From: Oleomonas cavernae
GTDB lineage: Bacteria; Pseudomonadota; Alphaproteobacteria; Zavarziniales; Zavarziniaceae
Direction: 5' to 3'
NCBI RefSeq assembly: GCF_003590945.1
Contig: NZ_QYUK01000011.1
Location: 3,070,909 to 3,134,908, forward strand
Length of the DNA: 64,000 nucleotides
The notes under the pieces are model-generated. The model was given only the letters and a program-made list of their open reading frames with translations. It searched no databases and was not told where the DNA came from. Numbering within the stretch: the stretch's first letter is position 1; every line of letters begins with the position of its first letter. Below, one piece after another: positions 1 through 64,000 of this stretch. Made by a program: the position numbers and the translations under genes.

Positions 1-1
1 C

Positions 2-804
2 GGCACGCTGCTGTCGATCGCGGCCGCAGCGATGGCGGAAGCGGGCGACGACCGGCTGGCCTCGGTCACGCTGTTCGCCGCCCAGACCGACTTCACCGAG
101 CCGGGCGAACTGCAGCTCTTCATCGACGACAGTCAGGTCGCCTACCTCGAAAGCGCGATGTGGGCGAATGGCACCCTCGAGGCGACACAGATGGCCGGCG
201 CCTTCCAGATGCTGCGCTCGAACGACCTGATCTGGTCCCGCGTGGTTCACGACTATCTGATGGGCGAGCGCACGCCGATGTCCGACCTCATGGCCTGGAA
301 TGCCGATGCGACGCGGCTGCCCTACCGGATGCAGTCCGACTATCTGCGCCAGCTCTTCCTGCACAACGACCTGGCCAGCGGCCGCTATCTGGTCGAGGGG
401 CAGCCGATCGCGATCCAGAACATCCGCGCGCCCATGTTCGCCGTGGGAACCGAGCGCGACCACGTGGCCCCCTGGCGCTCGGTCTACAAGCTCCATTACC
501 TGGCAGATACCGCGGTTACGTTCGTCCTCACCAGCGGCGGCCACAATGCCGGTATCGTCAGCGAACCCGGACACCCCACCGCCACTACAGGATGCTGGAA
601 AAGCTGGCCGACGACCTGTGCCACAGCCCGGACGAATGGGTCGCGGCCGCCCCCGTTCATCAGGGTTCCTGGTGGCCGGCCTGGGCAGCCTGGCTGGCGG
701 CGCGTTCGCCCGCCGCGCAGGTAGCCCCCCCGCCCATGGGCAACGCGGCCAAAGGCTGTCCGGTGCTGGCCGACGCCCCCGGCACCTATGTCCTGCAGCG
801 ATGA
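2..804 (+). pseudogene. phaC: Poly-beta-hydroxyalkanoate synthase (PhaC), C-terminal part, frameshifted
   Basis: This is the 3' part of a PHA synthase, which polymerises hydroxyacyl-CoA into storage granules; the 5' end with the nucleophilic cysteine lies outside the window. Visible family signatures are [14 protein letters not shown], the catalytic aspartate in [11 protein letters not shown] and the catalytic histidine in SGGHNAGI. The first frame runs from base 2 to about 575. The expected C-terminus ([11 protein letters not shown] to APGTYVLQR) continues in another frame to the stop at 802-804. One C added to the run at 574-577 restores a single frame, so the gene is either freshly broken or misread. 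Family assignment is firm; the broken state is uncertain. Confidence 0.9.
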
Positions 805-820
805 CCGGCAGGGTGCAAAG

Positions 821-938
821 CCCTCTCCTCCACGGGAGGAGAGGGTTGGGTGAGGAGGTCGCGGGGCCAAAACACCGCCATCTCCAAGCGGCCCGGCCCA
901 CCTCCCCGGCCCCTCCCCCGCAAGCGGGCGGAGGGGGT
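821..938. repeat. Palindromic intergenic repeat, family A (copy 1)
   Basis: The element starts CCCTCTCC, folds on GGAGGAGAGGG and continues GTTGGGTGAGG, then ends in a CCTCCCC / CCCCTCCCCC ... GGAGGGGG inverted segment. The CCCTCTCC...GGAGAGGGTTGGGTGAGG core recurs at 41448-41589. It sits between the convergent ends of phaC and the histidine kinase gene, a typical place for such elements. The rest of 805-978 shows no gene. Confidence 0.7.
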
Positions 939-978
939 TATAACGGTACTTGTCACATGCGTTTGCACGCCGCCGGCG

Positions 979-2901
979 TCAGTCGAGCAGTTCGCGCAGC
1001 CGTGCCGCCAGTTCCTTGGCGGTGTAGGGCTTCTTGAGCCAGCTGCCGGCTTCCGCCAGTTCCCGGCCCGCGACGCTGGGCTCGGCATAGCCCGAGGTGA
1101 ACAGGATCTTCACGTCCGGACGGATGATGCGGACCTCCCTGGCCAGTTCGTCGCCGGCCATGCCGCCGGGCATGACGATATCGGTGAACAGCAGGCGGAT
1201 TTCGGGGTGCGCCTCGATGGCGGCCAGCGCCTCCATCCCCGCGGCCGCCTCGATCACGTTGTAGCCCGCGTCCTTCAGCCGGGCGACCGCGACGCGGCGC
1301 ACCCGCGCGTCGTCCTCCACCACCAGGATGCATTCGTGGCCGCGCTGTATCCCGCCCGAACCCTGATGGCCCTGGCCGGACGCGGCCGCGTCTTCGGCAT
1401 CGGCGCCGGCCACCGGCAGGAACAGCCGCACGCTGGTACCCCGGCCGACCTCGCTGTAGATCTGGACATGGCCGCCGGATTGCTTGGCAAAGCCATAGAC
1501 CATGCTCAAGCCCAGGCCGGTCCCGGCGCCCACGGACTTAGTGGTGAAGAAGGGTTCGAAGGCCCGCTGCTTGACCTCGTCGGTCATGCCCGCACCGGTG
1601 TCGGTCACCGCGACCAGGACATAGGTGCCGGTGCGAACCTGGGGATACATCTGCGCGTAGTCGAGGTCGAGCCGGGCGCGCGAAATCTCCACCGTCAGCT
1701 TACCGCCGCGCGGCATGGCATCGCGGGCATTCAGGGCGAGATTGAGCAAGGCGTTCTGGAGCTGCGAGGCATCGACCAGGGCCTGGTTCGAGGCGCCGGT
1801 CACAATGGTGCGCAGTTCGATCGTCTCGCCCAGCGTCCGGCGCAGCAGGTCGGCGAAATTCGAGACGAGCTGGCCCACGTCGGCCAGCTTGGGATTCAGC
1901 GGCTGGCGCCGGCCGAAGGCCAGCAACTGGCCGGTCAGCTTGGCGCCGTCGTCGGCCGCATCCTGCGCCTCACGCAGCAGGACGAGCAGCTTCTCGTTGT
2001 CGAGACGCGCCTCGATCATCTCGAGATTGCCGCTGATGACGGTCAGCAGGTTGTTGAAATCATGGGCGATGCCGCCGGTGAGCTGGCCGACCGCCTCCAT
2101 CTTCTGGGCCTGGCGCAATTCCTCTTCCATGCGGTGGCGGCTGGTCAAGTCGCGGATGAAACCGGTGAAGATGCGCCGGCCGCCGCTGACCGCCTCGCCG
2201 ATCGCCAGTTCCATGGGAAAGTTTGTGCCGTCCTTGCGCAGGCCGGTGACGACCCGGCCATAGCCGATGATGCGCCGCTCCCCGGTTGTCAGATACCGCC
2301 CGATATAGCCGTCATGCGCCTCGCGATCGGGTGAGGGCATCAACATACGGACATTCTCGCCGCAGACCTCGTCCGCGCCGTAGCCGAACAACCGCTCGGC
2401 GGCGGAACTGAAGGAGGTGATGATGCCGGCATCGTCGATCACGACCATGGCCTCGGGCACCGTGTCGAGAATCGACACCAGATGGGCCTGACGCTCGGCG
2501 AGATCGGTCTGAGCGCCTTTCAGGTCGCTGATGTCGTTGTTGGTCTGCAGGACCGAGAGCCCCGTCTGGTCTCCGGTCGAAAGCGTGACCCAGCGGCTGG
2601 CGATCCAAAGCTGATGGCCGTCGCGGTGGCGGTGCACGAGCTCGCCTTCCCAGGCCCCGTACTGGCGCAGCCGCTGCTTGATCGCCTCCTGCGGCTCGGG
2701 GAAGATCGTGCCTAGCAGGTCGTGGACCTTGCGCCCCACCGCCTCGTCGCGGGTCCAGCCGTAGAGCTGCTCGCAACCGGCGGTCCAGCGGCTGATCACC
2801 CCACCATCGTCATGCACGATGATGTTGGTGCCATCGAGGACGCGAACGATTTCGTCGAGGCGGCTGTCGTCGGTGACCTGGAGCTCGATTGCATCAATCA
2901 A
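979..2901 (-). CDS. Hybrid sensor histidine kinase with FixL-type haem-PAS domain (hFixL-like)
   Basis: This 640-residue protein has an N-terminal PAS (about 15-130), a second PAS (about 138-255), HisKA with phosphoacceptor H280 in GGIAHDFNN, an HATPase domain with N-box NARD near 391 and GTGLGLS near 463, and a receiver domain with D574. The second PAS matches the oxygen-sensing FixL PAS: H196 in AHDGY and R216 in GYGRVV lie 20 residues apart, like haem ligand H200 and R220 of Bradyrhizobium FixL. It should be a soluble O2-regulated kinase, as no membrane segment is visible. It starts with TTG 22 bp after fixK and is probably co-transcribed with it. The receiver fusion matches the hybrid FixL described in some Rhizobium. 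Confidence 0.85.
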
Positions 2902-2923
2902 CTTGGACAGGCCTCGCTACGCG

Positions 2924-3679
2924 TCAGTGCGGCCACACCGCCTGCTGCGTATAGGTGTTGCTGGTCCAGCGGTTATCGTCCTCATCGCTCTCGCCCGCAA
3001 GCAGCGCAAGCATTTCCAGCTTGCGAATGGTGACGGCATGGCGGCCGCAGGGCGCGATGACGCCGCGGCTGGCGAGCTTGGTCATGGTGCGGGAGACCGT
3101 TTCGATGGTCAGGCCCAGGTAGTCGGCCATGTCGAGCCTGGTCATGGGAACGTCGATCACCGGGCTGCGCTGGTCGCCCGCCAGGCGGTTGGCGATGATC
3201 AGCAGGAAGCTGGCGACCCGCTCCTCCGCGCTCTTGCGGGCCAGCAGGACCATCTGGTCCTGGGCCGCCGCCATCTCGTCGCACAGCCGCGCGAAAAGCT
3301 GCGGGCGCAGTTCGGGCGACTTGTTGATTTCCTCCTGGAAGCGGTTGCGGCCGAAGCGGCGGAACCGGGTCGGGGTCACCGCCTCGGCGGTATAGAGGTA
3401 GCGGTCCCGCAGCGAGATGCCGACCAGGTCGCCCGGGTAGATGAAGCCGGTGATGACCCGGCGGCCGTCCGGCAGCAGCTTGTGGATGCGCAGGACGCCT
3501 TCGACGACGGCGAAGACATGGTCCGCGGCATCGCCTTCCCAGAAGATCGCGGCACCGGTCTCGATCCGTTCCACCGGCTGGTTGCTGAACAGCCCCTCGA
3601 GGCTCGCCGCTGCCGGCTGTTCGCCGGTGAAGGGCTTGGTGGCGGCGCGGGCCTGCGAGAGCGAGTTTTCGGCGTACAT
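2924..3679 (-). CDS. fixK: Crp/Fnr-family regulator, FixK type
   Basis: This is a 251-residue CRP/FNR regulator with a cyclic-nucleotide-like beta-roll at about 30-150 and a C-terminal helix-turn-helix (MADYLGLTIETVSR, about 190-210). The recognition helix has E-T-V-S-R, the residues that read TTGAT half sites in FNR and FixK. There is no N-terminal cysteine cluster, so it cannot carry the FNR iron-sulfur cluster and is better called FixK. It is likely controlled in amount by the neighbouring two-component system, because a K-box-like site lies 105 bp upstream. FNR/FixK-type boxes between 6.3 and 14.2 kb are its plausible targets. It shares an operon with the haem-PAS kinase. Confidence 0.85.
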   Translation of the reverse strand: MYAENSLSQARAATKPFTGEQPAAASLEGLFSNQPVERIETGAAIFWEGDAADHVFAVVEGVLRIHKLLPDGRRVITGFIYPGDLVGISLRDRYLYTAEAVTPTRFRRFGRNRFQEEINKSPELRPQLFARLCDEMAAAQDQMVLLARKSAEERVASFLLIIANRLAGDQRSPVIDVPMTRLDMADYLGLTIETVSRTMTKLASRGVIAPCGRHAVTIRKLEMLALLAGESDEDDNRWTSNTYTQQAVWPH

Positions 3680-3691
3680 GGGACTTCCCTG

Positions 3692-3721
3692 TGTCTGCGT
3701 CGGACTATGTCTGCGTCGGAC
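3692..3721. repeat. Two-copy 14-bp direct repeat in the fixK leader
   Basis: TGTCTGCGTCGGAC occurs at 3692-3705 and again at 3708-3721, a 16-bp period, between the K-box-like site and the fixK start codon. It would lie in the 5' untranslated region of the fixK mRNA. It may be a simple duplication or a binding site; nothing more can be said from sequence. Confidence 0.7.
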
Positions 3722-3784
3722 ATTGGGAGTTGAACCGGGCCGCGTGACGGCAGAACGATCTGCGTGTTACCGTCGGTGCAATTG

Positions 3785-3800
3785 TGTAACAGAGTGTAAC
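3785..3800 (-). promoter_or_regulatory. K-box-like site upstream of fixK (FxkR-type response regulator target)
   Basis: On the minus strand the sequence reads GTTACA-CTCT-GTTACA. I recall GTTACA-N4-GTTACA as the K-box bound by the OmpR-family regulator FxkR in the Rhizobium etli fixK promoter. The site is 105-121 bp upstream of the fixK start and also lies just ahead of the divergent regulator gene at 3839. The tandem 10-bp-spaced hexamers fit an OmpR-type dimer. Confidence 0.75.
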
Positions 3801-3838
3801 AGGGCCATCTTGACACCCCTTCTCGCCTGGGCCTGATC

Positions 3839-4570
3839 ATGCCCGACCCCGCCATCCGCACCGAGCACATCCTGGTCGTCGACGACGACCCGCGGATCCG
3901 ACAAATGCTCGTGCGCTACTTCGAAGACGAAGGCTACCGCGTCAGCACGGCGGCCGACGGCCATGAGATGCGCGCGTGCCTGCTGAAAGGTGCCGTCGAC
4001 ATCATCCTGCTGGACCTCGTCCTGCCCGGCGGCGACGACGGCCTGGGCCTGGCGCGTGAAATTCGGGCCCAATCGGACGTGCCGATCATCATGCTCACCG
4101 GGCGCGACGACGTCGTCGACCGGATCGTCGGCCTCGAGGTCGGGGCCGACGACTACATCGCCAAGCCCTTCCACCTGCGCGAAGTCCTGGCCCGGCTGCG
4201 GACCGTCCTGCGGCGGCGCACCGCGGCCGCTCCCGAGAGCAAGCGGGACAAGACCGAAGTCTTCCATTTCGACGGCTGGCGGCTCGATCTCGACCGGCGC
4301 CAGCTCGTGTCGGCCCAGGACCGGGAAATCACGCTCACCACGGGGGAGTTCGACATCCTGGTGGTGCTGGCGAGACACCCGGGGCGGGTATTCACCCGGG
4401 AAGCGCTGATGGATCTAACGCGCGGCCGGGCGCACGAAGCGTTCGACCGCACGATCGACGCGCAGATCGCACGATTGCGCAAGAAAATCGAAGCCGACCC
4501 CAAGAGCCCGGCCTTGATCAAGTCGGTCCGGGGTATCGGCTATGTCTTCACCGGCAAATCCATGGGTTGA
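3839..4570 (+). CDS. OmpR/PhoB-family response regulator (FxkR-like candidate)
   Basis: This 243-residue protein has a receiver domain (about 8-125) with the acidic pocket VVDDD, phosphoacceptor D59 in ILLDLVLPG and K in YIAKPF, followed by a winged-helix DNA-binding domain (about 140-237, ending RGIGYVFTG). It is divergent from the fixK-kinase operon, and the K-box-like tandem GTTACA site sits in the shared promoter. In R. etli the partner of hybrid FixL is the OmpR-family regulator FxkR, so context supports the same role: phosphorylated by the haem-PAS kinase and activating fixK. The response-regulator call is firm; the FxkR role is inferred from synteny and the operator. Confidence 0.85.
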   Translation: MPDPAIRTEHILVVDDDPRIRQMLVRYFEDEGYRVSTAADGHEMRACLLKGAVDIILLDLVLPGGDDGLGLAREIRAQSDVPIIMLTGRDDVVDRIVGLEVGADDYIAKPFHLREVLARLRTVLRRRTAAAPESKRDKTEVFHFDGWRLDLDRRQLVSAQDREITLTTGEFDILVVLARHPGRVFTREALMDLTRGRAHEAFDRTIDAQIARLRKKIEADPKSPALIKSVRGIGYVFTGKSMG

Positions 4571-5049
4571 GGCGCCAAACTGCCGGGGATGAAGGCATGG
4601 GGCTCCAATACCATGGGCAGTCCGTCGTCCGGGTGCTCGCTTTCGTACAGGTCCAGATGCCGGCTCAAGGCGGCCTGCCCGAAGGTCTGGATGCGCAGGC
4701 CATCAAAGGCACCGGCTTTGGCCACCGCCCGCAGATATTGCACCATCTCGCCGGCGAGGCCGGCCTCGTCGCCGACGCTCATCACGGCAAAGAACCAGAC
4801 ATCAAGCATGCGGCCGCGGCGGGGATGCATCGTGGCGGAGCCGATACACAACCCGTGGATATAGCCCCTGGCATTCGTCGCGACATGAATTTGATCGTGC
4901 TCGCCCTGCTGCCCTTCGCGCTCGAGCACAGCCCGGCAGAACGACCGCCATTGCTCGAGCGAAAGCGCGCCCGCGAACAGCCTGGCGACGCAATAGGCGG
5001 GATCGACTTGCTCGGCGGTCAGCGGACCGACCTGGTAGGTGTAGGGCAT
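4540..5049 (-). CDS. Conserved hypothetical protein, possibly GNAT-like fold
   Basis: This 169-residue soluble protein has no signal peptide or membrane segment. The arrangement of short strands (IHGLCIGSATMHPRRGRMLDVWFFAV) followed by helix and strand resembles an acetyltransferase core, but no clear acetyl-CoA motif is seen, so I do not assign a function. It lies 18 bp downstream of the carbamate kinase gene on the same strand and probably belongs to that anaerobox-driven unit. Its 3' end overlaps the convergent response-regulator gene by 31 bp. Confidence 0.65.
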   Translation of the reverse strand: MPYTYQVGPLTAEQVDPAYCVARLFAGALSLEQWRSFCRAVLEREGQQGEHDQIHVATNARGYIHGLCIGSATMHPRRGRMLDVWFFAVMSVGDEAGLAGEMVQYLRAVAKAGAFDGLRIQTFGQAALSRHLDLYESEHPDDGLPMVLEPHAFIPGSLAPQPMDLPVKT

Positions 5050-5067
5050 TGTGCAACTCCTCGCCCC

Positions 5068-6054
5068 TCATTTTAGGGGTGCCCACATGGCGCCACCATG
5101 ATCTGGCTCAAGCCGGCCCGGGATCGGCGTCACCAAGGCATCATTTTCGCTGCCGGCAATCCACGTACCCTGTTCGCCGCAGGCAATCGCCAGGGCATCC
5201 TCGAGCCGGCCGATGGCGGCGCTGCGGCCGGTTTCCGCCGCAAAGGCGGCGGCGGCGGCGATCTTCAGCCCCATGGAGCCTTCGGGGAAAGCCCCGGCCG
5301 CGAGGGTCGAGGGGTTCGCCCGCCTGATCGGCCGTGCGGCCGGCGTGCCGAAATCCTGGAAGACCGCCTCGACATCGGTCAGCAGCAGCAGCAGGTCGGC
5401 ATCCAATTGCCGGGCCAGCAGGGCGCTGGCGTGATCCTTGTCGATCACCGCCTCGACGCCGCAAAGACTGCCGCCCAGTTGCTCGGCCACCGGGATGCCG
5501 CCCCCGCCGGTGCAGATGACGACGACATCGAATTTGACCAGCAAGGCGATGACCTGCGCCTCCATGATGGCGATCGGCCTGGGCGACGGCACGACGCGCC
5601 GCCAGGCCTTGCCGTCGGGGGCGACGTGCCAGCCCCGTTCCCGGGCCAGCCGGTGCGCCGTCGCCTCGTCATAGACCGGCCCGATGGGCTTGGTCGGGCG
5701 GGCGAAGGCCGGGTCGTCGGTCGCGACCTTCACCTGGGTCAGGAGCGTGGCGACAAGCCTGGTCCGCAGCAGCGCGCTCAACTCCTGCTCGATCAGGTAG
5801 CCGATCATGCCCTCGCTTTCGGCCCCCAGCACGTCGAGCGGATAGGCGCCGTCCGCCGGCCCGGCCGCTGCCTGCAAGGCCAGCAGGCCGACCTGCGGAC
5901 CGTTGCCGTGGGTGATGATCAGCGAGTGGCCGGCCTCGACCAGTTGCGCCAGGGCCGCGGCAGCGCGCCGGATACTGGCGCGCTGGTTCTGCGCCGTCAG
6001 CGGCTCGCCCCGCCGCAGGAGGGCATTGCCGCCGAGTGCCGCCACGATCCGCAT
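5068..6054 (-). CDS. arcC: Carbamate kinase
   Basis: This 328-residue enzyme of the amino-acid kinase family interconverts carbamoyl phosphate plus ADP and carbamate plus ATP. Signatures include the N-terminal phosphate loop ALGGNALL, THGNGPQVGLL, CTGGGGIPV near 190 and the C-terminal GSMGLKIAAAAAF. It normally finishes the arginine deiminase route and yields ATP without respiration, but no arcA or arcB is in this window. One base separates it from the upstream small membrane-protein gene, and an FNR/FixK-type box precedes the pair, so it is probably induced at low oxygen. Confidence 0.9.
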   Translation of the reverse strand: MRIVAALGGNALLRRGEPLTAQNQRASIRRAAAALAQLVEAGHSLIITHGNGPQVGLLALQAAAGPADGAYPLDVLGAESEGMIGYLIEQELSALLRTRLVATLLTQVKVATDDPAFARPTKPIGPVYDEATAHRLARERGWHVAPDGKAWRRVVPSPRPIAIMEAQVIALLVKFDVVVICTGGGGIPVAEQLGGSLCGVEAVIDKDHASALLARQLDADLLLLLTDVEAVFQDFGTPAARPIRRANPSTLAAGAFPEGSMGLKIAAAAAFAAETGRSAAIGRLEDALAIACGEQGTWIAGSENDALVTPIPGRLEPDHGGAMWAPLK

Positions 6055-6055
6055 C

Positions 6056-6307
6056 TCAGCCCCCTATCGTGGCGACGAGAATGGCCTTGATCGTATGCAT
6101 GCGGTTCTCGGCCTGATCGAAGACGATCGATGCCGCCGGCACGCCGCGCGCGCTTTCCCGGCCGAAGAATTTCGGCATGGTGCCGTTGCCCGCCGCGACG
6201 TGCGGGATCTCGGCTGCGAGCAGCGGCCAGTTCAGGAGGGCGACCAGGACCGGGACCACCACCGCGATGTTGATCAGGGTCGCGGCGCGGAAATCCGTGG
6301 TCGCCAT
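6056..6307 (-). CDS. Small membrane protein upstream of carbamate kinase
   Basis: This predicts 83 residues starting MATTDF. I chose this ATG over an upstream one because AAGGAGAC (6312-6319) sits at ideal spacing. A hydrophobic stretch at about residues 12-32 (INIAVVVPVLVALLNWPLL) suggests one membrane span or an uncleaved signal; the rest is short and soluble. It is nearly fused to arcC (1 bp gap) and is first in the unit after the anaerobox at 6373-6386. Function unknown. Confidence 0.6.
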   Translation of the reverse strand: MATTDFRAATLINIAVVVPVLVALLNWPLLAAEIPHVAAGNGTMPKFFGRESARGVPAASIVFDQAENRMHTIKAILVATIGG

Positions 6308-6372
6308 GCTGGTCTCCTTCTTTGCGTTTGACGCTATTGATCGCATTGGGGGGGCATTGGCGCCGGGCCGCC

Positions 6373-6386
6373 TTGACCCGGATCAA
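6373..6386 (-). promoter_or_regulatory. FNR/FixK-type box (anaerobox) upstream of the arcC unit
   Basis: TTGAC-CCGG-ATCAA matches the TTGAT-N4-ATCAA consensus with one change. It lies 66-79 bp upstream of the small membrane-protein start; centred at -41.5 it would put the transcription start near 6338. The adjacent FixK is the natural candidate to bind it. Confidence 0.75.
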
Positions 6387-6394
6387 GTCGGCGC

Positions 6395-7516
6395 TTATTG
6401 CGCGCTGAGCAGGGCCTTGCGGAAGCGCAGGGCCGCCAGGGCCAGGAACGCCCCGCCGATGGCGACCAGGGCCAGCAACTGCGGCCAGATGAGCCCTGCA
6501 TCCGCGCCGCGGTAGAGGATCGCCTGGGACAGGGCGACGAAGTGGGTCGACGGGGCGATCTGCATTACATCCTGAAGCCAGCCGGGCATGCTTTCCATCG
6601 GCGTGGTGCTGCCCGACAACAGGTTCATCGCGATCAGCATGGGCAGGACGATCAGGCCGAACTGGGCCATGGAGGTCGAGTAGGTGGCGACCAGGATGCC
6701 CAGGGCGGTGACCGAAAACTGGTAGATCAGGCAGGCGCCGACGAACAGGCCGAGCGAACCGGCCACCGGCACCGCCAGCAGCCACTCGACCACCACCAGC
6801 AGGGAGAAGGTCGCCGCCGCGACGATGACCAGGCCGTTGGCCCAGATCTTGGCCAGCATGATCTCGAGCGGTCGCACCGGCATGACCAGCAGATGCTCGA
6901 TGGTGCCGTGCTCGCGCTCGCGGATCAGCGCCGCCCCGGCCAGGATCACCGCCAGCATGGTGATGTTGTTGATGATCTGCATGACAGCCGTGAACCAGGC
7001 CGATTTCAGGTTCGGGTTGAATTTGGCCCGCACCACCAGGTTGATCGGCTGGGCCTGTGCCGTGCCGGGGGCGGCGGCGGCCACCTCGCCCAAGACGATG
7101 CTCTGGATATAGGCGGCGCCGTTGCCGGCCTGGGACATGGCGGTGGCATCGATATCGAGCTGGAGCGAAGGATGGCGGCCCGCCATCACGTCCTGTTCGA
7201 ACCGGGGCGGGATCTCCAGCACGAAGACGAAGCGGCCCGAGGCCATGCCCTTGTCGATATCCGGGGCCGCAATGACCACGGGTTCCTTGAAGAAGGGCTG
7301 CAGCAGGGCATCGCGCAGCCGCATGGAGAGCATCGAGTGATCCTCGTCCACCACGGCGACAGCGGCATTCTCGACCTCGAACTTCGCTCCTGTCGCCACC
7401 GTGTAGATGGCCACGGTGAAGGTGTAGACGATCAGCACGACAAGGACCGGATCAGCCCGCAAGCTGTGTAGTTCCTTGATGCCGAGGCGCAGGATCCTGA
7501 GCAGCCGGGCGCGCAT
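6395..7516 (-). CDS. ABC-2 type transporter permease (YhhJ-like)
   Basis: This 373-residue ABC-2 permease has one N-terminal transmembrane helix (about 22-42), a large periplasmic domain (about 45-180) and five C-terminal helices from about 185 to 370, with the conserved cytoplasmic EREHGTIEHLLVMPVRPLEIMLAKI. It is third in a minus-strand operon after the HlyD-like adaptor and the RbbA-like ATPase; its ATG is one base after the RbbA stop. With them it should form an inner-membrane exporter, substrate unknown. The order resembles E. coli yhiI-rbbA-yhhJ. Confidence 0.85.
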   Translation of the reverse strand: MRARLLRILRLGIKELHSLRADPVLVVLIVYTFTVAIYTVATGAKFEVENAAVAVVDEDHSMLSMRLRDALLQPFFKEPVVIAAPDIDKGMASGRFVFVLEIPPRFEQDVMAGRHPSLQLDIDATAMSQAGNGAAYIQSIVLGEVAAAAPGTAQAQPINLVVRAKFNPNLKSAWFTAVMQIINNITMLAVILAGAALIREREHGTIEHLLVMPVRPLEIMLAKIWANGLVIVAAATFSLLVVVEWLLAVPVAGSLGLFVGACLIYQFSVTALGILVATYSTSMAQFGLIVLPMLIAMNLLSGSTTPMESMPGWLQDVMQIAPSTHFVALSQAILYRGADAGLIWPQLLALVAIGGAFLALAALRFRKALLSAQ

Positions 7517-7517
7517 C

Positions 7518-10181
7518 TCACGCCCCCTGCTTGCGCAGGGCGAGCACGGCCGCCGCGATGAAGCCGATGCCGAACAGGGCGATCACGGCGATATTGGGCC
7601 ACAGCTCGGCAAACCCCAGCCCCTTGGCGAAGACCCCCACGGCGACCGGCTGGTACCAGGCGGCGGGGAAGGCCAGGCCCATCAGGCGTCCCCCGCCCAG
7701 AAGCGAGGACACGGGCACCATGAGACCCGAGAAATTCACCGCCGGAATGATCACGATGATGGCGGTGGCAAAGATCGCCGCGACCTGGCTGCGCACGAAG
7801 CTCGACACGAACAGGCCAAAGCCGGTGGTCGCAAAGACATAGGCGAGCGACGCCACCGCCAAGGTCACGAACGAGCCCTTGAGCGGCACGCCGAAGACGA
7901 ACAGGGTGAGCAGCACCAGCGTGAGGAAACTGACGAAGGCGATGGCGACATAGGGCAGTTGCTTGCCCAGCAGGAACTCGACCTTGGTCACCGGGGTCGA
8001 CTGGAAATTGGCGATCGAGCCGGTTTCCTTTTCCTTGACGACACCCAGCGCGGTCATGATCGCGGGGATGAGGACCAGCATCAGCATGATCACGCTGGGA
8101 ACGATGGCATTCGTGCTCTTGAAGGCCTGGTTGTAGCGAAAGCGCGTCTCGATGCCGACCGGGGAGGCTGTCGCCTCGGTGCCGGTGCGCCGCACCACCT
8201 CGTCGGCCAGATAGGCCTGCGCCAGGCCGGTGACATAGCCGCGCGTGGTCTCGGCCCGGAACGGCATGGCGCCGTCCAGCCAGACCCCGACTTCGGGCTG
8301 CAAGCCGCGCAGCAGGTCCTTGCCGAAACCAGGGGGGATTTCGATCGCCAGCTTCAACTCGCCGCTTTTCAGGCGGGTCTCGAGCTCTTGCGTCGAGGTG
8401 ATCGCCGGCTGTTCGTCGAAATAGCGCGAGCCCTGGAAACTCTCCAGCAACTGCCGGCTCTGTGCCGATTGATCCTGGTCGAAGGCGGCGAAGGTCAGGT
8501 GTTCGACGTCGAAGGAAATGCCGTAGCCGAAGGTCAGCAGCAGCAGGGCCGGCCCGAGCAGGGCGAAGGCGAGACGTGCGGGATCACGCAGGATCTCCAG
8601 CGTTTCGCGCGAGGCATAGGCCCACAGGCGGCGCGGATCGATCCGCCACGGCCGCGCCGCGCCCTTGGCATAGGCGGCGGGCGGCGGCGGCTCGCCGTCG
8701 CGGCCCATGCCGGCCTCCTCCAGCACGCCGATGAAGACCTCTTCCAGGCTGTCCCTGCCGCGCGCCGCCTTCAGTTCGGCCGGGCTGCCGACCGCCAGCA
8801 CCCTGCCCTCGTGCATCAGCGAGAGGCGATCGCAGCGTTCCGCTTCGTTCATGAAATGGGTCGAGAGGAAGATGGTCACCCCCTCCTCGCGCGACAGCTC
8901 GATCAGGGAGCGCCAGAAATTGTCGCGGGCGACCGGGTCGACGCCTGAGGTCGGCTCGTCCAGGATCAGCACCTCGGGGCGATGGATGACCGCAACGGCG
9001 AGCTGCAAGCGCTGGCGGATCCCCAGGGGCAGGCTCTCGGGCCGCCCGTCGGCGACCTCGGCCAGGTCGAAGCGGGCCAGCATTTCCGCCACCCGCGCGG
9101 CGATCCCGTCTGCCGGCAATTGGAACAACTGCGCGTGCAGCACCAGGTTCTGCCGCACCGTCAATTCGTTGTAGAGCGAGAAGGCCTGCGACATGTAGCC
9201 GACCCGCCGGCGGGTGGCCATGTCGCGCGCGTCGAGCGGCTGGCCGAACAGGCGCGCGGTCCCTTCGCTGGCCGGCAACAGGCCGGTCAGCATCTTCATG
9301 GTAGTGCTCTTGCCGCTGCCGTTCGACCCCAGGAAGCCGAAGATCTCCCCCTTGCCGATGCTGAAGCTGACATGATCCACGGCGGTGAAGGCGCCGAAGC
9401 GCCGCGTCAGACCTTCCGCCTCGATCGCCGGCACGCCGCCGTCCGGAACCCTTGGAACTATCGTCACCCCGGTGTCCGCGGTGCGCAGGTCCTGGGGCAG
9501 AAGGGCGACGAAGGTCCGCTCCAAGGTCGCCTCGCCGGCGGTGCGCTTCAAGTCGTCGGGGCTGCCGGTGGCGATGATCCGCCCGCCATGCATGGCGGCC
9601 AGCCAGTCGAAGCTCTCCGCCTCCTCCATATAGGCCGTGGCGACGAGCACGGTCATGCCGGGCCGGCGTGCGCGCATATGGGCGATCAGGTCCCAGAACT
9701 GCCGCCGCGACAAAGGATCGATGCCGGTCGTCGGCTCGTCGAGGATCAGGAGGTCGGGATCGTGGATCAGGGCGGCGCAGATGCCCAATTTCTGCTTCAT
9801 GCCGCCCGAGAGCTTGCCGGCCGGCCGATCCCGGAACGGCTCGAGGCCGGTGGCGGCCAGCAGCTCGCCGATGCGCGCCCGGCGCTCGGCGCCCCCTTGG
9901 CCGAACAGGCGGCCGAAGAAATCGAGGTTTTCCGTGACGCTCAACGTCGGGTACAGATTGCGGCCCAGGCCCTGCGGCATATAGGCGATGCGGGCGCCGA
10001 CCGCGCGGCGCGCCCGGCGGCGGCGGATGTCGCCATCCAGCACCGTGACCGCGCCGTGCTGCACCTTGGTTACACCGGCGACGATCGACAAGAGGGTCGA
10101 TTTGCCGACACCGTCGGGGCCGATGAGGCCGGCCATGCAGCCGGCCGGAATGGCGAGCCCGACCGCGTCGAGTGCCGTCAC
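7518..10181 (-). CDS. ABC transporter with two ATPase domains fused to a permease (RbbA/YhiH-like)
   Basis: The protein has two ABC ATPase domains (Walker A GPDGVGKST at about 22 and GSNGSGKST at about 290; signatures LSGGMKQ and LPLGIRQR) and a C-terminal ABC-2 permease (about 520-887), the layout of RbbA/YhiH. The in-frame start is GTG at 10181, but recognisable sequence (RLDGVAHRYGP) continues upstream in frame without a start codon. An ATG at 10231, overlapping the hlyD-like stop, is one frame off. A single missing C at 10223-10225 would join them, giving about 904 residues. It sits between the adaptor and YhhJ-like permease in one operon. Confidence 0.85.
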   Translation of the reverse strand: MTALDAVGLAIPAGCMAGLIGPDGVGKSTLLSIVAGVTKVQHGAVTVLDGDIRRRRARRAVGARIAYMPQGLGRNLYPTLSVTENLDFFGRLFGQGGAERRARIGELLAATGLEPFRDRPAGKLSGGMKQKLGICAALIHDPDLLILDEPTTGIDPLSRRQFWDLIAHMRARRPGMTVLVATAYMEEAESFDWLAAMHGGRIIATGSPDDLKRTAGEATLERTFVALLPQDLRTADTGVTIVPRVPDGGVPAIEAEGLTRRFGAFTAVDHVSFSIGKGEIFGFLGSNGSGKSTTMKMLTGLLPASEGTARLFGQPLDARDMATRRRVGYMSQAFSLYNELTVRQNLVLHAQLFQLPADGIAARVAEMLARFDLAEVADGRPESLPLGIRQRLQLAVAVIHRPEVLILDEPTSGVDPVARDNFWRSLIELSREEGVTIFLSTHFMNEAERCDRLSLMHEGRVLAVGSPAELKAARGRDSLEEVFIGVLEEAGMGRDGEPPPPAAYAKGAARPWRIDPRRLWAYASRETLEILRDPARLAFALLGPALLLLTFGYGISFDVEHLTFAAFDQDQSAQSRQLLESFQGSRYFDEQPAITSTQELETRLKSGELKLAIEIPPGFGKDLLRGLQPEVGVWLDGAMPFRAETTRGYVTGLAQAYLADEVVRRTGTEATASPVGIETRFRYNQAFKSTNAIVPSVIMLMLVLIPAIMTALGVVKEKETGSIANFQSTPVTKVEFLLGKQLPYVAIAFVSFLTLVLLTLFVFGVPLKGSFVTLAVASLAYVFATTGFGLFVSSFVRSQVAAIFATAIIVIIPAVNFSGLMVPVSSLLGGGRLMGLAFPAAWYQPVAVGVFAKGLGFAELWPNIAVIALFGIGFIAAAVLALRKQGA

Positions 10182-10227
10182 CGGGCCATAGCGATGGGCG
10201 ACGCCGTCGAGCCGGACAGCGACCCGG

Positions 10228-11247
10228 TCATTGCGGCAACTTCACAGCCAGTTCATCAGGCCAGGCCGTTGTGGCGCTGGTCCGGACATAGGCAACGCCG
10301 CGCACCCCCGCCTTTACCCGGGCCTCGAATTGCTTCAGCAAAGCCGGCGCGATGCGCAACTTGACGCGGAACATCAGCTTTTCGCGCTCGTCGGCGGTTT
10401 CGACGGACTTGGGCGTGAACTGCGCCTCGGCGGCGACGAACGAGACGGTGGCAGGCACCACATATTCGGGCGCCGGATCCAGGATGATCCGCGCCTCGTC
10501 CCCCATGGCGATCCGGCCGGCGACGCGGGCCGGCACGAAGATCGTCATATAAACGTCGGACAGGTCGAGCAGGGTCACGATGGGCGCCCCCGCCGCCGCC
10601 ACCTCGCCGGCCTGCACCAGCTTGTATTCGACCCGGCCGCGCCGCGGCGCCGTCAGCACCGCATCGTCGAGCAGCGAGTGGATGCGCGCGACATCGGCGC
10701 GCGCCGCGTCCGCCGTGGCCTGCGCCGCATCGAGGCCGGCGACAGCGGCGCTGCGCGCGGCTTGCGCGACGTTGAGCTGGCTGCGCCGCATATCGACCTG
10801 CTGCTGCGTGCCGTAACCCCGCGCGAACAGGGAGGCGGCGCGCTGAAATTCCTGCTGGGCGAGGGTGCGTTCGCTGTCGCGCTGGGTGATCGCCGCCTGG
10901 GCCTCGGCGATCATGTTTTCGGCACGGCGAACCTGCGCCTGCGCGCCGGCGAGCTGCGCCTGCAGGTCGCTCACCTCCATGCGGGCCACCACGGCCCCCG
11001 CCTCGACCGTCTGGCCCTCGTCGACCAGAACCTCGATCACCCGGCCGGCGAGTTTGGTGGCGACCAGCACCTGCTCCGCCTCGATGCGCCCGTTGGCCGT
11101 GGCAATGTCCGCCGGCAGCTTGTCGCCACCCAGTCTGTCCCACAGCGTGTTCAGCCGGTCGCCCAGGCTATCCTGATCCGCCGCCGCGGCCTGACCGGCA
11201 AGGGCCAGAAAAGCCGCGACAAGAAATGAGATGGGGCGACGGCGCAA
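10228..11247 (-). CDS. HlyD-family periplasmic adaptor (membrane fusion protein)
   Basis: This 339-residue exported protein has an N-terminal signal peptide (FLVAAFLALAGQAAA), a biotinyl-lipoyl-like hairpin (about 55-95), a long alpha-helical coiled coil (about 95-195) and a beta-barrel domain (about 200-330). It should link the inner-membrane ABC pair to an outer-membrane channel. It is first in the operon with the RbbA-like and YhhJ-like genes, and its TGA overlaps the likely ATG of the next gene. A weaker anaerobox lies about 90 bp upstream. Confidence 0.85.
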   Translation of the reverse strand: MRRRPISFLVAAFLALAGQAAAADQDSLGDRLNTLWDRLGGDKLPADIATANGRIEAEQVLVATKLAGRVIEVLVDEGQTVEAGAVVARMEVSDLQAQLAGAQAQVRRAENMIAEAQAAITQRDSERTLAQQEFQRAASLFARGYGTQQQVDMRRSQLNVAQAARSAAVAGLDAAQATADAARADVARIHSLLDDAVLTAPRRGRVEYKLVQAGEVAAAGAPIVTLLDLSDVYMTIFVPARVAGRIAMGDEARIILDPAPEYVVPATVSFVAAEAQFTPKSVETADEREKLMFRVKLRIAPALLKQFEARVKAGVRGVAYVRTSATTAWPDELAVKLPQ

Positions 11248-11333
11248 CGGCTTACTCCAACGGCACGAGATCGGGTCGCCGGCGTGTGGTGGCCGGCGAC
11301 CCGACTAGCTAGCGCTCTCCAGCCGCGGCCACT

Positions 11334-11347
11334 TTGATGCAGATCAT
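11334..11347 (-). promoter_or_regulatory. FNR/FixK-type box, one mismatch, upstream of the exporter operon
   Basis: TTGAT-GCAG-ATCAT differs from TTGAT-N4-ATCAA in the last base. It lies 87 bp upstream of the HlyD-like start; at -41.5 it predicts a start near 11299. It is weaker than the other three boxes, so support is moderate. Confidence 0.5.
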
Positions 11348-11386
11348 CTTGTGACTCACGGCAGCCATGCGGGTGGTTACGCGCCT

Positions 11387-12460
11387 CTAGGCGGACTCAA
11401 GCGCCGCCGCAGGCGCCCGGCCAGCCACCGGTTCGGCGAAGTCGAGGACCATGCGGCCCTCGATCGCCCCTGCCTTGAGCCTGGCGAAGATGGCGTTGAT
11501 GTCCTCGAGCGGTGCCTTGTGGATCTCGGCCCGCACCTTGCCGTCGGCCACGAAGGCGATGGCCTCGTCCAGGTCGCGGCGGGTGCCGACGATCGAGCCG
11601 CGCACGGTAATGCGCTTCAGCACTACCTCGAAGATCGGGGTCGGGAAATCGCCCGGCGGCAGGCCCACCAGGCTGACCGTGCCCTTGCGCCGGACAAGCT
11701 TCAGCGCCTGGGCGAAGGCCGGCGGCGAAACCGCCGTCACCAGCACGCCCTGGGCACCGCCGCCCGTCGCGGCCAGGACCTCGGCCACGGCCTCGGGCGA
11801 ACGGGCATCGATGGCGATATCGGCGCCGGCCGCCCGCGCCAGGGCCAGTTTCTCGGGCGCGATGTCGAGGGCCGCGACATGCAGCCCCATCGCCTTGGCA
11901 TACTGAATGGCAATGTGGCCCAGGCCGCCGACGCCCGAAATGGCCACCCATTCGCCGGGACGCGCCTCGGTCTCCTTCAAGCCTTTGTAGGTGGTGACGC
12001 CGGCGCACAGGATCGGCGCGATCTGGGCAAAGTCGATGCCGGCGGGCAGGCGGGCAGCGAAGGCGGCCGAGGCGATGACATATTCGGCAAAGCCGCCGTT
12101 GCAGCTATAGCCGGTGTTGTGCTGATGCTCGCACAGCGTCTCCCAGCCGGTTTCGCAGTATTCGCAAGCCAGGCAAGCGTCGTGCAACCAGGCCACGCCC
12201 ACCGCATCGCCCAGCTTCAGCCCGGTCACATCGGGCCCCAGCGCCGCGACGATGCCCGCGACCTCGTGGCCGGGAATGAAGGGCGGGGTGGGTTTCACCG
12301 GCCAGTCGCCCTCGGCGGCATGCAGGTCGGTATGACAGACGCCGCAGGCCATCACCTTGACCAGCACTTCGCCGGGGCCTGGCACCGGGATCGGCACCTG
12401 CTCGATCACCAGGGGCTTGCCCAGGGCCGTCACCACCGCGGCCCGCATCGTTTTCGCCAT
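11387..12460 (-). CDS. Zinc-dependent alcohol dehydrogenase (AdhP-like)
   Basis: This medium-chain dehydrogenase of about 357 residues oxidises or reduces alcohols and aldehydes with NAD(H). It has the catalytic zinc signature ACGVCHTDLHAAEGDWP with GHEVAGIV, the structural-zinc cysteines in CLACEYCETGWETLC and the Rossmann motif GVGGLGHIA. I start it at ATG 12460 because GAGGAG lies just upstream; an earlier frame start lacks a ribosome site. An FNR/FixK-type box sits 57 bp ahead, so it is likely a low-oxygen fermentative dehydrogenase. Confidence 0.9.
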   Translation of the reverse strand: MAKTMRAAVVTALGKPLVIEQVPIPVPGPGEVLVKVMACGVCHTDLHAAEGDWPVKPTPPFIPGHEVAGIVAALGPDVTGLKLGDAVGVAWLHDACLACEYCETGWETLCEHQHNTGYSCNGGFAEYVIASAAFAARLPAGIDFAQIAPILCAGVTTYKGLKETEARPGEWVAISGVGGLGHIAIQYAKAMGLHVAALDIAPEKLALARAAGADIAIDARSPEAVAEVLAATGGGAQGVLVTAVSPPAFAQALKLVRRKGTVSLVGLPPGDFPTPIFEVVLKRITVRGSIVGTRRDLDEAIAFVADGKVRAEIHKAPLEDINAIFARLKAGAIEGRMVLDFAEPVAGRAPAAALESA

Positions 12461-12516
12461 GACGCCTACTCCTCGTTTCGAGTGAGGGCAGGCTAGGCGC
12501 ATGGCCGACAGGCGCC

Positions 12517-12530
12517 TTGACCGAGATCAA
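12517..12530 (-). promoter_or_regulatory. FNR/FixK-type box upstream of the alcohol dehydrogenase
   Basis: TTGAC-CGAG-ATCAA matches the consensus with one change and, at -41.5, predicts a start near 12482, 22 bp before the ATG. It overlaps the stop codon of the upstream kinase gene (12527-12529), so operator and coding sequence share bases. Confidence 0.75.
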
Positions 12531-14073
12531 CCCGGCGTTGCCGGGCCCGGTTGGCAGATGACCCGGCGAACCGTGGCACAGACCGCCTCGCGGTCGGCAT
12601 CGGTCTTGACCCGGGGCCAGTCGATCGCCGCCGGCGACCGGCGAAGCTGCTCCATGATGACCTCAGGCGTGGCATCCGACGGGTCGCCCCTGCGGGTGCT
12701 CACCCGTTGGACCAGTACCTCCGGCTGGGCGTCGAGCCACAGGCCGTCGAACGCAACGGCTGCATCGGCGGCGACCCTGGCGATGCTGGTCCGCTCCGCC
12801 AGGTGCTCGAACACGGCGTCGGCGACGGCGCCGTGCCCCTGATGCAGGACCGCCGCCGCGGCCTCGCCGATGGCGCCATAGACGGTGACCGAGACTTCCG
12901 GCCGGTAGGCTTCCGCCGGCAGCCGGGTCTCGGGCGAGACACCGAACAGGTGTTTGCGGATGCGGTCGCTCGAGAGGATGCGCGCGCCCGGTGCCGGGCC
13001 GATTCCGGGCGCGATCGCCGCCGCCACCGTCGACTTGCCCGAACCCGACAGGCCGCCGACCGCGACAAGCCGGGCCGGACGCGGTTCGAGCAGGTCGAGC
13101 GCCAGGGCGAAATAGGCCCGTGCTTCCGCCGCCAGGCCGGTGGCCTCGTCGTCGTTCTCCGCCACCTGCCCGGCCGCTACCTGGGCGCGGATCGCCGCCC
13201 GGACCGCCATGAAGAAGGGCAGCAGGGCCAGCCCCTCCTGGTCGTCGACCTGGTCGAGATAGCGATTGAAGACGATGTTGGCGAGGTCGCCCAAGCCACG
13301 GTGCCACAGGTCCATGAGCAGGAAGGCCAGGTCGTAGAGCACGTCGACGGTGGCCAGCGCCTCGTCGAATTCCAGGCAGTCGAACAGGGTCGGCTCGTCG
13401 TCGATGAGGCAGATGTTGCGCAGGTGCAGGTCGCCATGGCAGCGCCGCACCAGGCCCGCCCCGGCGCGGGCGTCGAGGAGGGCCGCGTGGGCGTCGAGGG
13501 CCGCCTGCAGCGCCGTTGCGAGGCGCTCGCGCTCGGCCGCCGAGAACACCCCGGCCAGTTGCAGCGAACGCCGGTTGAGATCGAGCACGGTCGCCATGCG
13601 TGCCGCCCCGCCGCCGCCGTGATCGACGGTGGCGCTGGCGTGGAAAGCGGCGATCCGCCGGGCCAGCCTGGTCATCAGCGGGGCCGTCAGTTTGCCGGCC
13701 CGGGCCATCTGGTCGAACAGCCCGCTCTGCTCGAAGCGCGCCATCTCCAGCACGGCATCGACCAGCGCCCCCTCGCCGTCCAGGGCGAGTTTTCCGTTTC
13801 GCTCACGCGTGATCCGGTGAACCCCGCAGTAAAGCCCGGGGCGGTGCGCGCGTTCAGCGCAAGCTCCTGTTTGCAGGCGGCGAGCCGGCGCTCGGGCGTC
13901 GAGAAGTCGAGATAGGGCAGCGTCACCGCGCGCTTGAGCTTGAAGGCGCGCGTGCCGGCCAGCACGACGACCGAGATCAGGGTGACGACCATGCGCTGGT
14001 CGGCAGCACCGGCGCCGACGACACCTGGCGACTGCACGAACTCGATGGCCTCGTCCTGATTGTCGATCGGCAT
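12527..14073 (-). pseudogene. Aminoglycoside-phosphotransferase-like/AAA ATPase fusion, frameshifted
   Basis: This is a two-domain protein of about 515 residues: an N-terminal phosphotransferase-like domain with Brenner motif CHGDLHLRN and DCLEFDE, and a C-terminal P-loop kinase-like domain with GGLSGSGKST. The family is widespread and its substrate is not established; I do not infer antibiotic resistance. The N-terminus (MPIDNQDEAIEFVQSP) is read from ATG 14073, but from about 13834 the continuation (LYCGVHRITRERNGKLALDG) is in the next frame. One missing base in the stretch 13831-13837 explains this. An anaerobox lies 62 bp upstream, shared with the divergent universal stress gene. Confidence 0.75.
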
Positions 14074-14134
14074 GATCCGTCTCCGTCGGGCAAGCGCCTC
14101 GAGATCACCATGGGTCGCCCATTCGCCCCGGCCC

Positions 14135-14148
14135 TTGACCTGCATCAA
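14135..14148. promoter_or_regulatory. FNR/FixK-type box in a divergent promoter
   Basis: TTGAC-CTGC-ATCAA lies between the phosphotransferase/ATPase gene (start 14073, minus) and the universal stress protein gene (start 14218, plus). Its position 61 to 70 bp from each start would allow -41.5 activation in both directions (near 14100 and 14183). Confidence 0.75.
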
Positions 14149-14217
14149 CACGCCGCCGCACCAGCCGGGCATTGTTGAGTCAATGAATCCTAGACGAGCG
14201 CTGCCAGGGTGAACGCG

Positions 14218-15051
14218 ATGGCTTACAAGACGCTGATGGTACACGTGGATGAAGGCCCTGACGCGGCCGCCCGTGTCGAATTCGCCTGCACGCTTGCCGA
14301 TCGCTTCGACGCCGCCCTGATCGGCGTGGCCGCCTGCCCGATGAAAATGCCGCTGACCGATCCCTATACCACGGGCGGCATGGTCATCGATTTCCTGCAG
14401 CAGGAGCATGACCGAGCCGAGGCCTGCATCAAGCAGGCCGAGGAGATCTTCAACACCGCGGCCGCCGCGCACAAATGCCGGACCGAATGGCGCAGCGCCC
14501 TCCGCCTCCCCACCCCCGTGCTCGCCCACGAGAGCCGCGCCGCCGACCTGATCATCGTCGGCCGCGACCGCCCGCAGGACGGGCACCGCCAGGCCCTGGA
14601 GCCGGGCGATCTGATCATGAATGCCGGCCGGCCGGTTCTCGTCGTGCCGCCGGCGGCAGCGCCCGACACGGCCCCCTCGGGGGTGCTGATCGCCTGGAAG
14701 GAAAGCCGGGAGGCGCGCCGGGCCGTCGTCGATGCCCTGCCGCTATTGCAGATCGCCGCGAAAGTCACCGTGGCGGAGATCTGCGAAGACGACGAGATCG
14801 AGCAGTCCCAGCGCCGGCTGGGCGATGTGGCGGCGTTCCTTGGTCGTCACGGCGTCAATGCCGACCCCGTGGTCCTGCCGGCGCAGGCCGGGTCCGTGGC
14901 CGATCGCCTGATCGCCTTTGCCGGGCGGGAGCGCGCCGGCCTGGTCGTCATGGGCGGCTATGGCCACGCCCGCATGCGCGAATGGGTCTTCGGCGGGGCG
15001 ACGCGCGAGATGCTGGGCCACAGCCCGGTCTGCTGCCTGTTCAGCCACTGA
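14218..15051 (+). CDS. Universal stress protein, tandem UspA domains
   Basis: This protein of about 277 residues has two Usp domains (about 1-145 and 150-277). The second carries the ATP-binding pattern G-x2-G-x9-G in GGYGHARMREWVFGGAT; the first is more degenerate. I prefer ATG 14218 (MAYKTLMVHVD) to GTG 14209 because the fold starts there and AGGGTG precedes it. A strong anaerobox lies upstream. Usp genes are common members of FNR/FixK regulons, so it fits a low-oxygen survival role; the exact ligand is unknown. Confidence 0.85.
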   Translation: MAYKTLMVHVDEGPDAAARVEFACTLADRFDAALIGVAACPMKMPLTDPYTTGGMVIDFLQQEHDRAEACIKQAEEIFNTAAAAHKCRTEWRSALRLPTPVLAHESRAADLIIVGRDRPQDGHRQALEPGDLIMNAGRPVLVVPPAAAPDTAPSGVLIAWKESREARRAVVDALPLLQIAAKVTVAEICEDDEIEQSQRRLGDVAAFLGRHGVNADPVVLPAQAGSVADRLIAFAGRERAGLVVMGGYGHARMREWVFGGATREMLGHSPVCCLFSH

Positions 15052-15085
15052 CCCCGAGCACAAGCGACAGTTGGGATATCACGCC

Positions 15086-15466
15086 ATGACCACCCTGCCC
15101 GAAGGGTTCCACCACCTCCACCTGGAACTGGCCCGCGAATCGGGCCATCCCGACGGCGACAGCCATCACGGCTACGACATCGTCGCCCCGCTCACCCTCG
15201 ACGGCCATCTCGACCCGGTCGCCTGGCGTGCCGATCCCCACCTGTGCCACGTCAGGCGCTTCCGTCCCGACCGGGACGATGCCGTCGGCAAGCTGGCGCG
15301 GCGGCCGGGCGGCCAGTGGTATATCGACTACGGCCCGGGCAGCGCCGACGACGAGGCGGGCTTCCGCTTCAACGACGAACGCTTCGTTCCCGGCGAATAT
15401 GTGTCGATCCGCGAAGACGACGGCGAATTCCACGCCTTCAAGGTCGCCCTGGTGCGCCCGCTCTGA
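15086..15466 (+). CDS. Conserved hypothetical protein downstream of usp
   Basis: This predicts 126 residues with many acidic and histidine residues, no signal peptide and no membrane segment. The C-terminal part (FRFNDERFVPGEYVSIREDDGEFHAF) looks like a small beta-rich domain, but I do not recognise a characterised family. It follows the universal stress gene by 34 bp on the same strand and is probably co-expressed from the anaerobox promoter. Confidence 0.7.
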   Translation: MTTLPEGFHHLHLELARESGHPDGDSHHGYDIVAPLTLDGHLDPVAWRADPHLCHVRRFRPDRDDAVGKLARRPGGQWYIDYGPGSADDEAGFRFNDERFVPGEYVSIREDDGEFHAFKVALVRPL

Positions 15467-15567
15467 GCGCGCGTCTCCCTGAACGGTTTTCCGGCGATGT
15501 CAGCGGCCTGGGACAACGCTCTCGCCGCGTCTATGGTTGAGGGCGCCAGACAACGGAGAGCCATGTC

Positions 15568-16821
15568 GTGAAGATTGCCATCCTGGGAAGCGGCGTGATC
15601 GGCGTCACCTCGGCCTATTATCTCGCCGAGGCCGGCCATGAGGTGGTGGTGGTGGACCGCCAGCCGGGGCCTGCCCTGGAGACCAGCTTTGCCAATGCCG
15701 GCGAAGTCTCGCCTGGTTACGCCTCGCCCTGGGCCGGGCCGGGCGTGCCGCTCAAGGCGGTGAAATGGGTGACGATGCGGCACGGTCCCCTGGTGGTGCG
15801 GCCCAAGCTGAGCCCGGCCATGTGGATCTGGATTGCACAGATGCTGCGCAACTGCACCAGCGCCCGCTATGCCCTCAACAAGAGCCGCATGGTTAGGCTG
15901 GCCGAATACAGCCGTGACGTCCTACGGGCGCTCCGCGCCGAAACCGGCATCGCCTATGACGAGCGCACCCAGGGCACCTTGCAGTTGTTCCGCACCCAGG
16001 CCCAGGTCGACGGGGCGGCGGGCGATATTGCCGTGCTGAAGGACTACGGCGTGCCCTTCGAGGTGCTCGATCCGGCCGGCTGCACCGTTGCCGAACCGGC
16101 CCTGGCCGCCGTCCGCGAGAAGATCCGCGGCGGCCTCAGGCTGCCGGGCGACGAGACCGGCGATTGCCAGATGTTCACGACCCGCCTGGCCGGCCTCGCC
16201 GCCGCGCTGGGTGTCACCTTCCGCTACGGTGTCGACATCCAGGGCCTCACGACCGAGGGGGACCGCATCGCCGCGATCGCAACCGCCGGCGGGCCGGTTA
16301 CCGCGGACGCCTACGTCGTGGCCCTGGGCAGCTATTCGCCGCTGCTGCTCAAGCCGATCGGGCTGTCGCTGCCGGTCTATCCGGTGAAGGGCTATTCGAT
16401 CACCCTGCCCGTCACGCAGGCCGCCGCCGCGCCCGTGTCGACCGTGATGGACGAAACCTACAAGGTGGCGATCACCCGGCTGGGCGAGCGCATCCGCGTC
16501 GGCGGCACGGCGGAACTCAGCGGCTATGACCTCGCCCTGCGCAACGCCAGGCAGGCCACCCTGGTTCATTCCGCCAGCGACCTGTTCCCCCAGGGCGGCG
16601 ATTTCGCCCAGGCCAGTTTCTGGTGCGGCCTGCGCCCGATGACGCCCGACGGCACCCCGGTCATCGGCGCCACCAGGTATCGCAACCTACACCTCAACAC
16701 CGGCCACGGCACCCTGGGCTGGACCATGGCCTGCGGTTCCGGCCGGGTGCTCGCCGATCTGATCTCGGGCAAGACGCCGGACATCGACACCAGCGACTTA
16801 GGCATCGCGCGCTATCGGTGA
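15568..16821 (+). CDS. dadA: D-amino-acid dehydrogenase, small-subunit family (DadA-like)
   Basis: This 417-residue flavoprotein of the DAO family has an N-terminal FAD-binding [20 protein letters not shown] and the C-terminal [14 protein letters not shown] typical of DadA. It oxidatively deaminates D-amino acids to keto acids, passing electrons to the respiratory chain at the inner membrane. It starts with GTG. It stands alone; the AT-rich region after it belongs to the next gene's promoter, so no metabolic link to its neighbours is evident. Confidence 0.9.
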
Positions 16822-16839
16822 AGGCCAGCACCACCCCTT

Positions 16840-16895
16840 GCAGTTAATTATATTCTATGGGAGTAATATTTAGACGATAAGAATAGGAATGCTTG
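16840..16895 (+). promoter_or_regulatory. AT-rich promoter/operator region of the sulfatase gene
   Basis: The 55 bp before the sulfatase are conspicuously AT-rich in a GC-rich genome. They contain TATATTCT-ATGG-GAGTAATATT, an imperfect inverted repeat, and a further AAGAATAGG. The AGAATA-type half sites recur in other promoters of this cluster (19.7, 24.4, 24.5 and 26.0 kb), suggesting one regulator. Confidence 0.45.
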
Positions 16896-18659
16896 ATGGC
16901 GGACACCGGCTTTGGCGGCGGCAACGGCGACAAGCCGCGTGGCCTTACCCGCAAGGAATTCCTGCTGGGTGCCAGCGCCCTGGCCGGACTGGCCGGCTGC
17001 CGCGAGGAGGTGGCGCGGGGCAAAACCGCCGCTGCGCCCGCGCCGGCGATCCATCGGGGCCGGCGGCACAACATCCTGATGATCCTGACCGATCAGGAGC
17101 GCGCCGATGTCGACCTGCCGGCGACCCTGTCGCTGCCCCATCACGAGCGGCTGCGCGCGCGGTCGGTGAACTTCACCAATTACCATGTCACCACCGCGCC
17201 CTGTTCGCCCTCGCGCTCGGTCATCTATACCGGGCGCCATACCAAATACACCCGCGTGCTGGGCAATCCCGGCACGACCCTGCCGGCGGAACTCGACACC
17301 TCGATCAGCACCATCGGCACCATGCTGCGCGAACAGGGTTACTACACCGCCTATAAGGGCAAGTGGCACCTCTCACCGCTCTACGTCATCCTCGATACGC
17401 AACTGTTCGCCTACCCGACCAAGACCGATGCCCTGGAGCCGTTCGGCTTCTCCGACTATTCGGTGATGGGCGACCGCCTGGGCGGGGTCTGGGACGGTTT
17501 CATCCACGACCGCGAGATTGCCGGCGAGGCCGTGCAGTGGCTGCACGGCAAGGCCAGGTCCCTGGGCGACGACCAGCCCTGGTTCCTGGCCGTCAACCTG
17601 GTCAACCCGCACGACATGATGTTCTTCGACGCCGGCGGCGAACAGCGGGCGACCCAGACCCTGCCCGACCTGCTTCAGCCGCTGCGGGAGGCCCCTGGCC
17701 TGTGGCCCTATACGGAAGATCTTGCCGTCGCCCTGCCGCGCAGCCACCACGCGGATGACCTGTCGACCAAGCCCTGGGCACACCGGGCGTTCCGCGAAAT
17801 CAACAATACCGTGTTCGGCCGGATCGGCGACGAGGCGGCCTGGGCCCGCGCGCAGAACTACTATTTCAACTGCATCCGCGACGTCGACCAGTATGTCGGC
17901 GTGGTGCTGGACGCGCTGGCCGCCGCTGGCCTCGCCGACAACACGATCGTGTTGCTGTCGTCCGATCATGGCGAGATGGCCGGCGCCCATGGCCTGCGCG
18001 AGAAGGGCCCCTGCATCTACAAGGAAAATGTGCGCGTGCCCCTGATCGTCCATCACCCGGACATCGCGGCGGGGCGCGACACCGCGGCCCTGGGCAGTGC
18101 CCTGGATCTCGCCCCCACGATCCTGAGCATGGCCGGCCTGGAAGACGGCGAGCGCCGTTCGCGCTATCCCGACCTCAAGGGCATCGACCTGTCGCCGGCG
18201 ATCGGCACGGTTGGCGGGAAATCCGCGCGCGACGACCGCGGCATGCTGTTCTATTTCGGCGTCGGCATCTGGGCCGATCCGCCGTTCGCCAAGCAGGCCC
18301 TGGCGTCATTCCGCGAGGGCGGCATGCCGCAGGTCTATGTCGATGCCATCCTGTCGGGGCAACTGGGCCCGTCGCTGCGCAGCCGGGCGCTGTTCCGCGG
18401 CCTCTACGACGGCCGCTACAAGTTCGCCCGCTATTTCGGCGGCGAGGAGCACAACACGCCGGCCGATCTCGGCGCGCTGCTCCGCGACAACGACGTGGAA
18501 CTCTACGATACCCAGGCCGATCCGGACGAATTGGTCAACCTGGCGGTGAACCCTGAACCGCATCGCGACCTGCTCACCCGCCTGAACGCGGCGACCAATG
18601 CCGCTGTCCTCGCCGAACTGTCGGACGGCGACAAGGACGACGGCTCGGAATTCGATTGA
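16896..18659 (+). CDS. Type I sulfatase (formylglycine-dependent), exported
   Basis: This 587-residue arylsulfatase-type enzyme hydrolyses sulfate esters. The N-terminus has LTRKEFLLGASALAGLAGC, a Tat-like or lipoprotein signal with lipobox LAGC. The catalytic motif is C103-S-P-S-R in TTAPCSPSRS, where cysteine is matured to formylglycine; GKWH near 155 and SSDHGEMAGAHG near 350 supply other active-site residues. I use ATG 16896 rather than the preceding TTG. Placed at the head of a catabolic block, it could desulfate the substrate in the periplasm. No dedicated formylglycine-generating enzyme is in the window. Confidence 0.9.
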   Translation: MADTGFGGGNGDKPRGLTRKEFLLGASALAGLAGCREEVARGKTAAAPAPAIHRGRRHNILMILTDQERADVDLPATLSLPHHERLRARSVNFTNYHVTTAPCSPSRSVIYTGRHTKYTRVLGNPGTTLPAELDTSISTIGTMLREQGYYTAYKGKWHLSPLYVILDTQLFAYPTKTDALEPFGFSDYSVMGDRLGGVWDGFIHDREIAGEAVQWLHGKARSLGDDQPWFLAVNLVNPHDMMFFDAGGEQRATQTLPDLLQPLREAPGLWPYTEDLAVALPRSHHADDLSTKPWAHRAFREINNTVFGRIGDEAAWARAQNYYFNCIRDVDQYVGVVLDALAAAGLADNTIVLLSSDHGEMAGAHGLREKGPCIYKENVRVPLIVHHPDIAAGRDTAALGSALDLAPTILSMAGLEDGERRSRYPDLKGIDLSPAIGTVGGKSARDDRGMLFYFGVGIWADPPFAKQALASFREGGMPQVYVDAILSGQLGPSLRSRALFRGLYDGRYKFARYFGGEEHNTPADLGALLRDNDVELYDTQADPDELVNLAVNPEPHRDLLTRLNAATNAAVLAELSDGDKDDGSEFD

Positions 18660-18692
18660 AGGCTCGCCATAGGGGCGCCTGGCAGAGACGTC

Positions 18693-18807
18693 GTGCGTCC
18701 TTCGAGACGGCCCTTCGGGCCTCCTCAGGATGAGGAGAATCTTTATGGCAAAAAGACTCTCCTCATCCTGAGGAGCCATGCGAAGCGTGGCGTCTCGAAG
18801 GACGCAC
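18693..18807. repeat. Palindromic intergenic repeat, family B (copy 1)
   Basis: Perfect 17-bp terminal inverted repeats start GTGCGTCCTTCGAGACG and frame an inner inverted pair around CCTCAGGATGAGG. The same element recurs at 59189-59301. It lies between the convergent sulfatase and TauD-like genes and could fold into a long hairpin. Confidence 0.85.
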
Positions 18808-18839
18808 GCCCCCTCCCCAGGCTCCAAGACGATTGAGCG

Positions 18840-19698
18840 TCAATAGGGCTTGTCGCCGACCACGGTCACCCGCTCCACCCGTCTCACCTGCGGCCAGTAG
18901 TCCGACACCGCATAGTGCTGGCAGGCGCGATTGTCCCAGAAGGCGATCGAGTTCTGGCGCCAGCGGAAACGGCATTGATATTCCGGGGCTTTGGCCTGGA
19001 TGTAGAGATGTTCGAGCAGGGCGTCGGATTCGGCCCGTTCCATGCCGACGATATGCTCGGTGAAGGCCCGGTTGACGTAGAGGCCCCGGCGCCCGGTCTC
19101 GGGATGGGTCCTGACCACCGGATGCTCGGCCAGGGGGAACCGCTTGCGTGCCTCGTCGAACAGTTCCTCGGGCAGGCCGCGCAGGCGCAATTCCCGGCGG
19201 AAGAATTCCGTGCCGTGGACGGCGGTGCGGCCTTCGATCTGCTGCTTGATCGCGTCGCTGAGGCCGTCATAGGCCGCATACATGTCGCAAAAACAGCGTG
19301 TCGCCGCCGACGGGGGGCATTTCGATGCCGCGCAGGATGGAACCCAGGGACGGCTCCAGGCGCCAGGTGACGTCGCTGTGCCATTCGTTCTCGCGGCCGG
19401 GGTTGCTCTCGTCATGGGTGATGGCGAGAACTTCCGGATAGCCCGGCTTGCAGGGGGCGAAGGGGTGTACTTCCAACGCGCCGAAGCGGCGGGCAAAGGC
19501 CAGATGCTGCTCGGTGGTGATATCCTGGTCGCGGAAGAACAGGACCTTGCGGTCCAGCAGCGCGGCGCGCAGGCCGGCAATGACCGCGTCGGAAAGCGCC
19601 TCCCGCAGGTCGATGCCGTCGATCTCCGCCCCGATGGTGGGGGTCATGGGCATCAGGCGAAATGGCAAGGCGTCCAGCCTGGCTAGCTGCTCGGTCAC
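18840..19698 (-). pseudogene. TauD/TfdA-family 2-oxoglutarate dioxygenase, frameshifted
   Basis: This Fe(II)/2-oxoglutarate dioxygenase has the metal motif HSDVTW in the N-terminal half, the third ligand histidine in THPETG and the 2-oxoglutarate arginine in the FWDNRACQHYAVSDYWP / RRVERVTVVGD tail. Relatives release sulfite from sulfonates or sulfate from alkyl sulfates, or cleave aryl ethers. GTG 19698 is chosen because GGAGGG precedes it. The frame breaks at 19289-19293, a run of five A on the plus strand (T in the gene); four would restore GGDTLFCDMYAAYDG. It is therefore probably a sequencing error or very recent. It is divergent from the VOC gene. Confidence 0.85.
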
Positions 19699-19851
19699 AG
19701 GTCCCTCCACGGCATTTTATTCTTCCGTCGATCGGCATCGTAGCCTGCAATAATTCTTCATCAAAGACTAATTTATCGTATTTTGGAGTTTGAATCATCG
19801 CACCCCGCCGTGGTATTGAACCAGGGCTGTGGAAGCCGAAGGTGACGATCA
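19699..19851. promoter_or_regulatory. AT-rich divergent promoter region (TauD-like / VOC genes)
   Basis: This divergent spacer carries AT-rich segments with TTTTATTCTTCC and AATAATTCTTC, read on the minus strand as GGAAGAATAAAA and GAAGAATTATT. They resemble the half sites of the palindrome at 25975-25996. No gene is visible here. Confidence 0.4.
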
Positions 19852-20535
19852 ATGCACGCTGCCCAAAACATGGCGCCCGAGCGCACCTCCGCCCTGCCGC
19901 CCACGGCACGCGAGCGTGGCGTGATCGCGCCGCAGATGCTGGCCCATGTCGTCCTGCGCACGGCCCAGTACAAACGCATGGTCGCCTGGTACCAGACGGT
20001 GCTGAATGCCCAGATCAGCTTCGCCAACCAGCGCATCACCTTCATGACCTATGACGGCGAACACCACCGCGTCGCCATCGCCAACATGCCCGTGGTCGGG
20101 CGCCGGGCCAAGCACCGCGCCGGCGTCGATCACATCGCCTTCACCTATGCCAGCCTGGGCGACCTGCTCGAAACCCATGCCAGGCTGAAGCGCGAGGGGA
20201 TCGACCCTGCCTGGTGCATCAACCACGGGCCGACCACGTCGCTCTACTACGAGGACCCCGACGGCGGCTTCATCGAGTTGCAGGTGGACAATTTCGACTC
20301 GATCGAAGCCCTGACCCAATGGGCCATGAAGGGCGACTTCGAGAACAATCCGATCGGCACGCCCTTCGACCCTTCCGCCTTGCGGGCGCGGTTGATGGCC
20401 GGGGAATCCGAAGACGTGCTGAAGCGGCGGATCGAGATCGGCCCTCAGGACGGCAGTTCGGCACCGCGCGCCTATTTCGGCACCTTCATCTATGGCCTGG
20501 TCCAGCTCGCCAAGCGCCTCGGCGTCAAGACCTGA
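19852..20535 (+). CDS. VOC-family (extradiol dioxygenase-like) protein with full metal triad
   Basis: This 227-residue protein has one vicinal-oxygen-chelate domain (about 28-150). The 2-His-1-Glu ligands expected for type I extradiol dioxygenases are visible as H32 (AHVVL), H94 (DHIAF) and E142 (FIELQV), so it should bind Fe(II) or Mn(II) and may cleave a catechol-like ring. The C-terminal 75 residues are a helical extension. It leads a plus-strand pair divergent from the TauD-like gene. A shorter paralogue without these ligands lies at 29869. Confidence 0.8.
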   Translation: MHAAQNMAPERTSALPPTARERGVIAPQMLAHVVLRTAQYKRMVAWYQTVLNAQISFANQRITFMTYDGEHHRVAIANMPVVGRRAKHRAGVDHIAFTYASLGDLLETHARLKREGIDPAWCINHGPTTSLYYEDPDGGFIELQVDNFDSIEALTQWAMKGDFENNPIGTPFDPSALRARLMAGESEDVLKRRIEIGPQDGSSAPRAYFGTFIYGLVQLAKRLGVKT

Positions 20536-20548
20536 CCGAGGATCCGCC

Positions 20549-20677
20549 ATGATCATCGCGACCTTGCTCGGCGTGGGTTTGCTCCTTGCCTTGATCAGGC
20601 AGGCGAAGCGGTTCGCGGTGTCCAGACGCGCACGCCATGCGGCCGCGGCCAAACAGCGAGACCGCCGATCCCCCTAG
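20549..20677 (+). CDS. Small predicted membrane protein
   Basis: This is a 42-residue reading frame with a hydrophobic N-terminus (MIIATLLGVGLLLALI) and a strongly basic tail, as expected for a single-span small membrane protein. GAGGATC precedes the ATG and it follows the VOC gene by 13 bp. No homologue is known to me, so reality is plausible rather than shown. Confidence 0.4.
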   Translation: MIIATLLGVGLLLALIRQAKRFAVSRRARHAAAAKQRDRRSP

Positions 20678-20678
20678 G

Positions 20679-22916
20679 TCAAAACTGGTAGGTGGCGACC
20701 ACGCCGACGAAATCACGGTCGATGAACGGGTTGCGCGAGCCGCTGTAACCGCCGCCGGCGCCGAAGGATTTCAGGAAATTGGCGGTCACCGAGAATTGCT
20801 GGGTGATATCCGTCTTCACGCTGAACATCAGCGAGGTCATGCCCTTGACGAAGCCGGGCAGCGGCGTCGGCGTGATGCCGAACAGGCCGGTCGAGAAGGC
20901 AATCGACGGGGTTACCGTCATGTCGCCGATCAGGTCGGGATACTCGAAGAAGAAGATGCCCTGCACACCGCCCGACCATTGCGACGGGGTGTGGCCGGTC
21001 GGCACGAAGGGAAAGCCTTGGGAGGTCGCCTCCACCGGCTGGGTCAGGGGCATGCCGGCAACCGTCAGCGAGCGGGCATAGAAATCGGTAAAGCCGGTCT
21101 GACCATAGGCCGCATAGGGCGTGCCCTCGTTCAGGTCGACGTGGATGCCGCCGAACTCGACCAGGCCGATGATCGAGTTCGCCCCGGTTACGCGGGCCAG
21201 CAGGTCGGTGCCGCCAAAGATCTTGGTGAAGCGCAGCGCCGCCTGCCAGACATTGTGAAGCTCGCTGCCATAGATGACGCGGCCGGGAATCTGCTGGCCG
21301 TCGAACTCGCCGCCCGGCCCTTCGATATAGGGGGCGATGCCGAAATTGCTGCCGGTTATCGGCCCGAAGCCCAGTTGCGCGCCGTAGGCGGCATTGTCGA
21401 GCGGCACGCCGCCCAACTGATTGAGCGCCTGGGTCAGGAACAGCGGGCCGGAGACGATGACCGGCACGCCGTGCTTGAAGGACAACTCGCCGTTGATGGC
21501 GATGCCCGTGGAGCTTTCCGTGGTGCTGAAGGCAAAGCCCAGCATCTGCACATTGTCGGGGTAGTATTTGTAGATGGCGCTGCCGTCCATGTTCTCGAAC
21601 ACCACGCTGCGCGGCAAGGTGCCCACGCTGGGATCGAGAAGCTGGGCCAGCAGGGGCGAGACCACCGGGTCCGTCAGGTCGGTCAGCAGATCCCCGGTCA
21701 GTTGCAGCGTGGGGTCGAGGGCCTTCAGCGCGGCAACGACCAGTTCCTGCTGCTCCACGCCCAGTTTCGTCACGATCGTGTTCAGCAGGCCGGGCACGGC
21801 CTGGGTGAGGTTCAGCTCGCCGGTGCCGTTGGCATAGGTTTCCGGGGCCTTGAAATAGAGCCCCGGCAGCGTGCTGCGGTAATTGGCATAGTAGAACTGG
21901 AATTCCGTGTTGTTCAGGTCGGGCGAGAAATAGCGCAAGGAGGCACCGAAGCTGCCGCCCGAGGTTTCGTCGTCGGTGAGGATCGGGATGCCGACGGAAA
22001 CCGCCTGCGGGCCGCTGCCGTAGGGATAAGGCGGCGTATCGTAGTCGGCAAAATCGTCGCGGCCCACGGTATAGGCACGGGTATCGCCGTAGTCCGTCTG
22101 GGCCGAGGTCCCCTCCGCCCCGCGGCAGATATTGTCGTTGAAGCTGAGAAAGGCACCGCAGGCGGGCAGCCTCACGGCCTCGAAGTCCAGGGTGTAGAAG
22201 GCCTCGGCCGTAAGCCCCTCGGCCACCTCATAGGTGACATCGATCATGGGGGTGGGGATCAGGGCGTCCTTCAGCTCCGCCCCCGGGCTCAGCACCTTGT
22301 TCACGTCGAAGGCATTGATGACCGAGATGCCGTTCAGGGTGAAGAACGCCTCGCCCCAGTTCAGGATCTGGCTGCCGGCCTTGACCGTGAGGGTGCGGTC
22401 GAAGAGCGAGAAATTGCCGCCGACATAGTATTCCCGGAATTCGGCGTCCCAGGCCGCGTAGTCCTTGGCTTCGGGCGAATATTCGCCGCGATAGGGCCGC
22501 TCCGGCGGGCCGTTGACGGCCAGGTCGTTGTTGGCGGCAATCGAATCGAAGAAGGCCGTGCCGCTGAGCACGCCGAAATAGTTGCGCCACTTCAGGCGCA
22601 TCTCCGAGGTGATCGTGGTAACCTGCGAGGTCAGGTCGTACTTGTCGTAGTTCAGGTTGCCGTCGTCGCTGTCCGACGTGGTCATCCGCCCGCCGTTGGA
22701 ATAGCCGACATTCCGGGGGTCGCGGTCGGCCATGCGCATCTGCGCGCCGACCGACAGGGTGGTGATGATGGTGCCGGTCAGTTCGTCGCCCATCTCGAAC
22801 TCATAGGCCAGGGCGCTCGTCCCCAGGAGCAGGGCCGCCATGGCGGCGGCGCTCACGCAGGAGGCGGGCGACAGCTTGAGGCCGCGCCGGCGCGCGGCAG
22901 GAATCGTCGACGTCAT
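20679..22916 (-). CDS. DUF1302-family outer-membrane beta-barrel protein
   Basis: This 745-residue exported protein has a signal peptide ending near LLLGTSALAYEF and a long beta-rich region with repeated aromatic-ended strands, closing with the terminal phenylalanine of an outer-membrane barrel (VVATYQF). The DUF1302 family travels with DUF1329, and both are common in clusters for sterols, terpenes and other hydrophobic substrates, where uptake across the outer membrane is suspected. It follows the DUF1329 gene by 30 bp in one operon. Its transport role is inferred. Confidence 0.85.
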   Translation of the reverse strand: MTSTIPAARRRGLKLSPASCVSAAAMAALLLGTSALAYEFEMGDELTGTIITTLSVGAQMRMADRDPRNVGYSNGGRMTTSDSDDGNLNYDKYDLTSQVTTITSEMRLKWRNYFGVLSGTAFFDSIAANNDLAVNGPPERPYRGEYSPEAKDYAAWDAEFREYYVGGNFSLFDRTLTVKAGSQILNWGEAFFTLNGISVINAFDVNKVLSPGAELKDALIPTPMIDVTYEVAEGLTAEAFYTLDFEAVRLPACGAFLSFNDNICRGAEGTSAQTDYGDTRAYTVGRDDFADYDTPPYPYGSGPQAVSVGIPILTDDETSGGSFGASLRYFSPDLNNTEFQFYYANYRSTLPGLYFKAPETYANGTGELNLTQAVPGLLNTIVTKLGVEQQELVVAALKALDPTLQLTGDLLTDLTDPVVSPLLAQLLDPSVGTLPRSVVFENMDGSAIYKYYPDNVQMLGFAFSTTESSTGIAINGELSFKHGVPVIVSGPLFLTQALNQLGGVPLDNAAYGAQLGFGPITGSNFGIAPYIEGPGGEFDGQQIPGRVIYGSELHNVWQAALRFTKIFGGTDLLARVTGANSIIGLVEFGGIHVDLNEGTPYAAYGQTGFTDFYARSLTVAGMPLTQPVEATSQGFPFVPTGHTPSQWSGGVQGIFFFEYPDLIGDMTVTPSIAFSTGLFGITPTPLPGFVKGMTSLMFSVKTDITQQFSVTANFLKSFGAGGGYSGSRNPFIDRDFVGVVATYQF

Positions 22917-22946
22917 GGTATCCCCCCAGGCCAGTGCCGATTGCCG

Positions 22947-24332
22947 CTATTGCGCGCCCAGGCGCCTGATGGCGTCCGGCGTGAACATGGAATTGTCGAT
23001 GCCTGTCGGTTTGCTCTCGACGGGCTTTTCCTCGCCCTTGAGGCCGAACACCACGTATTTGCCTGATTGCAGGTCGTGATTGATCTCGAGCGCCGACGAG
23101 CAGAACGGCACCTCGTAGTAGTTGATGATCGGGCCGTCCTGCATGCGCCACAGCGAGCCGCGGGTGTCATAGGCATCGACCAGCGAGATGTTGAAGCCGT
23201 CCTCGTCGACGAAGAAGGTGCGCCGGCCATAGCTGTGGCGCGTCCCTTCCTTCAGCCTGGCATCGACCACGAAAGCCCGGTGCAGCTCGTAACGGGCAAA
23301 ATCCTGGTTCAGGTGATTGGGCGTCAGCAGTTCCTTGTACTTGTGCGCGGGCGAGGTCAGCTCATAGGCGTTGTAACCCATGTAGATCTCGCGCATCGGC
23401 TTCAGGTCGAAGGTGTAGCGGTCTGTCGCGCCGTTATACATGTCGAAGGTATCGGCCGGGGCCAGGCCGTCGGTCTGCGGCGCCGGGTTGTCGTAGGCGA
23501 CATTGGGCGCCTTGATGACGCGGCGGGTGCCCGGGTTGTAGAGCCAGGCCTGGCGCGGCAGTTCCTTGGCATTGATGGTGTCGAGCACCAGCAGGATGGT
23601 CCCCGCCGCCTTGGGCGGATAGGTGATGAAGTTGAGGTAGGAGACGAAGATATTGTTGAGCTGCTTGATATCGCTGACGTCACCCACCTCGCTCAGGCCC
23701 GGCCCCGAGTAATGGATGATGCCGAAATCCCGGCCCTTCACCGTGTCATAGGCGCCGTCACGGGCGACCAGGGCGGCCGCGAAATAGCGGCGGAACTTGA
23801 AGCCGCGGTAGTGCAGCCGGTGATTCCAGATCACCTCGACACCCGATTTCGGGATCGGGAACGGGTTGCCCAGCAGGGCATCGTTCAGGCCGTTGTTGTC
23901 CTCGGTCATGGTCGCCGTGACGGCGTTCTTCTTGTTGGCCTCGTAGACCCGCTCGGGCAGGGCGCACGAGCGCCTGGTCTGGTAGACCGGCAGCCTGTAG
24001 GTCGCATAGAGCTTCAGCATGGCCTGCTGGCCCGCCGTCAGTCTGTCCTTGTACTGTTCGGCATTGGCCCCGGTGATGGTGAACTTCGGCTTGTCGTCCG
24101 GGTAGGGATTGGTCATGTGCTTGCCCGGCACATAACTCGTCGGCGGCGCGGTCAGGCCGCCGTCCCAGGCCGGGATCGAGCCGTCGGCGTTCCCCGCGCG
24201 GATGCCGCCCAGGGGCGTCAGGTCCTTGTCCAGCCGGTCGGCCTCGGCCTGCGAAACCTTCGCCTGTGCGCCGCCCACAACAGCCAAGGCCAATAGCCCG
24301 GCCAGCGTTACCGCCACCGCCTTCATGCGCAC
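22947..24332 (-). CDS. DUF1329-family periplasmic protein
   Basis: This 461-residue secreted protein has a cleavable signal (LAGLLALAVVGGAQA) and a fold related to outer-membrane lipoprotein carriers such as LolB. It is first in an operon with the DUF1302 barrel gene; together they may shuttle a hydrophobic substrate through the envelope. The upstream spacer has an AT-rich inverted repeat (AAGAATATTTTATATTTCTT). Function is not experimentally fixed for the family as far as I know. Confidence 0.85.
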   Translation of the reverse strand: MRMKAVAVTLAGLLALAVVGGAQAKVSQAEADRLDKDLTPLGGIRAGNADGSIPAWDGGLTAPPTSYVPGKHMTNPYPDDKPKFTITGANAEQYKDRLTAGQQAMLKLYATYRLPVYQTRRSCALPERVYEANKKNAVTATMTEDNNGLNDALLGNPFPIPKSGVEVIWNHRLHYRGFKFRRYFAAALVARDGAYDTVKGRDFGIIHYSGPGLSEVGDVSDIKQLNNIFVSYLNFITYPPKAAGTILLVLDTINAKELPRQAWLYNPGTRRVIKAPNVAYDNPAPQTDGLAPADTFDMYNGATDRYTFDLKPMREIYMGYNAYELTSPAHKYKELLTPNHLNQDFARYELHRAFVVDARLKEGTRHSYGRRTFFVDEDGFNISLVDAYDTRGSLWRMQDGPIINYYEVPFCSSALEINHDLQSGKYVVFGLKGEEKPVESKPTGIDNSMFTPDAIRRLGAQ

Positions 24333-24399
24333 TCCCCTTTATCCCTGGGCCCTTTGACGGGCTTCGAAGCGCGAGGGTGGCCCGCGGTCACCGCCCTGT

Positions 24400-24574
24400 A
24401 AACTCAAAATACTACCGATATGAAGAATATTTTATATTTCTTGGTTGTATTATTTGGCCACTCGGCGAGGCTGTCGGGCGGTGGCGGCGCTGCCGCGGAC
24501 CGTGCGCAAGTGGATGTTGACATAAAATTATATCTGAGAGAATAAACTATTATACACAATGTGAGAGAGGCGCC
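24400..24574. promoter_or_regulatory. Divergent AT-rich promoter between DUF1329 and P450 genes
   Basis: On the DUF1329 side is AAGAATATTTTATATTTCTT, an imperfect palindrome near 24425-24445. On the P450 side is a perfect -35 TTGACA (24517-24522) followed by TTATATCT-GAG-AGAATAAA (24528-24546), an imperfect inverted repeat covering the -10 region. The AGAATAAA half matches the perfect operator at 25975-25996, so a shared repressor is likely. Confidence 0.55.
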
Positions 24575-25957
24575 ATGAGGGGAGATCTGCCGGCCGGCCG
24601 CGAGGAGGCGCCCTTCGACCCGTTGAGCGCCGACATCCGGCGTTGCCCTCACCCGCACTACGACCGGCTCAACGCCCGGCCGGTGACGGCCCTGCCGGAC
24701 CACCCGAACTTCTACCTCGTGAGCGGTTACGACACGGTCGTCGACGTGCTGATGGACCCCGGCACCTATGACGGCCAGCCCTTTCCGGGCAGCGAGGTGC
24801 CGATCATGTCGGCGATGAGGCCGGAACCGCATGCCCGCGTGCGCGGCGCCGTCCAGTCCATCTTCACCAGGAAAGCCCTGGAACAACTGACGCCCTATAT
24901 CGAGGCGGTGGTCCGCCGCCGCACCGACGAGTTGCTGCGGCAGGGACGCGGCGACCTCATGGCCCTGTGGGCCAACCCGATTCCGCTGAGCGTGATCGCC
25001 CGGATGTTCGGTTTCCCCGATGGCGAGGCCGACCTGGCCCGCCTGCACCGCTATGGCGATGCCGCGATCCGCCTTGCCATCCCCTACGGCGGGCCGGGCC
25101 GGCCCCTGCCCAAGGGCCTGCGGGCACGCTGGCGCCAGATCGTCGGGCTGGGGCGGGCGATTCCTTCGCTGCTGCGCCTGCTGTTCCTGATGCCCGCCTC
25201 GGAACGCCGGCCCCAGGGCAGGTTTCCCAACCCGATGGCCGACAAGCCCGGCTATCCGCGCACGGGCCTGCCCCATCATCCCGAACTCGCCCACCTGGCG
25301 ATCGATTTCCAGGTCGAGGTGCTGAAGATCTTCAAGCAGCGCCTGGCCAGGCCGGGCAACGAGGTCGCGGACCTGCTGATCCCGCCGTTCCAGCGCGGGG
25401 AATTGAGCCTGCGCGAGACGCTGGGCGCGGCGCAGCAGATCCTGGTGGCCGGCTACGAGACCACCGCCAACACCCTGGCCAGCGCGATCTACCGGCTGGC
25501 CCAGGATCCCGGCCTTCTCACCTTCCTCAAGGCCGATGCAACCCGCATCGAGACATTCGTCGAGGAACTGCTGCGCCTGGATGCACCGCTCCAGCGCACC
25601 CTGCGCCGGACGACGCGCCCGGTAACGCTGGCCGGCGTCGACCTGCCCGAAAACGCGCAACTGATCGTCATGCTGGGCGCCGCCAATGTCGACGGCGCCC
25701 GCTTCGACTGCCCGCACCAGTTCGATCCCGAACGCAAGCTGGCCAGCCGCCACCTGGCCTTCGGGCGCGGCATCCACATCTGCCTGGGCGCGCAACTGGC
25801 GCGGCTGGAGGTCAGGCTGGCCCTGACCGAATTGCTGGGCCGGATCGACGGCGTCGGCCTCGACCCGGCGAACCCGCCGGAACGGGTGGTCGACAAGGAT
25901 ATCGGCATGTGGGGCTTCGCCCGCCTGCCGGTCACGATCGTGCCCAAGGCCAGTTGA
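24575..25957 (+). CDS. Cytochrome P450
   Basis: This 460-residue soluble bacterial P450 has I-helix AGYETT (292-297), ExxR at 331-334 and the haem loop FGRGIHICLGAQLAR with thiolate C403. It would hydroxylate an organic substrate using electrons from a ferredoxin system that is not encoded nearby. GAGAGAGG precedes the ATG. It opens a plus-strand series (P450, FAH, oxidoreductase, FAD hydroxylase, VOC). Substrate unknown; context suggests an aromatic or terpenoid. Confidence 0.9.
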   Translation: MRGDLPAGREEAPFDPLSADIRRCPHPHYDRLNARPVTALPDHPNFYLVSGYDTVVDVLMDPGTYDGQPFPGSEVPIMSAMRPEPHARVRGAVQSIFTRKALEQLTPYIEAVVRRRTDELLRQGRGDLMALWANPIPLSVIARMFGFPDGEADLARLHRYGDAAIRLAIPYGGPGRPLPKGLRARWRQIVGLGRAIPSLLRLLFLMPASERRPQGRFPNPMADKPGYPRTGLPHHPELAHLAIDFQVEVLKIFKQRLARPGNEVADLLIPPFQRGELSLRETLGAAQQILVAGYETTANTLASAIYRLAQDPGLLTFLKADATRIETFVEELLRLDAPLQRTLRRTTRPVTLAGVDLPENAQLIVMLGAANVDGARFDCPHQFDPERKLASRHLAFGRGIHICLGAQLARLEVRLALTELLGRIDGVGLDPANPPERVVDKDIGMWGFARLPVTIVPKAS

Positions 25958-25974
25958 CATTTAAGAGGATAAAA

Positions 25975-25996
25975 ATTTATTCTTTCTAGAATAAAT
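25975..25996 (+). promoter_or_regulatory. Perfect palindromic operator overlapping a promoter
   Basis: ATTTATTCT-TTCT-AGAATAAAT is a perfect inverted repeat with 9-bp arms. A perfect -35 TTGACA lies at 25954-25959, overlapping the P450 stop codon, so the -10 would fall inside the left arm, the position of a repressor site. It would control the FAH-family gene and those after it, separately from the P450 promoter. Confidence 0.75.
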
Positions 25997-26007
25997 ATGG
26001 AGCCATC

Positions 26008-26988
26008 ATGAAGCTTTCCAGCCTGCTGATCGGTGATCGGACCCGCCTGTGCGCCTTGACCGCCGACCACAAGGCGATGATCGACCTCGATGCCGCGGCG
26101 CAGGCCCTGCACGGCGCCGCCGAGCCGATCTACGCCTCCCTGCTGGCCCTGATCGAAGCCGGGCCGGCGGGCCTCGACAAGGCGCGGGCGCTGCACGAGA
26201 CCGCGGACGACCAGCGCCCCGAGGCCGCCATGCTGCCGCTGGAAGGGCTTTGCTTCGCGCCGCCGTTGACCCCGCCGCGCATGCTGTGCTTCAGCGTCTA
26301 CGACAAGCATATCAAGCGGGCCTTCGAGGCGGCGGTGACCATGCGCACCGGGCGCGGGTTCGGCGGCCTGGTCAAGCGGCTGAACCTGCTGAAGGTGCCC
26401 AAGCGCTTCTATCAGCGGCCGCTCTACTACAAGGGCAACCACCTCTCGGTCAGCGGCCACGACCAGCCGGTGCAGTGGCCGCACTACACCAAGCTGATGG
26501 ATTACGAGCTCGAACTGGGCGTGGTGCTGTGGAACCGGGGCAAGAACATCAAGGCCAACGATGCCGCGAGCCATATCTTCGGTTACACCTGCTTTAACGA
26601 CTTTTCCGCCCGCGACGTGCTGATGCAGGAGATCATGCGCGGCGTCGGGCCGGTGAAGGGCAAGGATTTCGACACCGGCAACGCCATGGGGCCATGGGTC
26701 GTCACCGCCGACGAAATTCCCGACCCCTACGACCTGAAGATGGAGGTGCGGGTCAATGGCGAGGTGCGCGGCCGTTCGTCCACCAGCCACATGTGCCATC
26801 CCATCCAGCGCATGATCGAAGTCGCCTCGGACGAGGAATTGATCGTCCCCGGCACCTTCTTCGGCACCGGGGCCGCCGATCACGGCTGCGGCATCGAGGA
26901 TTTGCGCTTCCTCGAACCCGATGACGTGGTGGAGATCGAATTGGAGCGGATCGGCACCCTGCGCAACCGCGTGGTGAAGCCGTCATGA
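26008..26988 (+). CDS. Fumarylacetoacetate hydrolase-family protein
   Basis: This 326-residue protein has a C-terminal FAH domain (about 110-320). Metal-binding and catalytic segments are visible: DYELELGVVLW, FNDFSARD and KGKDFDTGNAMGPWVVT. Family members hydrolyse or decarboxylate ring-cleavage products such as fumarylacetoacetate or 2-hydroxyhexa-2,4-dienoate derivatives. It overlaps the following oxidoreductase gene by 4 bp (ATGA), so the two are translationally coupled. In context it would act after extradiol or intradiol ring opening. Confidence 0.85.
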   Translation: MKLSSLLIGDRTRLCALTADHKAMIDLDAAAQALHGAAEPIYASLLALIEAGPAGLDKARALHETADDQRPEAAMLPLEGLCFAPPLTPPRMLCFSVYDKHIKRAFEAAVTMRTGRGFGGLVKRLNLLKVPKRFYQRPLYYKGNHLSVSGHDQPVQWPHYTKLMDYELELGVVLWNRGKNIKANDAASHIFGYTCFNDFSARDVLMQEIMRGVGPVKGKDFDTGNAMGPWVVTADEIPDPYDLKMEVRVNGEVRGRSSTSHMCHPIQRMIEVASDEELIVPGTFFGTGAADHGCGIEDLRFLEPDDVVEIELERIGTLRNRVVKPS

Positions 26989-28046
26989 AAGGCATCGTCC
27001 TCGACGCCGGCGGGCAACACGGCCAGTTCGTCCCCCGCGCCGACCTGCCCCAGCCGCTGCCCCGGGCCGACGAGATCGTCATCCGCCTGGCCGGCACCTC
27101 GGTCAACCCGATCGAAACCATGATGCGCGACAACTATGGCGAAGCGCTGTTCAAGTGGCTGCGTCGCCGCGGCCCGCGCCTCCTGGGGCTGGAGGGGGCG
27201 GGCCACGTCACGGCAATCGGCAAGGACGTGACCGGCTTTGCCCTCGGCGATCCGGTCATGGCGGTCACCATGCCGTATCTCGGCGGGTTTCACGCCCAGG
27301 CCGCGGCGGTGCCCGCGCGCTTCGCCTGCAAGATCCCGCGCGGCGTCTCGATGGCCGAGGCTTGCGTCCTGCCCTACGCCGGCATGACGGCCATGGCCGT
27401 CCTCGCCGCCTGCGGCCTCGATGCCAAGACGGCGGCGGGGCGCCGCATCCTGGTCCATGGCGGCTCGGGCGGGGTGGGCTCGCTCCTGGTACAGATTTTC
27501 CATGCCTGGGGCGCCTGGGTCGCCACCACCTGCAGCGCCGGCAACACGGATTTCGTCCGAAGCCTGGGGGCGGACCGCGCCATCGACTACCGGGCGGAGC
27601 ACTTCAACGAGGTGCTGAAGGATCTGGACCTGGTGGTCAACACCGTGGCCCCCAAGGGCGAGCGCCTGGAAGAGGCCCCGCACCTGTCGGTCCTGCGCCG
27701 CGGCGGCACCTATGTCAGCCTGATTTCGCCCACCCTGACCCTGGCCGATCGCCTGGGCGCGCCCGTCGGGCTTGCCGCGTCGGTGGCCTGGATGGGCGTG
27801 GCCCGGCTGCGCTGGCGCCTGGCCGCCGGCAAGCATCATCACTGGGTCTACATGCGTCCCTCGGGTGAACAGCTTGCCCGGCTGGGCGGCTGGGTCGCCA
27901 GCGGCATGGTGCGCCCGGTGATCGGCAGCACGGTGCCGCTCGAGGCCGTCGACCGTGCCTTTGCCCAGGTCGGGCAGGCCCCCGCCCGCGGCAAGATCCT
28001 GATCGCGATCGATCCGGCCGCCATGATCGGCGAGGCGGCGGCATGA
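26985..28046 (+). CDS. Medium-chain NAD(P)H:quinone oxidoreductase-like protein
   Basis: This 353-residue MDR-family protein lacks the zinc cysteine clusters, placing it with quinone or enoyl reductases. The nucleotide site is VHGGSGGVGSLLVQIF near 160. It probably reduces an activated double bond or carbonyl in the pathway. ATGA overlaps join it both to the FAH gene before and to the FAD hydroxylase after. Confidence 0.85.
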   Translation: MKGIVLDAGGQHGQFVPRADLPQPLPRADEIVIRLAGTSVNPIETMMRDNYGEALFKWLRRRGPRLLGLEGAGHVTAIGKDVTGFALGDPVMAVTMPYLGGFHAQAAAVPARFACKIPRGVSMAEACVLPYAGMTAMAVLAACGLDAKTAAGRRILVHGGSGGVGSLLVQIFHAWGAWVATTCSAGNTDFVRSLGADRAIDYRAEHFNEVLKDLDLVVNTVAPKGERLEEAPHLSVLRRGGTYVSLISPTLTLADRLGAPVGLAASVAWMGVARLRWRLAAGKHHHWVYMRPSGEQLARLGGWVASGMVRPVIGSTVPLEAVDRAFAQVGQAPARGKILIAIDPAAMIGEAAA

Positions 28047-29851
28047 GCGATACCTATGACGTTGCCATCGTCGGCGCCGGCCCGGTCGGCCTGAGCGCCG
28101 CCCTGCTGGCCGCCAAGGCCGGCTTGCGCACCGCCCTGATCGAGCGGCGCGCGGCCCCCATCGGCTATCCCGCCGGCCACGTGCTCAACCAGCGTTCGCT
28201 GGAGATCTGGCGCCAGATTGCCCCCGATCTCGAAGCGTCGATCCGCAACGACAGTGCTTCGCTCGAGCAACTGCGCCTGATCGTCTGGTGTGCCAGCCTG
28301 GCCGGCACGGAACTGGCCCGGATCCGCCTGATTCCGCAAGACCCGACGGAAATGGCCGAGCTGCTGTCGCAAAGCCCCAGCCGGCAACTGCACTACCCCC
28401 AGAGCCGGCTGGAAGCCCAGTTGTGGCGCGCGGTCGAGGCCAGCCCGTCCATCGACTTCCACAAGGGCACGAAGGTCGGCCGCGTCGGCCAGGACGGCGG
28501 CCAGGTGACGATCGACACCGAGGGGGCGGGACGCCTGACCGCCCGCTACTGCCTGGCGGCCGACGGTGCCCGCAGTGCGATCCGCGAAGGCCTGGGGATC
28601 GGCATGCCCGGCCCCCTGCTGGCCCGCGTCGCCAGCGTGAACTTCAAGGCCAATCTCGACCGCTTCATCCGCTGCCGGCCGGCGGTGATCTACTGGATCT
28701 ACAACCGGCATCTCGTCGGCCCCCTGATTCGCCACCTGAGCGACGAGTGGATCCTGATGGCCATGCTGCACCCGCCGCAGGAAGCCGAGCAGTTCGACGA
28801 GCAGCACTGGCGCCGGCTGATCGCCGCGGCGATCGGCACGCCCGCGGTCGACGTCAAGATCCAGTCGATCGGCGGCTGGGCCATGACCGCCCAGGTGGCC
28901 GAGCGGATGCGCGAAGGCCGCGTCTTCCTGGTGGGCGACGCCGCGCATCGCTTCCCGCCCACCGGGGGCTACGGCATCAACACCGGCGTGCAGGATGTCC
29001 ACAACCTGATCTGGAAGTTGAAGGCGGTGATCGACGGCCACGCCGGCGATGCCCTGCTCGACAGCTACGACGTGGAGCGCAAGGCGGTCGCCCACCGGAA
29101 TTGCGCGCGCAGCGTCAAGAACCAGGACGACATGGACCAGATCAACGCGGCCGTGGCCCTGCGCCAGGACGACGTCCGCCGCCTGCACGCCATGATGGAA
29201 CGGCCCTGGTTTCGGGGGCTGCCGCACCGGTTCCAGTTGAAGATCGCCGAGGTGCTGCCGCGCCTGGGCCTGCGCAAGATCGCGCGGCTGGAAGCCGACG
29301 ATGCCCGCGGCCGGCGCATGCGCCAGCGCCTGGGCGCGGCGGCCGAGGGCCAGCGCGCCCATTTCGGCGGCGCCCACGCGGTCGACCTCGGCTATCGCTA
29401 CCACGGCGCGCTGACCCTGCCCTGTCCGGTCGAACCGGGTGAACTGTCGCCGTCCGATACCGAGTATCGGCCGGGCAGCGTGCCCGGCATCAAGCTGGCC
29501 CATGGCTGGATCGATCACGAGGGCGTGCTGAAGTCGAGCCATGACCTGATCGATTACGCGACCTTCACCCTGATCACCGACAGCGCCGGGGCGGAACCCT
29601 GGACCCGCGCGCTGGCGCAAGCCTCCGGCCGCCTGCTCTATCCGGTCCGGCTGGTGACCGTGGCGGACGGGGACGACGGCGTCGATGCCCAGCCCGCCCA
29701 TCGCTGGCCCAGCCGCCGCGGCATCGATCCCGGCGGCGCGATCCTGGTGCGGCCGGACGGCCACGTCGCCTGGCGCGCCCGCGAACTGCCGGTGGCCCCG
29801 GCCCTGGCGCTGGCCGCCGCCTTCTCGACCCTCGCACAGGCTTTCGGCTGA
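28043..29851 (+). CDS. FAD-dependent aromatic hydroxylase (MhpA/PheA-like)
   Basis: This 602-residue class A flavoprotein monooxygenase has the N-terminal FAD motif GAGPVGLSAALLAAKAG, the DG motif region and the second FAD motif GDAAHRFPPTGGYGINTGVQD near 300, then a thioredoxin-like C-terminal domain as in phenol-type hydroxylases. It hydroxylates aromatic rings with NAD(P)H and O2. It is coupled by ATGA to the upstream oxidoreductase and precedes a VOC gene, a usual order for hydroxylation followed by ring cleavage. Confidence 0.88.
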   Translation: MSDTYDVAIVGAGPVGLSAALLAAKAGLRTALIERRAAPIGYPAGHVLNQRSLEIWRQIAPDLEASIRNDSASLEQLRLIVWCASLAGTELARIRLIPQDPTEMAELLSQSPSRQLHYPQSRLEAQLWRAVEASPSIDFHKGTKVGRVGQDGGQVTIDTEGAGRLTARYCLAADGARSAIREGLGIGMPGPLLARVASVNFKANLDRFIRCRPAVIYWIYNRHLVGPLIRHLSDEWILMAMLHPPQEAEQFDEQHWRRLIAAAIGTPAVDVKIQSIGGWAMTAQVAERMREGRVFLVGDAAHRFPPTGGYGINTGVQDVHNLIWKLKAVIDGHAGDALLDSYDVERKAVAHRNCARSVKNQDDMDQINAAVALRQDDVRRLHAMMERPWFRGLPHRFQLKIAEVLPRLGLRKIARLEADDARGRRMRQRLGAAAEGQRAHFGGAHAVDLGYRYHGALTLPCPVEPGELSPSDTEYRPGSVPGIKLAHGWIDHEGVLKSSHDLIDYATFTLITDSAGAEPWTRALAQASGRLLYPVRLVTVADGDDGVDAQPAHRWPSRRGIDPGGAILVRPDGHVAWRARELPVAPALALAAAFSTLAQAFG

Positions 29852-29868
29852 AGGCCCGGAGACACATC

Positions 29869-30330
29869 ATGACCGGCCATCCGCTGCGCCTCGACGCCAT
29901 CGAACTCCAAAGCCGCCGCCACGTCGCCATGATCCGCTGGTACCAGATCGTGCTGGACGCTGAGGTGATCCACCGCGATGCCATCCAATGCTGGCTGCGC
30001 ACCGGCGCCGGCACGACCCTCATTCTGGTCGCCACGGCCCAGGCGCCGCGGCCGCGCGAGGTGGCCGGCATCGCCGGCCCGGCCTTCGCCGTGTCCGACG
30101 AGGCGGCACTGGCCGGCCTTTGCCGCCGGCTCGAGCGGGTGAACATCTATCCCGAACGCGCCTTGCGCAACCTGCTTGCCACCAGCGTCGTCTATCGCGA
30201 TCCCGACGGGAATCCAGTGGCCTTCAAGGCGCTGGCGGCGGTCGTACCACAGGGTGCCACGGTCGATCCGCTGGGCGAGGAGATCGACCCGCGCGGCCTG
30301 GGAATCGCGGTGCAGGCGCAGGCCTCCTGA
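29869..30330 (+). CDS. VOC-superfamily protein lacking metal ligands
   Basis: This 153-residue single VOC domain has MIRWYQIVLDAE, close to MVAWYQTVLNAQ of the protein at 19852. At the three ligand positions it reads LDAIEL, GPAFAV and PVAFKA, so neither histidine nor the glutamate is present. It cannot bind the usual iron and may be a partner subunit or a non-catalytic binding protein. It follows the FAD hydroxylase by 17 bp. Confidence 0.8.
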   Translation: MTGHPLRLDAIELQSRRHVAMIRWYQIVLDAEVIHRDAIQCWLRTGAGTTLILVATAQAPRPREVAGIAGPAFAVSDEAALAGLCRRLERVNIYPERALRNLLATSVVYRDPDGNPVAFKALAAVVPQGATVDPLGEEIDPRGLGIAVQAQAS

Positions 30331-30382
30331 GCGGACCTAAGCGGCGAGCCCTGCGGCCGAAAAGCCACTGCCCCGCGAACAA

Positions 30383-30403
30383 TTAGACGGTATGGTCAGT
30401 CAT
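30383..30403. promoter_or_regulatory. Possible TetR self-operator
   Basis: The segment TTAGACGGTATGGTCAGTCA just upstream of the TetR gene has the GAC...GTC symmetry and GGTATGGTC core often seen in TetR operators. Auto-regulation would be typical. Only one copy is seen, so support is limited. Confidence 0.35.
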
Positions 30404-30429
30404 TCGCGTTGATCGAAAGCGGTGAATTG

Positions 30430-31107
30430 ATGGCCAAGGTGGCGGAAGCAGGCACGACCCCGAAAGTACGGCGCAGCGCCGGGCGCCCGCGGCTGCGCGA
30501 CCGCGGCGTACCGGCGACCGAATCGATCCTGGACCTGGCCCTGCAGATTTTCGGCCGCAACGGCTTCGAGGGCACCAATATCGCCGACATCGCACGCGAG
30601 GCCGGGGTTGCCAAGCCGCTGATCCACTATCACTTCGAAACCAAGGAAAAGCTGTGGCAGGCGGCCGTCGCCCACGCCATGGGCAAGCTTTCGGCGGAAT
30701 TCGCCAATATCAATTTCGAACTGCGCGACCTCGACCAGATCGCGCAGCTCAGCGTCGTCCTGCGCCGCTTCACCTATTATTGCGCGCGCAACCACGCGGT
30801 AACCAACATCATCATCCAGGAAGTCGTGCGCGGGACCGAGCGGGCGAAATGGCTGACCACCACCTATGTCGAACCGATGTTCACCCTGGTGGAGGGCCTG
30901 CTGAACGCCGTGGCCGAGACGGGCAAGATCAGGAAGGTCGATCCGGCGCACTTCCTGCCGATGCTCCAGGGCGCGGTCAACGGCTTCTTCGCCTTCTCGA
31001 CCATGCTGTCCTCGCGCTACGGCATCGACGCGCTCAGCGACGAGATGGTGCGGGCCCATGCCGAACTCGTGGTCGACGTCTTCCTGAGCTGGCTGCGGGT
31101 GCCCTGA
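30430..31107 (+). CDS. TetR-family transcriptional regulator
   Basis: This protein of about 225 residues has an N-terminal helix-turn-helix (IFGRNGFEGTNIADIAREAGVAKPLIHYHFETKEKLW, in the usual TetR position) and a helical ligand-binding domain. ATG 30430 is preferred to TTG 30409. It closes the plus-strand catabolic series and is the best local candidate for the AT-rich AGAATAAA operators, although its own upstream site looks different, so that link is a guess. Confidence 0.85.
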   Translation: MAKVAEAGTTPKVRRSAGRPRLRDRGVPATESILDLALQIFGRNGFEGTNIADIAREAGVAKPLIHYHFETKEKLWQAAVAHAMGKLSAEFANINFELRDLDQIAQLSVVLRRFTYYCARNHAVTNIIIQEVVRGTERAKWLTTTYVEPMFTLVEGLLNAVAETGKIRKVDPAHFLPMLQGAVNGFFAFSTMLSSRYGIDALSDEMVRAHAELVVDVFLSWLRVP

Positions 31108-31144
31108 CGGCGGCAAGCCGCGCACGGGGCTAAAAGGTTTTGGA

Positions 31145-31219
31145 TGGTGGACGCGGCTGGGATTGAACCAGCGACCCCTACGATGTCAACGTAGTGCTCT
31201 CCCACTGAGCTACGCGTCC
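31145..31219 (-). tRNA. tRNA-Val (GAC)
   Basis: The minus strand gives a full 75-nt cloverleaf: acceptor GGACGCG...CGCGTCC, D-arm GCTCAGTGGGAGAGC, anticodon stem-loop CTACG-TTGACAT-CGTAG with anticodon GAC, T-arm GGTTCAATCC, and an encoded CCA at 31145-31147. Flanking bases up to 31453 hold no other gene that I can see. Confidence 0.95.
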
Positions 31220-31453
31220 GGACCATGCGAAGGATCGACGCGGTGGGTGCAGGGCGTCGGTCCAGGAAGCGGGGTATAAGGGAAAGCGGATGACCCTGCA
31301 ACCCCTTTTCAACCACGCCCTGGCGCGGCCGGCCCGGCAATCGGGAAAGCTTACCCCCTGATCGGCAGGTGGGCTCTTCACCTGAGGCGCGGTTCAGACC
31401 ATGCTAGGGTAGAACAACAACGACATGCCCGAGACCGGCACGAGACCTGCCCC

Positions 31454-32383
31454 TTGTCCATTGCCTCGCTCGCCACCGCCGATCTGCCGTCGCCGCTGCG
31501 CTCGCTGGGCGCGGGCGATGCGGCCGTGGCCGTAACCGGGCCGGCGGCCGACGTTGCCGCCGCCCCCCTGGTGCTGAGCTCGCCCCATTCGGGGGCCGAC
31601 TACCCGGCCGATTTCCTGCGCCAGTCCCGCCTCGATCCGATCAGCCTGCGCCGTTCGGAGGATTGCTTCGTCGATCGCCTGTTCGAGACCGCCCCGGCCC
31701 GCGGCGCCACCATGGTGCGGGCGCTGTTTCCCCGTGCCTATGTCGATCCCAACCGCGAACCCTACGAACTCGACCCGGCGATGTTCCGCGATGCCCTGCC
31801 GGCCTTCGCCAATACCCGTTCGCTGCGGGTGCTGGGCGGGCTTGGCACCATCGCCCGGGTGGTCGCCGACGGTGCCGAGATCTACCGCGACAAGCTCGTC
31901 TTCGCCGAGGCCGAGGCCCGCATCACCCATTGCTATCGGCCCTACCACCAGGCCCTGGCCCAGGCGATCGCCCGGGCCGAGGCGGCGCACGGCCATGCCG
32001 TGCTGCTGGACTGCCATTCCATGCCTTCGATGGGCAGCCCGGGCGAGCGCGATGCCGGCCGCGGCCGGCCCGACATCGTGCTGGGCGACCGCTTCGGCAT
32101 GAGCTGCGCCGGCATCGTCATCGAAACCGCGGAAAGCCTGCTACGCGACCTGGGCTACCGGGTCGGGCGCAACGACCCCTATGCCGGCGGCTATATCACC
32201 CATCACTACGGCCGGCCGCGCCGGGGCCGCCACGCCCTGCAGATCGAGCTGAACCGCAGCCTCTACATGGACGAGGCCCGGCTGGAACCCAACGACGGCT
32301 TCGCCCGCGTGCACGGCGATCTCGACCGCCTGATCGCGGCCCTGGCCGGCCTGCCCGCCAGCCAGTTGAAACCGGCTCCATGA
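31454..32383 (+). CDS. N-formylglutamate amidohydrolase family protein
   Basis: This 309-residue zinc amidohydrolase has family blocks LVLSSPHSGADYP, LFPRAYVDPNREPYELDP, LLDCHSMPS and LQIELNRSLYMDE, which contribute the metal and substrate residues. Classical members release formate from N-formylglutamate in histidine breakdown, but no hut genes are nearby, so the substrate could be another N-acyl amino acid. The only in-frame start is TTG 31454, without a clear ribosome site. Its stop overlaps the next gene (ATGA). Confidence 0.85.
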   Translation: MSIASLATADLPSPLRSLGAGDAAVAVTGPAADVAAAPLVLSSPHSGADYPADFLRQSRLDPISLRRSEDCFVDRLFETAPARGATMVRALFPRAYVDPNREPYELDPAMFRDALPAFANTRSLRVLGGLGTIARVVADGAEIYRDKLVFAEAEARITHCYRPYHQALAQAIARAEAAHGHAVLLDCHSMPSMGSPGERDAGRGRPDIVLGDRFGMSCAGIVIETAESLLRDLGYRVGRNDPYAGGYITHHYGRPRRGRHALQIELNRSLYMDEARLEPNDGFARVHGDLDRLIAALAGLPASQLKPAP

Positions 32384-32891
32384 CGGTTGCGCTGCTGCGC
32401 CCCGCCACCATCGACGATGTGGCGGGGATCCAGGCGATCTATGCCCATCATGTCGCCACCGGCTTTGCCTCGTTCGAGGAAACCCCGCCCGACCCGGCCG
32501 AGATGACCCGCCGCTTGCGGGTGCTGCTGGACGGCGGCTTTCCCTATCTGGTGGCGGTGGATCCCGATGCTGGCAGCGTGCTGGGCTATGCCTATGCCGG
32601 CGCCTATCGGCCGCGCTCGGCCTATCGCTACACGGTGGAGGATTCGGTCTATGTCGCCCCCGCGGCGGTCGGCCGGGCATCGGCCGGGCCTTGCTGAGCC
32701 GCCTGATCGACGAGGCGAGCGCACGCGGCTTTCGCCAGATGGTGGCGGTGATCGGCGACAGCGGCAATACCGGCTCGATCGCCCTGCATGCGGCGCTGGG
32801 CTTCGCCCCGGTGGGCACCCTGCGCAATGTCGGCCTGAAGCGCGGCCGCTGGCTCGACAGCGTGCTGATGCAGCGCGCCCTGGTCGCCTGA
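32380..32891 (+). pseudogene. GNAT acetyltransferase (phosphinothricin N-acetyltransferase-like), frameshifted
   Basis: The N-terminal part (RPATIDDVAGIQAIYAHHV, FEETPPDPAEM) matches PAT-type acetyltransferases. At 32675-32677 the GGG run appears one base short, giving GRASAGPC and a stop instead of the expected acetyl-CoA loop GRGIGRALL. The rest (LSRLIDEASARGF to MQRALVA) continues in the next frame to 32891. The joined protein would be about 170 residues, normal for the family. Natural substrates are amino acids or analogues. It is translationally coupled to the upstream amidohydrolase. Confidence 0.85.
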
Positions 32892-33200
32892 GTTCCCCAG
32901 AGATCGGCCCGCCAGCGACCGGGCAAAAAAAGGGGCCACGTCGAAACGTGGCCCAAGTTTAGGGAGGAAACGCCCAGGAAGGGCAGCGACACCAGCAAGC
33001 TGATGCCGCGATGCACAATATGACATTGCACTGCGGCATTGCCAAGCCCCGTTCTCAACAAAATTGTGAGAAGGGCCACAAACCACTGAGATAACAATAA
33101 AATTTCAAATTAGAGCGCTTCCTCGAAAGATTGAAGCGAGTGTGACAGCTTCCCCGCAACGCAGACCGGCGCCTCCAGGTTGCCGCCAGAGCGGCGGCAA
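32892..33200. other. Gene-free spacer with two strong hairpins, possible small RNA
   Basis: No convincing protein gene is seen. The spacer contains an imperfect hairpin at 33003-33039 (TGCCGCGATGCACAATA paired with TATTGCACTGCGGCA, allowing bulges) and, further along the minus strand, the terminator at 32925-32954. It also has an AT-rich stretch at 33085-33115. The layout would suit a minus-strand leader or small RNA, but no promoter is clear. Confidence 0.3.
32925..32954 (-). terminator. Rho-independent terminator, minus strand
   Basis: A perfect 9-bp stem GGGCCACGT / ACGTGGCCC with a 4-base loop is followed, on the minus strand, by C and seven T. It is oriented to stop transcripts coming from the lipid-kinase gene or from an unannotated RNA in the 245-bp gap between them. 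Confidence 0.8.
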
Positions 33201-34162
33201 CTATCCCTGACCAGGGAGCATCGCCGCCCCGGCCGAATCACCGATTGCCGGCGCGGCCACCACCACCGCGAGGCGGGCCTCGGCGACGGTCAGGCGGGCC
33301 GGCAGGGTGGCGATGATGTCACCGTCGCCCTGCACCGGATCGCCGGCCGGCCCGTCGATCATCACCTCGCGAAAAGGCTGCAGCACCACCGAGGACAGGC
33401 GCGGAATCAGGTCGAGGCCCAGGGCAAAGCCATAGCCCACCGCTGCCAGCCGCCCGCCCCGCCCGAACAGGCAGGCATCCAGCCGCTCGAGCCCCAGATC
33501 GGCCTGCGGGGCACAGACGAAGGCCCCGCCATAGCGCCGCCCGTTGGCCAGGATCGCCGAGGCGGCCTCGACCGGCGCGGCGCCGTCGAAGGCCAGGCGA
33601 TAGGGGCGGAAATGGAAGTGGCCGAGCTGGCGCAGCATCTCGACGACATAGGCGAGCTTGCCCACCCGCCGTTTCAGCGCCCGCGACACCCCGGCCACCA
33701 CATGGGCGTCATAGCCGACCCCGGCCATCATGGCGAAATGGCGCGAGCCCAGGGCCGAGGTCGCCCGCCCCAGATGAATCGGCCGTGCCAGGCCCGCCGC
33801 CAGGGTCTGGGCAATCGCCCCGGGCGTGCGCGGCAGCCCCAGTTCCAGGGCCAGCACATTGGCGGTGCCCAGGGGAATCAGCCCAGCGGCAGGTTCCCGC
33901 CCGCCAGGCCGTTGATGATCTCGTTGATCGTGCCGTCGCCGCCGGCGGCCACCACCATATCCGCCCGGCCGGCGCCGGTGGCCAGCGACCGGGCGATCTC
34001 GGTGGCGTGGCCGGGGCCCCGGGTCTCGACCAGTTCCACCACCAGGCCCATCGCCTCCAGGTGGCCCAGGACCACGCGGAAAAAACGCAGGCGACGCTGC
34101 CCCGCCGTGGGGTTATAGATCACTGCAAGCCGCCGGGCCGCGATCGCCATCAATACTGTCAT
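33201..34162 (-). pseudogene. Diacylglycerol/lipid kinase family protein (DgkB/YegS-like), frameshifted
   Basis: The N-terminal part (AVIYNPTAGQRR, then VVAAGGDGTINEIINGL) is the catalytic DAG-kinase domain, which phosphorylates diacylglycerol or related lipids. The frame ends at LPLG-stop near 33881, where one missing base (GGCTGA for GGCCTGA) breaks the expected LPLGLIPLGTAN. The C-terminal part (ALELGLPRTPGAI onward) follows in another frame to TAG at 33201. The joined length is about 320 residues, normal for the family. It is divergent from the PlcP/Agt pair, whose phospholipase would produce diacylglycerol. Confidence 0.85.
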
Positions 34163-34175
34163 GATACTGAAATAA

Positions 34176-34193
34176 ACTTCATGATTCTGTCAT
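34176..34193 (+). promoter_or_regulatory. Pho-box-like repeat in the lipid kinase / PlcP spacer
   Basis: ACTTCAT-GATT-CTGTCAT fits the PhoB pattern CTGTCAT-N4-CTGTCAT with one perfect half and one degenerate half at the required 11-bp period. A second pair, CTGTCAT-GATA-CTGAAAT, lies at 34156-34173 and overlaps the lipid-kinase start. PhoB control is known for plcP in Sinorhizobium, which supports the reading. Confidence 0.5.
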
Positions 34194-34317
34194 TTCTTGG
34201 GTACTCACGGCAACACCGGAATGATTTTTAGTCAAGACATCTTCAAATATCAAAATATTGTGGTATCCACAATTGATGGCAACCAAATACTTGGATTTGT
34301 GACGAGAGGATTGCGCT

Positions 34318-35244
34318 TTGCTGACACGGATGATGCCGGCCTTGGCCCGGCGCCAGGACCGCGAGGCATCCCTCGATTCCGTGGCCGCGCTGTCGGCCGC
34401 CGCCACCGTGACCGAAACCGATCACGACGACGATGGTGACGGCGGTCGCAACAAGAAGCGTTACCGCACCATCTTCATTTCGGACATCCACCTGGGCACC
34501 CGCGGCTGCCAGGCCGACATGCTGCTGCATTTCCTCAAGCACACCGAATCGGAATATCTCTATCTGGTCGGCGACATCATCGACGGCTGGCGCCTGCGCC
34601 GGTCGTGGTACTGGCAGCAGAGCCACAACGACGTCATCCAGAAGGTGCTGCGCAAGGCGCGCAAGGGCACCAAGGTGATCTACATTCCCGGCAACCACGA
34701 CGAGATGGCCCGGGCCTATGTCGACCTGCATTTCGGCGGGGTCGCGGTGATGATGGAAGCGGTCCACACCAGTGCCGACGGCCGCCGGTTCCTGGTGCTG
34801 CACGGCGATCATTTCGACGGCATCGTGAAGTATGCCAAGTGGCTGGCCCACCTGGGCGACTGGGCCTACAACATGGCGCTGACCCTCAACATCTGGTTCA
34901 ACTGGGTGCGCAACCACCTGGGCTATCCCTATTGGTCGCTGTCGGCCTATCTCAAGCACCGGGTGAAGAACGCCGTCGAGTACATCTCGAGCTACGAGGT
35001 GGCGGTGGCCGAGGAGGCGCGCCGGCGCCATGCCGACGGCGTCGTCTGCGGTCACATCCACCATGCCGAGATCCGCAAGATCGACGGCATCGAATATTGC
35101 AACGACGGCGACTGGGTGGAAAGCTGCACCGCCCTGGTCGAACATGCCGACGGCCGGCTGGAGATCATTCACTGGGCGCCCGAATACGAACGCGAGCGGC
35201 TCAAGCCCCGCCAGAAGCAACAGGCCCTCGTCAGCGCTCAATGA
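34318..35244 (+). CDS. plcP: PlcP-like phospholipase C (calcineurin-type metallophosphoesterase)
   Basis: This 308-residue metallophosphoesterase has the five metal blocks SDIHLGTRGCQ, LVGDIIDGW, GNHDE, LHGDHFD and CGHIHH. Older annotation would call it UDP-2,3-diacylglucosamine hydrolase-like, but the sequence style and the glycosyltransferase partner match PlcP, which in alphaproteobacteria degrades phospholipids to diacylglycerol during phosphate starvation. Residues 1-45 are a non-conserved extension. The start is TTG with GAGAGGA upstream. It overlaps the next gene by 4 bp. No signal peptide is seen, so it acts at the inner face of the membrane. Confidence 0.8.
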   Translation: MLTRMMPALARRQDREASLDSVAALSAAATVTETDHDDDGDGGRNKKRYRTIFISDIHLGTRGCQADMLLHFLKHTESEYLYLVGDIIDGWRLRRSWYWQQSHNDVIQKVLRKARKGTKVIYIPGNHDEMARAYVDLHFGGVAVMMEAVHTSADGRRFLVLHGDHFDGIVKYAKWLAHLGDWAYNMALTLNIWFNWVRNHLGYPYWSLSAYLKHRVKNAVEYISSYEVAVAEEARRRHADGVVCGHIHHAEIRKIDGIEYCNDGDWVESCTALVEHADGRLEIIHWAPEYERERLKPRQKQQALVSAQ

Positions 35245-36368
35245 ACGCCTTTACCGAAACGATCGCCGTGATCGAGACCGCGAGCGTGCCCTCGACCCTG
35301 GCACCCATGCGCATCCTGATCGTCACCGACGCCTGGTACCCCCAGGTCAACGGCGTCGTCCGCACCCTGGACACGGTGGCGAGCGAGGCGGCCAAGCTGG
35401 GCCATGTGGTGGGCTTCGTGACACCGGACCGGTTCCGCACCGTGCCGATGCCGACCTACCCGGAAATCCGCCTGGCCATCGCCCCGCGCCGGCGCCTGGG
35501 CCGGCTGATCGAAAGCTTCCGCCCCGACGGCATCCACATCGCGACCGAAGGCCCGCTGGGCTGGGCCGCGCGCAAATGGTGCCTGAAGCGCGGCCTGCCC
35601 TTCACCACCGCCTATCACACCCGCTTTCCCGAATATGTGAAGGCGCGCTTCGGCGTGCCCTTGAGCCTGACCTTCCGCCTGGTGCGGCATTTCCATGCCC
35701 CCTCGCGCGGGCTGATGGTGGCGACCCGCTCGCTGCACCAGGAACTCCACGGCCGCGGCTTCACCAACCTGCGCCCCTGGTCGCGCGGCGTCGACCTCGA
35801 CCGCTTCACCCCCGGCCCCAAGGACCTGCTGCCCCACCTGCCCCGGCCGATCTTCACCTATGTCGGCCGCCTGGCGGTGGAAAAGAACATCGACGCCTTC
35901 CTCTCCCTGGACCTGCCCGGTTCCAAGCTGGTGGTCGGCGACGGGCCGGAAATGGCCCGGCTGAAGGCGGCCTATCCGCAAGCCCATTTTGCCGGCGCCC
36001 GCCATGGCGAGGATCTGGTCGCCCATTTCCGCGCCGGCGACGTCTTCGTCTTCCCCTCGCTGACCGACACCTTCGGCCTGGTGATGCTGGAAGCCCTGGC
36101 CTGCGGCCTGCCGGTAGCCGCCTTCCCGGTTCACGGCCCCCTGGACGTGCTGGCGCCGCACGTCGGCGTCATGGACCAGGACCTGGGCGCCGCCTGCCGC
36201 CAGGCCCTGACCCTCGACCCGGATGCCTGCCGCCGCTACGCGCTGGGTTTCACCTGGGCCGCGACCGCCGCCCAGTTCGCCCACAACACCGCCCCCTTCC
36301 GCCAGGACTGGCCGGCCCGCAAGGACGGCCGGACGCTGGAACCGGTGCTGATCCCGCATCTGCCATAG
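35241..36368 (+). CDS. agt: GT4-family glycosyltransferase (Agt-like, lipid remodelling)
   Basis: This 375-residue glycosyltransferase of the GT-B fold has N-terminal acceptor-side DAWYPQVNGVVRTL, the linker HAPSRGLMVATRSL, and donor-side FTYVGRLAVEKNI and VFVFPSLTDTFGLVMLEALACGLPVAA. It resembles Agt enzymes, which add glucose or glucuronate to diacylglycerol to replace phospholipids. The ATGA overlap with plcP means both are made together, feeding diacylglycerol from one to the other. The sugar donor cannot be read from sequence. Confidence 0.8.
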   Translation: MNAFTETIAVIETASVPSTLAPMRILIVTDAWYPQVNGVVRTLDTVASEAAKLGHVVGFVTPDRFRTVPMPTYPEIRLAIAPRRRLGRLIESFRPDGIHIATEGPLGWAARKWCLKRGLPFTTAYHTRFPEYVKARFGVPLSLTFRLVRHFHAPSRGLMVATRSLHQELHGRGFTNLRPWSRGVDLDRFTPGPKDLLPHLPRPIFTYVGRLAVEKNIDAFLSLDLPGSKLVVGDGPEMARLKAAYPQAHFAGARHGEDLVAHFRAGDVFVFPSLTDTFGLVMLEALACGLPVAAFPVHGPLDVLAPHVGVMDQDLGAACRQALTLDPDACRRYALGFTWAATAAQFAHNTAPFRQDWPARKDGRTLEPVLIPHLP

Positions 36369-36385
36369 CAGGCGCGCGGTGCGTC

Positions 36386-37368
36386 TTACCCCCGACTGTA
36401 ATCACCACCTTGCCGGTCGAGCGGCGTTCCAGGACCAGGTCGAGGGCTTGGGCCGCCTTCTCGAGCGGCCTAGTATCGGAGACATGGGGGTTCAGGCGGC
36501 CCGCCTCCCACCAGCCGATCAGGGTGCGGAAACTGTCGGCCATGATTCCGGGCGCCTTGTCGGCATAGGCGCCCCACCAGAAGCCCACGGCATCGATATT
36601 CTTGACCAGCAGGCGGTTGGCGGCGATCTGCGGCACCTCGCCGCTGGCAAAGCCGATGATCAGGGCGCGTGCCTCGAAGGCGGCCGCCTTCAGCCCGGCC
36701 TCGAACAGCGCGCCGCCGACCGGATCGTAGATCACGTCGGCGCCGGCATCGCCGGTAACCTTCAGGATTTCGGCCTTGAGGTCCCCGGCCTCGGAATCGA
36801 TCAGGTGATGGGCGCCCTGCGCCGCCGCGACATCGAGCTTGGCGCGCCCCTTGGCGACCGCGATCACCTCAGCCCCCATCAGCACGCCCAGTTCGACGGC
36901 GGTCAGGCCGACGCCGCCGGCCGCGCCCAGCACCAGCAGCCGCTCGCCCGCCTTCAGGCGGGCGCGATGCCACAGGCCCAGGTGCGAGGTGCCATAGGCC
37001 ACGGGAAAGCCGGCGGCGATGGTGAAATCCATGGCCGCCGGGATCTTCACCGCCCGGGCGGCGTCGACCGCCACCTTCTCGGCGTAACCGCCCCAGGGCG
37101 GAATCGCCAGCACCCGGTCGCCGACGGCAAGGCCGCCGACGCCGGGGCCGACCTGGTCGACCAGGCCCGCCACCTCGAGCCCGGGGGCGAAGGGCAACGG
37201 CTGCCTGGTCTGATAGCGGCCGGCCAGCATCAGGCTGTCAGCGAAATTCACCCCGGCCGCCCGCACGGCAATCACGATCTCGCCCGCACCCGCCACCGGA
37301 TCGGGGATTTCGGTCAGTCGCAGTCCCTTGGGGCCCTGGCCCAGGCTGCTCGCCAGCATTGCCTTCAT
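36386..37368 (-). CDS. NADPH:quinone oxidoreductase (Qor family)
   Basis: This zinc-free MDR enzyme of about 327 residues has AAGGVGLTAVELGVLMGAEVIAVAKG as its nucleotide-binding stretch and DVIYDPVGG. MKAMLA at 37368 is the family start. As sequenced, the frame runs on to 36250 with 45 non-family residues antisense to agt. One more C in the run at 36389-36393 would place TAA at 36386 straight after KVVITVGG, the normal end, so I annotate that end. It probably detoxifies quinones or reduces enals. Confidence 0.8.
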
Positions 37369-37444
37369 CGTCTGTTCTCGTGGGCTGGGCGCCGTCGCCA
37401 TAAGGTCACGCGACGAGCGGCGCCAAACATGGAATCATGGGGGC

Positions 37445-40078
37445 ATGACCGTGCGCCATCTCGAACAGTTGTTCAATCCGCGGGTTGTCGCCCTGTTGGG
37501 ACCAGCCGAACCCTGCAACAGCGTCGCTGCCGCCATCGCCAATGGCATCACCCGCGCCCCGTTCAAGGGCCGCCTGCTGGTCGCCGAGGACACCATCGAG
37601 GCGATCGAGAGCCTGGCCGAAGGGCCTGACCTGGCCGTTCTCAACGGCGATCTCGACCGCGCGCCCGGCCTGATCGAGGCCCTGGGCAAGCGTGGCTGCC
37701 GGGCGGTGCTGGCGGTCGGCGTCCCGCCCGAGGATCCCGGGGTGATCCAGGCCATGCTGGATGCCGCGCGGCCCTTCCGCCTGCGCATCGTCGGCCCCGG
37801 CGCCTTCAACCTGGCGGTGCCCTCCATCGGCCTGCAGGCGGTGGTCTCGCCGGTGATGCCGCCGCCCGGGCGCCTGGCCTTCGTCACCCATTCCAACGGC
37901 ATCCTCGACACGCTGATCGACTGGGCCGCCGGCCACGGCATCGGTGTTTCGCGGGCGGTCTCATTGGGCGCCAAATGCGATGTCGACCTGGCCGACGTGC
38001 TGGACTGGCTGGCGCTCGACCCGGTAACCGGCGCGATCATCCTCTACATCGAGGACGTCACCCGGCCGCGCAAGTTCATGTCGGCGCTGCGCGCCGCCGC
38101 CCGTGTCAAGCCCGTGGTGGTGCTGAAATCGGGGCGCCACAACCCGCCGCCGGCGGTGACCGGCACCGTGGTCCATCGGATGGCCCCCAGCGACGCCATC
38201 TATGATGCCGTGTTCGCCCGGGCCGGCTGCGTGCGGGTCGAGGCGATCGAGGAATTGTTCGACGCCGCCGCCACCTTGGGCTTCCCGGGGGCCACCATGG
38301 GCGATCGCATCGCGGTGCTGGCCAATGGCTACGGCGCCGGCCTGATGGCGGCCGATCACCTGCTGGATCGCGGCGCCCGCCTGGCCGAGTTGTCGAGCGA
38401 GACCCTGGCCGCGCTGGCGGCGGTCCCCGGCCTGAAGTCCGACCTCAACCCGATCGACCTGGGGCCGGACACGCCGCCCGAACGCTATGCCCAGGCGGTG
38501 CCGATCCTGGCGGCCGACCGCGGCATCGACGGCCTGCTGGTCATTCACACCCCCTCTGCCGTCAGCGCGGCCCTGCCGGCGGTGGCCGAGATCGTGGGCG
38601 GCTTCGGCACCCGGCGGCACCCGCGCCTGATCACCTGCTTCATGGGCGAGACCGAGGCGCGGGCCGCCCGGGCGGCCCTGCGCGGTGCCGGCGTTCCCAC
38701 CTTTTCAACCCCGCGGCAGGCCGTCCGGGCGGTCATGCACATGGTCGAGTATCGCCGCAACCAGGAACTGCTGGCCGAAACGCCGGCCTCGATTCCGGCG
38801 GACTTCTCGGTCGATTCGGCCGCGGTCGCCGCCGAAATCGAAAGCCATCGCGCCGCCGGGCGGGAATGGGTGCATGGCCCCGCCGCCCTGCGCCTGATCG
38901 CCGCCTACGGCTTTCACACCAACACGCCCCGCTTCGCCGCCACCCCGCGCGAGGCGGAAGAACAGGCCCGCGCCATCGCCGGCCCCGTCGCCCTGAAGAT
39001 CGCCACCCTCGACCCCATCGACCGCAAATCGGTCGGCGGCATCTCCCTGGGGCTGGACGAGCCCGAGGATGTGCGCCGTGCCGCCGAGCTGATGCTGCGG
39101 CGTGTGGCCCAGCGGGCGCCCCAGGCCCGGGTCGAAGGCTTCACGGTCGAGCCGATGGTGGCGAGGCCCGACGGCCACGAGTTGATCGTCGGCCTGGTCG
39201 AGGATGCCGAGTTCGGCCCGGCGGTGGTGTTCGGCCACGGCGGTTCGGCGGCCGAGGTGATCGGCGACCGCTCGATCGCGCTGCCACCGCTGAACCTGGC
39301 CCTGGCCCGCCACGCCATCGGCCGGACCCGCGTTTCGGCCCTGCTGGCCAAGGGGCCGAGCCGGCCCGCCGTCGACCAGCGCGCGGTCGAGCTGGCCTTG
39401 ATGCGGGTGGCCCAACTGGCCATCGACCATCCCGAGGTCGTCGAGCTGGAAATCAACCCGATGATCGCCGATCCCGCCGGCCTCATCGTCCTGGATGCCC
39501 GCCTGCGCCTGGCCGAGCCGCGCCTGCCCGGCAGCCGCCGCCTGGCCATCCGGCCCTATCCCAAGGCCTTGGAGGGCGAAGTCGTCGACGAGGCGGGCGA
39601 CCGCTACATCATCCGCCCGATCCGGCCCGAGGACGAACGCTCGCTGATCGCCGGCTTCGGCGCGGTCAGCCCGGAACACACGCGCCTGCGCTTCTTCGCC
39701 CCGATGAAGGAGTTGAGCCATGCCTTCGCGGCCAAGCTGACGCAGATCGACTACGACCGCGAAATGGCCTTCGTGCTGGTCGGCGACGGCCCGCCGGGCG
39801 AGGCGGAATGGTTCGGCACCGGCCGCCTGGTCGCCGATGCCGACGGCGAGCGGGCGGAATATGCGATCCTGGTCCGCTCCGACCGGATCGGCCGCGGCCT
39901 TGGGCGCTTCCTGATGGAGCGGCTGATCACCTATGGCCGGGAGCGTGGCCTGACCGAGATCTACGGCGAGGTGCTGCGCGAGAACCGCACCATGCTGACC
40001 CTGGCCGCCGAACTGGGCTTCGAGGCCGAGGCGATCCCGGGCGAACCCGACATCGTCCACGTTACCCTGCATCTTTGA
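37445..40078 (+). CDS. Acyl-CoA synthetase (NDP-forming)-like / GNAT fusion (Pat family)
   Basis: This 877-residue protein has an N-terminal CoA-binding and succinyl-CoA-ligase-like region (about 1-460), an ATP-grasp domain (about 480-700) and a C-terminal GNAT domain (about 715-877, acetyl-CoA loop RIGRGLGRFL). The layout is that of the Pat/YfiQ protein acetyltransferases, in which the ligase part is regulatory and the GNAT part acetylates lysines, for example on acetyl-CoA synthetase. ATG 37445 is preceded by a G-rich ribosome site. It is monocistronic, divergent from the quinone oxidoreductase gene. Confidence 0.88.
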   Translation: MTVRHLEQLFNPRVVALLGPAEPCNSVAAAIANGITRAPFKGRLLVAEDTIEAIESLAEGPDLAVLNGDLDRAPGLIEALGKRGCRAVLAVGVPPEDPGVIQAMLDAARPFRLRIVGPGAFNLAVPSIGLQAVVSPVMPPPGRLAFVTHSNGILDTLIDWAAGHGIGVSRAVSLGAKCDVDLADVLDWLALDPVTGAIILYIEDVTRPRKFMSALRAAARVKPVVVLKSGRHNPPPAVTGTVVHRMAPSDAIYDAVFARAGCVRVEAIEELFDAAATLGFPGATMGDRIAVLANGYGAGLMAADHLLDRGARLAELSSETLAALAAVPGLKSDLNPIDLGPDTPPERYAQAVPILAADRGIDGLLVIHTPSAVSAALPAVAEIVGGFGTRRHPRLITCFMGETEARAARAALRGAGVPTFSTPRQAVRAVMHMVEYRRNQELLAETPASIPADFSVDSAAVAAEIESHRAAGREWVHGPAALRLIAAYGFHTNTPRFAATPREAEEQARAIAGPVALKIATLDPIDRKSVGGISLGLDEPEDVRRAAELMLRRVAQRAPQARVEGFTVEPMVARPDGHELIVGLVEDAEFGPAVVFGHGGSAAEVIGDRSIALPPLNLALARHAIGRTRVSALLAKGPSRPAVDQRAVELALMRVAQLAIDHPEVVELEINPMIADPAGLIVLDARLRLAEPRLPGSRRLAIRPYPKALEGEVVDEAGDRYIIRPIRPEDERSLIAGFGAVSPEHTRLRFFAPMKELSHAFAAKLTQIDYDREMAFVLVGDGPPGEAEWFGTGRLVADADGERAEYAILVRSDRIGRGLGRFLMERLITYGRERGLTEIYGEVLRENRTMLTLAAELGFEAEAIPGEPDIVHVTLHL

Positions 40079-40150
40079 TTTTGCTTGTTCGGGCGACCGC
40101 ACCCGTCGCAGCATCGCGCTGGCGTTCGCTGCTGTTGGGGGGACAGGTGC

Positions 40151-40591
40151 GTGTCGACCTTCCGCTTGGCCTTCTGGATCGTGTTCGGCATGGCCGTCGC
40201 CTTTGTGGCGGTGGTCGCGGTGGCCGTCTGGCTGCAGCTTGGCAAAGGCGGCAGCGAACAGGCCATCGCGACCGTGGTCAGGCTCGAAACCAGCCGCCTG
40301 CGCAGCGGCAACGGCAGCTACCGGACCACCTATTGCCCGGTGATCGCCTTTACCACCCGGCGGGGCGAGCAGGTGGAAATCGCCAGCCAGACCTGCACCA
40401 CCCCCAGCGCCTATGAGGTGGGCGAGACGCTGAGCGTCGACTACGACCCCGCCGATCCGCACAACGCGGCCTTCGGCGGCTTTTTCACCCGGTGGTTGAT
40501 CACCCTGGTATTCGGTATCTTCGCCGCTATTTTTATCGGTCTTTCGGTGCTGTTCCATGTCCTGGCGCAGCGTGGACGCAGGGTGCCTTGA
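40151..40591 (+). CDS. DUF3592 membrane protein, single domain
   Basis: The 146-residue product has a transmembrane helix near the N-terminus (FWIVFGMAVAFVAVVAVAVWL), a soluble beta-rich DUF3592 segment (YRTTYCPVIAFTTRRGEQVEI ... VDYDPADPHNA) and a second helix (LITLVFGIFAAIFIGLSVLF). GTG 40151 with GGGGACAGG upstream is the best start. It is followed directly by a two-domain relative. Function unknown. Confidence 0.75.
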   Translation: MSTFRLAFWIVFGMAVAFVAVVAVAVWLQLGKGGSEQAIATVVRLETSRLRSGNGSYRTTYCPVIAFTTRRGEQVEIASQTCTTPSAYEVGETLSVDYDPADPHNAAFGGFFTRWLITLVFGIFAAIFIGLSVLFHVLAQRGRRVP

Positions 40592-40592
40592 G

Positions 40593-41429
40593 ATGATGCG
40601 GCTATTTGGTCTGATCCTGATTGTTGCCGGCGGCATCTTCATCTGGCTGGGCGTCGAGGAAGGCCTCGCCACCTGGCAGCGCATGGACAAGGTCGAGGAG
40701 GTGATCGGGCAATTGGCCCGTTACGATCCCGCCCCGGCCGGCACCGAAGGCTTCATCCCAGTGGTCAAGCTGTCGGTGCCCGACGGCGGCACGGTCGAGG
40801 TGAAGCTGCCCCCGGTCGACCGGCCTGCCGCTGCCATGGGCGTGCCGGTGCGCCTGGTCTACCCGCCCGGCCGGCCCGACCTGGCGCAATCGGGCGATCT
40901 CGTCGCGATCTGGTCGCCCTCCGCCTTGCCCGCCGGTGGCGGCTTCCTGGTTTTCCTCCTGGGCTTTGCCTGGCTGACCGCGCCGCGCCGGCGGCCCGAG
41001 GACCTGCCCCGCCTGCCTTGGTTCGTGCGCGCCGGCCTGCTTGCCGCCGGTCTCGCCGTTACCGTGCTGGCCTGGTTGGAATATCAGGCCGTGGTCGATA
41101 CCCTGGGCCGCTTCCCCCACAGCCGGGGCGAGGTGGTCGGGTTGGAAGGAACCGCCCCAGTGGTGCGCTTCACCACCGCCGACGGGGTCAGCATCGATTA
41201 CGTCGACCACACGGTCGAGCCCGGCGCCTTCCAGCCCGGCGAACGGGTCACCGTCGGCTACAGCAAGTCCGACCCCGCCGGCGCCCGGATCGAGCGCTTC
41301 TGGGACGTCTGGTCGACGCCCGCAACCCTGGGCGCCCTGGCCGCCATCGTCCTGCTGGCCGCCCTCTACGCCGCCAGCATCCGCCGCGGCAAACCCAGGG
41401 ACGTGCCAAAGCCGACCGCCCTGCCGTAA
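40593..41429 (+). CDS. DUF3592-like membrane protein, duplicated domain
   Basis: This 278-residue protein appears to carry the module twice: helix (LFGLILIVAGGIFIWLGV), beta segment (FIPVVKLSVPDGGTVEVK ... VRLVYPPGRPD), helix pair, then a second beta segment (PVVRFTTADGVSIDYVD ... VTVGYSKSDPAG) and a last helix. It starts one base after the previous stop and must be co-translated. Tandem DUF3592 genes have no known role to my knowledge. Confidence 0.75.
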   Translation: MMRLFGLILIVAGGIFIWLGVEEGLATWQRMDKVEEVIGQLARYDPAPAGTEGFIPVVKLSVPDGGTVEVKLPPVDRPAAAMGVPVRLVYPPGRPDLAQSGDLVAIWSPSALPAGGGFLVFLLGFAWLTAPRRRPEDLPRLPWFVRAGLLAAGLAVTVLAWLEYQAVVDTLGRFPHSRGEVVGLEGTAPVVRFTTADGVSIDYVDHTVEPGAFQPGERVTVGYSKSDPAGARIERFWDVWSTPATLGALAAIVLLAALYAASIRRGKPRDVPKPTALP

Positions 41430-41447
41430 CATCCTGCGTCCGGTTAG

Positions 41448-41589
41448 CCCTCTCCGCCCTTCAGGGGGAGAGGGTTGGGTGAGGTGGGTCGACGGCATAA
41501 GGCGTGATCTGTCCCGATCCACCACCTCACCCTCCCCGTCGCTGACGCGACGGGTCCCCTCCCTCTCCCCCGCCACGCGGCGGAGAGGG
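41448..41589. repeat. Palindromic intergenic repeat, family A (copy 2)
   Basis: This element has CCCTCTCC at one end and GGAGAGGG at the other, with an internal GGTTGGGTGAGGTGG / CCACCTCACCC inverted pair and a CGTCGC / GCGACG hairpin. It shares its core with 821-938. It fills the space between the DUF3592 gene and the convergent RND gene; no gene is present. Confidence 0.8.
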
Positions 41590-41599
41590 CATGATGGGA

Positions 41600-44500
41600 T
41601 CACTCCGCCGCGTGGGGCAGGCCGGCCGGGGCCTCGGCCTCGAACTTCTTGGGGGCCAGCAACAGGTACATGGCGGGGGTGACCAGGCGCGACAGGAAGG
41701 TCGAGGTCACCAGGCCGCCGATGATCACCGCGGCGAGCGGCGAGTAGAGGCCCGAGCCTTCGAGCGCCAGCGGCAGCAGGCCGCCGACCGCGGTCAGCGA
41801 GGTCAGGAACACGGGCAGGAAGCGGATCTCGCCCGCCTGCTCGATGGCCTCCTTCAGGCCGACGCCCTGGCGGCGCAACTGGGTGGTGAAGTCGACCAGC
41901 AGGATCGAGTTCTTGATCTCGATGCCGATCAGGGCGATGAAGCCGATGATCGCCGTGAAGCTGAGCGTGTAACCGGTCAGGTAGAGGGCGACGAAGCCGC
42001 CGATCATGCCCAGCGGAATGACGCCGGCCACCACCGCGGTCGAGGCGAAGCTGCGGAACTCCAGGATCAGCACGGCGAAGATGCCGAAAATGGCGACCAT
42101 GACCGCGGTCGACAGGCCGGCGAAGCTCTTGGCCCGCGCCTCCGCCTCGCCGCCCACGGTCAGGCGATAGCCCGGCGGCAATTGCAGCTCGGCCATCGCC
42201 TTCATGACCTCGGTGGTCACCCGCTCGGTATTATAGCCGGTCATGGTGAAGGCGGTGATGGTGACGGAACGTTCGCGGTCATAGCGGTCGATCCGCGCGG
42301 GACCGGCCTCGAAACGCGGATCGGTCACGGCCGACAGGGGTGTGGCGCCGCTGGCGGTCGGGACATAGACCGTCCCTAGGGCATCCAGGTCGTGGCGCTC
42401 CTCGACCGGCGCGCGCACGATCACCGGGAAATCGTCGCCATCGGCCTCGCGGTAGCTCGCCACCTCCTCGCCCTCCAGGGCCAGGCGCACGGCCCGGTCG
42501 ACGGCGCCGGCGGGCACACCCAGCACCGCCGCCTTGTTCTGGTCGATGCCCAGGTCGAGGTCGGTCCGGTCGAGGCGCAGCGGGTTCACCACGTCGCGGG
42601 TGCCCGGCACGCTTTCGATCACGCGCGTCATGTCGGCGGCCAGCGTCTTGAGGGTGTCGATCTGCGGCCCCTTTACGCGCAGCGCGATGGGCGCCTCGAT
42701 CGGCGGGCCGTTCTGAAAGATACGCACCACGACCTGGACGCCGGGATAGCGGTCGAGGCGGCGGCGCAAATCGTCGATCACCGCCGGGCTGGTGCGGCCG
42801 TCCCAATGGTCGAGTTCGACGAACACCGCGCCATGGGTCGGGTCTTCCTCGCGCGGGATCACGTTGTAGTAGATGCGCGGGTTGCCGTGGCCGGCATTGG
42901 ACATGTTCCAGCGCACGCCCGGGGTCGCCGCCACCTCGCGTTCGACAAAGCGCACGGCTGCCTGGGTCTCGGCCAGCGGCGCGCCGTCGGGCAGGTCGAC
43001 ATCGATCAGGAGCTGGCGCGAATCGGCGGGCGGAAACAGCGAGAAGCCGATGCGCGGCACCAGCATGACCGAGCCGGCGAACAGGGCGAGTGCGACGACG
43101 CAGGTCAGCAGCGGCCGCCCCAGGGCGACATGCAGCAGCGGCCGGTACAGCAGATGGATGCCGCGCATGATCGCCCGCAGCAGCCAGTTGCCGTCGTGGC
43201 TTTCGTGACGCGACAGGATACGGCTGGCCAGGAAGGGAATGATGGTCAGCGAGACGAGCAGCGAGGCCGCCACGGTAAACAGCACCGAGACCGGCAGCGA
43301 GCGGGTGAACTTGCCGGCGCCCTCGGGCAGGAACAGCAGGGGCAGGAAGGCCAGCATCAGGGTCGCCGTGCAGCCGACCACGGCCACTGCGATCTGGCTG
43401 GTGCCGGCGATCGCCGCCCGGCCGCGTTCCACGCCCTGGCGCAGGTGGCGGGCGATGTTCTCGGTCACCACGATCGAATCGTCGACCAGCAGGCCGAGCG
43501 CCAGCACGAAGCCGGCGATGGAGAGCTGGTTGAGCGAGAAGCCCGCCGTCTTCAGCAGGAAGACGCCGATGGCCAGGGACAGCGGGATCGAGATCATGAC
43601 CACGAGCGAGGCGCGGACGCCCAGGGGCAGCAGGGTCAGCAGGACCAGCCCCAAGGCGATGGCGAAGTCGCGGAACAGGCTCGAAAGCCGGTGATCGACG
43701 CTGACCGACTGGTCGAAGCCGCGCTCCAGCGTGATGTTCGAGGGCAGCTGCTTCTCGAAATCGTCGAGCACGGCATAGATGCCGTCGCGCATGGCGAAGA
43801 TGTTCTGGTCGTCTTTCTGGTTCGCCGTGATGAACACCGCCGGCAGGCCGTTGTAGCGCGTGACATGGGTCGGCTCGTCGGCGGCCCAGGAGACGGTGGC
43901 GACGTCGCCGACCTTCAGGGCCATGCCGTCATGGGCGGTGATGACCGTGTTGGCGACATCCTCCAGGGTCTTGAAGTCGCCGGTCGCCTTGACGTTGAAG
44001 CGGCGCGCGCCGGCGTGGATGGCGCCGATCGGCATGCTGGCGCCTTCGGCCTTCAGGGCGTCGGCGACGGCCGAGGCGGGCAGCCCCAGGGTGGCCAGGC
44101 GCGCCAGGTCCAGGGCCACCCGCACCTCGGTCCGCGGCTCGCCCCAGATTTCGGTTTCGCGCACGCCCGGCACCCGGTCGATCAGGTCCTTGAGATCGTC
44201 GGCACGCTCTTCCAACTCGCGCGGGGAGGCGGTTTCGGAGACCAGCGCGATCTGCACGAAATTGGTCAGCGAGGTCTGGATCTTCTTGATGTCCAGGCGG
44301 ACCAGGCCGTCGGGCAGGGTGGGGCGGATGGCGTTGACCTCGCGCACCACCTGGTCGAATTTCCGCTCGGTGTCCGAATCCCAGTCGAAATGCACGGTGA
44401 TCCCGGCGACGCCGTCGCGCGATTTCGATTCGATGTGGTCGAGGTCGTCCAGGCCGTCGACCGCATCCTCGATCGGGTCGGTGACCAGCTTTTCCATGTC

Positions 44501-44674
44501 CAGCGGATCGGCGCCCGGCAGGACCGCGACGATCGAGACGATCGGGGTGGGGAAATTGGGATCTTCCGCCCGCGGAATCGACAACAGGGCCGAAATGCCC
44601 ATGGCCGCCAGCATCGCGAACATCACCAGGGTGAACTGCCACTGGCGGACCGAGAACGCGCCGATACCCCCCAT
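41600..44674 (-). CDS. RND-family efflux pump, inner-membrane subunit
   Basis: The 1024-residue protein has the AcrB layout: a transmembrane helix at the N-terminus, a large periplasmic domain, helices from about 330, a second periplasmic domain and a final helix bundle, with the proton-relay segment GLLVDDSIVVTENI near 400. It exports hydrophobic compounds by proton antiport together with the adaptor encoded upstream (12 bp gap). No outer-membrane channel gene is present. Substrate unknown. Confidence 0.92.
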   Translation of the reverse strand: MGGIGAFSVRQWQFTLVMFAMLAAMGISALLSIPRAEDPNFPTPIVSIVAVLPGADPLDMEKLVTDPIEDAVDGLDDLDHIESKSRDGVAGITVHFDWDSDTERKFDQVVREVNAIRPTLPDGLVRLDIKKIQTSLTNFVQIALVSETASPRELEERADDLKDLIDRVPGVRETEIWGEPRTEVRVALDLARLATLGLPASAVADALKAEGASMPIGAIHAGARRFNVKATGDFKTLEDVANTVITAHDGMALKVGDVATVSWAADEPTHVTRYNGLPAVFITANQKDDQNIFAMRDGIYAVLDDFEKQLPSNITLERGFDQSVSVDHRLSSLFRDFAIALGLVLLTLLPLGVRASLVVMISIPLSLAIGVFLLKTAGFSLNQLSIAGFVLALGLLVDDSIVVTENIARHLRQGVERGRAAIAGTSQIAVAVVGCTATLMLAFLPLLFLPEGAGKFTRSLPVSVLFTVAASLLVSLTIIPFLASRILSRHESHDGNWLLRAIMRGIHLLYRPLLHVALGRPLLTCVVALALFAGSVMLVPRIGFSLFPPADSRQLLIDVDLPDGAPLAETQAAVRFVEREVAATPGVRWNMSNAGHGNPRIYYNVIPREEDPTHGAVFVELDHWDGRTSPAVIDDLRRRLDRYPGVQVVVRIFQNGPPIEAPIALRVKGPQIDTLKTLAADMTRVIESVPGTRDVVNPLRLDRTDLDLGIDQNKAAVLGVPAGAVDRAVRLALEGEEVASYREADGDDFPVIVRAPVEERHDLDALGTVYVPTASGATPLSAVTDPRFEAGPARIDRYDRERSVTITAFTMTGYNTERVTTEVMKAMAELQLPPGYRLTVGGEAEARAKSFAGLSTAVMVAIFGIFAVLILEFRSFASTAVVAGVIPLGMIGGFVALYLTGYTLSFTAIIGFIALIGIEIKNSILLVDFTTQLRRQGVGLKEAIEQAGEIRFLPVFLTSLTAVGGLLPLALEGSGLYSPLAAVIIGGLVTSTFLSRLVTPAMYLLLAPKKFEAEAPAGLPHAAE

Positions 44675-44686
44675 GATCCGCCCGCC

Positions 44687-45784
44687 CTACTTCGTGGCCG
44701 ACGCGGGCGCTTCGTCGCGCAGGGCAATGAGGTCGGTTACCCGCACCTTGTCGCCTTCGCGCAGATAGCCGGCCCCGACGGAGACCACCTGCTCGCCCAC
44801 GCTCAGGCCCTCGCGGACCTGCACCATGCCGCCCGACAGGCTGCCGAAGACGACCCGGCGGCGGGTAACGGTCGAGGTCGCAGGATCGATCACGAACACC
44901 GTGCCCTCGGGGCCGAAGCCTTCGAGGATGGCCGAGGTCGGAATGGCGACGATACTGGTGTTGATGGCGCTGGCCGGGTGGATCAGGGCATCGGCGATCA
45001 GGCCCGAGGGCAGCGCGCGGCCGCTGTCGTCGATCGCCAGCTCGATGAAGAAGGTGCCGGTGCGCATGTCGCCCTTGGGCGCGATGCGCGAGACATGGGC
45101 GGCCAGCGGCCGCTCGATGCCGGGAACCTTCACCGTGGCCGGATCGCCCAGGGAAATCTTGACCGCGTCGCGGTCGGCCAGGCCCACCCGCACGACATGG
45201 CCCGATGCCGTGTCGCCCAGGGTCAGGATCGCCGCGCCGGCCGGCACGATCTGGCCGCTTTCGACCTCGCGCGACAGCACGATGCCGTCGGCAGGCGCCC
45301 TGATCTCGGCCAGGCTGCGGTTGAATTCGATGGCGTCGCGGGCGGCAAGGGCCAGTTTCAGGGCGGTCCTGGCATCGTCGAGCCGTGCCTGGGTGGCAAA
45401 GCCGTTGCCGACCAGCGGGGCCAGGCGATCGATATCGCGCTGCGCCTTCTCGACACTGGCGACCGTTTCGCGCCATTGGGCATTGATCTCGGCGGCATCG
45501 AGGATGGCGAGCTTCTGCCCGGCCAGGACCGTGTCGCCCATGTCGACGTTGAAGCCCTGGATGATGCCGGTGATCTTGAACGACAGGACCACTTCGCGCT
45601 TGTAGGCCACCATGCCGGTGCCGCGCACCGCCGTGGCGTCCGGCGCCAGTTCGACAGTCGCGGCCGCAACCGGCTGATCCGGCTGGGTTTTCCCAGCCGT
45701 CGTCTGGGCGGTACTGTCGCCGCAGGCGGCAAGGCCCAGCAGCCCCGCAAAAGCGAGCCCGATCGGCAAGAGCCTCTGGCGCAT
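44687..45784 (-). CDS. RND periplasmic adaptor subunit (lipoprotein)
   Basis: This protein of about 365 residues has a lipoprotein signal (AGLLGLAAC), a helical hairpin flanked by lipoyl-like halves, and beta-barrel and membrane-proximal domains, ending near VRVTDLIALRDE. It bridges the RND pump to an outer-membrane channel. ATG 45784 has GGAG at correct distance. The promoter carries a perfect palindrome shared with the divergent TetR gene. Confidence 0.88.
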   Translation of the reverse strand: MRQRLLPIGLAFAGLLGLAACGDSTAQTTAGKTQPDQPVAAATVELAPDATAVRGTGMVAYKREVVLSFKITGIIQGFNVDMGDTVLAGQKLAILDAAEINAQWRETVASVEKAQRDIDRLAPLVGNGFATQARLDDARTALKLALAARDAIEFNRSLAEIRAPADGIVLSREVESGQIVPAGAAILTLGDTASGHVVRVGLADRDAVKISLGDPATVKVPGIERPLAAHVSRIAPKGDMRTGTFFIELAIDDSGRALPSGLIADALIHPASAINTSIVAIPTSAILEGFGPEGTVFVIDPATSTVTRRRVVFGSLSGGMVQVREGLSVGEQVVSVGAGYLREGDKVRVTDLIALRDEAPASATK

Positions 45785-45796
45785 GTCCAACTCCGG

Positions 45797-45823
45797 TTAA
45801 CAGCGATAAGTTTACGCTGTTAA
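45797..45823. promoter_or_regulatory. Palindromic operator between the RND adaptor and TetR genes
   Basis: TTAACAGCG-N9-CGCTGTTAA is a perfect inverted repeat with 9-bp arms in the 68-bp divergent spacer. Its place between a TetR gene and its efflux target is the standard arrangement for repressor control of both. Confidence 0.8.
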
Positions 45824-45852
45824 GTTACTCCGATCCGCGCTAGGGTCAAGCC

Positions 45853-46533
45853 ATGGTTCGCCGCACCCCTCTCATGCCCAATTCGCAGGTCAAGCGCCGC
45901 CTCGCCGCCGAGGATCGCCGGGCCCAGATCCTGGCGGTCGCCCAGGAACTGTTCGTGACACAAGGCGTCGAGGCCACCTCGATCCGGCGTATCGCCACCA
46001 TGGCCGGGGTGACCTCGCCGGTGATCTATCACCATTTCGAGGACAAGGAGGCCCTGCTGCTGGCGGTCTGCCAGGAGTTCTTCAAGGGCCTGATCGCGAT
46101 CGGCGATGCAGCCCCCGCCCCCGACGACGAGCGCGAAGGCCCCTTCACCCGCCTGCGCGGCATCATGCGCGCCTATGTGATGTTCGGGCTGGAGAATCCG
46201 GACATCTACAAGCTGGTGTTCATGAGCCATATCGCGTCGCTGAAGCGCGACAAGTTCCCCAAGGGCCACCGCCGCCGCCCGGGTGCCCCGCCCCCGGGGG
46301 AAGACGAGGGTTTCGGCATGCGCGCCTTCGCCGTGCTGGAAGGCGAGATCGAGCGCCTGATGGCCCTGGGCCGGCTGAAGGGCGACGATCCCTATGCGCT
46401 GGCCGAGGTCGTCTGGGCCACCGGCCACGGCATGGTCTCGCTGATGATCACCCATGCCGACTTCGAGTGGACGCCCCTCGACAAGTTCCTGGACCTGTCG
46501 GTCGAGGCCATGCTGCACGGCATTGCCCGCTAG
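45853..46533 (+). CDS. TetR-family regulator of the RND pump
   Basis: This 226-residue TetR protein has its helix-turn-helix at about 35-60 (TSIRRIATMAGVTSPVIYHHF) and a helical ligand pocket. It is divergent from the adaptor-pump operon with a perfect palindrome between them, so it most likely represses efflux until a ligand binds. Its stop overlaps the convergent phosphonatase gene by 4 bp. Confidence 0.88.
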   Translation: MVRRTPLMPNSQVKRRLAAEDRRAQILAVAQELFVTQGVEATSIRRIATMAGVTSPVIYHHFEDKEALLLAVCQEFFKGLIAIGDAAPAPDDEREGPFTRLRGIMRAYVMFGLENPDIYKLVFMSHIASLKRDKFPKGHRRRPGAPPPGEDEGFGMRAFAVLEGEIERLMALGRLKGDDPYALAEVVWATGHGMVSLMITHADFEWTPLDKFLDLSVEAMLHGIAR

Positions 46534-47353
46534 GGATTGGGCCGCCCGCCGCGCGACAGGCGCAGGTCGATATCCTCCAGCACGGGCATCAGGTCGGCCA
46601 CGGAATCGATGACATAGTCGACATCCAGGGCATTGTGCTTGGCTTCCGCCCTGGCCCGCAGCCGCGCCTGTTCGGCCGGGTCCAGCGCCGTCCACTCGTC
46701 CAGGGACAGCCCGACCATGTTGCCCGAGATGCTGAGGCCCACGGTCCAGGTGCCGCTGGCCTTGCCTTCCAGGATGCCCGGCTCGGTATCGTCGATCTTC
46801 ACCACCGTGTGGGGCGGTGCCACCCCGAGATCGGCAAAGGTGCGGTACATCATCAGCGGTCCCGGCCGGCCATCGGCGAGGTCGCCGGCGCACACCAGGT
46901 TGTCGGGTGTGTAACCTTGCGCAGCAGCGATCGGCACCAGCCGCTCCATGATCGAGCGGACATAGCCGGTGGTGGAGCCGACCTTCAGGCCCGCGTGCGG
47001 CACGATCGATAAGTCTCGACGGCACCGGGAATGAGGTCGGCATAGTCGGTCACCACCGCCTCGTTCAGCGGCACGAAAACCGCGTAGACTTGGTCGATAT
47101 CGGCCTCGCCCGGCAGGTGCCCATGGGCCGCCTGCCAGCGCGCGGCAATGTCCGCGTCGGCCATCAGGGTGGCGATATGGGCCCGCTTGGGCAGGCCCAT
47201 GGGCTTGCGCGCCTGCGCGATCGAGATATCGACGCCCAGCCGCTTGTAGGCTTCGACGAAAGCCCCCATGGGCGCCCGCGAGCCGAAATCGACCATCGTC
47301 CCGGCCCAATCGAAAACCACGGCCTTGAGCTGGCGGAACGGGGTGACGGGCAT
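46530..47353 (-). pseudogene. phnX: Phosphonoacetaldehyde hydrolase (PhnX), frameshifted
   Basis: This HAD-family phosphonatase cleaves phosphonoacetaldehyde to acetaldehyde and phosphate. The nucleophile motif is FDWAGTMVDFGSRAP and the Schiff-base lysine lies in KPMGLPKRAHI. The frame ends early after LIPGAVET, while LKVGSTTGYVRSIMERLVPIAAAQGY to the C-terminus continues in another frame. One base missing at about 47009-47013 would join them with normal length (about 274 residues). No phnW or transporter gene lies beside it. Confidence 0.85.
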
Positions 47354-47424
47354 CGGCGGCTCCTGAAAGGTACAGGAACCTAGCCTAGCGGCGTTTCATA
47401 TCCGTGGCAGCAGATCTCCCCGCC

Positions 47425-47525
47425 TCGTCATCCCGGACGAAGCGAAGCGCAGATCCGGGATCTCCCGACCAGTGTTTCCGGCGCCTGCTCCGGCACGAGA
47501 TCCCGACTCAAGGCCGGGATGACGA
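47425..47525. repeat. Palindromic intergenic repeat, family C (copy 1)
   Basis: The ends TCGTCATCCCGG and CCGGGATGACGA are inverted repeats, with an inner GATCCGGGATCTC / GAGATCCCGA pair. The same ends occur at 48775-48863. It lies between phnX and thiolase genes. Confidence 0.8.
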
Positions 47526-47539
47526 GTTTGTAAACGGGC

Positions 47540-48742
47540 TCAATAAACCTCGAACAAACCGGCAGCCCCCATGCCGCCGCCCACGCACATGGTGACGACG
47601 ACATATCTCACCCCGCGGCGCTTGCCCTCGATCAGGGCGTGGCCCACCAGGCGGGCGCCCGACATGCCGTAGGGGTGGCCGACGGCGATGGCGCCGCCGT
47701 CCACGTTCAGGCGCTCGTCGGGAATCCCCAGCCGGTCGCGGCAATAGAGCACCTGGACCGCGAAGGCCTCGTTCAATTCCCACAGCCCGATGTCGTCGAC
47801 CTTCAGGCCGTGGCGCTCCAGCAGCTTGGGCACCGCGAAAACCGGGCCGATACCCATCTCGTCGGGGTTGCAGCCGGCCACCGTCATGCCGCGGTAGGCG
47901 CCCAGCGGTGTCAGGCCCAGCTTCTGCGCCAGCTTGCCCTCGACCAGGACGCTGGCCGAGGCGCCGTCCGACAACTGGCTGGCATTGCCGGCGGTGATGA
48001 AGTCGCCGGTGGCGACAACACTGCCGTCTTTGAACACTGGCTTCAACGCGGTGAGGCCTTCCAGCGTGGTATCGGCGCGCGGGCCTTCATCGAACTTCAA
48101 GGTCACCTCGCGGTACGAGGTTTCCTTGGTGTCCTTGTCGACCACCGCCATGCGGGTGGTCAGCGGTGCCAGTTCGGCATCGAAGCGGCCGGCCGCATGG
48201 GCGGCGGCGACGCGGCTCTGGCTTTGCAGGGAATAGGCGTCCTGCGCCGCCCGGCCGATGCCGTAACGCCGGGCGACCACTTCCGCCGTCTCGATCATCG
48301 GCATGTACATGTGGGGCGAGCGGGCGACCACCGACTCCGAGCGGGCGCGGAAGGCATTCTTGTGCTGGTTCTGCACCAGGCTGATCGACTCGACCCCGCC
48401 GCCGACGGTCACCTCCATGCCGTCGTCGACGATCTGCTTGGCCGCTGTCGCAATCGCCATCAGGCCCGAGGCGCACATGCGGTCGACCGACATGCCGGCG
48501 ACGCTATCGGGCAGGCCGGCGGCGGCAGCGCTCAGGCGGCCGATATTGTAACCCTGCGTGCCCTGCTGGCCGGCGCAGCCGATGATGCAGTCCTCGACCC
48601 GGGCGCCCTCGATGCCGGCGCGCCTGACCGCCTCGGCCACCACATGACCCGAGAGCGCCGGCGCCTCGGTATCGTTGAATGCCCCACGGAAAGCCTTGCC
48701 GATCGGGGTGCGGGCGGTCGAGACGATGACGGCCTCACGCAT
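47540..48742 (-). CDS. Acetyl-CoA acetyltransferase / 3-ketoacyl-CoA thiolase
   Basis: This 400-residue thiolase has acyl-accepting C90 in DRMCASG, the histidine in [14 protein letters not shown] and the C-terminal cysteine in [12 protein letters not shown]. It cleaves 3-ketoacyl-CoA with CoA, the last step of beta-oxidation. Together with the MaoC and SDR genes just upstream it suggests side-chain or ring-fragment oxidation within the steroid-like cluster. It is separated from them by a palindromic repeat. Confidence 0.92.
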
Positions 48743-48774
48743 GGTTTCTCTCCCTCAATTTCTTCTTCCCCGCC

Positions 48775-48863
48775 TCGTCATCCCGGCCTTGAGCCGGGAT
48801 CTTGTGACGCTCAAGCACCTTGAACACTGGTCCAAAGATCCCGGCTCAAGGCCGGGATGACGA
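48775..48863. repeat. Palindromic intergenic repeat, family C (copy 2)
   Basis: Perfect 29-bp inverted arms run from TCGTCATCCCGG inward to CGGGATCTT and back, separated by about 31 bp. It lies between the thiolase and MaoC genes on the same strand and may act as a transcript-stabilising or attenuating hairpin. Confidence 0.85.
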
Positions 48864-48879
48864 CTGACAGGGAATGGTT

Positions 48880-49344
48880 TTATGGATAATAACGGCTGAC
48901 CGCTTCGGCGATGCAGGCGGGCTTGTCGCTGCCCTCGATCTCGATCGTCACCTTCATCGTGGCCTGGATGCCGCCGTCCGGGGTCTCCTGCGCCTTGAGC
49001 AACTCGCCCTTGGCCCGGATGCGCGAGCCCACCTTGACCGGCGAGAGGAAGCGCACCTTGTCGGTGCCGACATTGACCCCCATGCGCATGGGGCCGACAT
49101 CGACGATCTGCGGCTGGAAGAACGCCACCATGCTGAGCGTCAGGTAGCCGTGGGCGATGGTGGCGCCAAAGGGGCCGGCCTTGGCCTTCTCGACGTCGAC
49201 ATGGATCCACTGGAAGTCGCCCGTGGCTTGCGCGAACTTGTTCACCCGGTCCTGGTCGATCAGGACCCAGTCAGAGGTGCCAAGGGCGGCACCCTCGCGA
49301 CCGATCAGGTCGCGAGGGCTGGAAAAACGAACCGTGTCGGCCAT
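48880..49344 (-). CDS. MaoC-like (R)-specific enoyl-CoA hydratase
   Basis: This 154-residue hot-dog protein has the hydratase 2 motif with D and H in ATGDFQWIHVD and GPFGATIAHGYLTLS. It hydrates trans-enoyl-CoA in beta-oxidation-like routes. ATG 49344 overlaps the stop of the SDR gene before it (TGATG), so the two are coupled. In context it may act on steroid side-chain or ring-derived CoA esters. Confidence 0.88.
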   Translation of the reverse strand: MADTVRFSSPRDLIGREGAALGTSDWVLIDQDRVNKFAQATGDFQWIHVDVEKAKAGPFGATIAHGYLTLSMVAFFQPQIVDVGPMRMGVNVGTDKVRFLSPVKVGSRIRAKGELLKAQETPDGGIQATMKVTIEIEGSDKPACIAEAVSRYYP

Positions 49345-50222
49345 CAAATCCCCATGTTCGGAATGGGCAGGTCACCACGCTCGATGATGTTCTCTACCCG
49401 TCTGCGAAGAATCGCATTATGCGCATCGCTGGGCGGGAACATCCAGAAGCGGTCGGCCTGCACGCTTTCCAGGGCGAAGGACGCCACATCCTCGGGCTCG
49501 GTCAGGGCCATCTTCAGGCCTGTCGCCTCGACCAGTTCGCGCATGGTGTTGTAGGGCGCCGGCTTGCTCTCGCCATTGCCCGACGCGAACTCCTGTGGCC
49601 GCACCCGGGCCGAGGTGTGGATGCGGGTGTTGACCACATTGGGCCCCGGAAACAGGACGGCGGCGCGCAGCCTGGTCTTGTCCATCAGGAACTGGAATTG
49701 CAGCGTCTCGGTCAGGGCCGTCACCGCCGCCTTGGTCGCGGCATAGATCGGCGTCGCCGGCAGGGCGAACAGGCCGCCGTTGGCCGAGGAGGTGTTGATC
49801 ACCATGCCCTCGTCGCCGGCTTCCAGCATGCGCGGCACGAAGGCGCGGATGCCGTGGACGATGCCCATCAGGTTGACGGCAAAGCCCCAGTCCCAGTCCT
49901 TCACCGGCAGGGTCCAGATCCGCCGCTGGGCCTCGCCCAGGCCGACGCCCGCATTGTTGAAAAGCAGGTGGACATTGCCATAGGCCGCGAAGACCTTGTC
50001 GGCCAGGGCATCGACCGACTCCGCCTTGGTGACGTCGGCCTTGACGCCGATCGCCGGCACCCCCGCCGCGGTCAGTTCCGCGACGGTGGCGTCGAGCGCC
50101 GCCTGGTCGATGTCGGCGATGGCGATCTTCATGCCCTGCTGGCCCAGCAGGCGCACCAGGGCCAGGCCGACGCCGGAGGCGCCGCCGGTGACGACGGCGA
50201 CTTTCCCCTTCAGATCACGCAT
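49344..50222 (-). CDS. Short-chain dehydrogenase/reductase
   Basis: This 292-residue classical SDR has cofactor loop TGGASGVG, NNAG near 90 and catalytic Y-x3-K in IYAATKAA. The long C-terminal part is typical of alcohol-specific members. It overlaps both neighbours, the decarboxylase-like gene upstream and MaoC downstream, so it belongs to the same transcript. Likely substrate is a hydroxy group on a steroid or CoA ester. Confidence 0.88.
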   Translation of the reverse strand: MRDLKGKVAVVTGGASGVGLALVRLLGQQGMKIAIADIDQAALDATVAELTAAGVPAIGVKADVTKAESVDALADKVFAAYGNVHLLFNNAGVGLGEAQRRIWTLPVKDWDWGFAVNLMGIVHGIRAFVPRMLEAGDEGMVINTSSANGGLFALPATPIYAATKAAVTALTETLQFQFLMDKTRLRAAVLFPGPNVVNTRIHTSARVRPQEFASGNGESKPAPYNTMRELVEATGLKMALTEPEDVASFALESVQADRFWMFPPSDAHNAILRRRVENIIERGDLPIPNMGI

Positions 50223-51045
50223 TGGCCACCTTCTTCTCGGACTCGAGCGGCACCTCGATGCCGACCGTGCCGGGCTCGTCGAAGCGCTGATGCCAGAACG
50301 GCTCGACCCACTGCGCCGGCACTTCGCGCAGGATCTTGCCGCTCGTGATCGAGCCGCCCTCGCAATAGGCCATCTCGACGATGCGCTTCACCGGCACGTC
50401 GATGATCGGGTCATAGGGGCTCTCGTGCAGGGTGATGGTACCCGTCACCTTGTTCATGTTGGTGTACTTGCGCTCCCAGTCGAGCTGGGTCAGGAACACC
50501 GGGCCGTCGAAGCCGCCCTTGCGGGTGATCGCGGGCATGCCCTTGTAGCAGAAGAAATGCTCGGTGAAGTCGGCCGGGCCCTTGGCCTCGCCGATGGTGC
50601 CTTCCATCTCGATGAACTTGATGCCGTTGCGGGTAACCGCCACCTTGATCTTGTCGCCGCTCTTGTCGAAGTCGACCTTGCCGATCTTCTTGGGCTCGCC
50701 GAAATATTCGCGGCCGGTGATGACGACGAACTCGCCTTCCATCGGCATGGACAGGACGTACCAGCCCTTGGTGCCCTCGTGTTCCGAGGCGACGCCCACG
50801 GTGGTGGCGCCGATCTCGATCTTGTGCGTGTCGGAGACATGCATGATCACATGGGCGAACTGCATGAAGATCTGCGGCTCGGCGCCGGGCACCAGCGGCT
50901 GGGGCAGCAGGGCCGCGACGATCTCGGGATCGGTCTCATAGACCGCGCGGAAGGTCCGCACGCTGGTCCGCATCGAGGCCGACGCCACCCCGCCGGTGCC
51001 GCCGGCCGGCTTCACCACATCCTTGACGTAACGCACACGTGCCAT
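50215..51045 (-). CDS. Acetoacetate decarboxylase-family protein
   Basis: This protein of about 276 residues has the ADC core, with paired lysines K119-K120 in GREYFGEPKKIG at the position of the Schiff-base lysine. It may decarboxylate a beta-keto acid, or act as a lyase or hydratase as some relatives do. ATG 51045 has AAGGGGAAA upstream. It is coupled to the SDR gene by an 8-bp overlap and follows the Rieske oxygenase gene. This family is not part of the textbook steroid pathway, so its role is open. Confidence 0.82.
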   Translation of the reverse strand: MARVRYVKDVVKPAGGTGGVASASMRTSVRTFRAVYETDPEIVAALLPQPLVPGAEPQIFMQFAHVIMHVSDTHKIEIGATTVGVASEHEGTKGWYVLSMPMEGEFVVITGREYFGEPKKIGKVDFDKSGDKIKVAVTRNGIKFIEMEGTIGEAKGPADFTEHFFCYKGMPAITRKGGFDGPVFLTQLDWERKYTNMNKVTGTITLHESPYDPIIDVPVKRIVEMAYCEGGSITSGKILREVPAQWVEPFWHQRFDEPGTVGIEVPLESEKKVANA

Positions 51046-51140
51046 GATCGTTTCCCCTTTTGATTCTGCGGGCAAAGCCCAGGTAATCCGGGGAGGCGAC
51101 GCTCCCCGGCCGTGGTTGTTCGGTGGCCTTCAGACGCTTG

Positions 51141-52133
51141 CTACTCCGCCGCCTCGCGCTGCTGGGCGGGGAGGTAGAACTGTTCGAAATATTCGCGGAA
51201 CGGCATGATCGGGCCGTCGCCGTCGCACAGGATCGGGTTCTTGCGGTGGATCTTGTGGTTCCAGATCGGAATGTCGCCCTCGACGCCGGTCTGGCCGATG
51301 ACCAGCGCGATCGCCATGCGGGCGATGTTGTATTCCATGCTCTCCTTGTCGAACTTGCGATGCGTGAAGGCAAAGCGCAGCTCGATCTTTTCCTTGGTGA
51401 TCGGCGTCACCAGGACCATCAGCAGCGTGTCGGTGATGCCGGTGATGCGGGTGTATTTCTGGCCCGCCCCGCTCTGCACCGTGACCACCTTGGTCGGGAA
51501 GGTCTTCATCTCGCCGTCGGGCATGGGCAGCGTGCGCTGGCCCTCGGCGATCGAATGGCGGATGTGCCGGTCATAGGTGGTGTGGCCCTCGGGCACGTCG
51601 TCCATGCCGTGGACATAGCGGAAGTGGGCGATGTCGACGCCGTTCTCCGCGATCTCCTGCGGATTGGAATGGACCACCCAATAGTAGCGGTCCAGCTCCT
51701 CCCAATCGTCGGCGCCGATCTCCTCGTGCTCGATCACGTCGAAGAACGGCTCGACCTTTTCCGGGTGGTACCAGGCCCAGATCACATTGTTCTTCTCGGT
51801 GATCGGATAGGCCTTCATGCACGGCCGCCGGGTGGTGATCGGCGGCAGCTTCTTGGCATAGGGCACATCCTTGACCCAGCCCTGGGTGTCATAGGCCCAG
51901 GCGTGGAAGGGGCAGCGCAGGGTCTCGCCATCCACCGTGCCGCCATGACCCAGGTGGGCCCCCAGATGGGCGCAATAGGCTTCCATCAGGCCGGCCTTGC
52001 CGGTCTTGGTGCGGAACAGGACCAGTTCCTCGTCGAAATAATGGACGGTCTTCACCTCGCCCGGGGCCAGTTCATCGGCGTAACTGATGAAGAACCAGCC
52101 GTAGGGAATATCCATCGGAAAACGTTCGGCCAT
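51141..52133 (-). CDS. Rieske non-haem iron oxygenase (KshA-like)
   Basis: This 330-residue oxygenase has the Rieske 2Fe-2S site C54-x-H56 ... C74-x2-H77 and mononuclear iron site N164-x2-D167-x2-H170-x4-H175 (NGVDIAHFRYVH). The arrangement GWFFISYADEL at the start and FHAWAYDTQGWVKDVPYAKKLPP after the Rieske loop resembles KshA, the 3-ketosteroid 9-alpha-hydroxylase oxygenase, and sterol 7-desaturases. With KstD it would open ring B. No reductase (KshB) is in the window. Confidence 0.82.
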   Translation of the reverse strand: MAERFPMDIPYGWFFISYADELAPGEVKTVHYFDEELVLFRTKTGKAGLMEAYCAHLGAHLGHGGTVDGETLRCPFHAWAYDTQGWVKDVPYAKKLPPITTRRPCMKAYPITEKNNVIWAWYHPEKVEPFFDVIEHEEIGADDWEELDRYYWVVHSNPQEIAENGVDIAHFRYVHGMDDVPEGHTTYDRHIRHSIAEGQRTLPMPDGEMKTFPTKVVTVQSGAGQKYTRITGITDTLLMVLVTPITKEKIELRFAFTHRKFDKESMEYNIARMAIALVIGQTGVEGDIPIWNHKIHRKNPILCDGDGPIMPFREYFEQFYLPAQQREAAE

Positions 52134-52143
52134 GATCCGCCCC

Positions 52144-53334
52144 TTATTCCGCGGCCTGGCGCGTGGCCAGCCACTGTTTCTCAGGCCCGATCTTGGCCGC
52201 TATCTTATTCAGGGCGGGCAGGTCCAGGTCGTAGACGTCGGCCGCCGACTTCCAGAAGATCTGCTCCAGGTCCGCTTCCGGCAGGCCGCCCAGGCTCACC
52301 ATCATCTTGTCCTTGGTGCGGGGCCAGCAGCCCTCGGGGTGCGGATAGTCCGACCCCCAGATGACACGGCTGAGGCCCAGCTCGTAACAGGCGGTCATGG
52401 TATCGCGGTCGGCCAGGGCCGAGGCGACGACCCACATGTTGCGATTGAAGTAACCAGACGGCGGCATGGTCAGCTTGGCGCGGAAATCGCCCAGCTTGCC
52501 CGACGTGTGTTTCACGCTGGCCCGGATGTCCATCATCTTGACCATCCAGGGGAACCAGAATTCGCTGCCCTCGGTATAGACGACCTTGAGCCTGGGGAAG
52601 CGCTCGAACACTTCGCCGAAGATCATCTGCCACATGGAGCGGGTCATCCAGAAGGGGAACTCCATCAGGAACGAGCCGATCGCGCCGGGCAGCGGCGCCA
52701 GCGGCGGCGAGGCGCCCGAATGGAAATGGATGCCCATGTTCAGGTCTTCGCAGACCGCCCACACGGGGTCGTACTTGGGGTGATTGTAGGGGTCGTAGCC
52801 GTCGGTCATGCAGGGGAACAGCACGCCCCTCAAGCCGTTCTTATGCGCCCATTTGATCTCGGCCACCGCCATCTCCATGTCGAAGACGACCGGGATGATG
52901 GCAAGGCCGATGCGGCGCAGCGGCGACATGGCGACGAAATCGACCATCCAGCGGTTATGCGCCCGCGCGCCTGCCCACAGCAGTTCGGGGTTGGCGCCCT
53001 GGCAGCGCAGGCCGACGTCGGCGCCGAAAGGCGGCGCGTTGCGCTCGGTGATACCATCGGGGAACAGGATTTCGGCCGCGACACCATCGCCGTCCAATAC
53101 CTTGTCGCGGATCGCACTGTCCCAGACGCCGTAGATGTCGTCGCCGCAGGCGGCGCGCCACTTGTCGTTGAATTCCTTGACCAGCAGCTTTTCTTCCATC
53201 GCCGCGCGCATAGCGATTTCCTTGGGCAGCCGCTCGTCGAATTCGGCGTGGTACTTGGCGTCGAGATAGTCCCGATACTTCTCCGGCGGCAGGCCGGCAT
53301 GGCCATCGCCCGAAATCACCAGATAACGGTCCAT
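52144..53334 (-). CDS. Amidohydrolase-family protein (metal-dependent)
   Basis: This protein of about 396 residues belongs to the amidohydrolase 2 (ACMSD-like) family: SGDGHAGLPPEKY provides the N-terminal metal site in place of HxH, HFHSG holds the next histidine and WGSDYPHPEG the C-terminal aspartate. Members decarboxylate or hydrolyse ring-derived acids. ATG 53334 with AGGAGG upstream is clear. It starts the minus-strand run oxygenase - decarboxylase-like - SDR - MaoC. Confidence 0.82.
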   Translation of the reverse strand: MDRYLVISGDGHAGLPPEKYRDYLDAKYHAEFDERLPKEIAMRAAMEEKLLVKEFNDKWRAACGDDIYGVWDSAIRDKVLDGDGVAAEILFPDGITERNAPPFGADVGLRCQGANPELLWAGARAHNRWMVDFVAMSPLRRIGLAIIPVVFDMEMAVAEIKWAHKNGLRGVLFPCMTDGYDPYNHPKYDPVWAVCEDLNMGIHFHSGASPPLAPLPGAIGSFLMEFPFWMTRSMWQMIFGEVFERFPRLKVVYTEGSEFWFPWMVKMMDIRASVKHTSGKLGDFRAKLTMPPSGYFNRNMWVVASALADRDTMTACYELGLSRVIWGSDYPHPEGCWPRTKDKMMVSLGGLPEADLEQIFWKSAADVYDLDLPALNKIAAKIGPEKQWLATRQAAE

Positions 53335-53461
53335 CTCGTCCTCCTGTTTATTCGGCGTTGCCACACTTCGGCGGCTTGCTCATGCCCTACAACTTACCCC
53401 CCGCACCCATCAGCCAGAAGCCACACCCCACGAATTCTCCGTTCACGCTCACGAACAATGA

Positions 53462-54226
53462 TCACCCGTCGGCAAGGCTCAGGAATGGGGGTTTTTCGCC
53501 GCCGCCGTGGACTTCCAGGGCCGCCCCCGTGACATGGCCGGCCAGGGCGGAGGCGAGAAACAGGCAGGCATCGGCGATATCGCCGGGCGCCGCCATGCGG
53601 CCCTGGGGCAGGGCCGCCTCGATCCGGGCCAGGCCTTCCGCGCCGCCGTAGTGGTCCAGCGCCGCCTCTGTCTTGATCATGCCGGCAATGATGGCGTTGA
53701 CCCTGACCGACGGCGCCCATTCCTGAGCCAGCGACCGGGTGAGCGAGACCAGCCCCGCCTTGGCCGCGCCATAGACCGCGGTGCCGGGCGACGGCCGGAC
53801 GGCCGAGACGCTGGCGATATTGACGATGCTGCCGCCCGGCCCGCGCATCGCCAGGCACGCCGCCTGGGAGAGATAAAGCGGCGCCAGCAGGTTCAGGCGC
53901 AGGATCTGCTCGGCAAACCGGGGCGAAGCGGTTGCGGCATCGGACGCGGGCGAGCCGCCGGCATTGTTGATCAGCACGTCCAGCCGGCCGAAAGCCTCGA
54001 CGGCGGCCTCGATCACCCGCCTGGCCTGGTCTGGATCGCGCACATCGGCCGCGACGAACACGGCTTCGCGCCCGCCTGCCGCGGGCAAGGACGCGGGGGC
54101 ATTGCGCCCGCAGATCAACACCCGGGCGCCAGCCTCCAGGAACCGGGTGGCGATGACGCGCCCGGTTCCCTTGGTGCCGCCGGTCACCACCACGGCCTTG
54201 CCGGTGAAATCGAGCAAGACGCTCAT
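53462..54226 (-). CDS. Short-chain dehydrogenase/reductase
   Basis: This 254-residue SDR has TGGTKGTG, NNAG and catalytic Y-x3-K in VYGAAKAG. It resembles hydroxysteroid or ketoacyl reductases in length. Its ATG overlaps the stop of the ketosteroid-isomerase-like gene (ATGA), hinting that both act on the same intermediate. Confidence 0.88.
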   Translation of the reverse strand: MSVLLDFTGKAVVVTGGTKGTGRVIATRFLEAGARVLICGRNAPASLPAAGGREAVFVAADVRDPDQARRVIEAAVEAFGRLDVLINNAGGSPASDAATASPRFAEQILRLNLLAPLYLSQAACLAMRGPGGSIVNIASVSAVRPSPGTAVYGAAKAGLVSLTRSLAQEWAPSVRVNAIIAGMIKTEAALDHYGGAEGLARIEAALPQGRMAAPGDIADACLFLASALAGHVTGAALEVHGGGEKPPFLSLADG

Positions 54227-54642
54227 GTCAGGCAGCTTTCATCCCAGAAGGCGCGCAGCCTGGTGATCTTGCCGGCCGCATCGAAGGCCAGGGTCTCGAA
54301 GCCCTCGATCGCGGCCTCGCCCATGCCCGGCATCACCATGGTCACGGTGAAATGCACCATCGCCTCGTCGCCGCAGACGATGACCCGGTGCAGCGCGCTC
54401 GAGAATTGCGCCGGCCCCTCGTCGGACGGTGTCCAGAAGGCGGCCAGCGCGTCCTTGCCGACATGGGTGGGCAGACCGACCGGGTCGTCGGCTTGCGCAC
54501 CCTCGGCGAACAGGGCCAGGCGCGCGGTCATGTCCTTGGTGGCGAAGGACCCCAGATAGGCCTTCACCACCGCCTCGACATGTGCGCGGCTCACCGTCGC
54601 CGGGATCCCCTGCAACATGCCGACCAAGGCCTGTTTCAGCAT
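54223..54642 (-). CDS. SnoaL-like protein related to steroid delta-isomerase (KSI)
   Basis: The 139-residue product aligns without gaps to ketosteroid isomerase over AYLGSFATKDMTARLALFAEGAQ: Y29 corresponds to catalytic Y14 and D53 (in DDPVG) to the base D38 of Comamonas KSI. The second acid, D99, is replaced by E116 in IEGFETLAF. It may still isomerise delta-5 to delta-4 3-ketosteroids. ATG 54642 follows GGGAGGG. It is coupled to the SDR after it. Confidence 0.75.
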   Translation of the reverse strand: MLKQALVGMLQGIPATVSRAHVEAVVKAYLGSFATKDMTARLALFAEGAQADDPVGLPTHVGKDALAAFWTPSDEGPAQFSSALHRVIVCGDEAMVHFTVTMVMPGMGEAAIEGFETLAFDAAGKITRLRAFWDESCLT

Positions 54643-54659
54643 GACACCCTCCCCTCCAT

Positions 54660-54768
54660 CGTCATGGCCGGGCTGGTCCCGGCCATCCACGTCGGGCCGC
54701 CGCCACTTACCTTCAACCAGCCCTGCACCGTCTCAACGTGGATGGCCGGGACAAGCCCGGCCATGACG
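54660..54768. repeat. Palindromic intergenic repeat, family D (related to C)
   Basis: Inverted arms of about 33 bp start CGTCATGGCCGGGC and differ at one position; they read outward like the C family but with ATGGCCGGG in place of ATCCCGG. It separates the KSI-like gene from the SDR gene at 54785. Confidence 0.8.
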
Positions 54769-54784
54769 GATAGGGGGTGGAACA

Positions 54785-55549
54785 TCAAAACTCCGTAATG
54801 CGGAAGTTGCCGTTGTCGATGGCGATGTCGGCGCCGCGCACGAAACGGGATTCGTCCGAGATCAGGAACAGCACCAGGTTGGCAATCTCCTGCGGGTCGC
54901 AGAAGCGGTGGCCCATGGGCGATTCCTTGATCATGTTCACGTCCGAATCCGGCGGCAGGCCCATCTGCGCCAGCACCATGGGGGTCAGGATGCCGTCGGG
55001 CATGATCGCGTTGGCCCGGATGTCATAGCCGCCGAACTTACAGTGCGCCGTGACCGAGCGGGTGAGCGAGACCACCGCCGACTTGGCCGCGGCATAGGCG
55101 AAGTAGTTCGGGCTGCCGTGATGGGACAGGACCGATCCCATGTTGACGATGGCGCCGCCCTTTTCCTTCATGTTCAGGATGGCGTGCTTGCAGCCCAGGT
55201 AGTAACCGGTGACGTTAACCGACAGCATCTTCTGCCAGTCCTCGAAGGCCATGAATTCGATGCTGGCCTGGATCAGGATGCCGGCATTGTTGACCAGGCC
55301 GTTGACGAAGCCGAAACGCTCGATGCCGGCGGCAAAGGCCGCCTCCCATTGGGCTTCCTGGGCGATGTCGTGGGTCAGCGCCAGGGCCTTGTCGGCGCCG
55401 ATCAGGGCGGCGGTGGCCTTGGCCGAATCGCCGTTGATGTCGGTGACGATCAGCTTGGCCCCCTGGGCTGCCAGGGTCAGCGCGTCGGCCTTGCCCGCCC
55501 CGCTGCCCGCCCCGGTCACCAGCACCACCTTGTCCTGTACGCGCCCCAT
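54785..55549 (-). CDS. Short-chain dehydrogenase/reductase (hydroxysteroid dehydrogenase-like)
   Basis: This SDR of about 254 residues has TGAGSGAG, NNAG and catalytic Y-x3-K in AYAAAKSA. A second ATG three codons upstream (55558) is possible, but AAGGATG spacing favours 55549. It lies just downstream of the two flavoprotein dehydrogenase genes on the same strand, consistent with oxidation of a 3-, 7-, 12- or 17-hydroxy steroid. Which position cannot be told from sequence. Confidence 0.85.
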   Translation of the reverse strand: MGRVQDKVVLVTGAGSGAGKADALTLAAQGAKLIVTDINGDSAKATAALIGADKALALTHDIAQEAQWEAAFAAGIERFGFVNGLVNNAGILIQASIEFMAFEDWQKMLSVNVTGYYLGCKHAILNMKEKGGAIVNMGSVLSHHGSPNYFAYAAAKSAVVSLTRSVTAHCKFGGYDIRANAIMPDGILTPMVLAQMGLPPDSDVNMIKESPMGHRFCDPQEIANLVLFLISDESRFVRGADIAIDNGNFRITEF

Positions 55550-55575
55550 AGAACCCATCCTTGTGTGTTAGCGTT

Positions 55576-57252
55576 TCACGCGGCCGAGGCCGCAACCGAT
55601 GTGGCCACGAAGGCCGCCGTGCGGCGCCCCGACCAGATGCAATCGCCCAGCGACAGGCCGCTGACGTAGAAATTGGACGGCAGGCCGCGCGCCGCGCGCC
55701 CCACCGCATAGAGCCCCGGCACGATGCCGCCCGCCTCGCGCAGCACGGCGCCCGAGCGCTCGTCGACGGCCAGCCCGCCCAGGGTCAGCACCGGCAGCGG
55801 AAACGCGGGCTGTCCCACGGAAATATCCAGGGCATAGAACGGCCCGGTCGCGATTGTCCCGCGCATCTCGTCCGACTTGCCCACCGGATCGGGCGCCTCG
55901 CCCCGGGCCGCGGCATTGTTGGCGGCGACCGCCTCGGCCAGCACCGCGGGCGCCATGCCCAGCCGCTGGGCTAATTGCTCGATCGTGGCCGCCTTGGCTG
56001 CCGGCCGCGCCAGGAGGTAGCGCGCCGGGAAGGTCTGGAAGCCCCACATGCTGCCGCCGGCGATTTCCGCCTTGGCGGCATCGCGCATGGCCCGGTCGAT
56101 GATCACATAGGCCCGGCCGCCGGCGCGGCGCATCATGGCGTCGCCCAAGCGGGCACCATATTGCTCCTCGTTGGTCAAGCGCCGGCCCGCGGTATCGACC
56201 ACGATGCCCTTGGCAAAGGCGTGGGGCGGGTTGATGAAGCGCCAGGCCGAAATCGTGCCTGCCCGGTCCAGCCGCCCGCCCAGGCTCAGCCCTAAGCGGA
56301 TGCCGCTGCCGTCACAGCCGGTGGAGCCCAGGGCGAAGCCCTTGACGAATTCGGGCGCATGGCGTTCCACCATCGCCCGGTTCTTGATGAAACCGCCGGT
56401 CGCCAGCACCACGCCGCGCCTGGCGCGCACCAGCACCGGCCGGGCATGGCGCGCCTCGATCCGGGTCAGCAGGCCCACGAAACGTCGCGAAATGCCCATG
56501 GCCTGCAGGCTCATGACCCGGGCCAGCCGCTCCAGCCGGCGGTGCAGGCGGGTGATTGCCGCCCCCGGCGGCAGGCACATCAATTCGGCGCCGACCACCG
56601 CCCCGTCCTTGTCGACGATCAGGCGGCGGACGGCCGATTCAGTGCGGATGGTAATGCCCGGCGTGGCAGCGACATGGGCCATCATGCCTTCCATCATGGT
56701 CCGGCCCGACAGCCAGTCGCCCTTGGGCCGATGGCCGCGGGGCGCCGGCTTGCCGTGCCCCAGATTGGCCGGCACCTTCTCGTTGCCCGAGAAATAGAGA
56801 TAGTGATCGCGCGAGGGATAGGAGGTTTCGTGCGGCGCCTCGCTCGCATCGAAGACCACGCCGTGAGCCTCCAGCCAGGCGATCATGCCGGCACTGTCCT
56901 CGCAATAGCGGCGCACCGTCTCGGCGCTGACGGCGTCGCCCACTTCGCGCACCAAGTAGTCCGCCATGGCATCGGCGGTGTCGTCGTGGCCGGCTTGGCG
57001 CTGCTGCTTCGTGCCGCCGCCGGCATAGACGATGCCGCCCGACAGCCAGCTTGCCCCGCCGCCGGAAAAGCGATCGGCCAGCATGACGTCGAGACCGCGC
57101 TCCGCCGCTTCCATCGCGGTCGCGGCACCCGCGGCACCATAGCCAAGCACCAGGAGGTCGCATTCGGTGTCATAGGCGGCGGGCGCCGCCATCGGCGCAT
57201 CGATCGCCGCGCAGCCGGGCGATCGGTCGGCAGCCAGACCGGTCAGGCTCAT
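55576..57252 (-). CDS. FAD-dependent dehydrogenase, fumarate-reductase/KstD superfamily
   Basis: This 558-residue flavoprotein has the FAD motif VLGYGAAGAATAMEAAERG, GGGASWLSGG and a C-terminal FYVSGLSLGDCIWSGRRTAAF. It is related to ketosteroid dehydrogenases but lacks the YPGxG motif of true KstD. It might desaturate another ring position (for example delta-4) or another substrate. Its ATG overlaps the KstD-like stop, so both are translated together. Confidence 0.85.
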   Translation of the reverse strand: MSLTGLAADRSPGCAAIDAPMAAPAAYDTECDLLVLGYGAAGAATAMEAAERGLDVMLADRFSGGGASWLSGGIVYAGGGTKQQRQAGHDDTADAMADYLVREVGDAVSAETVRRYCEDSAGMIAWLEAHGVVFDASEAPHETSYPSRDHYLYFSGNEKVPANLGHGKPAPRGHRPKGDWLSGRTMMEGMMAHVAATPGITIRTESAVRRLIVDKDGAVVGAELMCLPPGAAITRLHRRLERLARVMSLQAMGISRRFVGLLTRIEARHARPVLVRARRGVVLATGGFIKNRAMVERHAPEFVKGFALGSTGCDGSGIRLGLSLGGRLDRAGTISAWRFINPPHAFAKGIVVDTAGRRLTNEEQYGARLGDAMMRRAGGRAYVIIDRAMRDAAKAEIAGGSMWGFQTFPARYLLARPAAKAATIEQLAQRLGMAPAVLAEAVAANNAAARGEAPDPVGKSDEMRGTIATGPFYALDISVGQPAFPLPVLTLGGLAVDERSGAVLREAGGIVPGLYAVGRAARGLPSNFYVSGLSLGDCIWSGRRTAAFVATSVAASAA

Positions 57253-59021
57253 CCCCGTGCCGCCTCGCGCAGCAGGTCGTCGGCCGCCCGGTTGGTGGTC
57301 GAGGTGGCAATGTCGTTGGCGGCGATATAGCCGAAGGTCATCGCCGGCCCCAGGGTCGCCCCCGCGCCGGGATAGGACGCGGCGGTGATGGCACCCGAGC
57401 AGTTGCCGATCGCATAGAGGCCGGGGATCGGCCGGTCGGCCTGGTCGACCACCCGCGCCCGGGCATCGACCTTCAAGCCGCCCTTGGTGCCGATGTCGCC
57501 CAGGTCGATGCGCACGGCATAGAACGGCGCCTTTTCGATCGGCCCCAGGCATGGGTTGGGTTCCACGAAGCGATCGCCGAAATAGCGGTCGTAGACATTG
57601 CCGCCACGGTCGAATTCCGTGTCCTTGCCGGTGCGGGCATAGTCGTTCATGCGCGTCACCGTGTCGGACAGGGCAGGCGCCGGCACGCCGATCTTGGCCG
57701 CCAGCTCGCCGATCGTTTCGGCCCGGTAGAAGACATTGTCGACCCATTCGGGCGGCAGGCTCTTGTCGGGTTCCATCATCCCCGGCATCAGGCCGCCGAC
57801 GATGTATTTCCGGCGGAAAGTGGCGTCGAACACCATCCAGCACGGCACATTGGCGCCGCTCGCCTGCTGGTCGGCGATCATGGCATAGCCGAAATCGTTG
57901 TAGGAGATCGCCTCGTTGACGAAGCGGTTGCCCTGGCGGTTGACGATCACGCTGCCCGGCCAGCCGCGTTCCATGAACAGGCCCACCCGGGTTTCCGTGT
58001 TCGGCGTATGGCGCGACGGCAGGCGCATGGTCGGCGCCCACCAGGCCAGGTTCATGAATTCGACCGCGGCCCCGGCATCGATGCCGGCGCGGATGGCGTC
58101 GCCCGTATTGTTGCCGATGGGCGTCACACTCCACTTCTCGGCCGTCGGCCCGGGCAGGTTCTGCTCGCGCATGGCCTGGTTACGCTCGAAACCGCCGGCC
58201 GCCAGGATCACGCCTTTGCGCGCGGCAATGGCGATCTCGCGGCCGTCGCGCGCAACGATGACCCCCGTCACCCGCTCGCCGTCGCGCACCAGGCGCACCA
58301 GGGCGGTATTGAACAGGCGGGGAATGCCGCGCTTCACCAGGCCGCGCAGCATGCCGCCGGCCAGGGCATTGCCCATGGTCAGGCGCCGGTCGCGCCGCGA
58401 CTTGAAACGCCAGCCCAGGTCCGCCCAATAGGCCGCGATGACCTTGAGCACCAGGAGCGGCCAGCCGGATTTCTTGGTGGTGATGGCGCGGGCCTCGGAC
58501 ACGGTCATCGAGATCCGGCTGAACAGTTTCATCAGCGCATAGGGCTCGCGCAGGCGGAAGAAATCACCGCCCAGGTCGGCGCCGTCGACCGGCGCCGGAT
58601 CCATGGTGCGCCCGCCCGGCAGGGCCCCCTCGTAGTGCGGATAATAGTCGGGATATTCCATCACGGCCTTGAAGCCGAGGCCGACCTTCTCGGTCGAATA
58701 GCGCACCATCTGCGCCGCATTGTCGACATAGGCGCCGAGCTTTTCCTCCGGCACCTGCCCCTTGGTACACAGGCGCAGATAGGTCAGGGCCTTGGCCTTG
58801 TCGTCCTGCCCACCCAGGTCGCCGTTGCAGGGCACCCAGATCGCGCCGCCCGATACGGCGGAGGTGCCACCGAAACGATCGCTCTTCTCGACCAGGAGGA
58901 CGGACAGGCCCAGGTCGTGGGCACGGTTGGCGGCCATCATGCCGCCCGCCCCGGCGCCCACCACGACAACATCGAATGCCGCGCCATCGCCGACGGTGCC
59001 GTCGAATTCGTCCCTGGTCAT
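57249..59021 (-). CDS. kstD: 3-ketosteroid delta-1-dehydrogenase (KstD-like)
   Basis: This 590-residue flavoprotein has N-terminal VVGAGAGGMMAANRAHDLG, FGGTSAVSGGAIWVP, and the C-terminal motif ASYPGAGATLGPAMTFGY, in which Y550 and G554 match Y487 and G491 of Rhodococcus KstD1. It should introduce the 1,2 double bond in a 3-ketosteroid, which with 9-alpha-hydroxylation opens ring B. ATG 59021 with GGGAGG is chosen over an upstream in-frame start with no family similarity. Two GATCACRTGA motifs lie upstream. Confidence 0.85.
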   Translation of the reverse strand: MTRDEFDGTVGDGAAFDVVVVGAGAGGMMAANRAHDLGLSVLLVEKSDRFGGTSAVSGGAIWVPCNGDLGGQDDKAKALTYLRLCTKGQVPEEKLGAYVDNAAQMVRYSTEKVGLGFKAVMEYPDYYPHYEGALPGGRTMDPAPVDGADLGGDFFRLREPYALMKLFSRISMTVSEARAITTKKSGWPLLVLKVIAAYWADLGWRFKSRRDRRLTMGNALAGGMLRGLVKRGIPRLFNTALVRLVRDGERVTGVIVARDGREIAIAARKGVILAAGGFERNQAMREQNLPGPTAEKWSVTPIGNNTGDAIRAGIDAGAAVEFMNLAWWAPTMRLPSRHTPNTETRVGLFMERGWPGSVIVNRQGNRFVNEAISYNDFGYAMIADQQASGANVPCWMVFDATFRRKYIVGGLMPGMMEPDKSLPPEWVDNVFYRAETIGELAAKIGVPAPALSDTVTRMNDYARTGKDTEFDRGGNVYDRYFGDRFVEPNPCLGPIEKAPFYAVRIDLGDIGTKGGLKVDARARVVDQADRPIPGLYAIGNCSGAITAASYPGAGATLGPAMTFGYIAANDIATSTTNRAADDLLREAARG

Positions 59022-59122
59022 CGAGCCTCCCTCGCCACGCTCACGCGCACGCCTCCCCTTGCCCGGGGATGTCCTGGCCATACTGTCGCAGCCCGCCGCC
59101 CCGGCATCGTCTCGGTGGACTA

Positions 59123-59165
59123 GATCACGTGACACGCAGTCGGGGCCACCAAGCTGATCACATGA
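59123..59165. promoter_or_regulatory. Paired GATCACRTGA motifs upstream of the kstD-like operon
   Basis: GATCACGTGA (59123-59132) and GATCACATGA (59156-59165) are spaced 33 bp start to start, three helical turns. The first contains the palindrome TCACGTGA. They lie about 100-145 bp upstream of the KstD-like ATG, where a regulator could bind cooperatively. The cognate factor is unknown. Confidence 0.5.
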
Positions 59166-59188
59166 AGCACGGGAACTGGAGCAGCGCT

Positions 59189-59301
59189 GTGCGTCCTTCG
59201 AGACGCCACCTTCAGTGGCTCCTCAGGATGAGGTAAGTCTTTTTGCCATAAAGATTTTCCTCATCCTGAGGAGGCCCGCAGGGCCGTCTCGAAGGACGCA
59301 C
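59189..59301. repeat. Palindromic intergenic repeat, family B (copy 2)
   Basis: It has the same perfect 17-bp ends as 18693-18807 and the same CCTCAGGATGAGG / CCTCATCCTGAGG inner pair; the loop sequences are inverted relative to the first copy. It separates the steroid-like operon from the orphan antitoxin gene. Confidence 0.85.
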
Positions 59302-59318
59302 GGCCTCAATGCAGGCAG

Positions 59319-59558
59319 TTAGCGCTTTTGTATGTCGGCCACGAACTCTTCCGGCGTATCCGCTGCCAGAAACGCCTGCTGGTCGCGGCTCTTAAGTCGT
59401 TCGTATTCCTCGACCGAGATCAGCACATTCCGGGGCCGGCCATTCTTGGTAACGACCACCGGCTGCGCCAAGGCGAGATCGCTGTAATGAGAAAACTGGC
59501 GCACCAGATCGCCGGCGGACGTCGTGATGCGCTCAGTCTTCGCCACAGCTTGCCTCAC
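59319..59558 (-). CDS. Phd/YefM-family antitoxin, no toxin partner visible
   Basis: This 79-residue protein has the Phd/YefM fold signature: an N-terminal DNA-binding half (SAGDLVRQFSHYSDLALAQPVVVTKNGRPRNVLISVEEYERL) and an acidic C-terminal tail that would wrap a toxin. It starts with GTG. Downstream there is only a palindromic repeat and then the start of the oppositely placed operon promoter, so no RelE/Doc-type toxin gene follows. A 15-bp palindrome precedes it. Confidence 0.8.
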   Translation of the reverse strand: MRQAVAKTERITTSAGDLVRQFSHYSDLALAQPVVVTKNGRPRNVLISVEEYERLKSRDQQAFLAADTPEEFVADIQKR

Positions 59559-59564
59559 AGGAAA

Positions 59565-59579
59565 TACATATAATATGTA
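59565..59579 (-). promoter_or_regulatory. Palindromic operator of the antitoxin gene
   Basis: TACATAT-A-ATATGTA is a perfect inverted repeat with 7-bp arms, 7 bp upstream of the antitoxin start. Phd/YefM proteins repress their own promoters through such short AT-rich palindromes. Confidence 0.65.
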
Positions 59580-59610
59580 AACCTATGCAGTGCGGATCGT
59601 CAAAGCCGCC

Positions 59611-60102
59611 TTACCGGCCCAGCAGGATCACCTTGCTCTGGCCGGCCTCGTCGACCTCGGTCATCAGGGTCGAGGTCACCCGGAAGATCGAGCGGGCGAT
59701 GCGCCAGCCGTCGGCCTGGCGGACATAGTCGTCCTCGTAGAAGCCGGCGACCTGGGTGGCGCTGCGGGTGTCGAGGTTGATCTGGTTGAAATAGAGGTCC
59801 CAGGTGCCGTGGGCGCTATTCTCGCCGGTGATCTGGATCGCCGGGTTCTGGGCATGGTGCATGTCCAGGATGGTGTCGCGGCAGCCGACCATCTCGAACA
59901 GGCCGACGAAACTGTCGCGCCCCTCGTGCACGCCCATGTGTGCGGCATCGATATAGGCGCCGTCTTCGATGAAGCAATTGCGCACCACGTCCGGCTGCTT
60001 GCGGTCGCAGGCGCGCAGGTAACGGTGCTTCAGCGCCTGGATGGCGTTGATGTCCTCGAGCGCCGCGATCCGGCGGGTAAGCACTTCGACAGCTTCGGCC
60101 AT
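59611..60102 (-). CDS. SnoaL-like / NTF2-fold protein
   Basis: This 163-residue single-domain protein of the SnoaL-like family includes ALKHRYLRACDRKQPDVVRNCFIEDGAYIDAAHMG and a beta-sheet C-terminus. Relatives include small subunits of dioxygenases, dehydratases and bile-acid 7-dehydratase-like proteins. The third codon of ATG-ATA-ATG is chosen because of GGGAGGG spacing. It follows the alpha/beta hydrolase gene by 29 bp. Exact activity is unknown. Confidence 0.78.
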   Translation of the reverse strand: MAEAVEVLTRRIAALEDINAIQALKHRYLRACDRKQPDVVRNCFIEDGAYIDAAHMGVHEGRDSFVGLFEMVGCRDTILDMHHAQNPAIQITGENSAHGTWDLYFNQINLDTRSATQVAGFYEDDYVRQADGWRIARSIFRVTSTLMTEVDEAGQSKVILLGR

Positions 60103-60131
60103 TATCATTCCCTCCCTGTTTTCAAGGGAGC

Positions 60132-61085
60132 TTAGGGGGTCGCGGCGGCCTCGGCCTCCCCCGTATGGACGAGGGCGGCGATTTCGCCCGCCTGAGGCAC
60201 CGGCCGGCCGTCGAGCCAGGCCTCGATCATGGCGTTCACCGTCTCGGGCGCCTCCTGCTGCACCCAGTGGGAGACCCGGGGCAGGTAGCGCAGGGTGAGG
60301 TCGCTCACCAGCGTGTGGGTGTCGGTGGTCAATTCCTTGCCCAGCGCCGTGTCTTCCTCGCCCCAGATCATCAGGGTGGGGGTGTCGAGTTGCGGCGTAT
60401 CGGTCCAGCGCTTGCGATTCTTCGCGTTGAAGATGTTGGCCCGGTAGTAGTTGAGCATGGCGGTCAGGGCACCGGGTTTCAGCGCGCTGTGCCGGTATTC
60501 GTCGACCACGGCATCGGGAAAGCGGCTCTTGTCGATCGCCATATCGCGGAAGGCCCGGCCGATCGCCTCGGCCTTGCGCAGGCCAAGGATGAATTCGGGC
60601 AGCCAGGGGATCTGGAAGAAGAACATGTACCAGGACTTGCGCAACTGGCGGAAGCTGCGCAGGCCCTTCCCCATCAAGGCGGGGTGGGGAATGTTCAGGA
60701 TGATGAAACGCTCTAGCGGCCGCACCCGCTCGATGGCAAAGGTCCAGGCCACGATCCCGCCCCAGTCGTGGGCGACCAGGGTGACCGGGCCGGTGATGCC
60801 GCGCGCCCGGGCGGCGTCGATCAGGCCGGCGACGTCGGCCAGCAGGAGATCGACCGTATAGGCGGCCTTGCCCAGCGGCCTGGTGGTGTTGCCGTAGCCG
60901 CGCGTATTGGGCGCCCAGGCGGTGTAGCCGCGGTCGGCGAAGACCGGCAGTTGCGCCCGCCACGAGAATTTCGATTCCGGGAAGCCGTGGAGCAGCAGGG
61001 CCAACTTGTCGCCCGAGCCCATCTGGTCGACCTCGAAATCGAGCCCGTTCGCCGCCACGCGGATCGTTTCGACCGATGCCGTCAT
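60132..61085 (-). CDS. Alpha/beta hydrolase (epoxide hydrolase-like)
   Basis: This 317-residue alpha/beta hydrolase has oxyanion motif HGFPES (33-38), nucleophile D107 in VAHDWGG and the C-terminal histidine in SHWVQQE. An aspartate nucleophile points to epoxide hydrolase or haloalkane-dehalogenase-type chemistry rather than an esterase. In a steroid-like cluster it may open an epoxide or hydrolyse a C-C bond. It leads a two-gene unit with the SnoaL-like gene. Confidence 0.85.
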   Translation of the reverse strand: MTASVETIRVAANGLDFEVDQMGSGDKLALLLHGFPESKFSWRAQLPVFADRGYTAWAPNTRGYGNTTRPLGKAAYTVDLLLADVAGLIDAARARGITGPVTLVAHDWGGIVAWTFAIERVRPLERFIILNIPHPALMGKGLRSFRQLRKSWYMFFFQIPWLPEFILGLRKAEAIGRAFRDMAIDKSRFPDAVVDEYRHSALKPGALTAMLNYYRANIFNAKNRKRWTDTPQLDTPTLMIWGEEDTALGKELTTDTHTLVSDLTLRYLPRVSHWVQQEAPETVNAMIEAWLDGRPVPQAGEIAALVHTGEAEAAATP

Positions 61086-61190
61086 CGCTTGTTCTCTCCC
61101 CTGCCTGCCGGTTCGTCTCTAGTTGGTATGGACGATGCCGGCGGCCGATCTTGCCTCAGAATGCGGGCAAGAAACATCGGGAGGCAAGCA

Positions 61191-62048
61191 ATGTCCAAGG
61201 GTCGCGTCAGCGTGGTTACCGGCGCCAGCCGGGGTCTCGGCCGGGGAATCGCCATTGCCTTGGGCATGGCCGGCGACACTGTCTATGTCACCGGGCGCAG
61301 CCTGGACGCGCCCAGCGGCAACTGGCCGGGCACCCTTCAGGAGACCGCGGCGGCGATCACCGCGGCCGGCGGCACCGGCATCGCGGTCGCCTGCGATCAT
61401 CTGGACGACGCCCAGACCAAGGCGGTGTTCGACAAGGTCGAGGCCGAGCAGGGCAAGCTGGACATCCTGGTCAACAATGCCTTCGCCATGCAGGACCTCT
61501 CGGCCATGCCGGGCAATTTCTGGGAACGCCCGCTCGACGAATGGCAGTTGCAGATCGATGTCGGCCTGCGCTCGTCCTATGTCGCCAGCGTCTATGGCAT
61601 CCCTTTGCTGATCAAGGCCGGCAAGGGCCTGCTGGTGAACACCTCGTCCGCCGGGGCCAAGGTCCACCTGCACCCGCTGCCCTACGGCCTGTCCAAGATC
61701 GGGCAGGACAAGCTGGCCTTCGACATGGGCCCGGACCTTGTGCCGCACAATGTCTGCGCCCTCTCCTTCTGGCACGGCCTGGTGAAGACCGACCGCACCA
61801 AGCTGGGCCTGGAGCATTTCCCCCAGATGTTCGAGGCCATCGGCGGCGACGCCGGGGCCGAGACGCCGGAATACGGCGGCCTGATCATCGACGCGATCTG
61901 GCAGGACCCGGATTTCATGCGCCTGGCCGGCGGCACCTACTTCACGTCCGAACTGGCCAAGCACTACGGCCTCAAGGACCTGGACGGCCGCGACCCGATC
62001 TCGTTCCGCCAGTTCTTCGGCGCGCCCCCCTTCGAGAAGGCGATCTAG
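61191..62048 (+). CDS. Short-chain dehydrogenase/reductase (DHRS1-like)
   Basis: This 285-residue SDR has TGASRGLG, NNAF at the NNAG position and catalytic Y-x3-K in PYGLSKIG. The long inserted segment after the active site (LEHFPQMFEAIGG) is like DHRS1, a steroid- and xenobiotic-active dehydrogenase. GGGAGG precedes the ATG. It is divergent from the alpha/beta hydrolase gene. Confidence 0.85.
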   Translation: MSKGRVSVVTGASRGLGRGIAIALGMAGDTVYVTGRSLDAPSGNWPGTLQETAAAITAAGGTGIAVACDHLDDAQTKAVFDKVEAEQGKLDILVNNAFAMQDLSAMPGNFWERPLDEWQLQIDVGLRSSYVASVYGIPLLIKAGKGLLVNTSSAGAKVHLHPLPYGLSKIGQDKLAFDMGPDLVPHNVCALSFWHGLVKTDRTKLGLEHFPQMFEAIGGDAGAETPEYGGLIIDAIWQDPDFMRLAGGTYFTSELAKHYGLKDLDGRDPISFRQFFGAPPFEKAI

Positions 62049-62077
62049 CGGCTCGCCTCGGCGGCGGCGGCGGCCCA

Positions 62078-62092
62078 TGACAAGATTTGTCA
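62078..62092 (+). promoter_or_regulatory. Inverted repeat upstream of the AraC regulator
   Basis: TGACAA-GAT-TTGTCA is a perfect 6-bp-arm inverted repeat located 30 bp after the SDR stop and 127 bp before the AraC-type start. It could be a regulator site; the rest of the 62049-62218 spacer shows only a possible -10 TATAGT at 62138. Confidence 0.4.
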
Positions 62093-62218
62093 AACGGCGG
62101 GGCAAAACCGGGTCAATACGGCGGCGGCGTCTCAGGGTATAGTGCGGGCAAATGAAGAAGCCTGGGTGCCGTCATCGACCTTCGATGCGACGGCGCGATC
62201 CTGGAGCCGCGAGACGGG

Positions 62219-63097
62219 ATGAAACAGACTGGTTCGACCAGCGAAGCCATTATTTCCGACGTGCTGGGCCGCGCGCCCGACGCGCAGATCGGCTCGGTCA
62301 AGGATGGCTTCGTGCTTAGCCGCTGGCGCCAGTTCGTCGGCGCCTACAACCTCCCCGCCCTGCCTGAGCCGCTGTTCGTCGTCCATCTGGCGGGCAAGCC
62401 CAGCGTGCGGCACTGGGACCGCGACATGTGGAGCGAGGCCTGGTCCGTGCCCGGCTGCGCCACCATCGTACCGGCCGGGCTGCCGACCGGCTGGCTGGTC
62501 GACGGCGAGCTGGACGTGGTCACCTTGAGCGTGTCGCCCGGCGGGCTGGACGCAGCGCCCCCGCTGGACCAGGTGACGCGGATGAAGTTCGCCTTTTCCG
62601 ACCCCCTGGGCGTTGCCCTGACCAAGCAGGTGCTGGCCGAGATCTATGCCCCCGTGTCGGCGCAGCGCGACGCCTATGTCGGCGCCCTGGTTTCGGCCCT
62701 GAAGGCGCATGTCCTGCGCGCGGGCGAAACCGCGAATTCGACCGACATTCCCGTCTCGGCCTTCAGCAGCTACCGCATCCACAAGATCCTGAATGCGATC
62801 CTGAGCCACCCGGAAGAGGATCATTCGCTGGAAAAGCTGGCCGCGGTGGCGGGCGTGACCGCCCCGCATTTCTGCCGCGTGTTCAAGAGCGCGACCGGCC
62901 AGTCGCCGCACCAATACGTCATGATGGCGCGCCTGAACAAGGCGCAGCAGATGCTGGAACAGTCGCAGCTTTCCATCGGCCTGGTCGCCGAACAACTGGG
63001 CTTTACCAGCCAGAGCCACTTCTGCCGGGCGTTCCACAAGTTTACCGGCACGACCCCCAGCGAATACCGGGTGCGCACCCTGCAGACCGTTCTCTAG
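62219..63097 (+). CDS. AraC-family transcriptional regulator
   Basis: This 292-residue protein has a cupin-like N-terminal sensing domain (about 30-150) and a C-terminal AraC double helix-turn-helix (about 195-290: SLEKLAAVAGVTAPHFCRVFKSATGQSP and IGLVAEQLGFTSQSHFCRAFHKFTGTTP). It lies between steroid-type genes and a P450 gene and is the best candidate activator of the cluster, responding to a pathway compound. Confidence 0.88.
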   Translation: MKQTGSTSEAIISDVLGRAPDAQIGSVKDGFVLSRWRQFVGAYNLPALPEPLFVVHLAGKPSVRHWDRDMWSEAWSVPGCATIVPAGLPTGWLVDGELDVVTLSVSPGGLDAAPPLDQVTRMKFAFSDPLGVALTKQVLAEIYAPVSAQRDAYVGALVSALKAHVLRAGETANSTDIPVSAFSSYRIHKILNAILSHPEEDHSLEKLAAVAGVTAPHFCRVFKSATGQSPHQYVMMARLNKAQQMLEQSQLSIGLVAEQLGFTSQSHFCRAFHKFTGTTPSEYRVRTLQTVL

Positions 63098-63215
63098 GCG
63101 AGCCGACAGCAAGTTTGGCACAATTGGCCGTCAAGTCCTCGTAACGCCAATCCCCCGCCGGTGCGCTAGCCTTTGTCCACCATCACGCCCGGCCGACGGC
63201 GCAAGGGGGAAACCG

Positions 63216-64000
63216 ATGCACAATGCCAGTGCCCACACGGGCGACGACCGAAATTTCATCTGCGACCTCAAGGATGCCGGCCTCTACCTGGCCGAGGTTC
63301 CGCATCAGCTCTTTGCCCGGTTGCGGCGCGAACAGCCGGTCTATTGGAATCCCGAGGCCGATGGGGCGGGTTTCTGGGCGGTGACGCGTTATGACGATAT
63401 CCTGGAAGTATCGCGCCAGCCCGGCCTGTTTTCCTCGGCCCACGAGAATGGCGGGCACCGCATCTTCAACGAAAACGAAGTGTCGGTCGCCAATTCGGGG
63501 GAAAGCCTGATCGGCACCCCCTTCATCTCGCTGGATCCGCCCGAGCACGTCCACTATCGCGCGACCATCGTGCCCGGCCTGACGGCGGCGAAGCTGGCCG
63601 ATATGGAGGTGCGCATCAGGCAGCGCGCAAGCGACCTGCTGGACCGTATCCCCCTCGGCGAGACGGTCGATTTCGTGCAGGCCTTCGCGGCCCCGCTGCC
63701 GCTGCTGACCCTGGCCGAATTGCTGGGCCTAGGCCCCGACATGTGGCAGTCGCTGTATCACTGGACCAATGCCTTCATCGGCGAGGACGATCCTGAATTC
63801 CGCCGCTCGCCCGAAGAGATGGCACAGGTGATGGGCGCGTTCATGGCCTGGGCCCAATCGCTCTACGACGCGCGGCGCGCCACGCCGACCGACGACATCG
63901 CCTCGATGATGGCCAATGCGGTGGTGCGCGGCCGACCCATGGGGCTGGCCGATTTCCTGGGCAACATGATCCTGGTGCTGGTCGGCGGCAACGAGACCAC
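63216..64000 (+). CDS. Cytochrome P450 (CYP125/CYP142-like), truncated by window end
   Basis: The visible 261 residues are the N-terminal two thirds of a P450. PVYWNPEADGAGFWAVTRYDDILEVSRQPGLFSS and SLDPPEHVHYR resemble CYP125/CYP142-type sterol C26 hydroxylases, and the I-helix motif GGNETT is at the very end. The haem cysteine lies beyond the window. AAGGGGGA precedes the ATG. Oxidation of a sterol side chain fits the neighbouring KstD-, KshA- and KSI-like genes. Confidence 0.8.
   Translation, partial: MHNASAHTGDDRNFICDLKDAGLYLAEVPHQLFARLRREQPVYWNPEADGAGFWAVTRYDDILEVSRQPGLFSSAHENGGHRIFNENEVSVANSGESLIGTPFISLDPPEHVHYRATIVPGLTAAKLADMEVRIRQRASDLLDRIPLGETVDFVQAFAAPLPLLTLAELLGLGPDMWQSLYHWTNAFIGEDDPEFRRSPEEMAQVMGAFMAWAQSLYDARRATPTDDIASMMANAVVRGRPMGLADFLGNMILVLVGGNET

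Follow-up and report, generated by a model that had tools for sequence, protein, structure and literature searches.

Gene content of the locus

The window, a stretch of 64,000 nucleotides on contig NZ_QYUK01000011.1 of Oleomonas cavernae, contains three genes at positions 979-4570, which were confirmed to encode a hybrid FixL (hFixL), a FixK, and a divergently transcribed OmpR-type regulator (Table 1). The fixK gene is located 22 bp upstream of hfixL and the two constitute one operon; the arrangement of a fixK-hybrid kinase operon with a divergent regulator, as proposed in an earlier sequence-only reading, is thus borne out by coordinates and strands. The contig is 4.37 Mb long and also carries rpoB, hence the locus is chromosomal, in agreement with that reading.

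Table 1. Genes, operator elements, and anaeroboxes in and around the locus (positions within the window)
Feature	Position	Strand	Remarks
phaC (PHA-synthase-like), 3' part	1..724	+	putative FixK target
hfixL	979..2901	-	640 aa, TTG start; soluble hybrid haem-PAS kinase
hFixL domains (residues)			PAS1 ~38-107; haem PAS 140-251 (H196/R216); HisKA 272-333 (H280); HATPase_c 377-498; receiver 525-635 (D574)
fixK	2924..3679	-	251 aa; CRP/FNR regulator without N-terminal Fe-S cysteines
-10 element of fixK, probable	3728..3734	-	TTCAACT; roughly at the position expected from the R. leguminosarum K-box-to-start-site distance
GTNAC element	3743..3748	-	GTCACG; +52 of the fixK promoter, conserved
K-box extension	3765..3778	-	phased half-sites: AC at +23 (CACC, 3775-3778) and +33 (GTAACA, 3765-3770)
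K-box, exact	3785..3800	-	GTTACACTCTGTTACA (GTTACA-CTCT-GTTACA); putative FxkR operator upstream of fixK
fxkR	3839..4570	+	243 aa; OmpR-type response regulator, phospho-acceptor D59
arcC, carbamate kinase	5068..6054	-	putative FixK target
Anaerobox	6373..6386	+	TTGACCCGGATCAA; upstream of the arcC stretch
Anaerobox, one mismatch	11334..11347	+	TTGATGCAGATCAT; upstream of HlyD/ABC-exporter genes
Zinc alcohol dehydrogenase	11387..12460	-	putative FixK target
Anaerobox	12517..12530	+	TTGACCGAGATCAA; upstream of the alcohol dehydrogenase
Anaerobox	14135..14148	+	TTGACCTGCATCAA; upstream of the universal stress protein gene
Universal stress protein gene	14209-15051	+	downstream of the anaerobox at 14135..14148

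The kinase was found by Pfam to consist of two PAS domains, HisKA, HATPase_c, and a C-terminal receiver with a phospho-acceptor Asp, which upholds the earlier description of a hybrid kinase. Its second PAS domain matches the solved FixL haem domains at E ~1e-45 versus 4e-13 for DosP, so that FixL haem structures, rather than non-haem PAS types, are the nearest. The residues H196 and R216, which had been recognized by their FixL-like spacing, align without gaps with H200 and R220 of BjFixL and point to a FixL-type haem PAS with its proximal His and distal Arg. All 90 homologues share H196, H280, and D574, and all but one share R216 (89 of 90). The identity to rhizobial hFixL is 65-74% over the full length, and the kinase-receiver half is similar to the CckA type. 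Neither a membrane-bound FixL devoid of a receiver nor a LuxR-type FixJ, the components of a classical FixLJ pair, is present at the locus.

The regulator carries a receiver and Trans_reg_C (Pfam) and is 71% identical to FxkR of R. etli p42f. The FxkR core forms a single clade (support 100/98) apart from 29 other OmpR-type sequences, a set in which PetR and CtrA do not figure by name; the regulator falls into this clade together with R. etli FxkR and with none of the 29. As judged from sequence and tree, it is a true FxkR. It has to be considered that a hybrid PAS kinase and an OmpR regulator may merely resemble hFixL and FxkR and serve a different signal or target, as the kinase scores 286 bits against the 850-bit cut-off of the NCBIfam FixL equivalog and the best NCBIfam match of the regulator is OmpR, below cut-off. 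However, neither an hFixL nor an FxkR model is among the NCBIfam matches, the FixL cut-off is one for classical FixL, and the full-length identity, the tree, the K-box, and the gene layout all fit hFixL-FxkR. Such a resemblance is therefore very improbable and already largely refuted.

FixK contains a cNMP-binding domain and a Crp HTH (Pfam), with a recognition helix of the FNR type (E193/S196/R197). It had been described as cysteine-less, which is wrong: C211 is present, as is C133, a position occupied by Cys in 69 of 86 homologues, and only the cysteines of the N-terminal FNR cluster are missing.

The K-box and an extended operator

An exact K-box (GTTACA-N4-GTTACA), missed by the sequence-only reading, is located upstream of fixK and points at it. 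Only two exact matches, including this one, exist in the 5.64-Mb genome. Among 60 homologous compact loci, 55 have a K-box with one mismatch or none, the shuffled expectation being 0.06; this conservation rules out a chance match and, together with the exact site, assigns the locus to the hFixL-FxkR-FixK circuit already known. The other exact K-box was considered as a second FxkR target and rejected. It precedes an unrelated OmpR/EnvZ-like pair and is kept in the genus, hence the motif alone does not mark an FxkR site and this copy is probably the own site of that OmpR/EnvZ-like regulator.

Conserved positions continue downstream of the K-box. AC steps recur at +3/+13/+23/+33 of the operator; of 82 loci, 94% have AC at +23 and 84% have it at +33, against a median of 2.4% at other offsets. 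Likewise, GTNAC occurs at +52 in 68/82 loci (control offsets, at most 1/82) and a -10-like TNNANT at +67 in 54/82. Judged by these AC steps, the GTNAC, and the -10-like element, the operator extends beyond the K-box. Autoregulation of FixK via an anaerobox in the gap between fxkR and fixK was discarded, as no site with up to one mismatch is present there in any of the 60 loci.

Anaerobox cluster and proposed mechanism

A cluster of 30 kb around the locus contains 7 of the 21 anaeroboxes of the genome (P ~3e-9 after correction) and includes fixNOP-GHIS; fixQ was not called by the simple gene finder. Anaeroboxes lie upstream of the candidate FixK targets, including fixNOQP, and that of ccoN is kept in relatives. 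The start of phaC and its anaerobox (contig position 3069862) precede the window. Homologues of the zinc alcohol dehydrogenase, up to 83% identical, are found near hFixL in 10 other loci.

In R. etli, a hybrid FixL reportedly signals via the OmpR-family FxkR to fixK. In the present locus, O2 bound to the haem of the second PAS domain would hold the kinase off, and low oxygen would lead to the autophosphorylation of hFixL at H280 followed by phosphorylation of FxkR at D59, either directly or via its own receiver (D574). Phosphorylated FxkR would bind to the K-box and the conserved downstream half-sites and switch on the fixK-hfixL operon, thereby raising both FixK and the kinase in a positive feedback. 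The feedback on the kinase, suggested earlier, is the natural reading of an exact K-box upstream of fixK-hfixL. FixK may in turn activate the neighbouring anaerobox genes, namely fixNOP-GHIS (cbb3-oxidase), phaC, arcC, and those for the alcohol dehydrogenase, the universal stress protein, and the ABC-exporter, as well as the distant hemN and fnrN.

The same circuit could also operate as a four-step phosphorelay, in which the kinase reaches FxkR not directly but through a separate Hpt protein. The invariance of the receiver aspartate and the CckA-like character of the kinase-receiver half would suit such a relay, but no Hpt gene was noted within the cluster, and the relay is regarded as somewhat less likely than not.

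Comparison with known systems

The hFixL-FxkR-FixKf circuit was described in Rhizobium etli CFN42 (Zamorano-Sanchez, 2012, as relayed in PMC4999443 and PMC7769827). The present locus shares with it orthologous proteins, the same K-box, and the same inferred order of action, but on p42f fxkR lies apart from fixK/hfixL, near denitrification genes, whereas here all are in one chromosomal locus. The hFixL-FxkR pair of S. meliloti SM11 was examined by Reyes-Gonzalez (2016, as relayed in PMC7769827). Its divergent fxkR / fixK-hfixL layout is the same and its 16-base K-box on pSmeSM11a is identical in every letter to the site reported here; however, it is plasmid-borne, has other neighbours, and its kinase is annotated with 528 aa, without the first PAS.

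R. leguminosarum 3841 possesses fixK9a-hfixL9 on pRL9 and a chromosomal fxkRc / fixKc-hfixLc cluster, the latter reported to be without a K-box and to contribute little (PMC7888657). Hence the earlier statement that these genes are on plasmids is not general. The fixK-hfixL operon, the adjoining fixNOQP, FnrN as a second sensor, and the chromosomal cluster that keeps the same three genes together are points of likeness, but the paralogues of strain 3841 are spread over several replicons, unlike the single chromosomal cluster with an exact K-box seen here. The FixL-FixJ-FixK cascades of B. japonicum, S. meliloti, Caulobacter, and a sister species (G001) also combine a haem-PAS kinase, a response regulator, and FixK with the anaerobox and fixNOQP logic; they differ in that FixL is a membrane-bound classical kinase without a receiver and FixJ is LuxR-type.

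Distribution and origin

Most of the fixK-hfixL loci found (60 of 82) have the compact divergent layout, which is thereby the commonest and is confined neither to rhizobia nor to plasmids: it occurs in Bosea, Kaistia, Methylovirgula, Ancylobacter, Acidisoma, and the S. meliloti plasmid pSmeSM11a, and the split arrangement of R. etli is the exception. The locus can therefore not be called a "minimal version", as had been done. By RpoB, compared with a set of plasmid-collection records, the host does not belong to the Methylobacterium-Sinorhizobium clade and thus lies outside Hyphomicrobiales. Taken as a whole, the locus very probably provides an alphaproteobacterium outside this order with a complete hFixL-FxkR-FixK circuit for low oxygen, encoded on the chromosome.

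The locus groups with the copies of Bosea, Kaistia, Methylovirgula, and Acidisoma. In the concatenated tree, it falls among the non-Rhizobiaceae copies. SH-aLRT values around its position are 85-92, too low to single out a donor. The Acidisoma copy is nested inside Bosea, which implies that the locus does move. Within the genus, FixJ is present in 4 of 5 sister species (G001, G002, G004, G005), and no FxkR orthologue was found in the five congeners; in the own genome, a 96%-complete draft of 29 contigs, FixJ was not found (best match 39%). A swap between the FixL-FixJ-FixK and hFixL-FxkR-FixK cascades thus appears to have taken place within the genus. Most probably the cassette arrived by horizontal transfer, with a Bosea-like hyphomicrobial lineage as its source, and would here take the place of the FixL-FixJ-FixK cascade used by the sister species.

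Vertical descent has to be weighed against this. The circuit may be ancestral to the family, or to the Alphaproteobacteria, and lost in most sister species without any recent transfer. G006, a genome from a sister genus in the same family, carries fixK/fxkR together with a K-box that deviates at one base, and the gene next to them on the downstream side is the same as here; it also lacks a FixJ match, so that inheritance in the family and loss in the sisters are conceivable; and FxkR-like and hFixL-like outgroups (52-58%) occur in other families. This descent is nevertheless rather unlikely, given the congeners devoid of FxkR, the mobility seen in Acidisoma, and the window not grouping firmly with G006. 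Moreover, FxkR and hFixL are 79% and 74% identical to those of Bosea, as high as RpoB across orders (75%), despite their faster divergence within Rhizobiaceae. A recent island of foreign composition was also considered and rejected, as G+C is flat at ~0.64-0.72 and no tRNA turned up in its vicinity.

Implications

The circuit was so far known from the nodule bacteria of legumes, and its origin has been traced to the Rhizobiaceae ancestor (PMC4999443). Its intact presence in another order and in Bosea, Kaistia, Methylovirgula, Ancylobacter, and Acidisoma takes it beyond the frame of symbiosis. The host outside Hyphomicrobiales, the apparent swap within a genus, and the anaerobox cluster are new, and so, it seems, is an operator longer than the K-box. 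On balance, these data slightly favour a mobile low-oxygen cassette over a rhizobial invention, one that crosses orders and can replace FixL-FixJ-FixK with the downstream anaerobox genes left in place, and that acts not through a single 16-bp K-box but through four half-sites phased by 10 bp (two FxkR dimers), followed by GTNAC and the -10 element. Sister species driving the same fixNOQP via two unrelated sensor-regulator pairs would represent a natural experiment on the swapping of signalling modules. The conserved operator extension yields a specific model, open to test, of how FxkR binds. As the class-wide survey scored the three best candidates per genome, its count is a lower bound: hFixL is present in at least 5 of 385 genomes.

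Gene layout and sensor

The three-gene oxygen locus proposed by the sequence-only reading is confirmed in the window (table), and it belongs to a known circuit, hFixL-FxkR-FixK, in which a hybrid haem-PAS kinase is combined with the OmpR-type regulator FxkR. That observation stands, while its interpretation was partly right. The locus is indeed chromosomal, as rpoB lies on the same contig (4.37 Mb; draft genome, 5.64 Mb), of which the window spans 3070909-3134908. It is not, however, a minimal version of a plasmid system, since among 82 fixK-hfixL loci recovered, 60 have a divergent fxkR next to them (Rhizobium, Neorhizobium, Sinorhizobium, Bosea, Kaistia, Ancylobacter, Methylovirgula, Acidisoma), and R. 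leguminosarum 3841 also has a chromosomal cluster (PMC7888657). The gene layout on S. meliloti plasmid pSmeSM11a is the same as in the host. What is new here is the host, an apparent sensor swap within the genus, the regulon cluster and a longer operator.

Features of the oxygen circuit and its surroundings (unprefixed positions, window; C11, host contig G000:C11)
Feature	Position	Strand	Remarks
hfixL	979-2901	-	intact
fixK	2924-3679	-	intact; 22-bp gap to hfixL
K-box	3785-3800		GTTACA-CTCT-GTTACA, towards fixK, inside 160-bp divergent region
fxkR	3839-4570	+	intact; divergent from fixK-hfixL
169-aa protein	4540-5049		no Pfam match; adjoins fxkR; 154-aa homologue in sister-genus locus L049
83-aa ORF	6056-6307		directly upstream of arcC
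nifHDKEN, fixABCX-like genes	C11:372000-389600		stretch L208
Second FixL-like sensor	L188:8714-10678 (C11, about 1994713-1996677)		soluble hybrid kinase
Second K-box-like site	C11:3385807-3385822 (L048:7808)		GTTACAAATCGTTACA, exact; upstream of OmpR/EnvZ-like pair

The second PAS of hFixL is closest to the FixL haem domains of known structure from B. japonicum and S. meliloti (E about 1e-45; next family DosP, 4e-13), and a gapless alignment places H196 and R216 on BjFixL H200 and R220, which bears out the FixL-like haem-PAS. All 90 homologues compared keep H196, H280 (the phospho-acceptor) and D574 (in the receiver), and R216 is retained in 89. Over its full length hFixL shares 65-74% identity with rhizobial hybrid FixL; its score far under the NCBIfam cut-off for classical FixL is expected of the hybrid type. 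A second FixL-like sensor of the host carries two tandem haem-type PAS, each with an H...R motif (HDGYLHNYRTSGVRKIIGIGR and HDAYLDNYHNTGQRKIIGIGR), and has no adjoining FixJ.

FixK had been called cysteine-less, which is incorrect: C133 (Cys in 69/86 homologues) and C211 are present, and only the N-terminal cysteines of FNR/FnrN are missing. Its recognition helix retains the FNR-type E, S and R.

FxkR and the fixK operator

The host FxkR shares 71% identity with R. etli p42f FxkR and up to 79% with Bosea copies. Rather than grouping with unrelated OmpR proteins, it falls with the other FxkR sequences in one clade (support 100/98) when a tree is built with 29 further OmpR-type regulators of the class, PetR and CtrA not included by name; a more distant FxkR-like group is sister to this clade.

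The site before fixK matches the published FxkR K-box exactly (PMC4999443, PMC7888657) and is one of only two exact copies in the host genome. Among the 60 divergent loci the K-box is exact in 19 and within one mismatch in 55 (shuffled regions: 0 and 0.06). PMC4999443 and PMC7888657 describe it as a motif of only 16 or 17 bp, but conservation runs beyond it. In 82 fixK promoters anchored on the K-box, AC recurs at +3, +13, +23 and +33 (100, 99, 94 and 84%; median at other offsets, 2.4%), followed by GTNAC at +52 (68/82) and a -10-like TNNANT at +67 (54/82). The pattern is the same where fxkR sits elsewhere, and hence belongs to the fixK promoter. The simplest reading of this spacing would be two FxkR dimers bound in tandem, in helical phase.

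The second exact site has an exact or one-mismatch copy near the orthologous OmpR/EnvZ-like pair in congeners (L033, L041). It is probably that regulator's own box, and the K-box motif is therefore not FxkR-specific. Divergent clusters of the Rhizobium leguminosarum group (L140, L147, L150; FxkR identity 56-59%) carry a one-mismatch K-box, GTTACGGATTGTTACA; they resemble the chromosomal copy of strain 3841, reported to be without a K-box (PMC7888657).

Homology and cis-sites suggest that at low oxygen, O2 would leave the hFixL haem and switch the kinase on. FxkR would then be phosphorylated, directly or via the receiver and an Hpt protein, and fire fixK-hfixL and then the anaerobox (FixK-type site) genes, the kinase thus lifting its own level.

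Origin of the circuit

An FxkR orthologue is absent from all five congeners examined, four of which have a FixJ orthologue (72-100%), in the G001 locus together with membrane-bound FixL and FixK; the best FixJ match in the host is just 39%. In a concatenated tree the host locus lies among non-Rhizobiaceae copies, near Kaistia and Bosea, with modest support. Host RpoB is 75.5% identical to that of Methylobacterium and 74.5% to that of Sinorhizobium, less than these are to each other (80.3%), which places the host outside their clade. Horizontal gain of the circuit, replacing FixLJ, is the best reading. The main rival is that the circuit is ancestral and was lost in relatives, in favor of which the sister genus (G006) carries fixK/fxkR and likewise has no FixJ match. 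A genome search for same-order relatives beyond the host's family found none.

Transfer between orders has an independent case in Acidisoma sp. L85 (Acetobacteraceae; L107), whose locus is nested in Bosea copies. Distant clusters in other families (L165, L166, L168; 52-58%), in which hfixL and fxkR are convergent and a K-box is missing even when one mismatch is allowed, are possibly an older form of the circuit; L167 is similar, with no fixK match within reach.

Putative regulon

Seven of the 21 anaeroboxes (TTGAYNNNNRTCAA) in the genome lie within 30 kb around the locus. This stretch holds ccoN, ccoO, ccoP, ccoG, ccoH, ccoI and ccoS, genes for an OmpW-like protein, a P-type ATPase, PHA synthase, carbamate kinase, two alcohol dehydrogenases and a universal stress protein, and ABC exporter genes (ccoH, ccoS, OmpW and the ATPase assigned by inspection or through homologues in relatives). 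The fixNOQP anaerobox is kept in the host and the four relatives checked. Other anaeroboxes accompany hemN and a cysteine-bearing FnrN, both named by eye, and the host architecture parallels the dual-sensor network of R. leguminosarum (PMC7888657). The nif and fixABCX-like genes on the same contig (nifH alone tested against a family model) make the host a putative diazotroph; their 19.5-kb stretch holds no anaerobox. At its C-terminus the 83-aa ORF resembles the last part of ornithine carbamoyltransferase (PF00185, a match below cut-off), and it looks like an arcB remnant.
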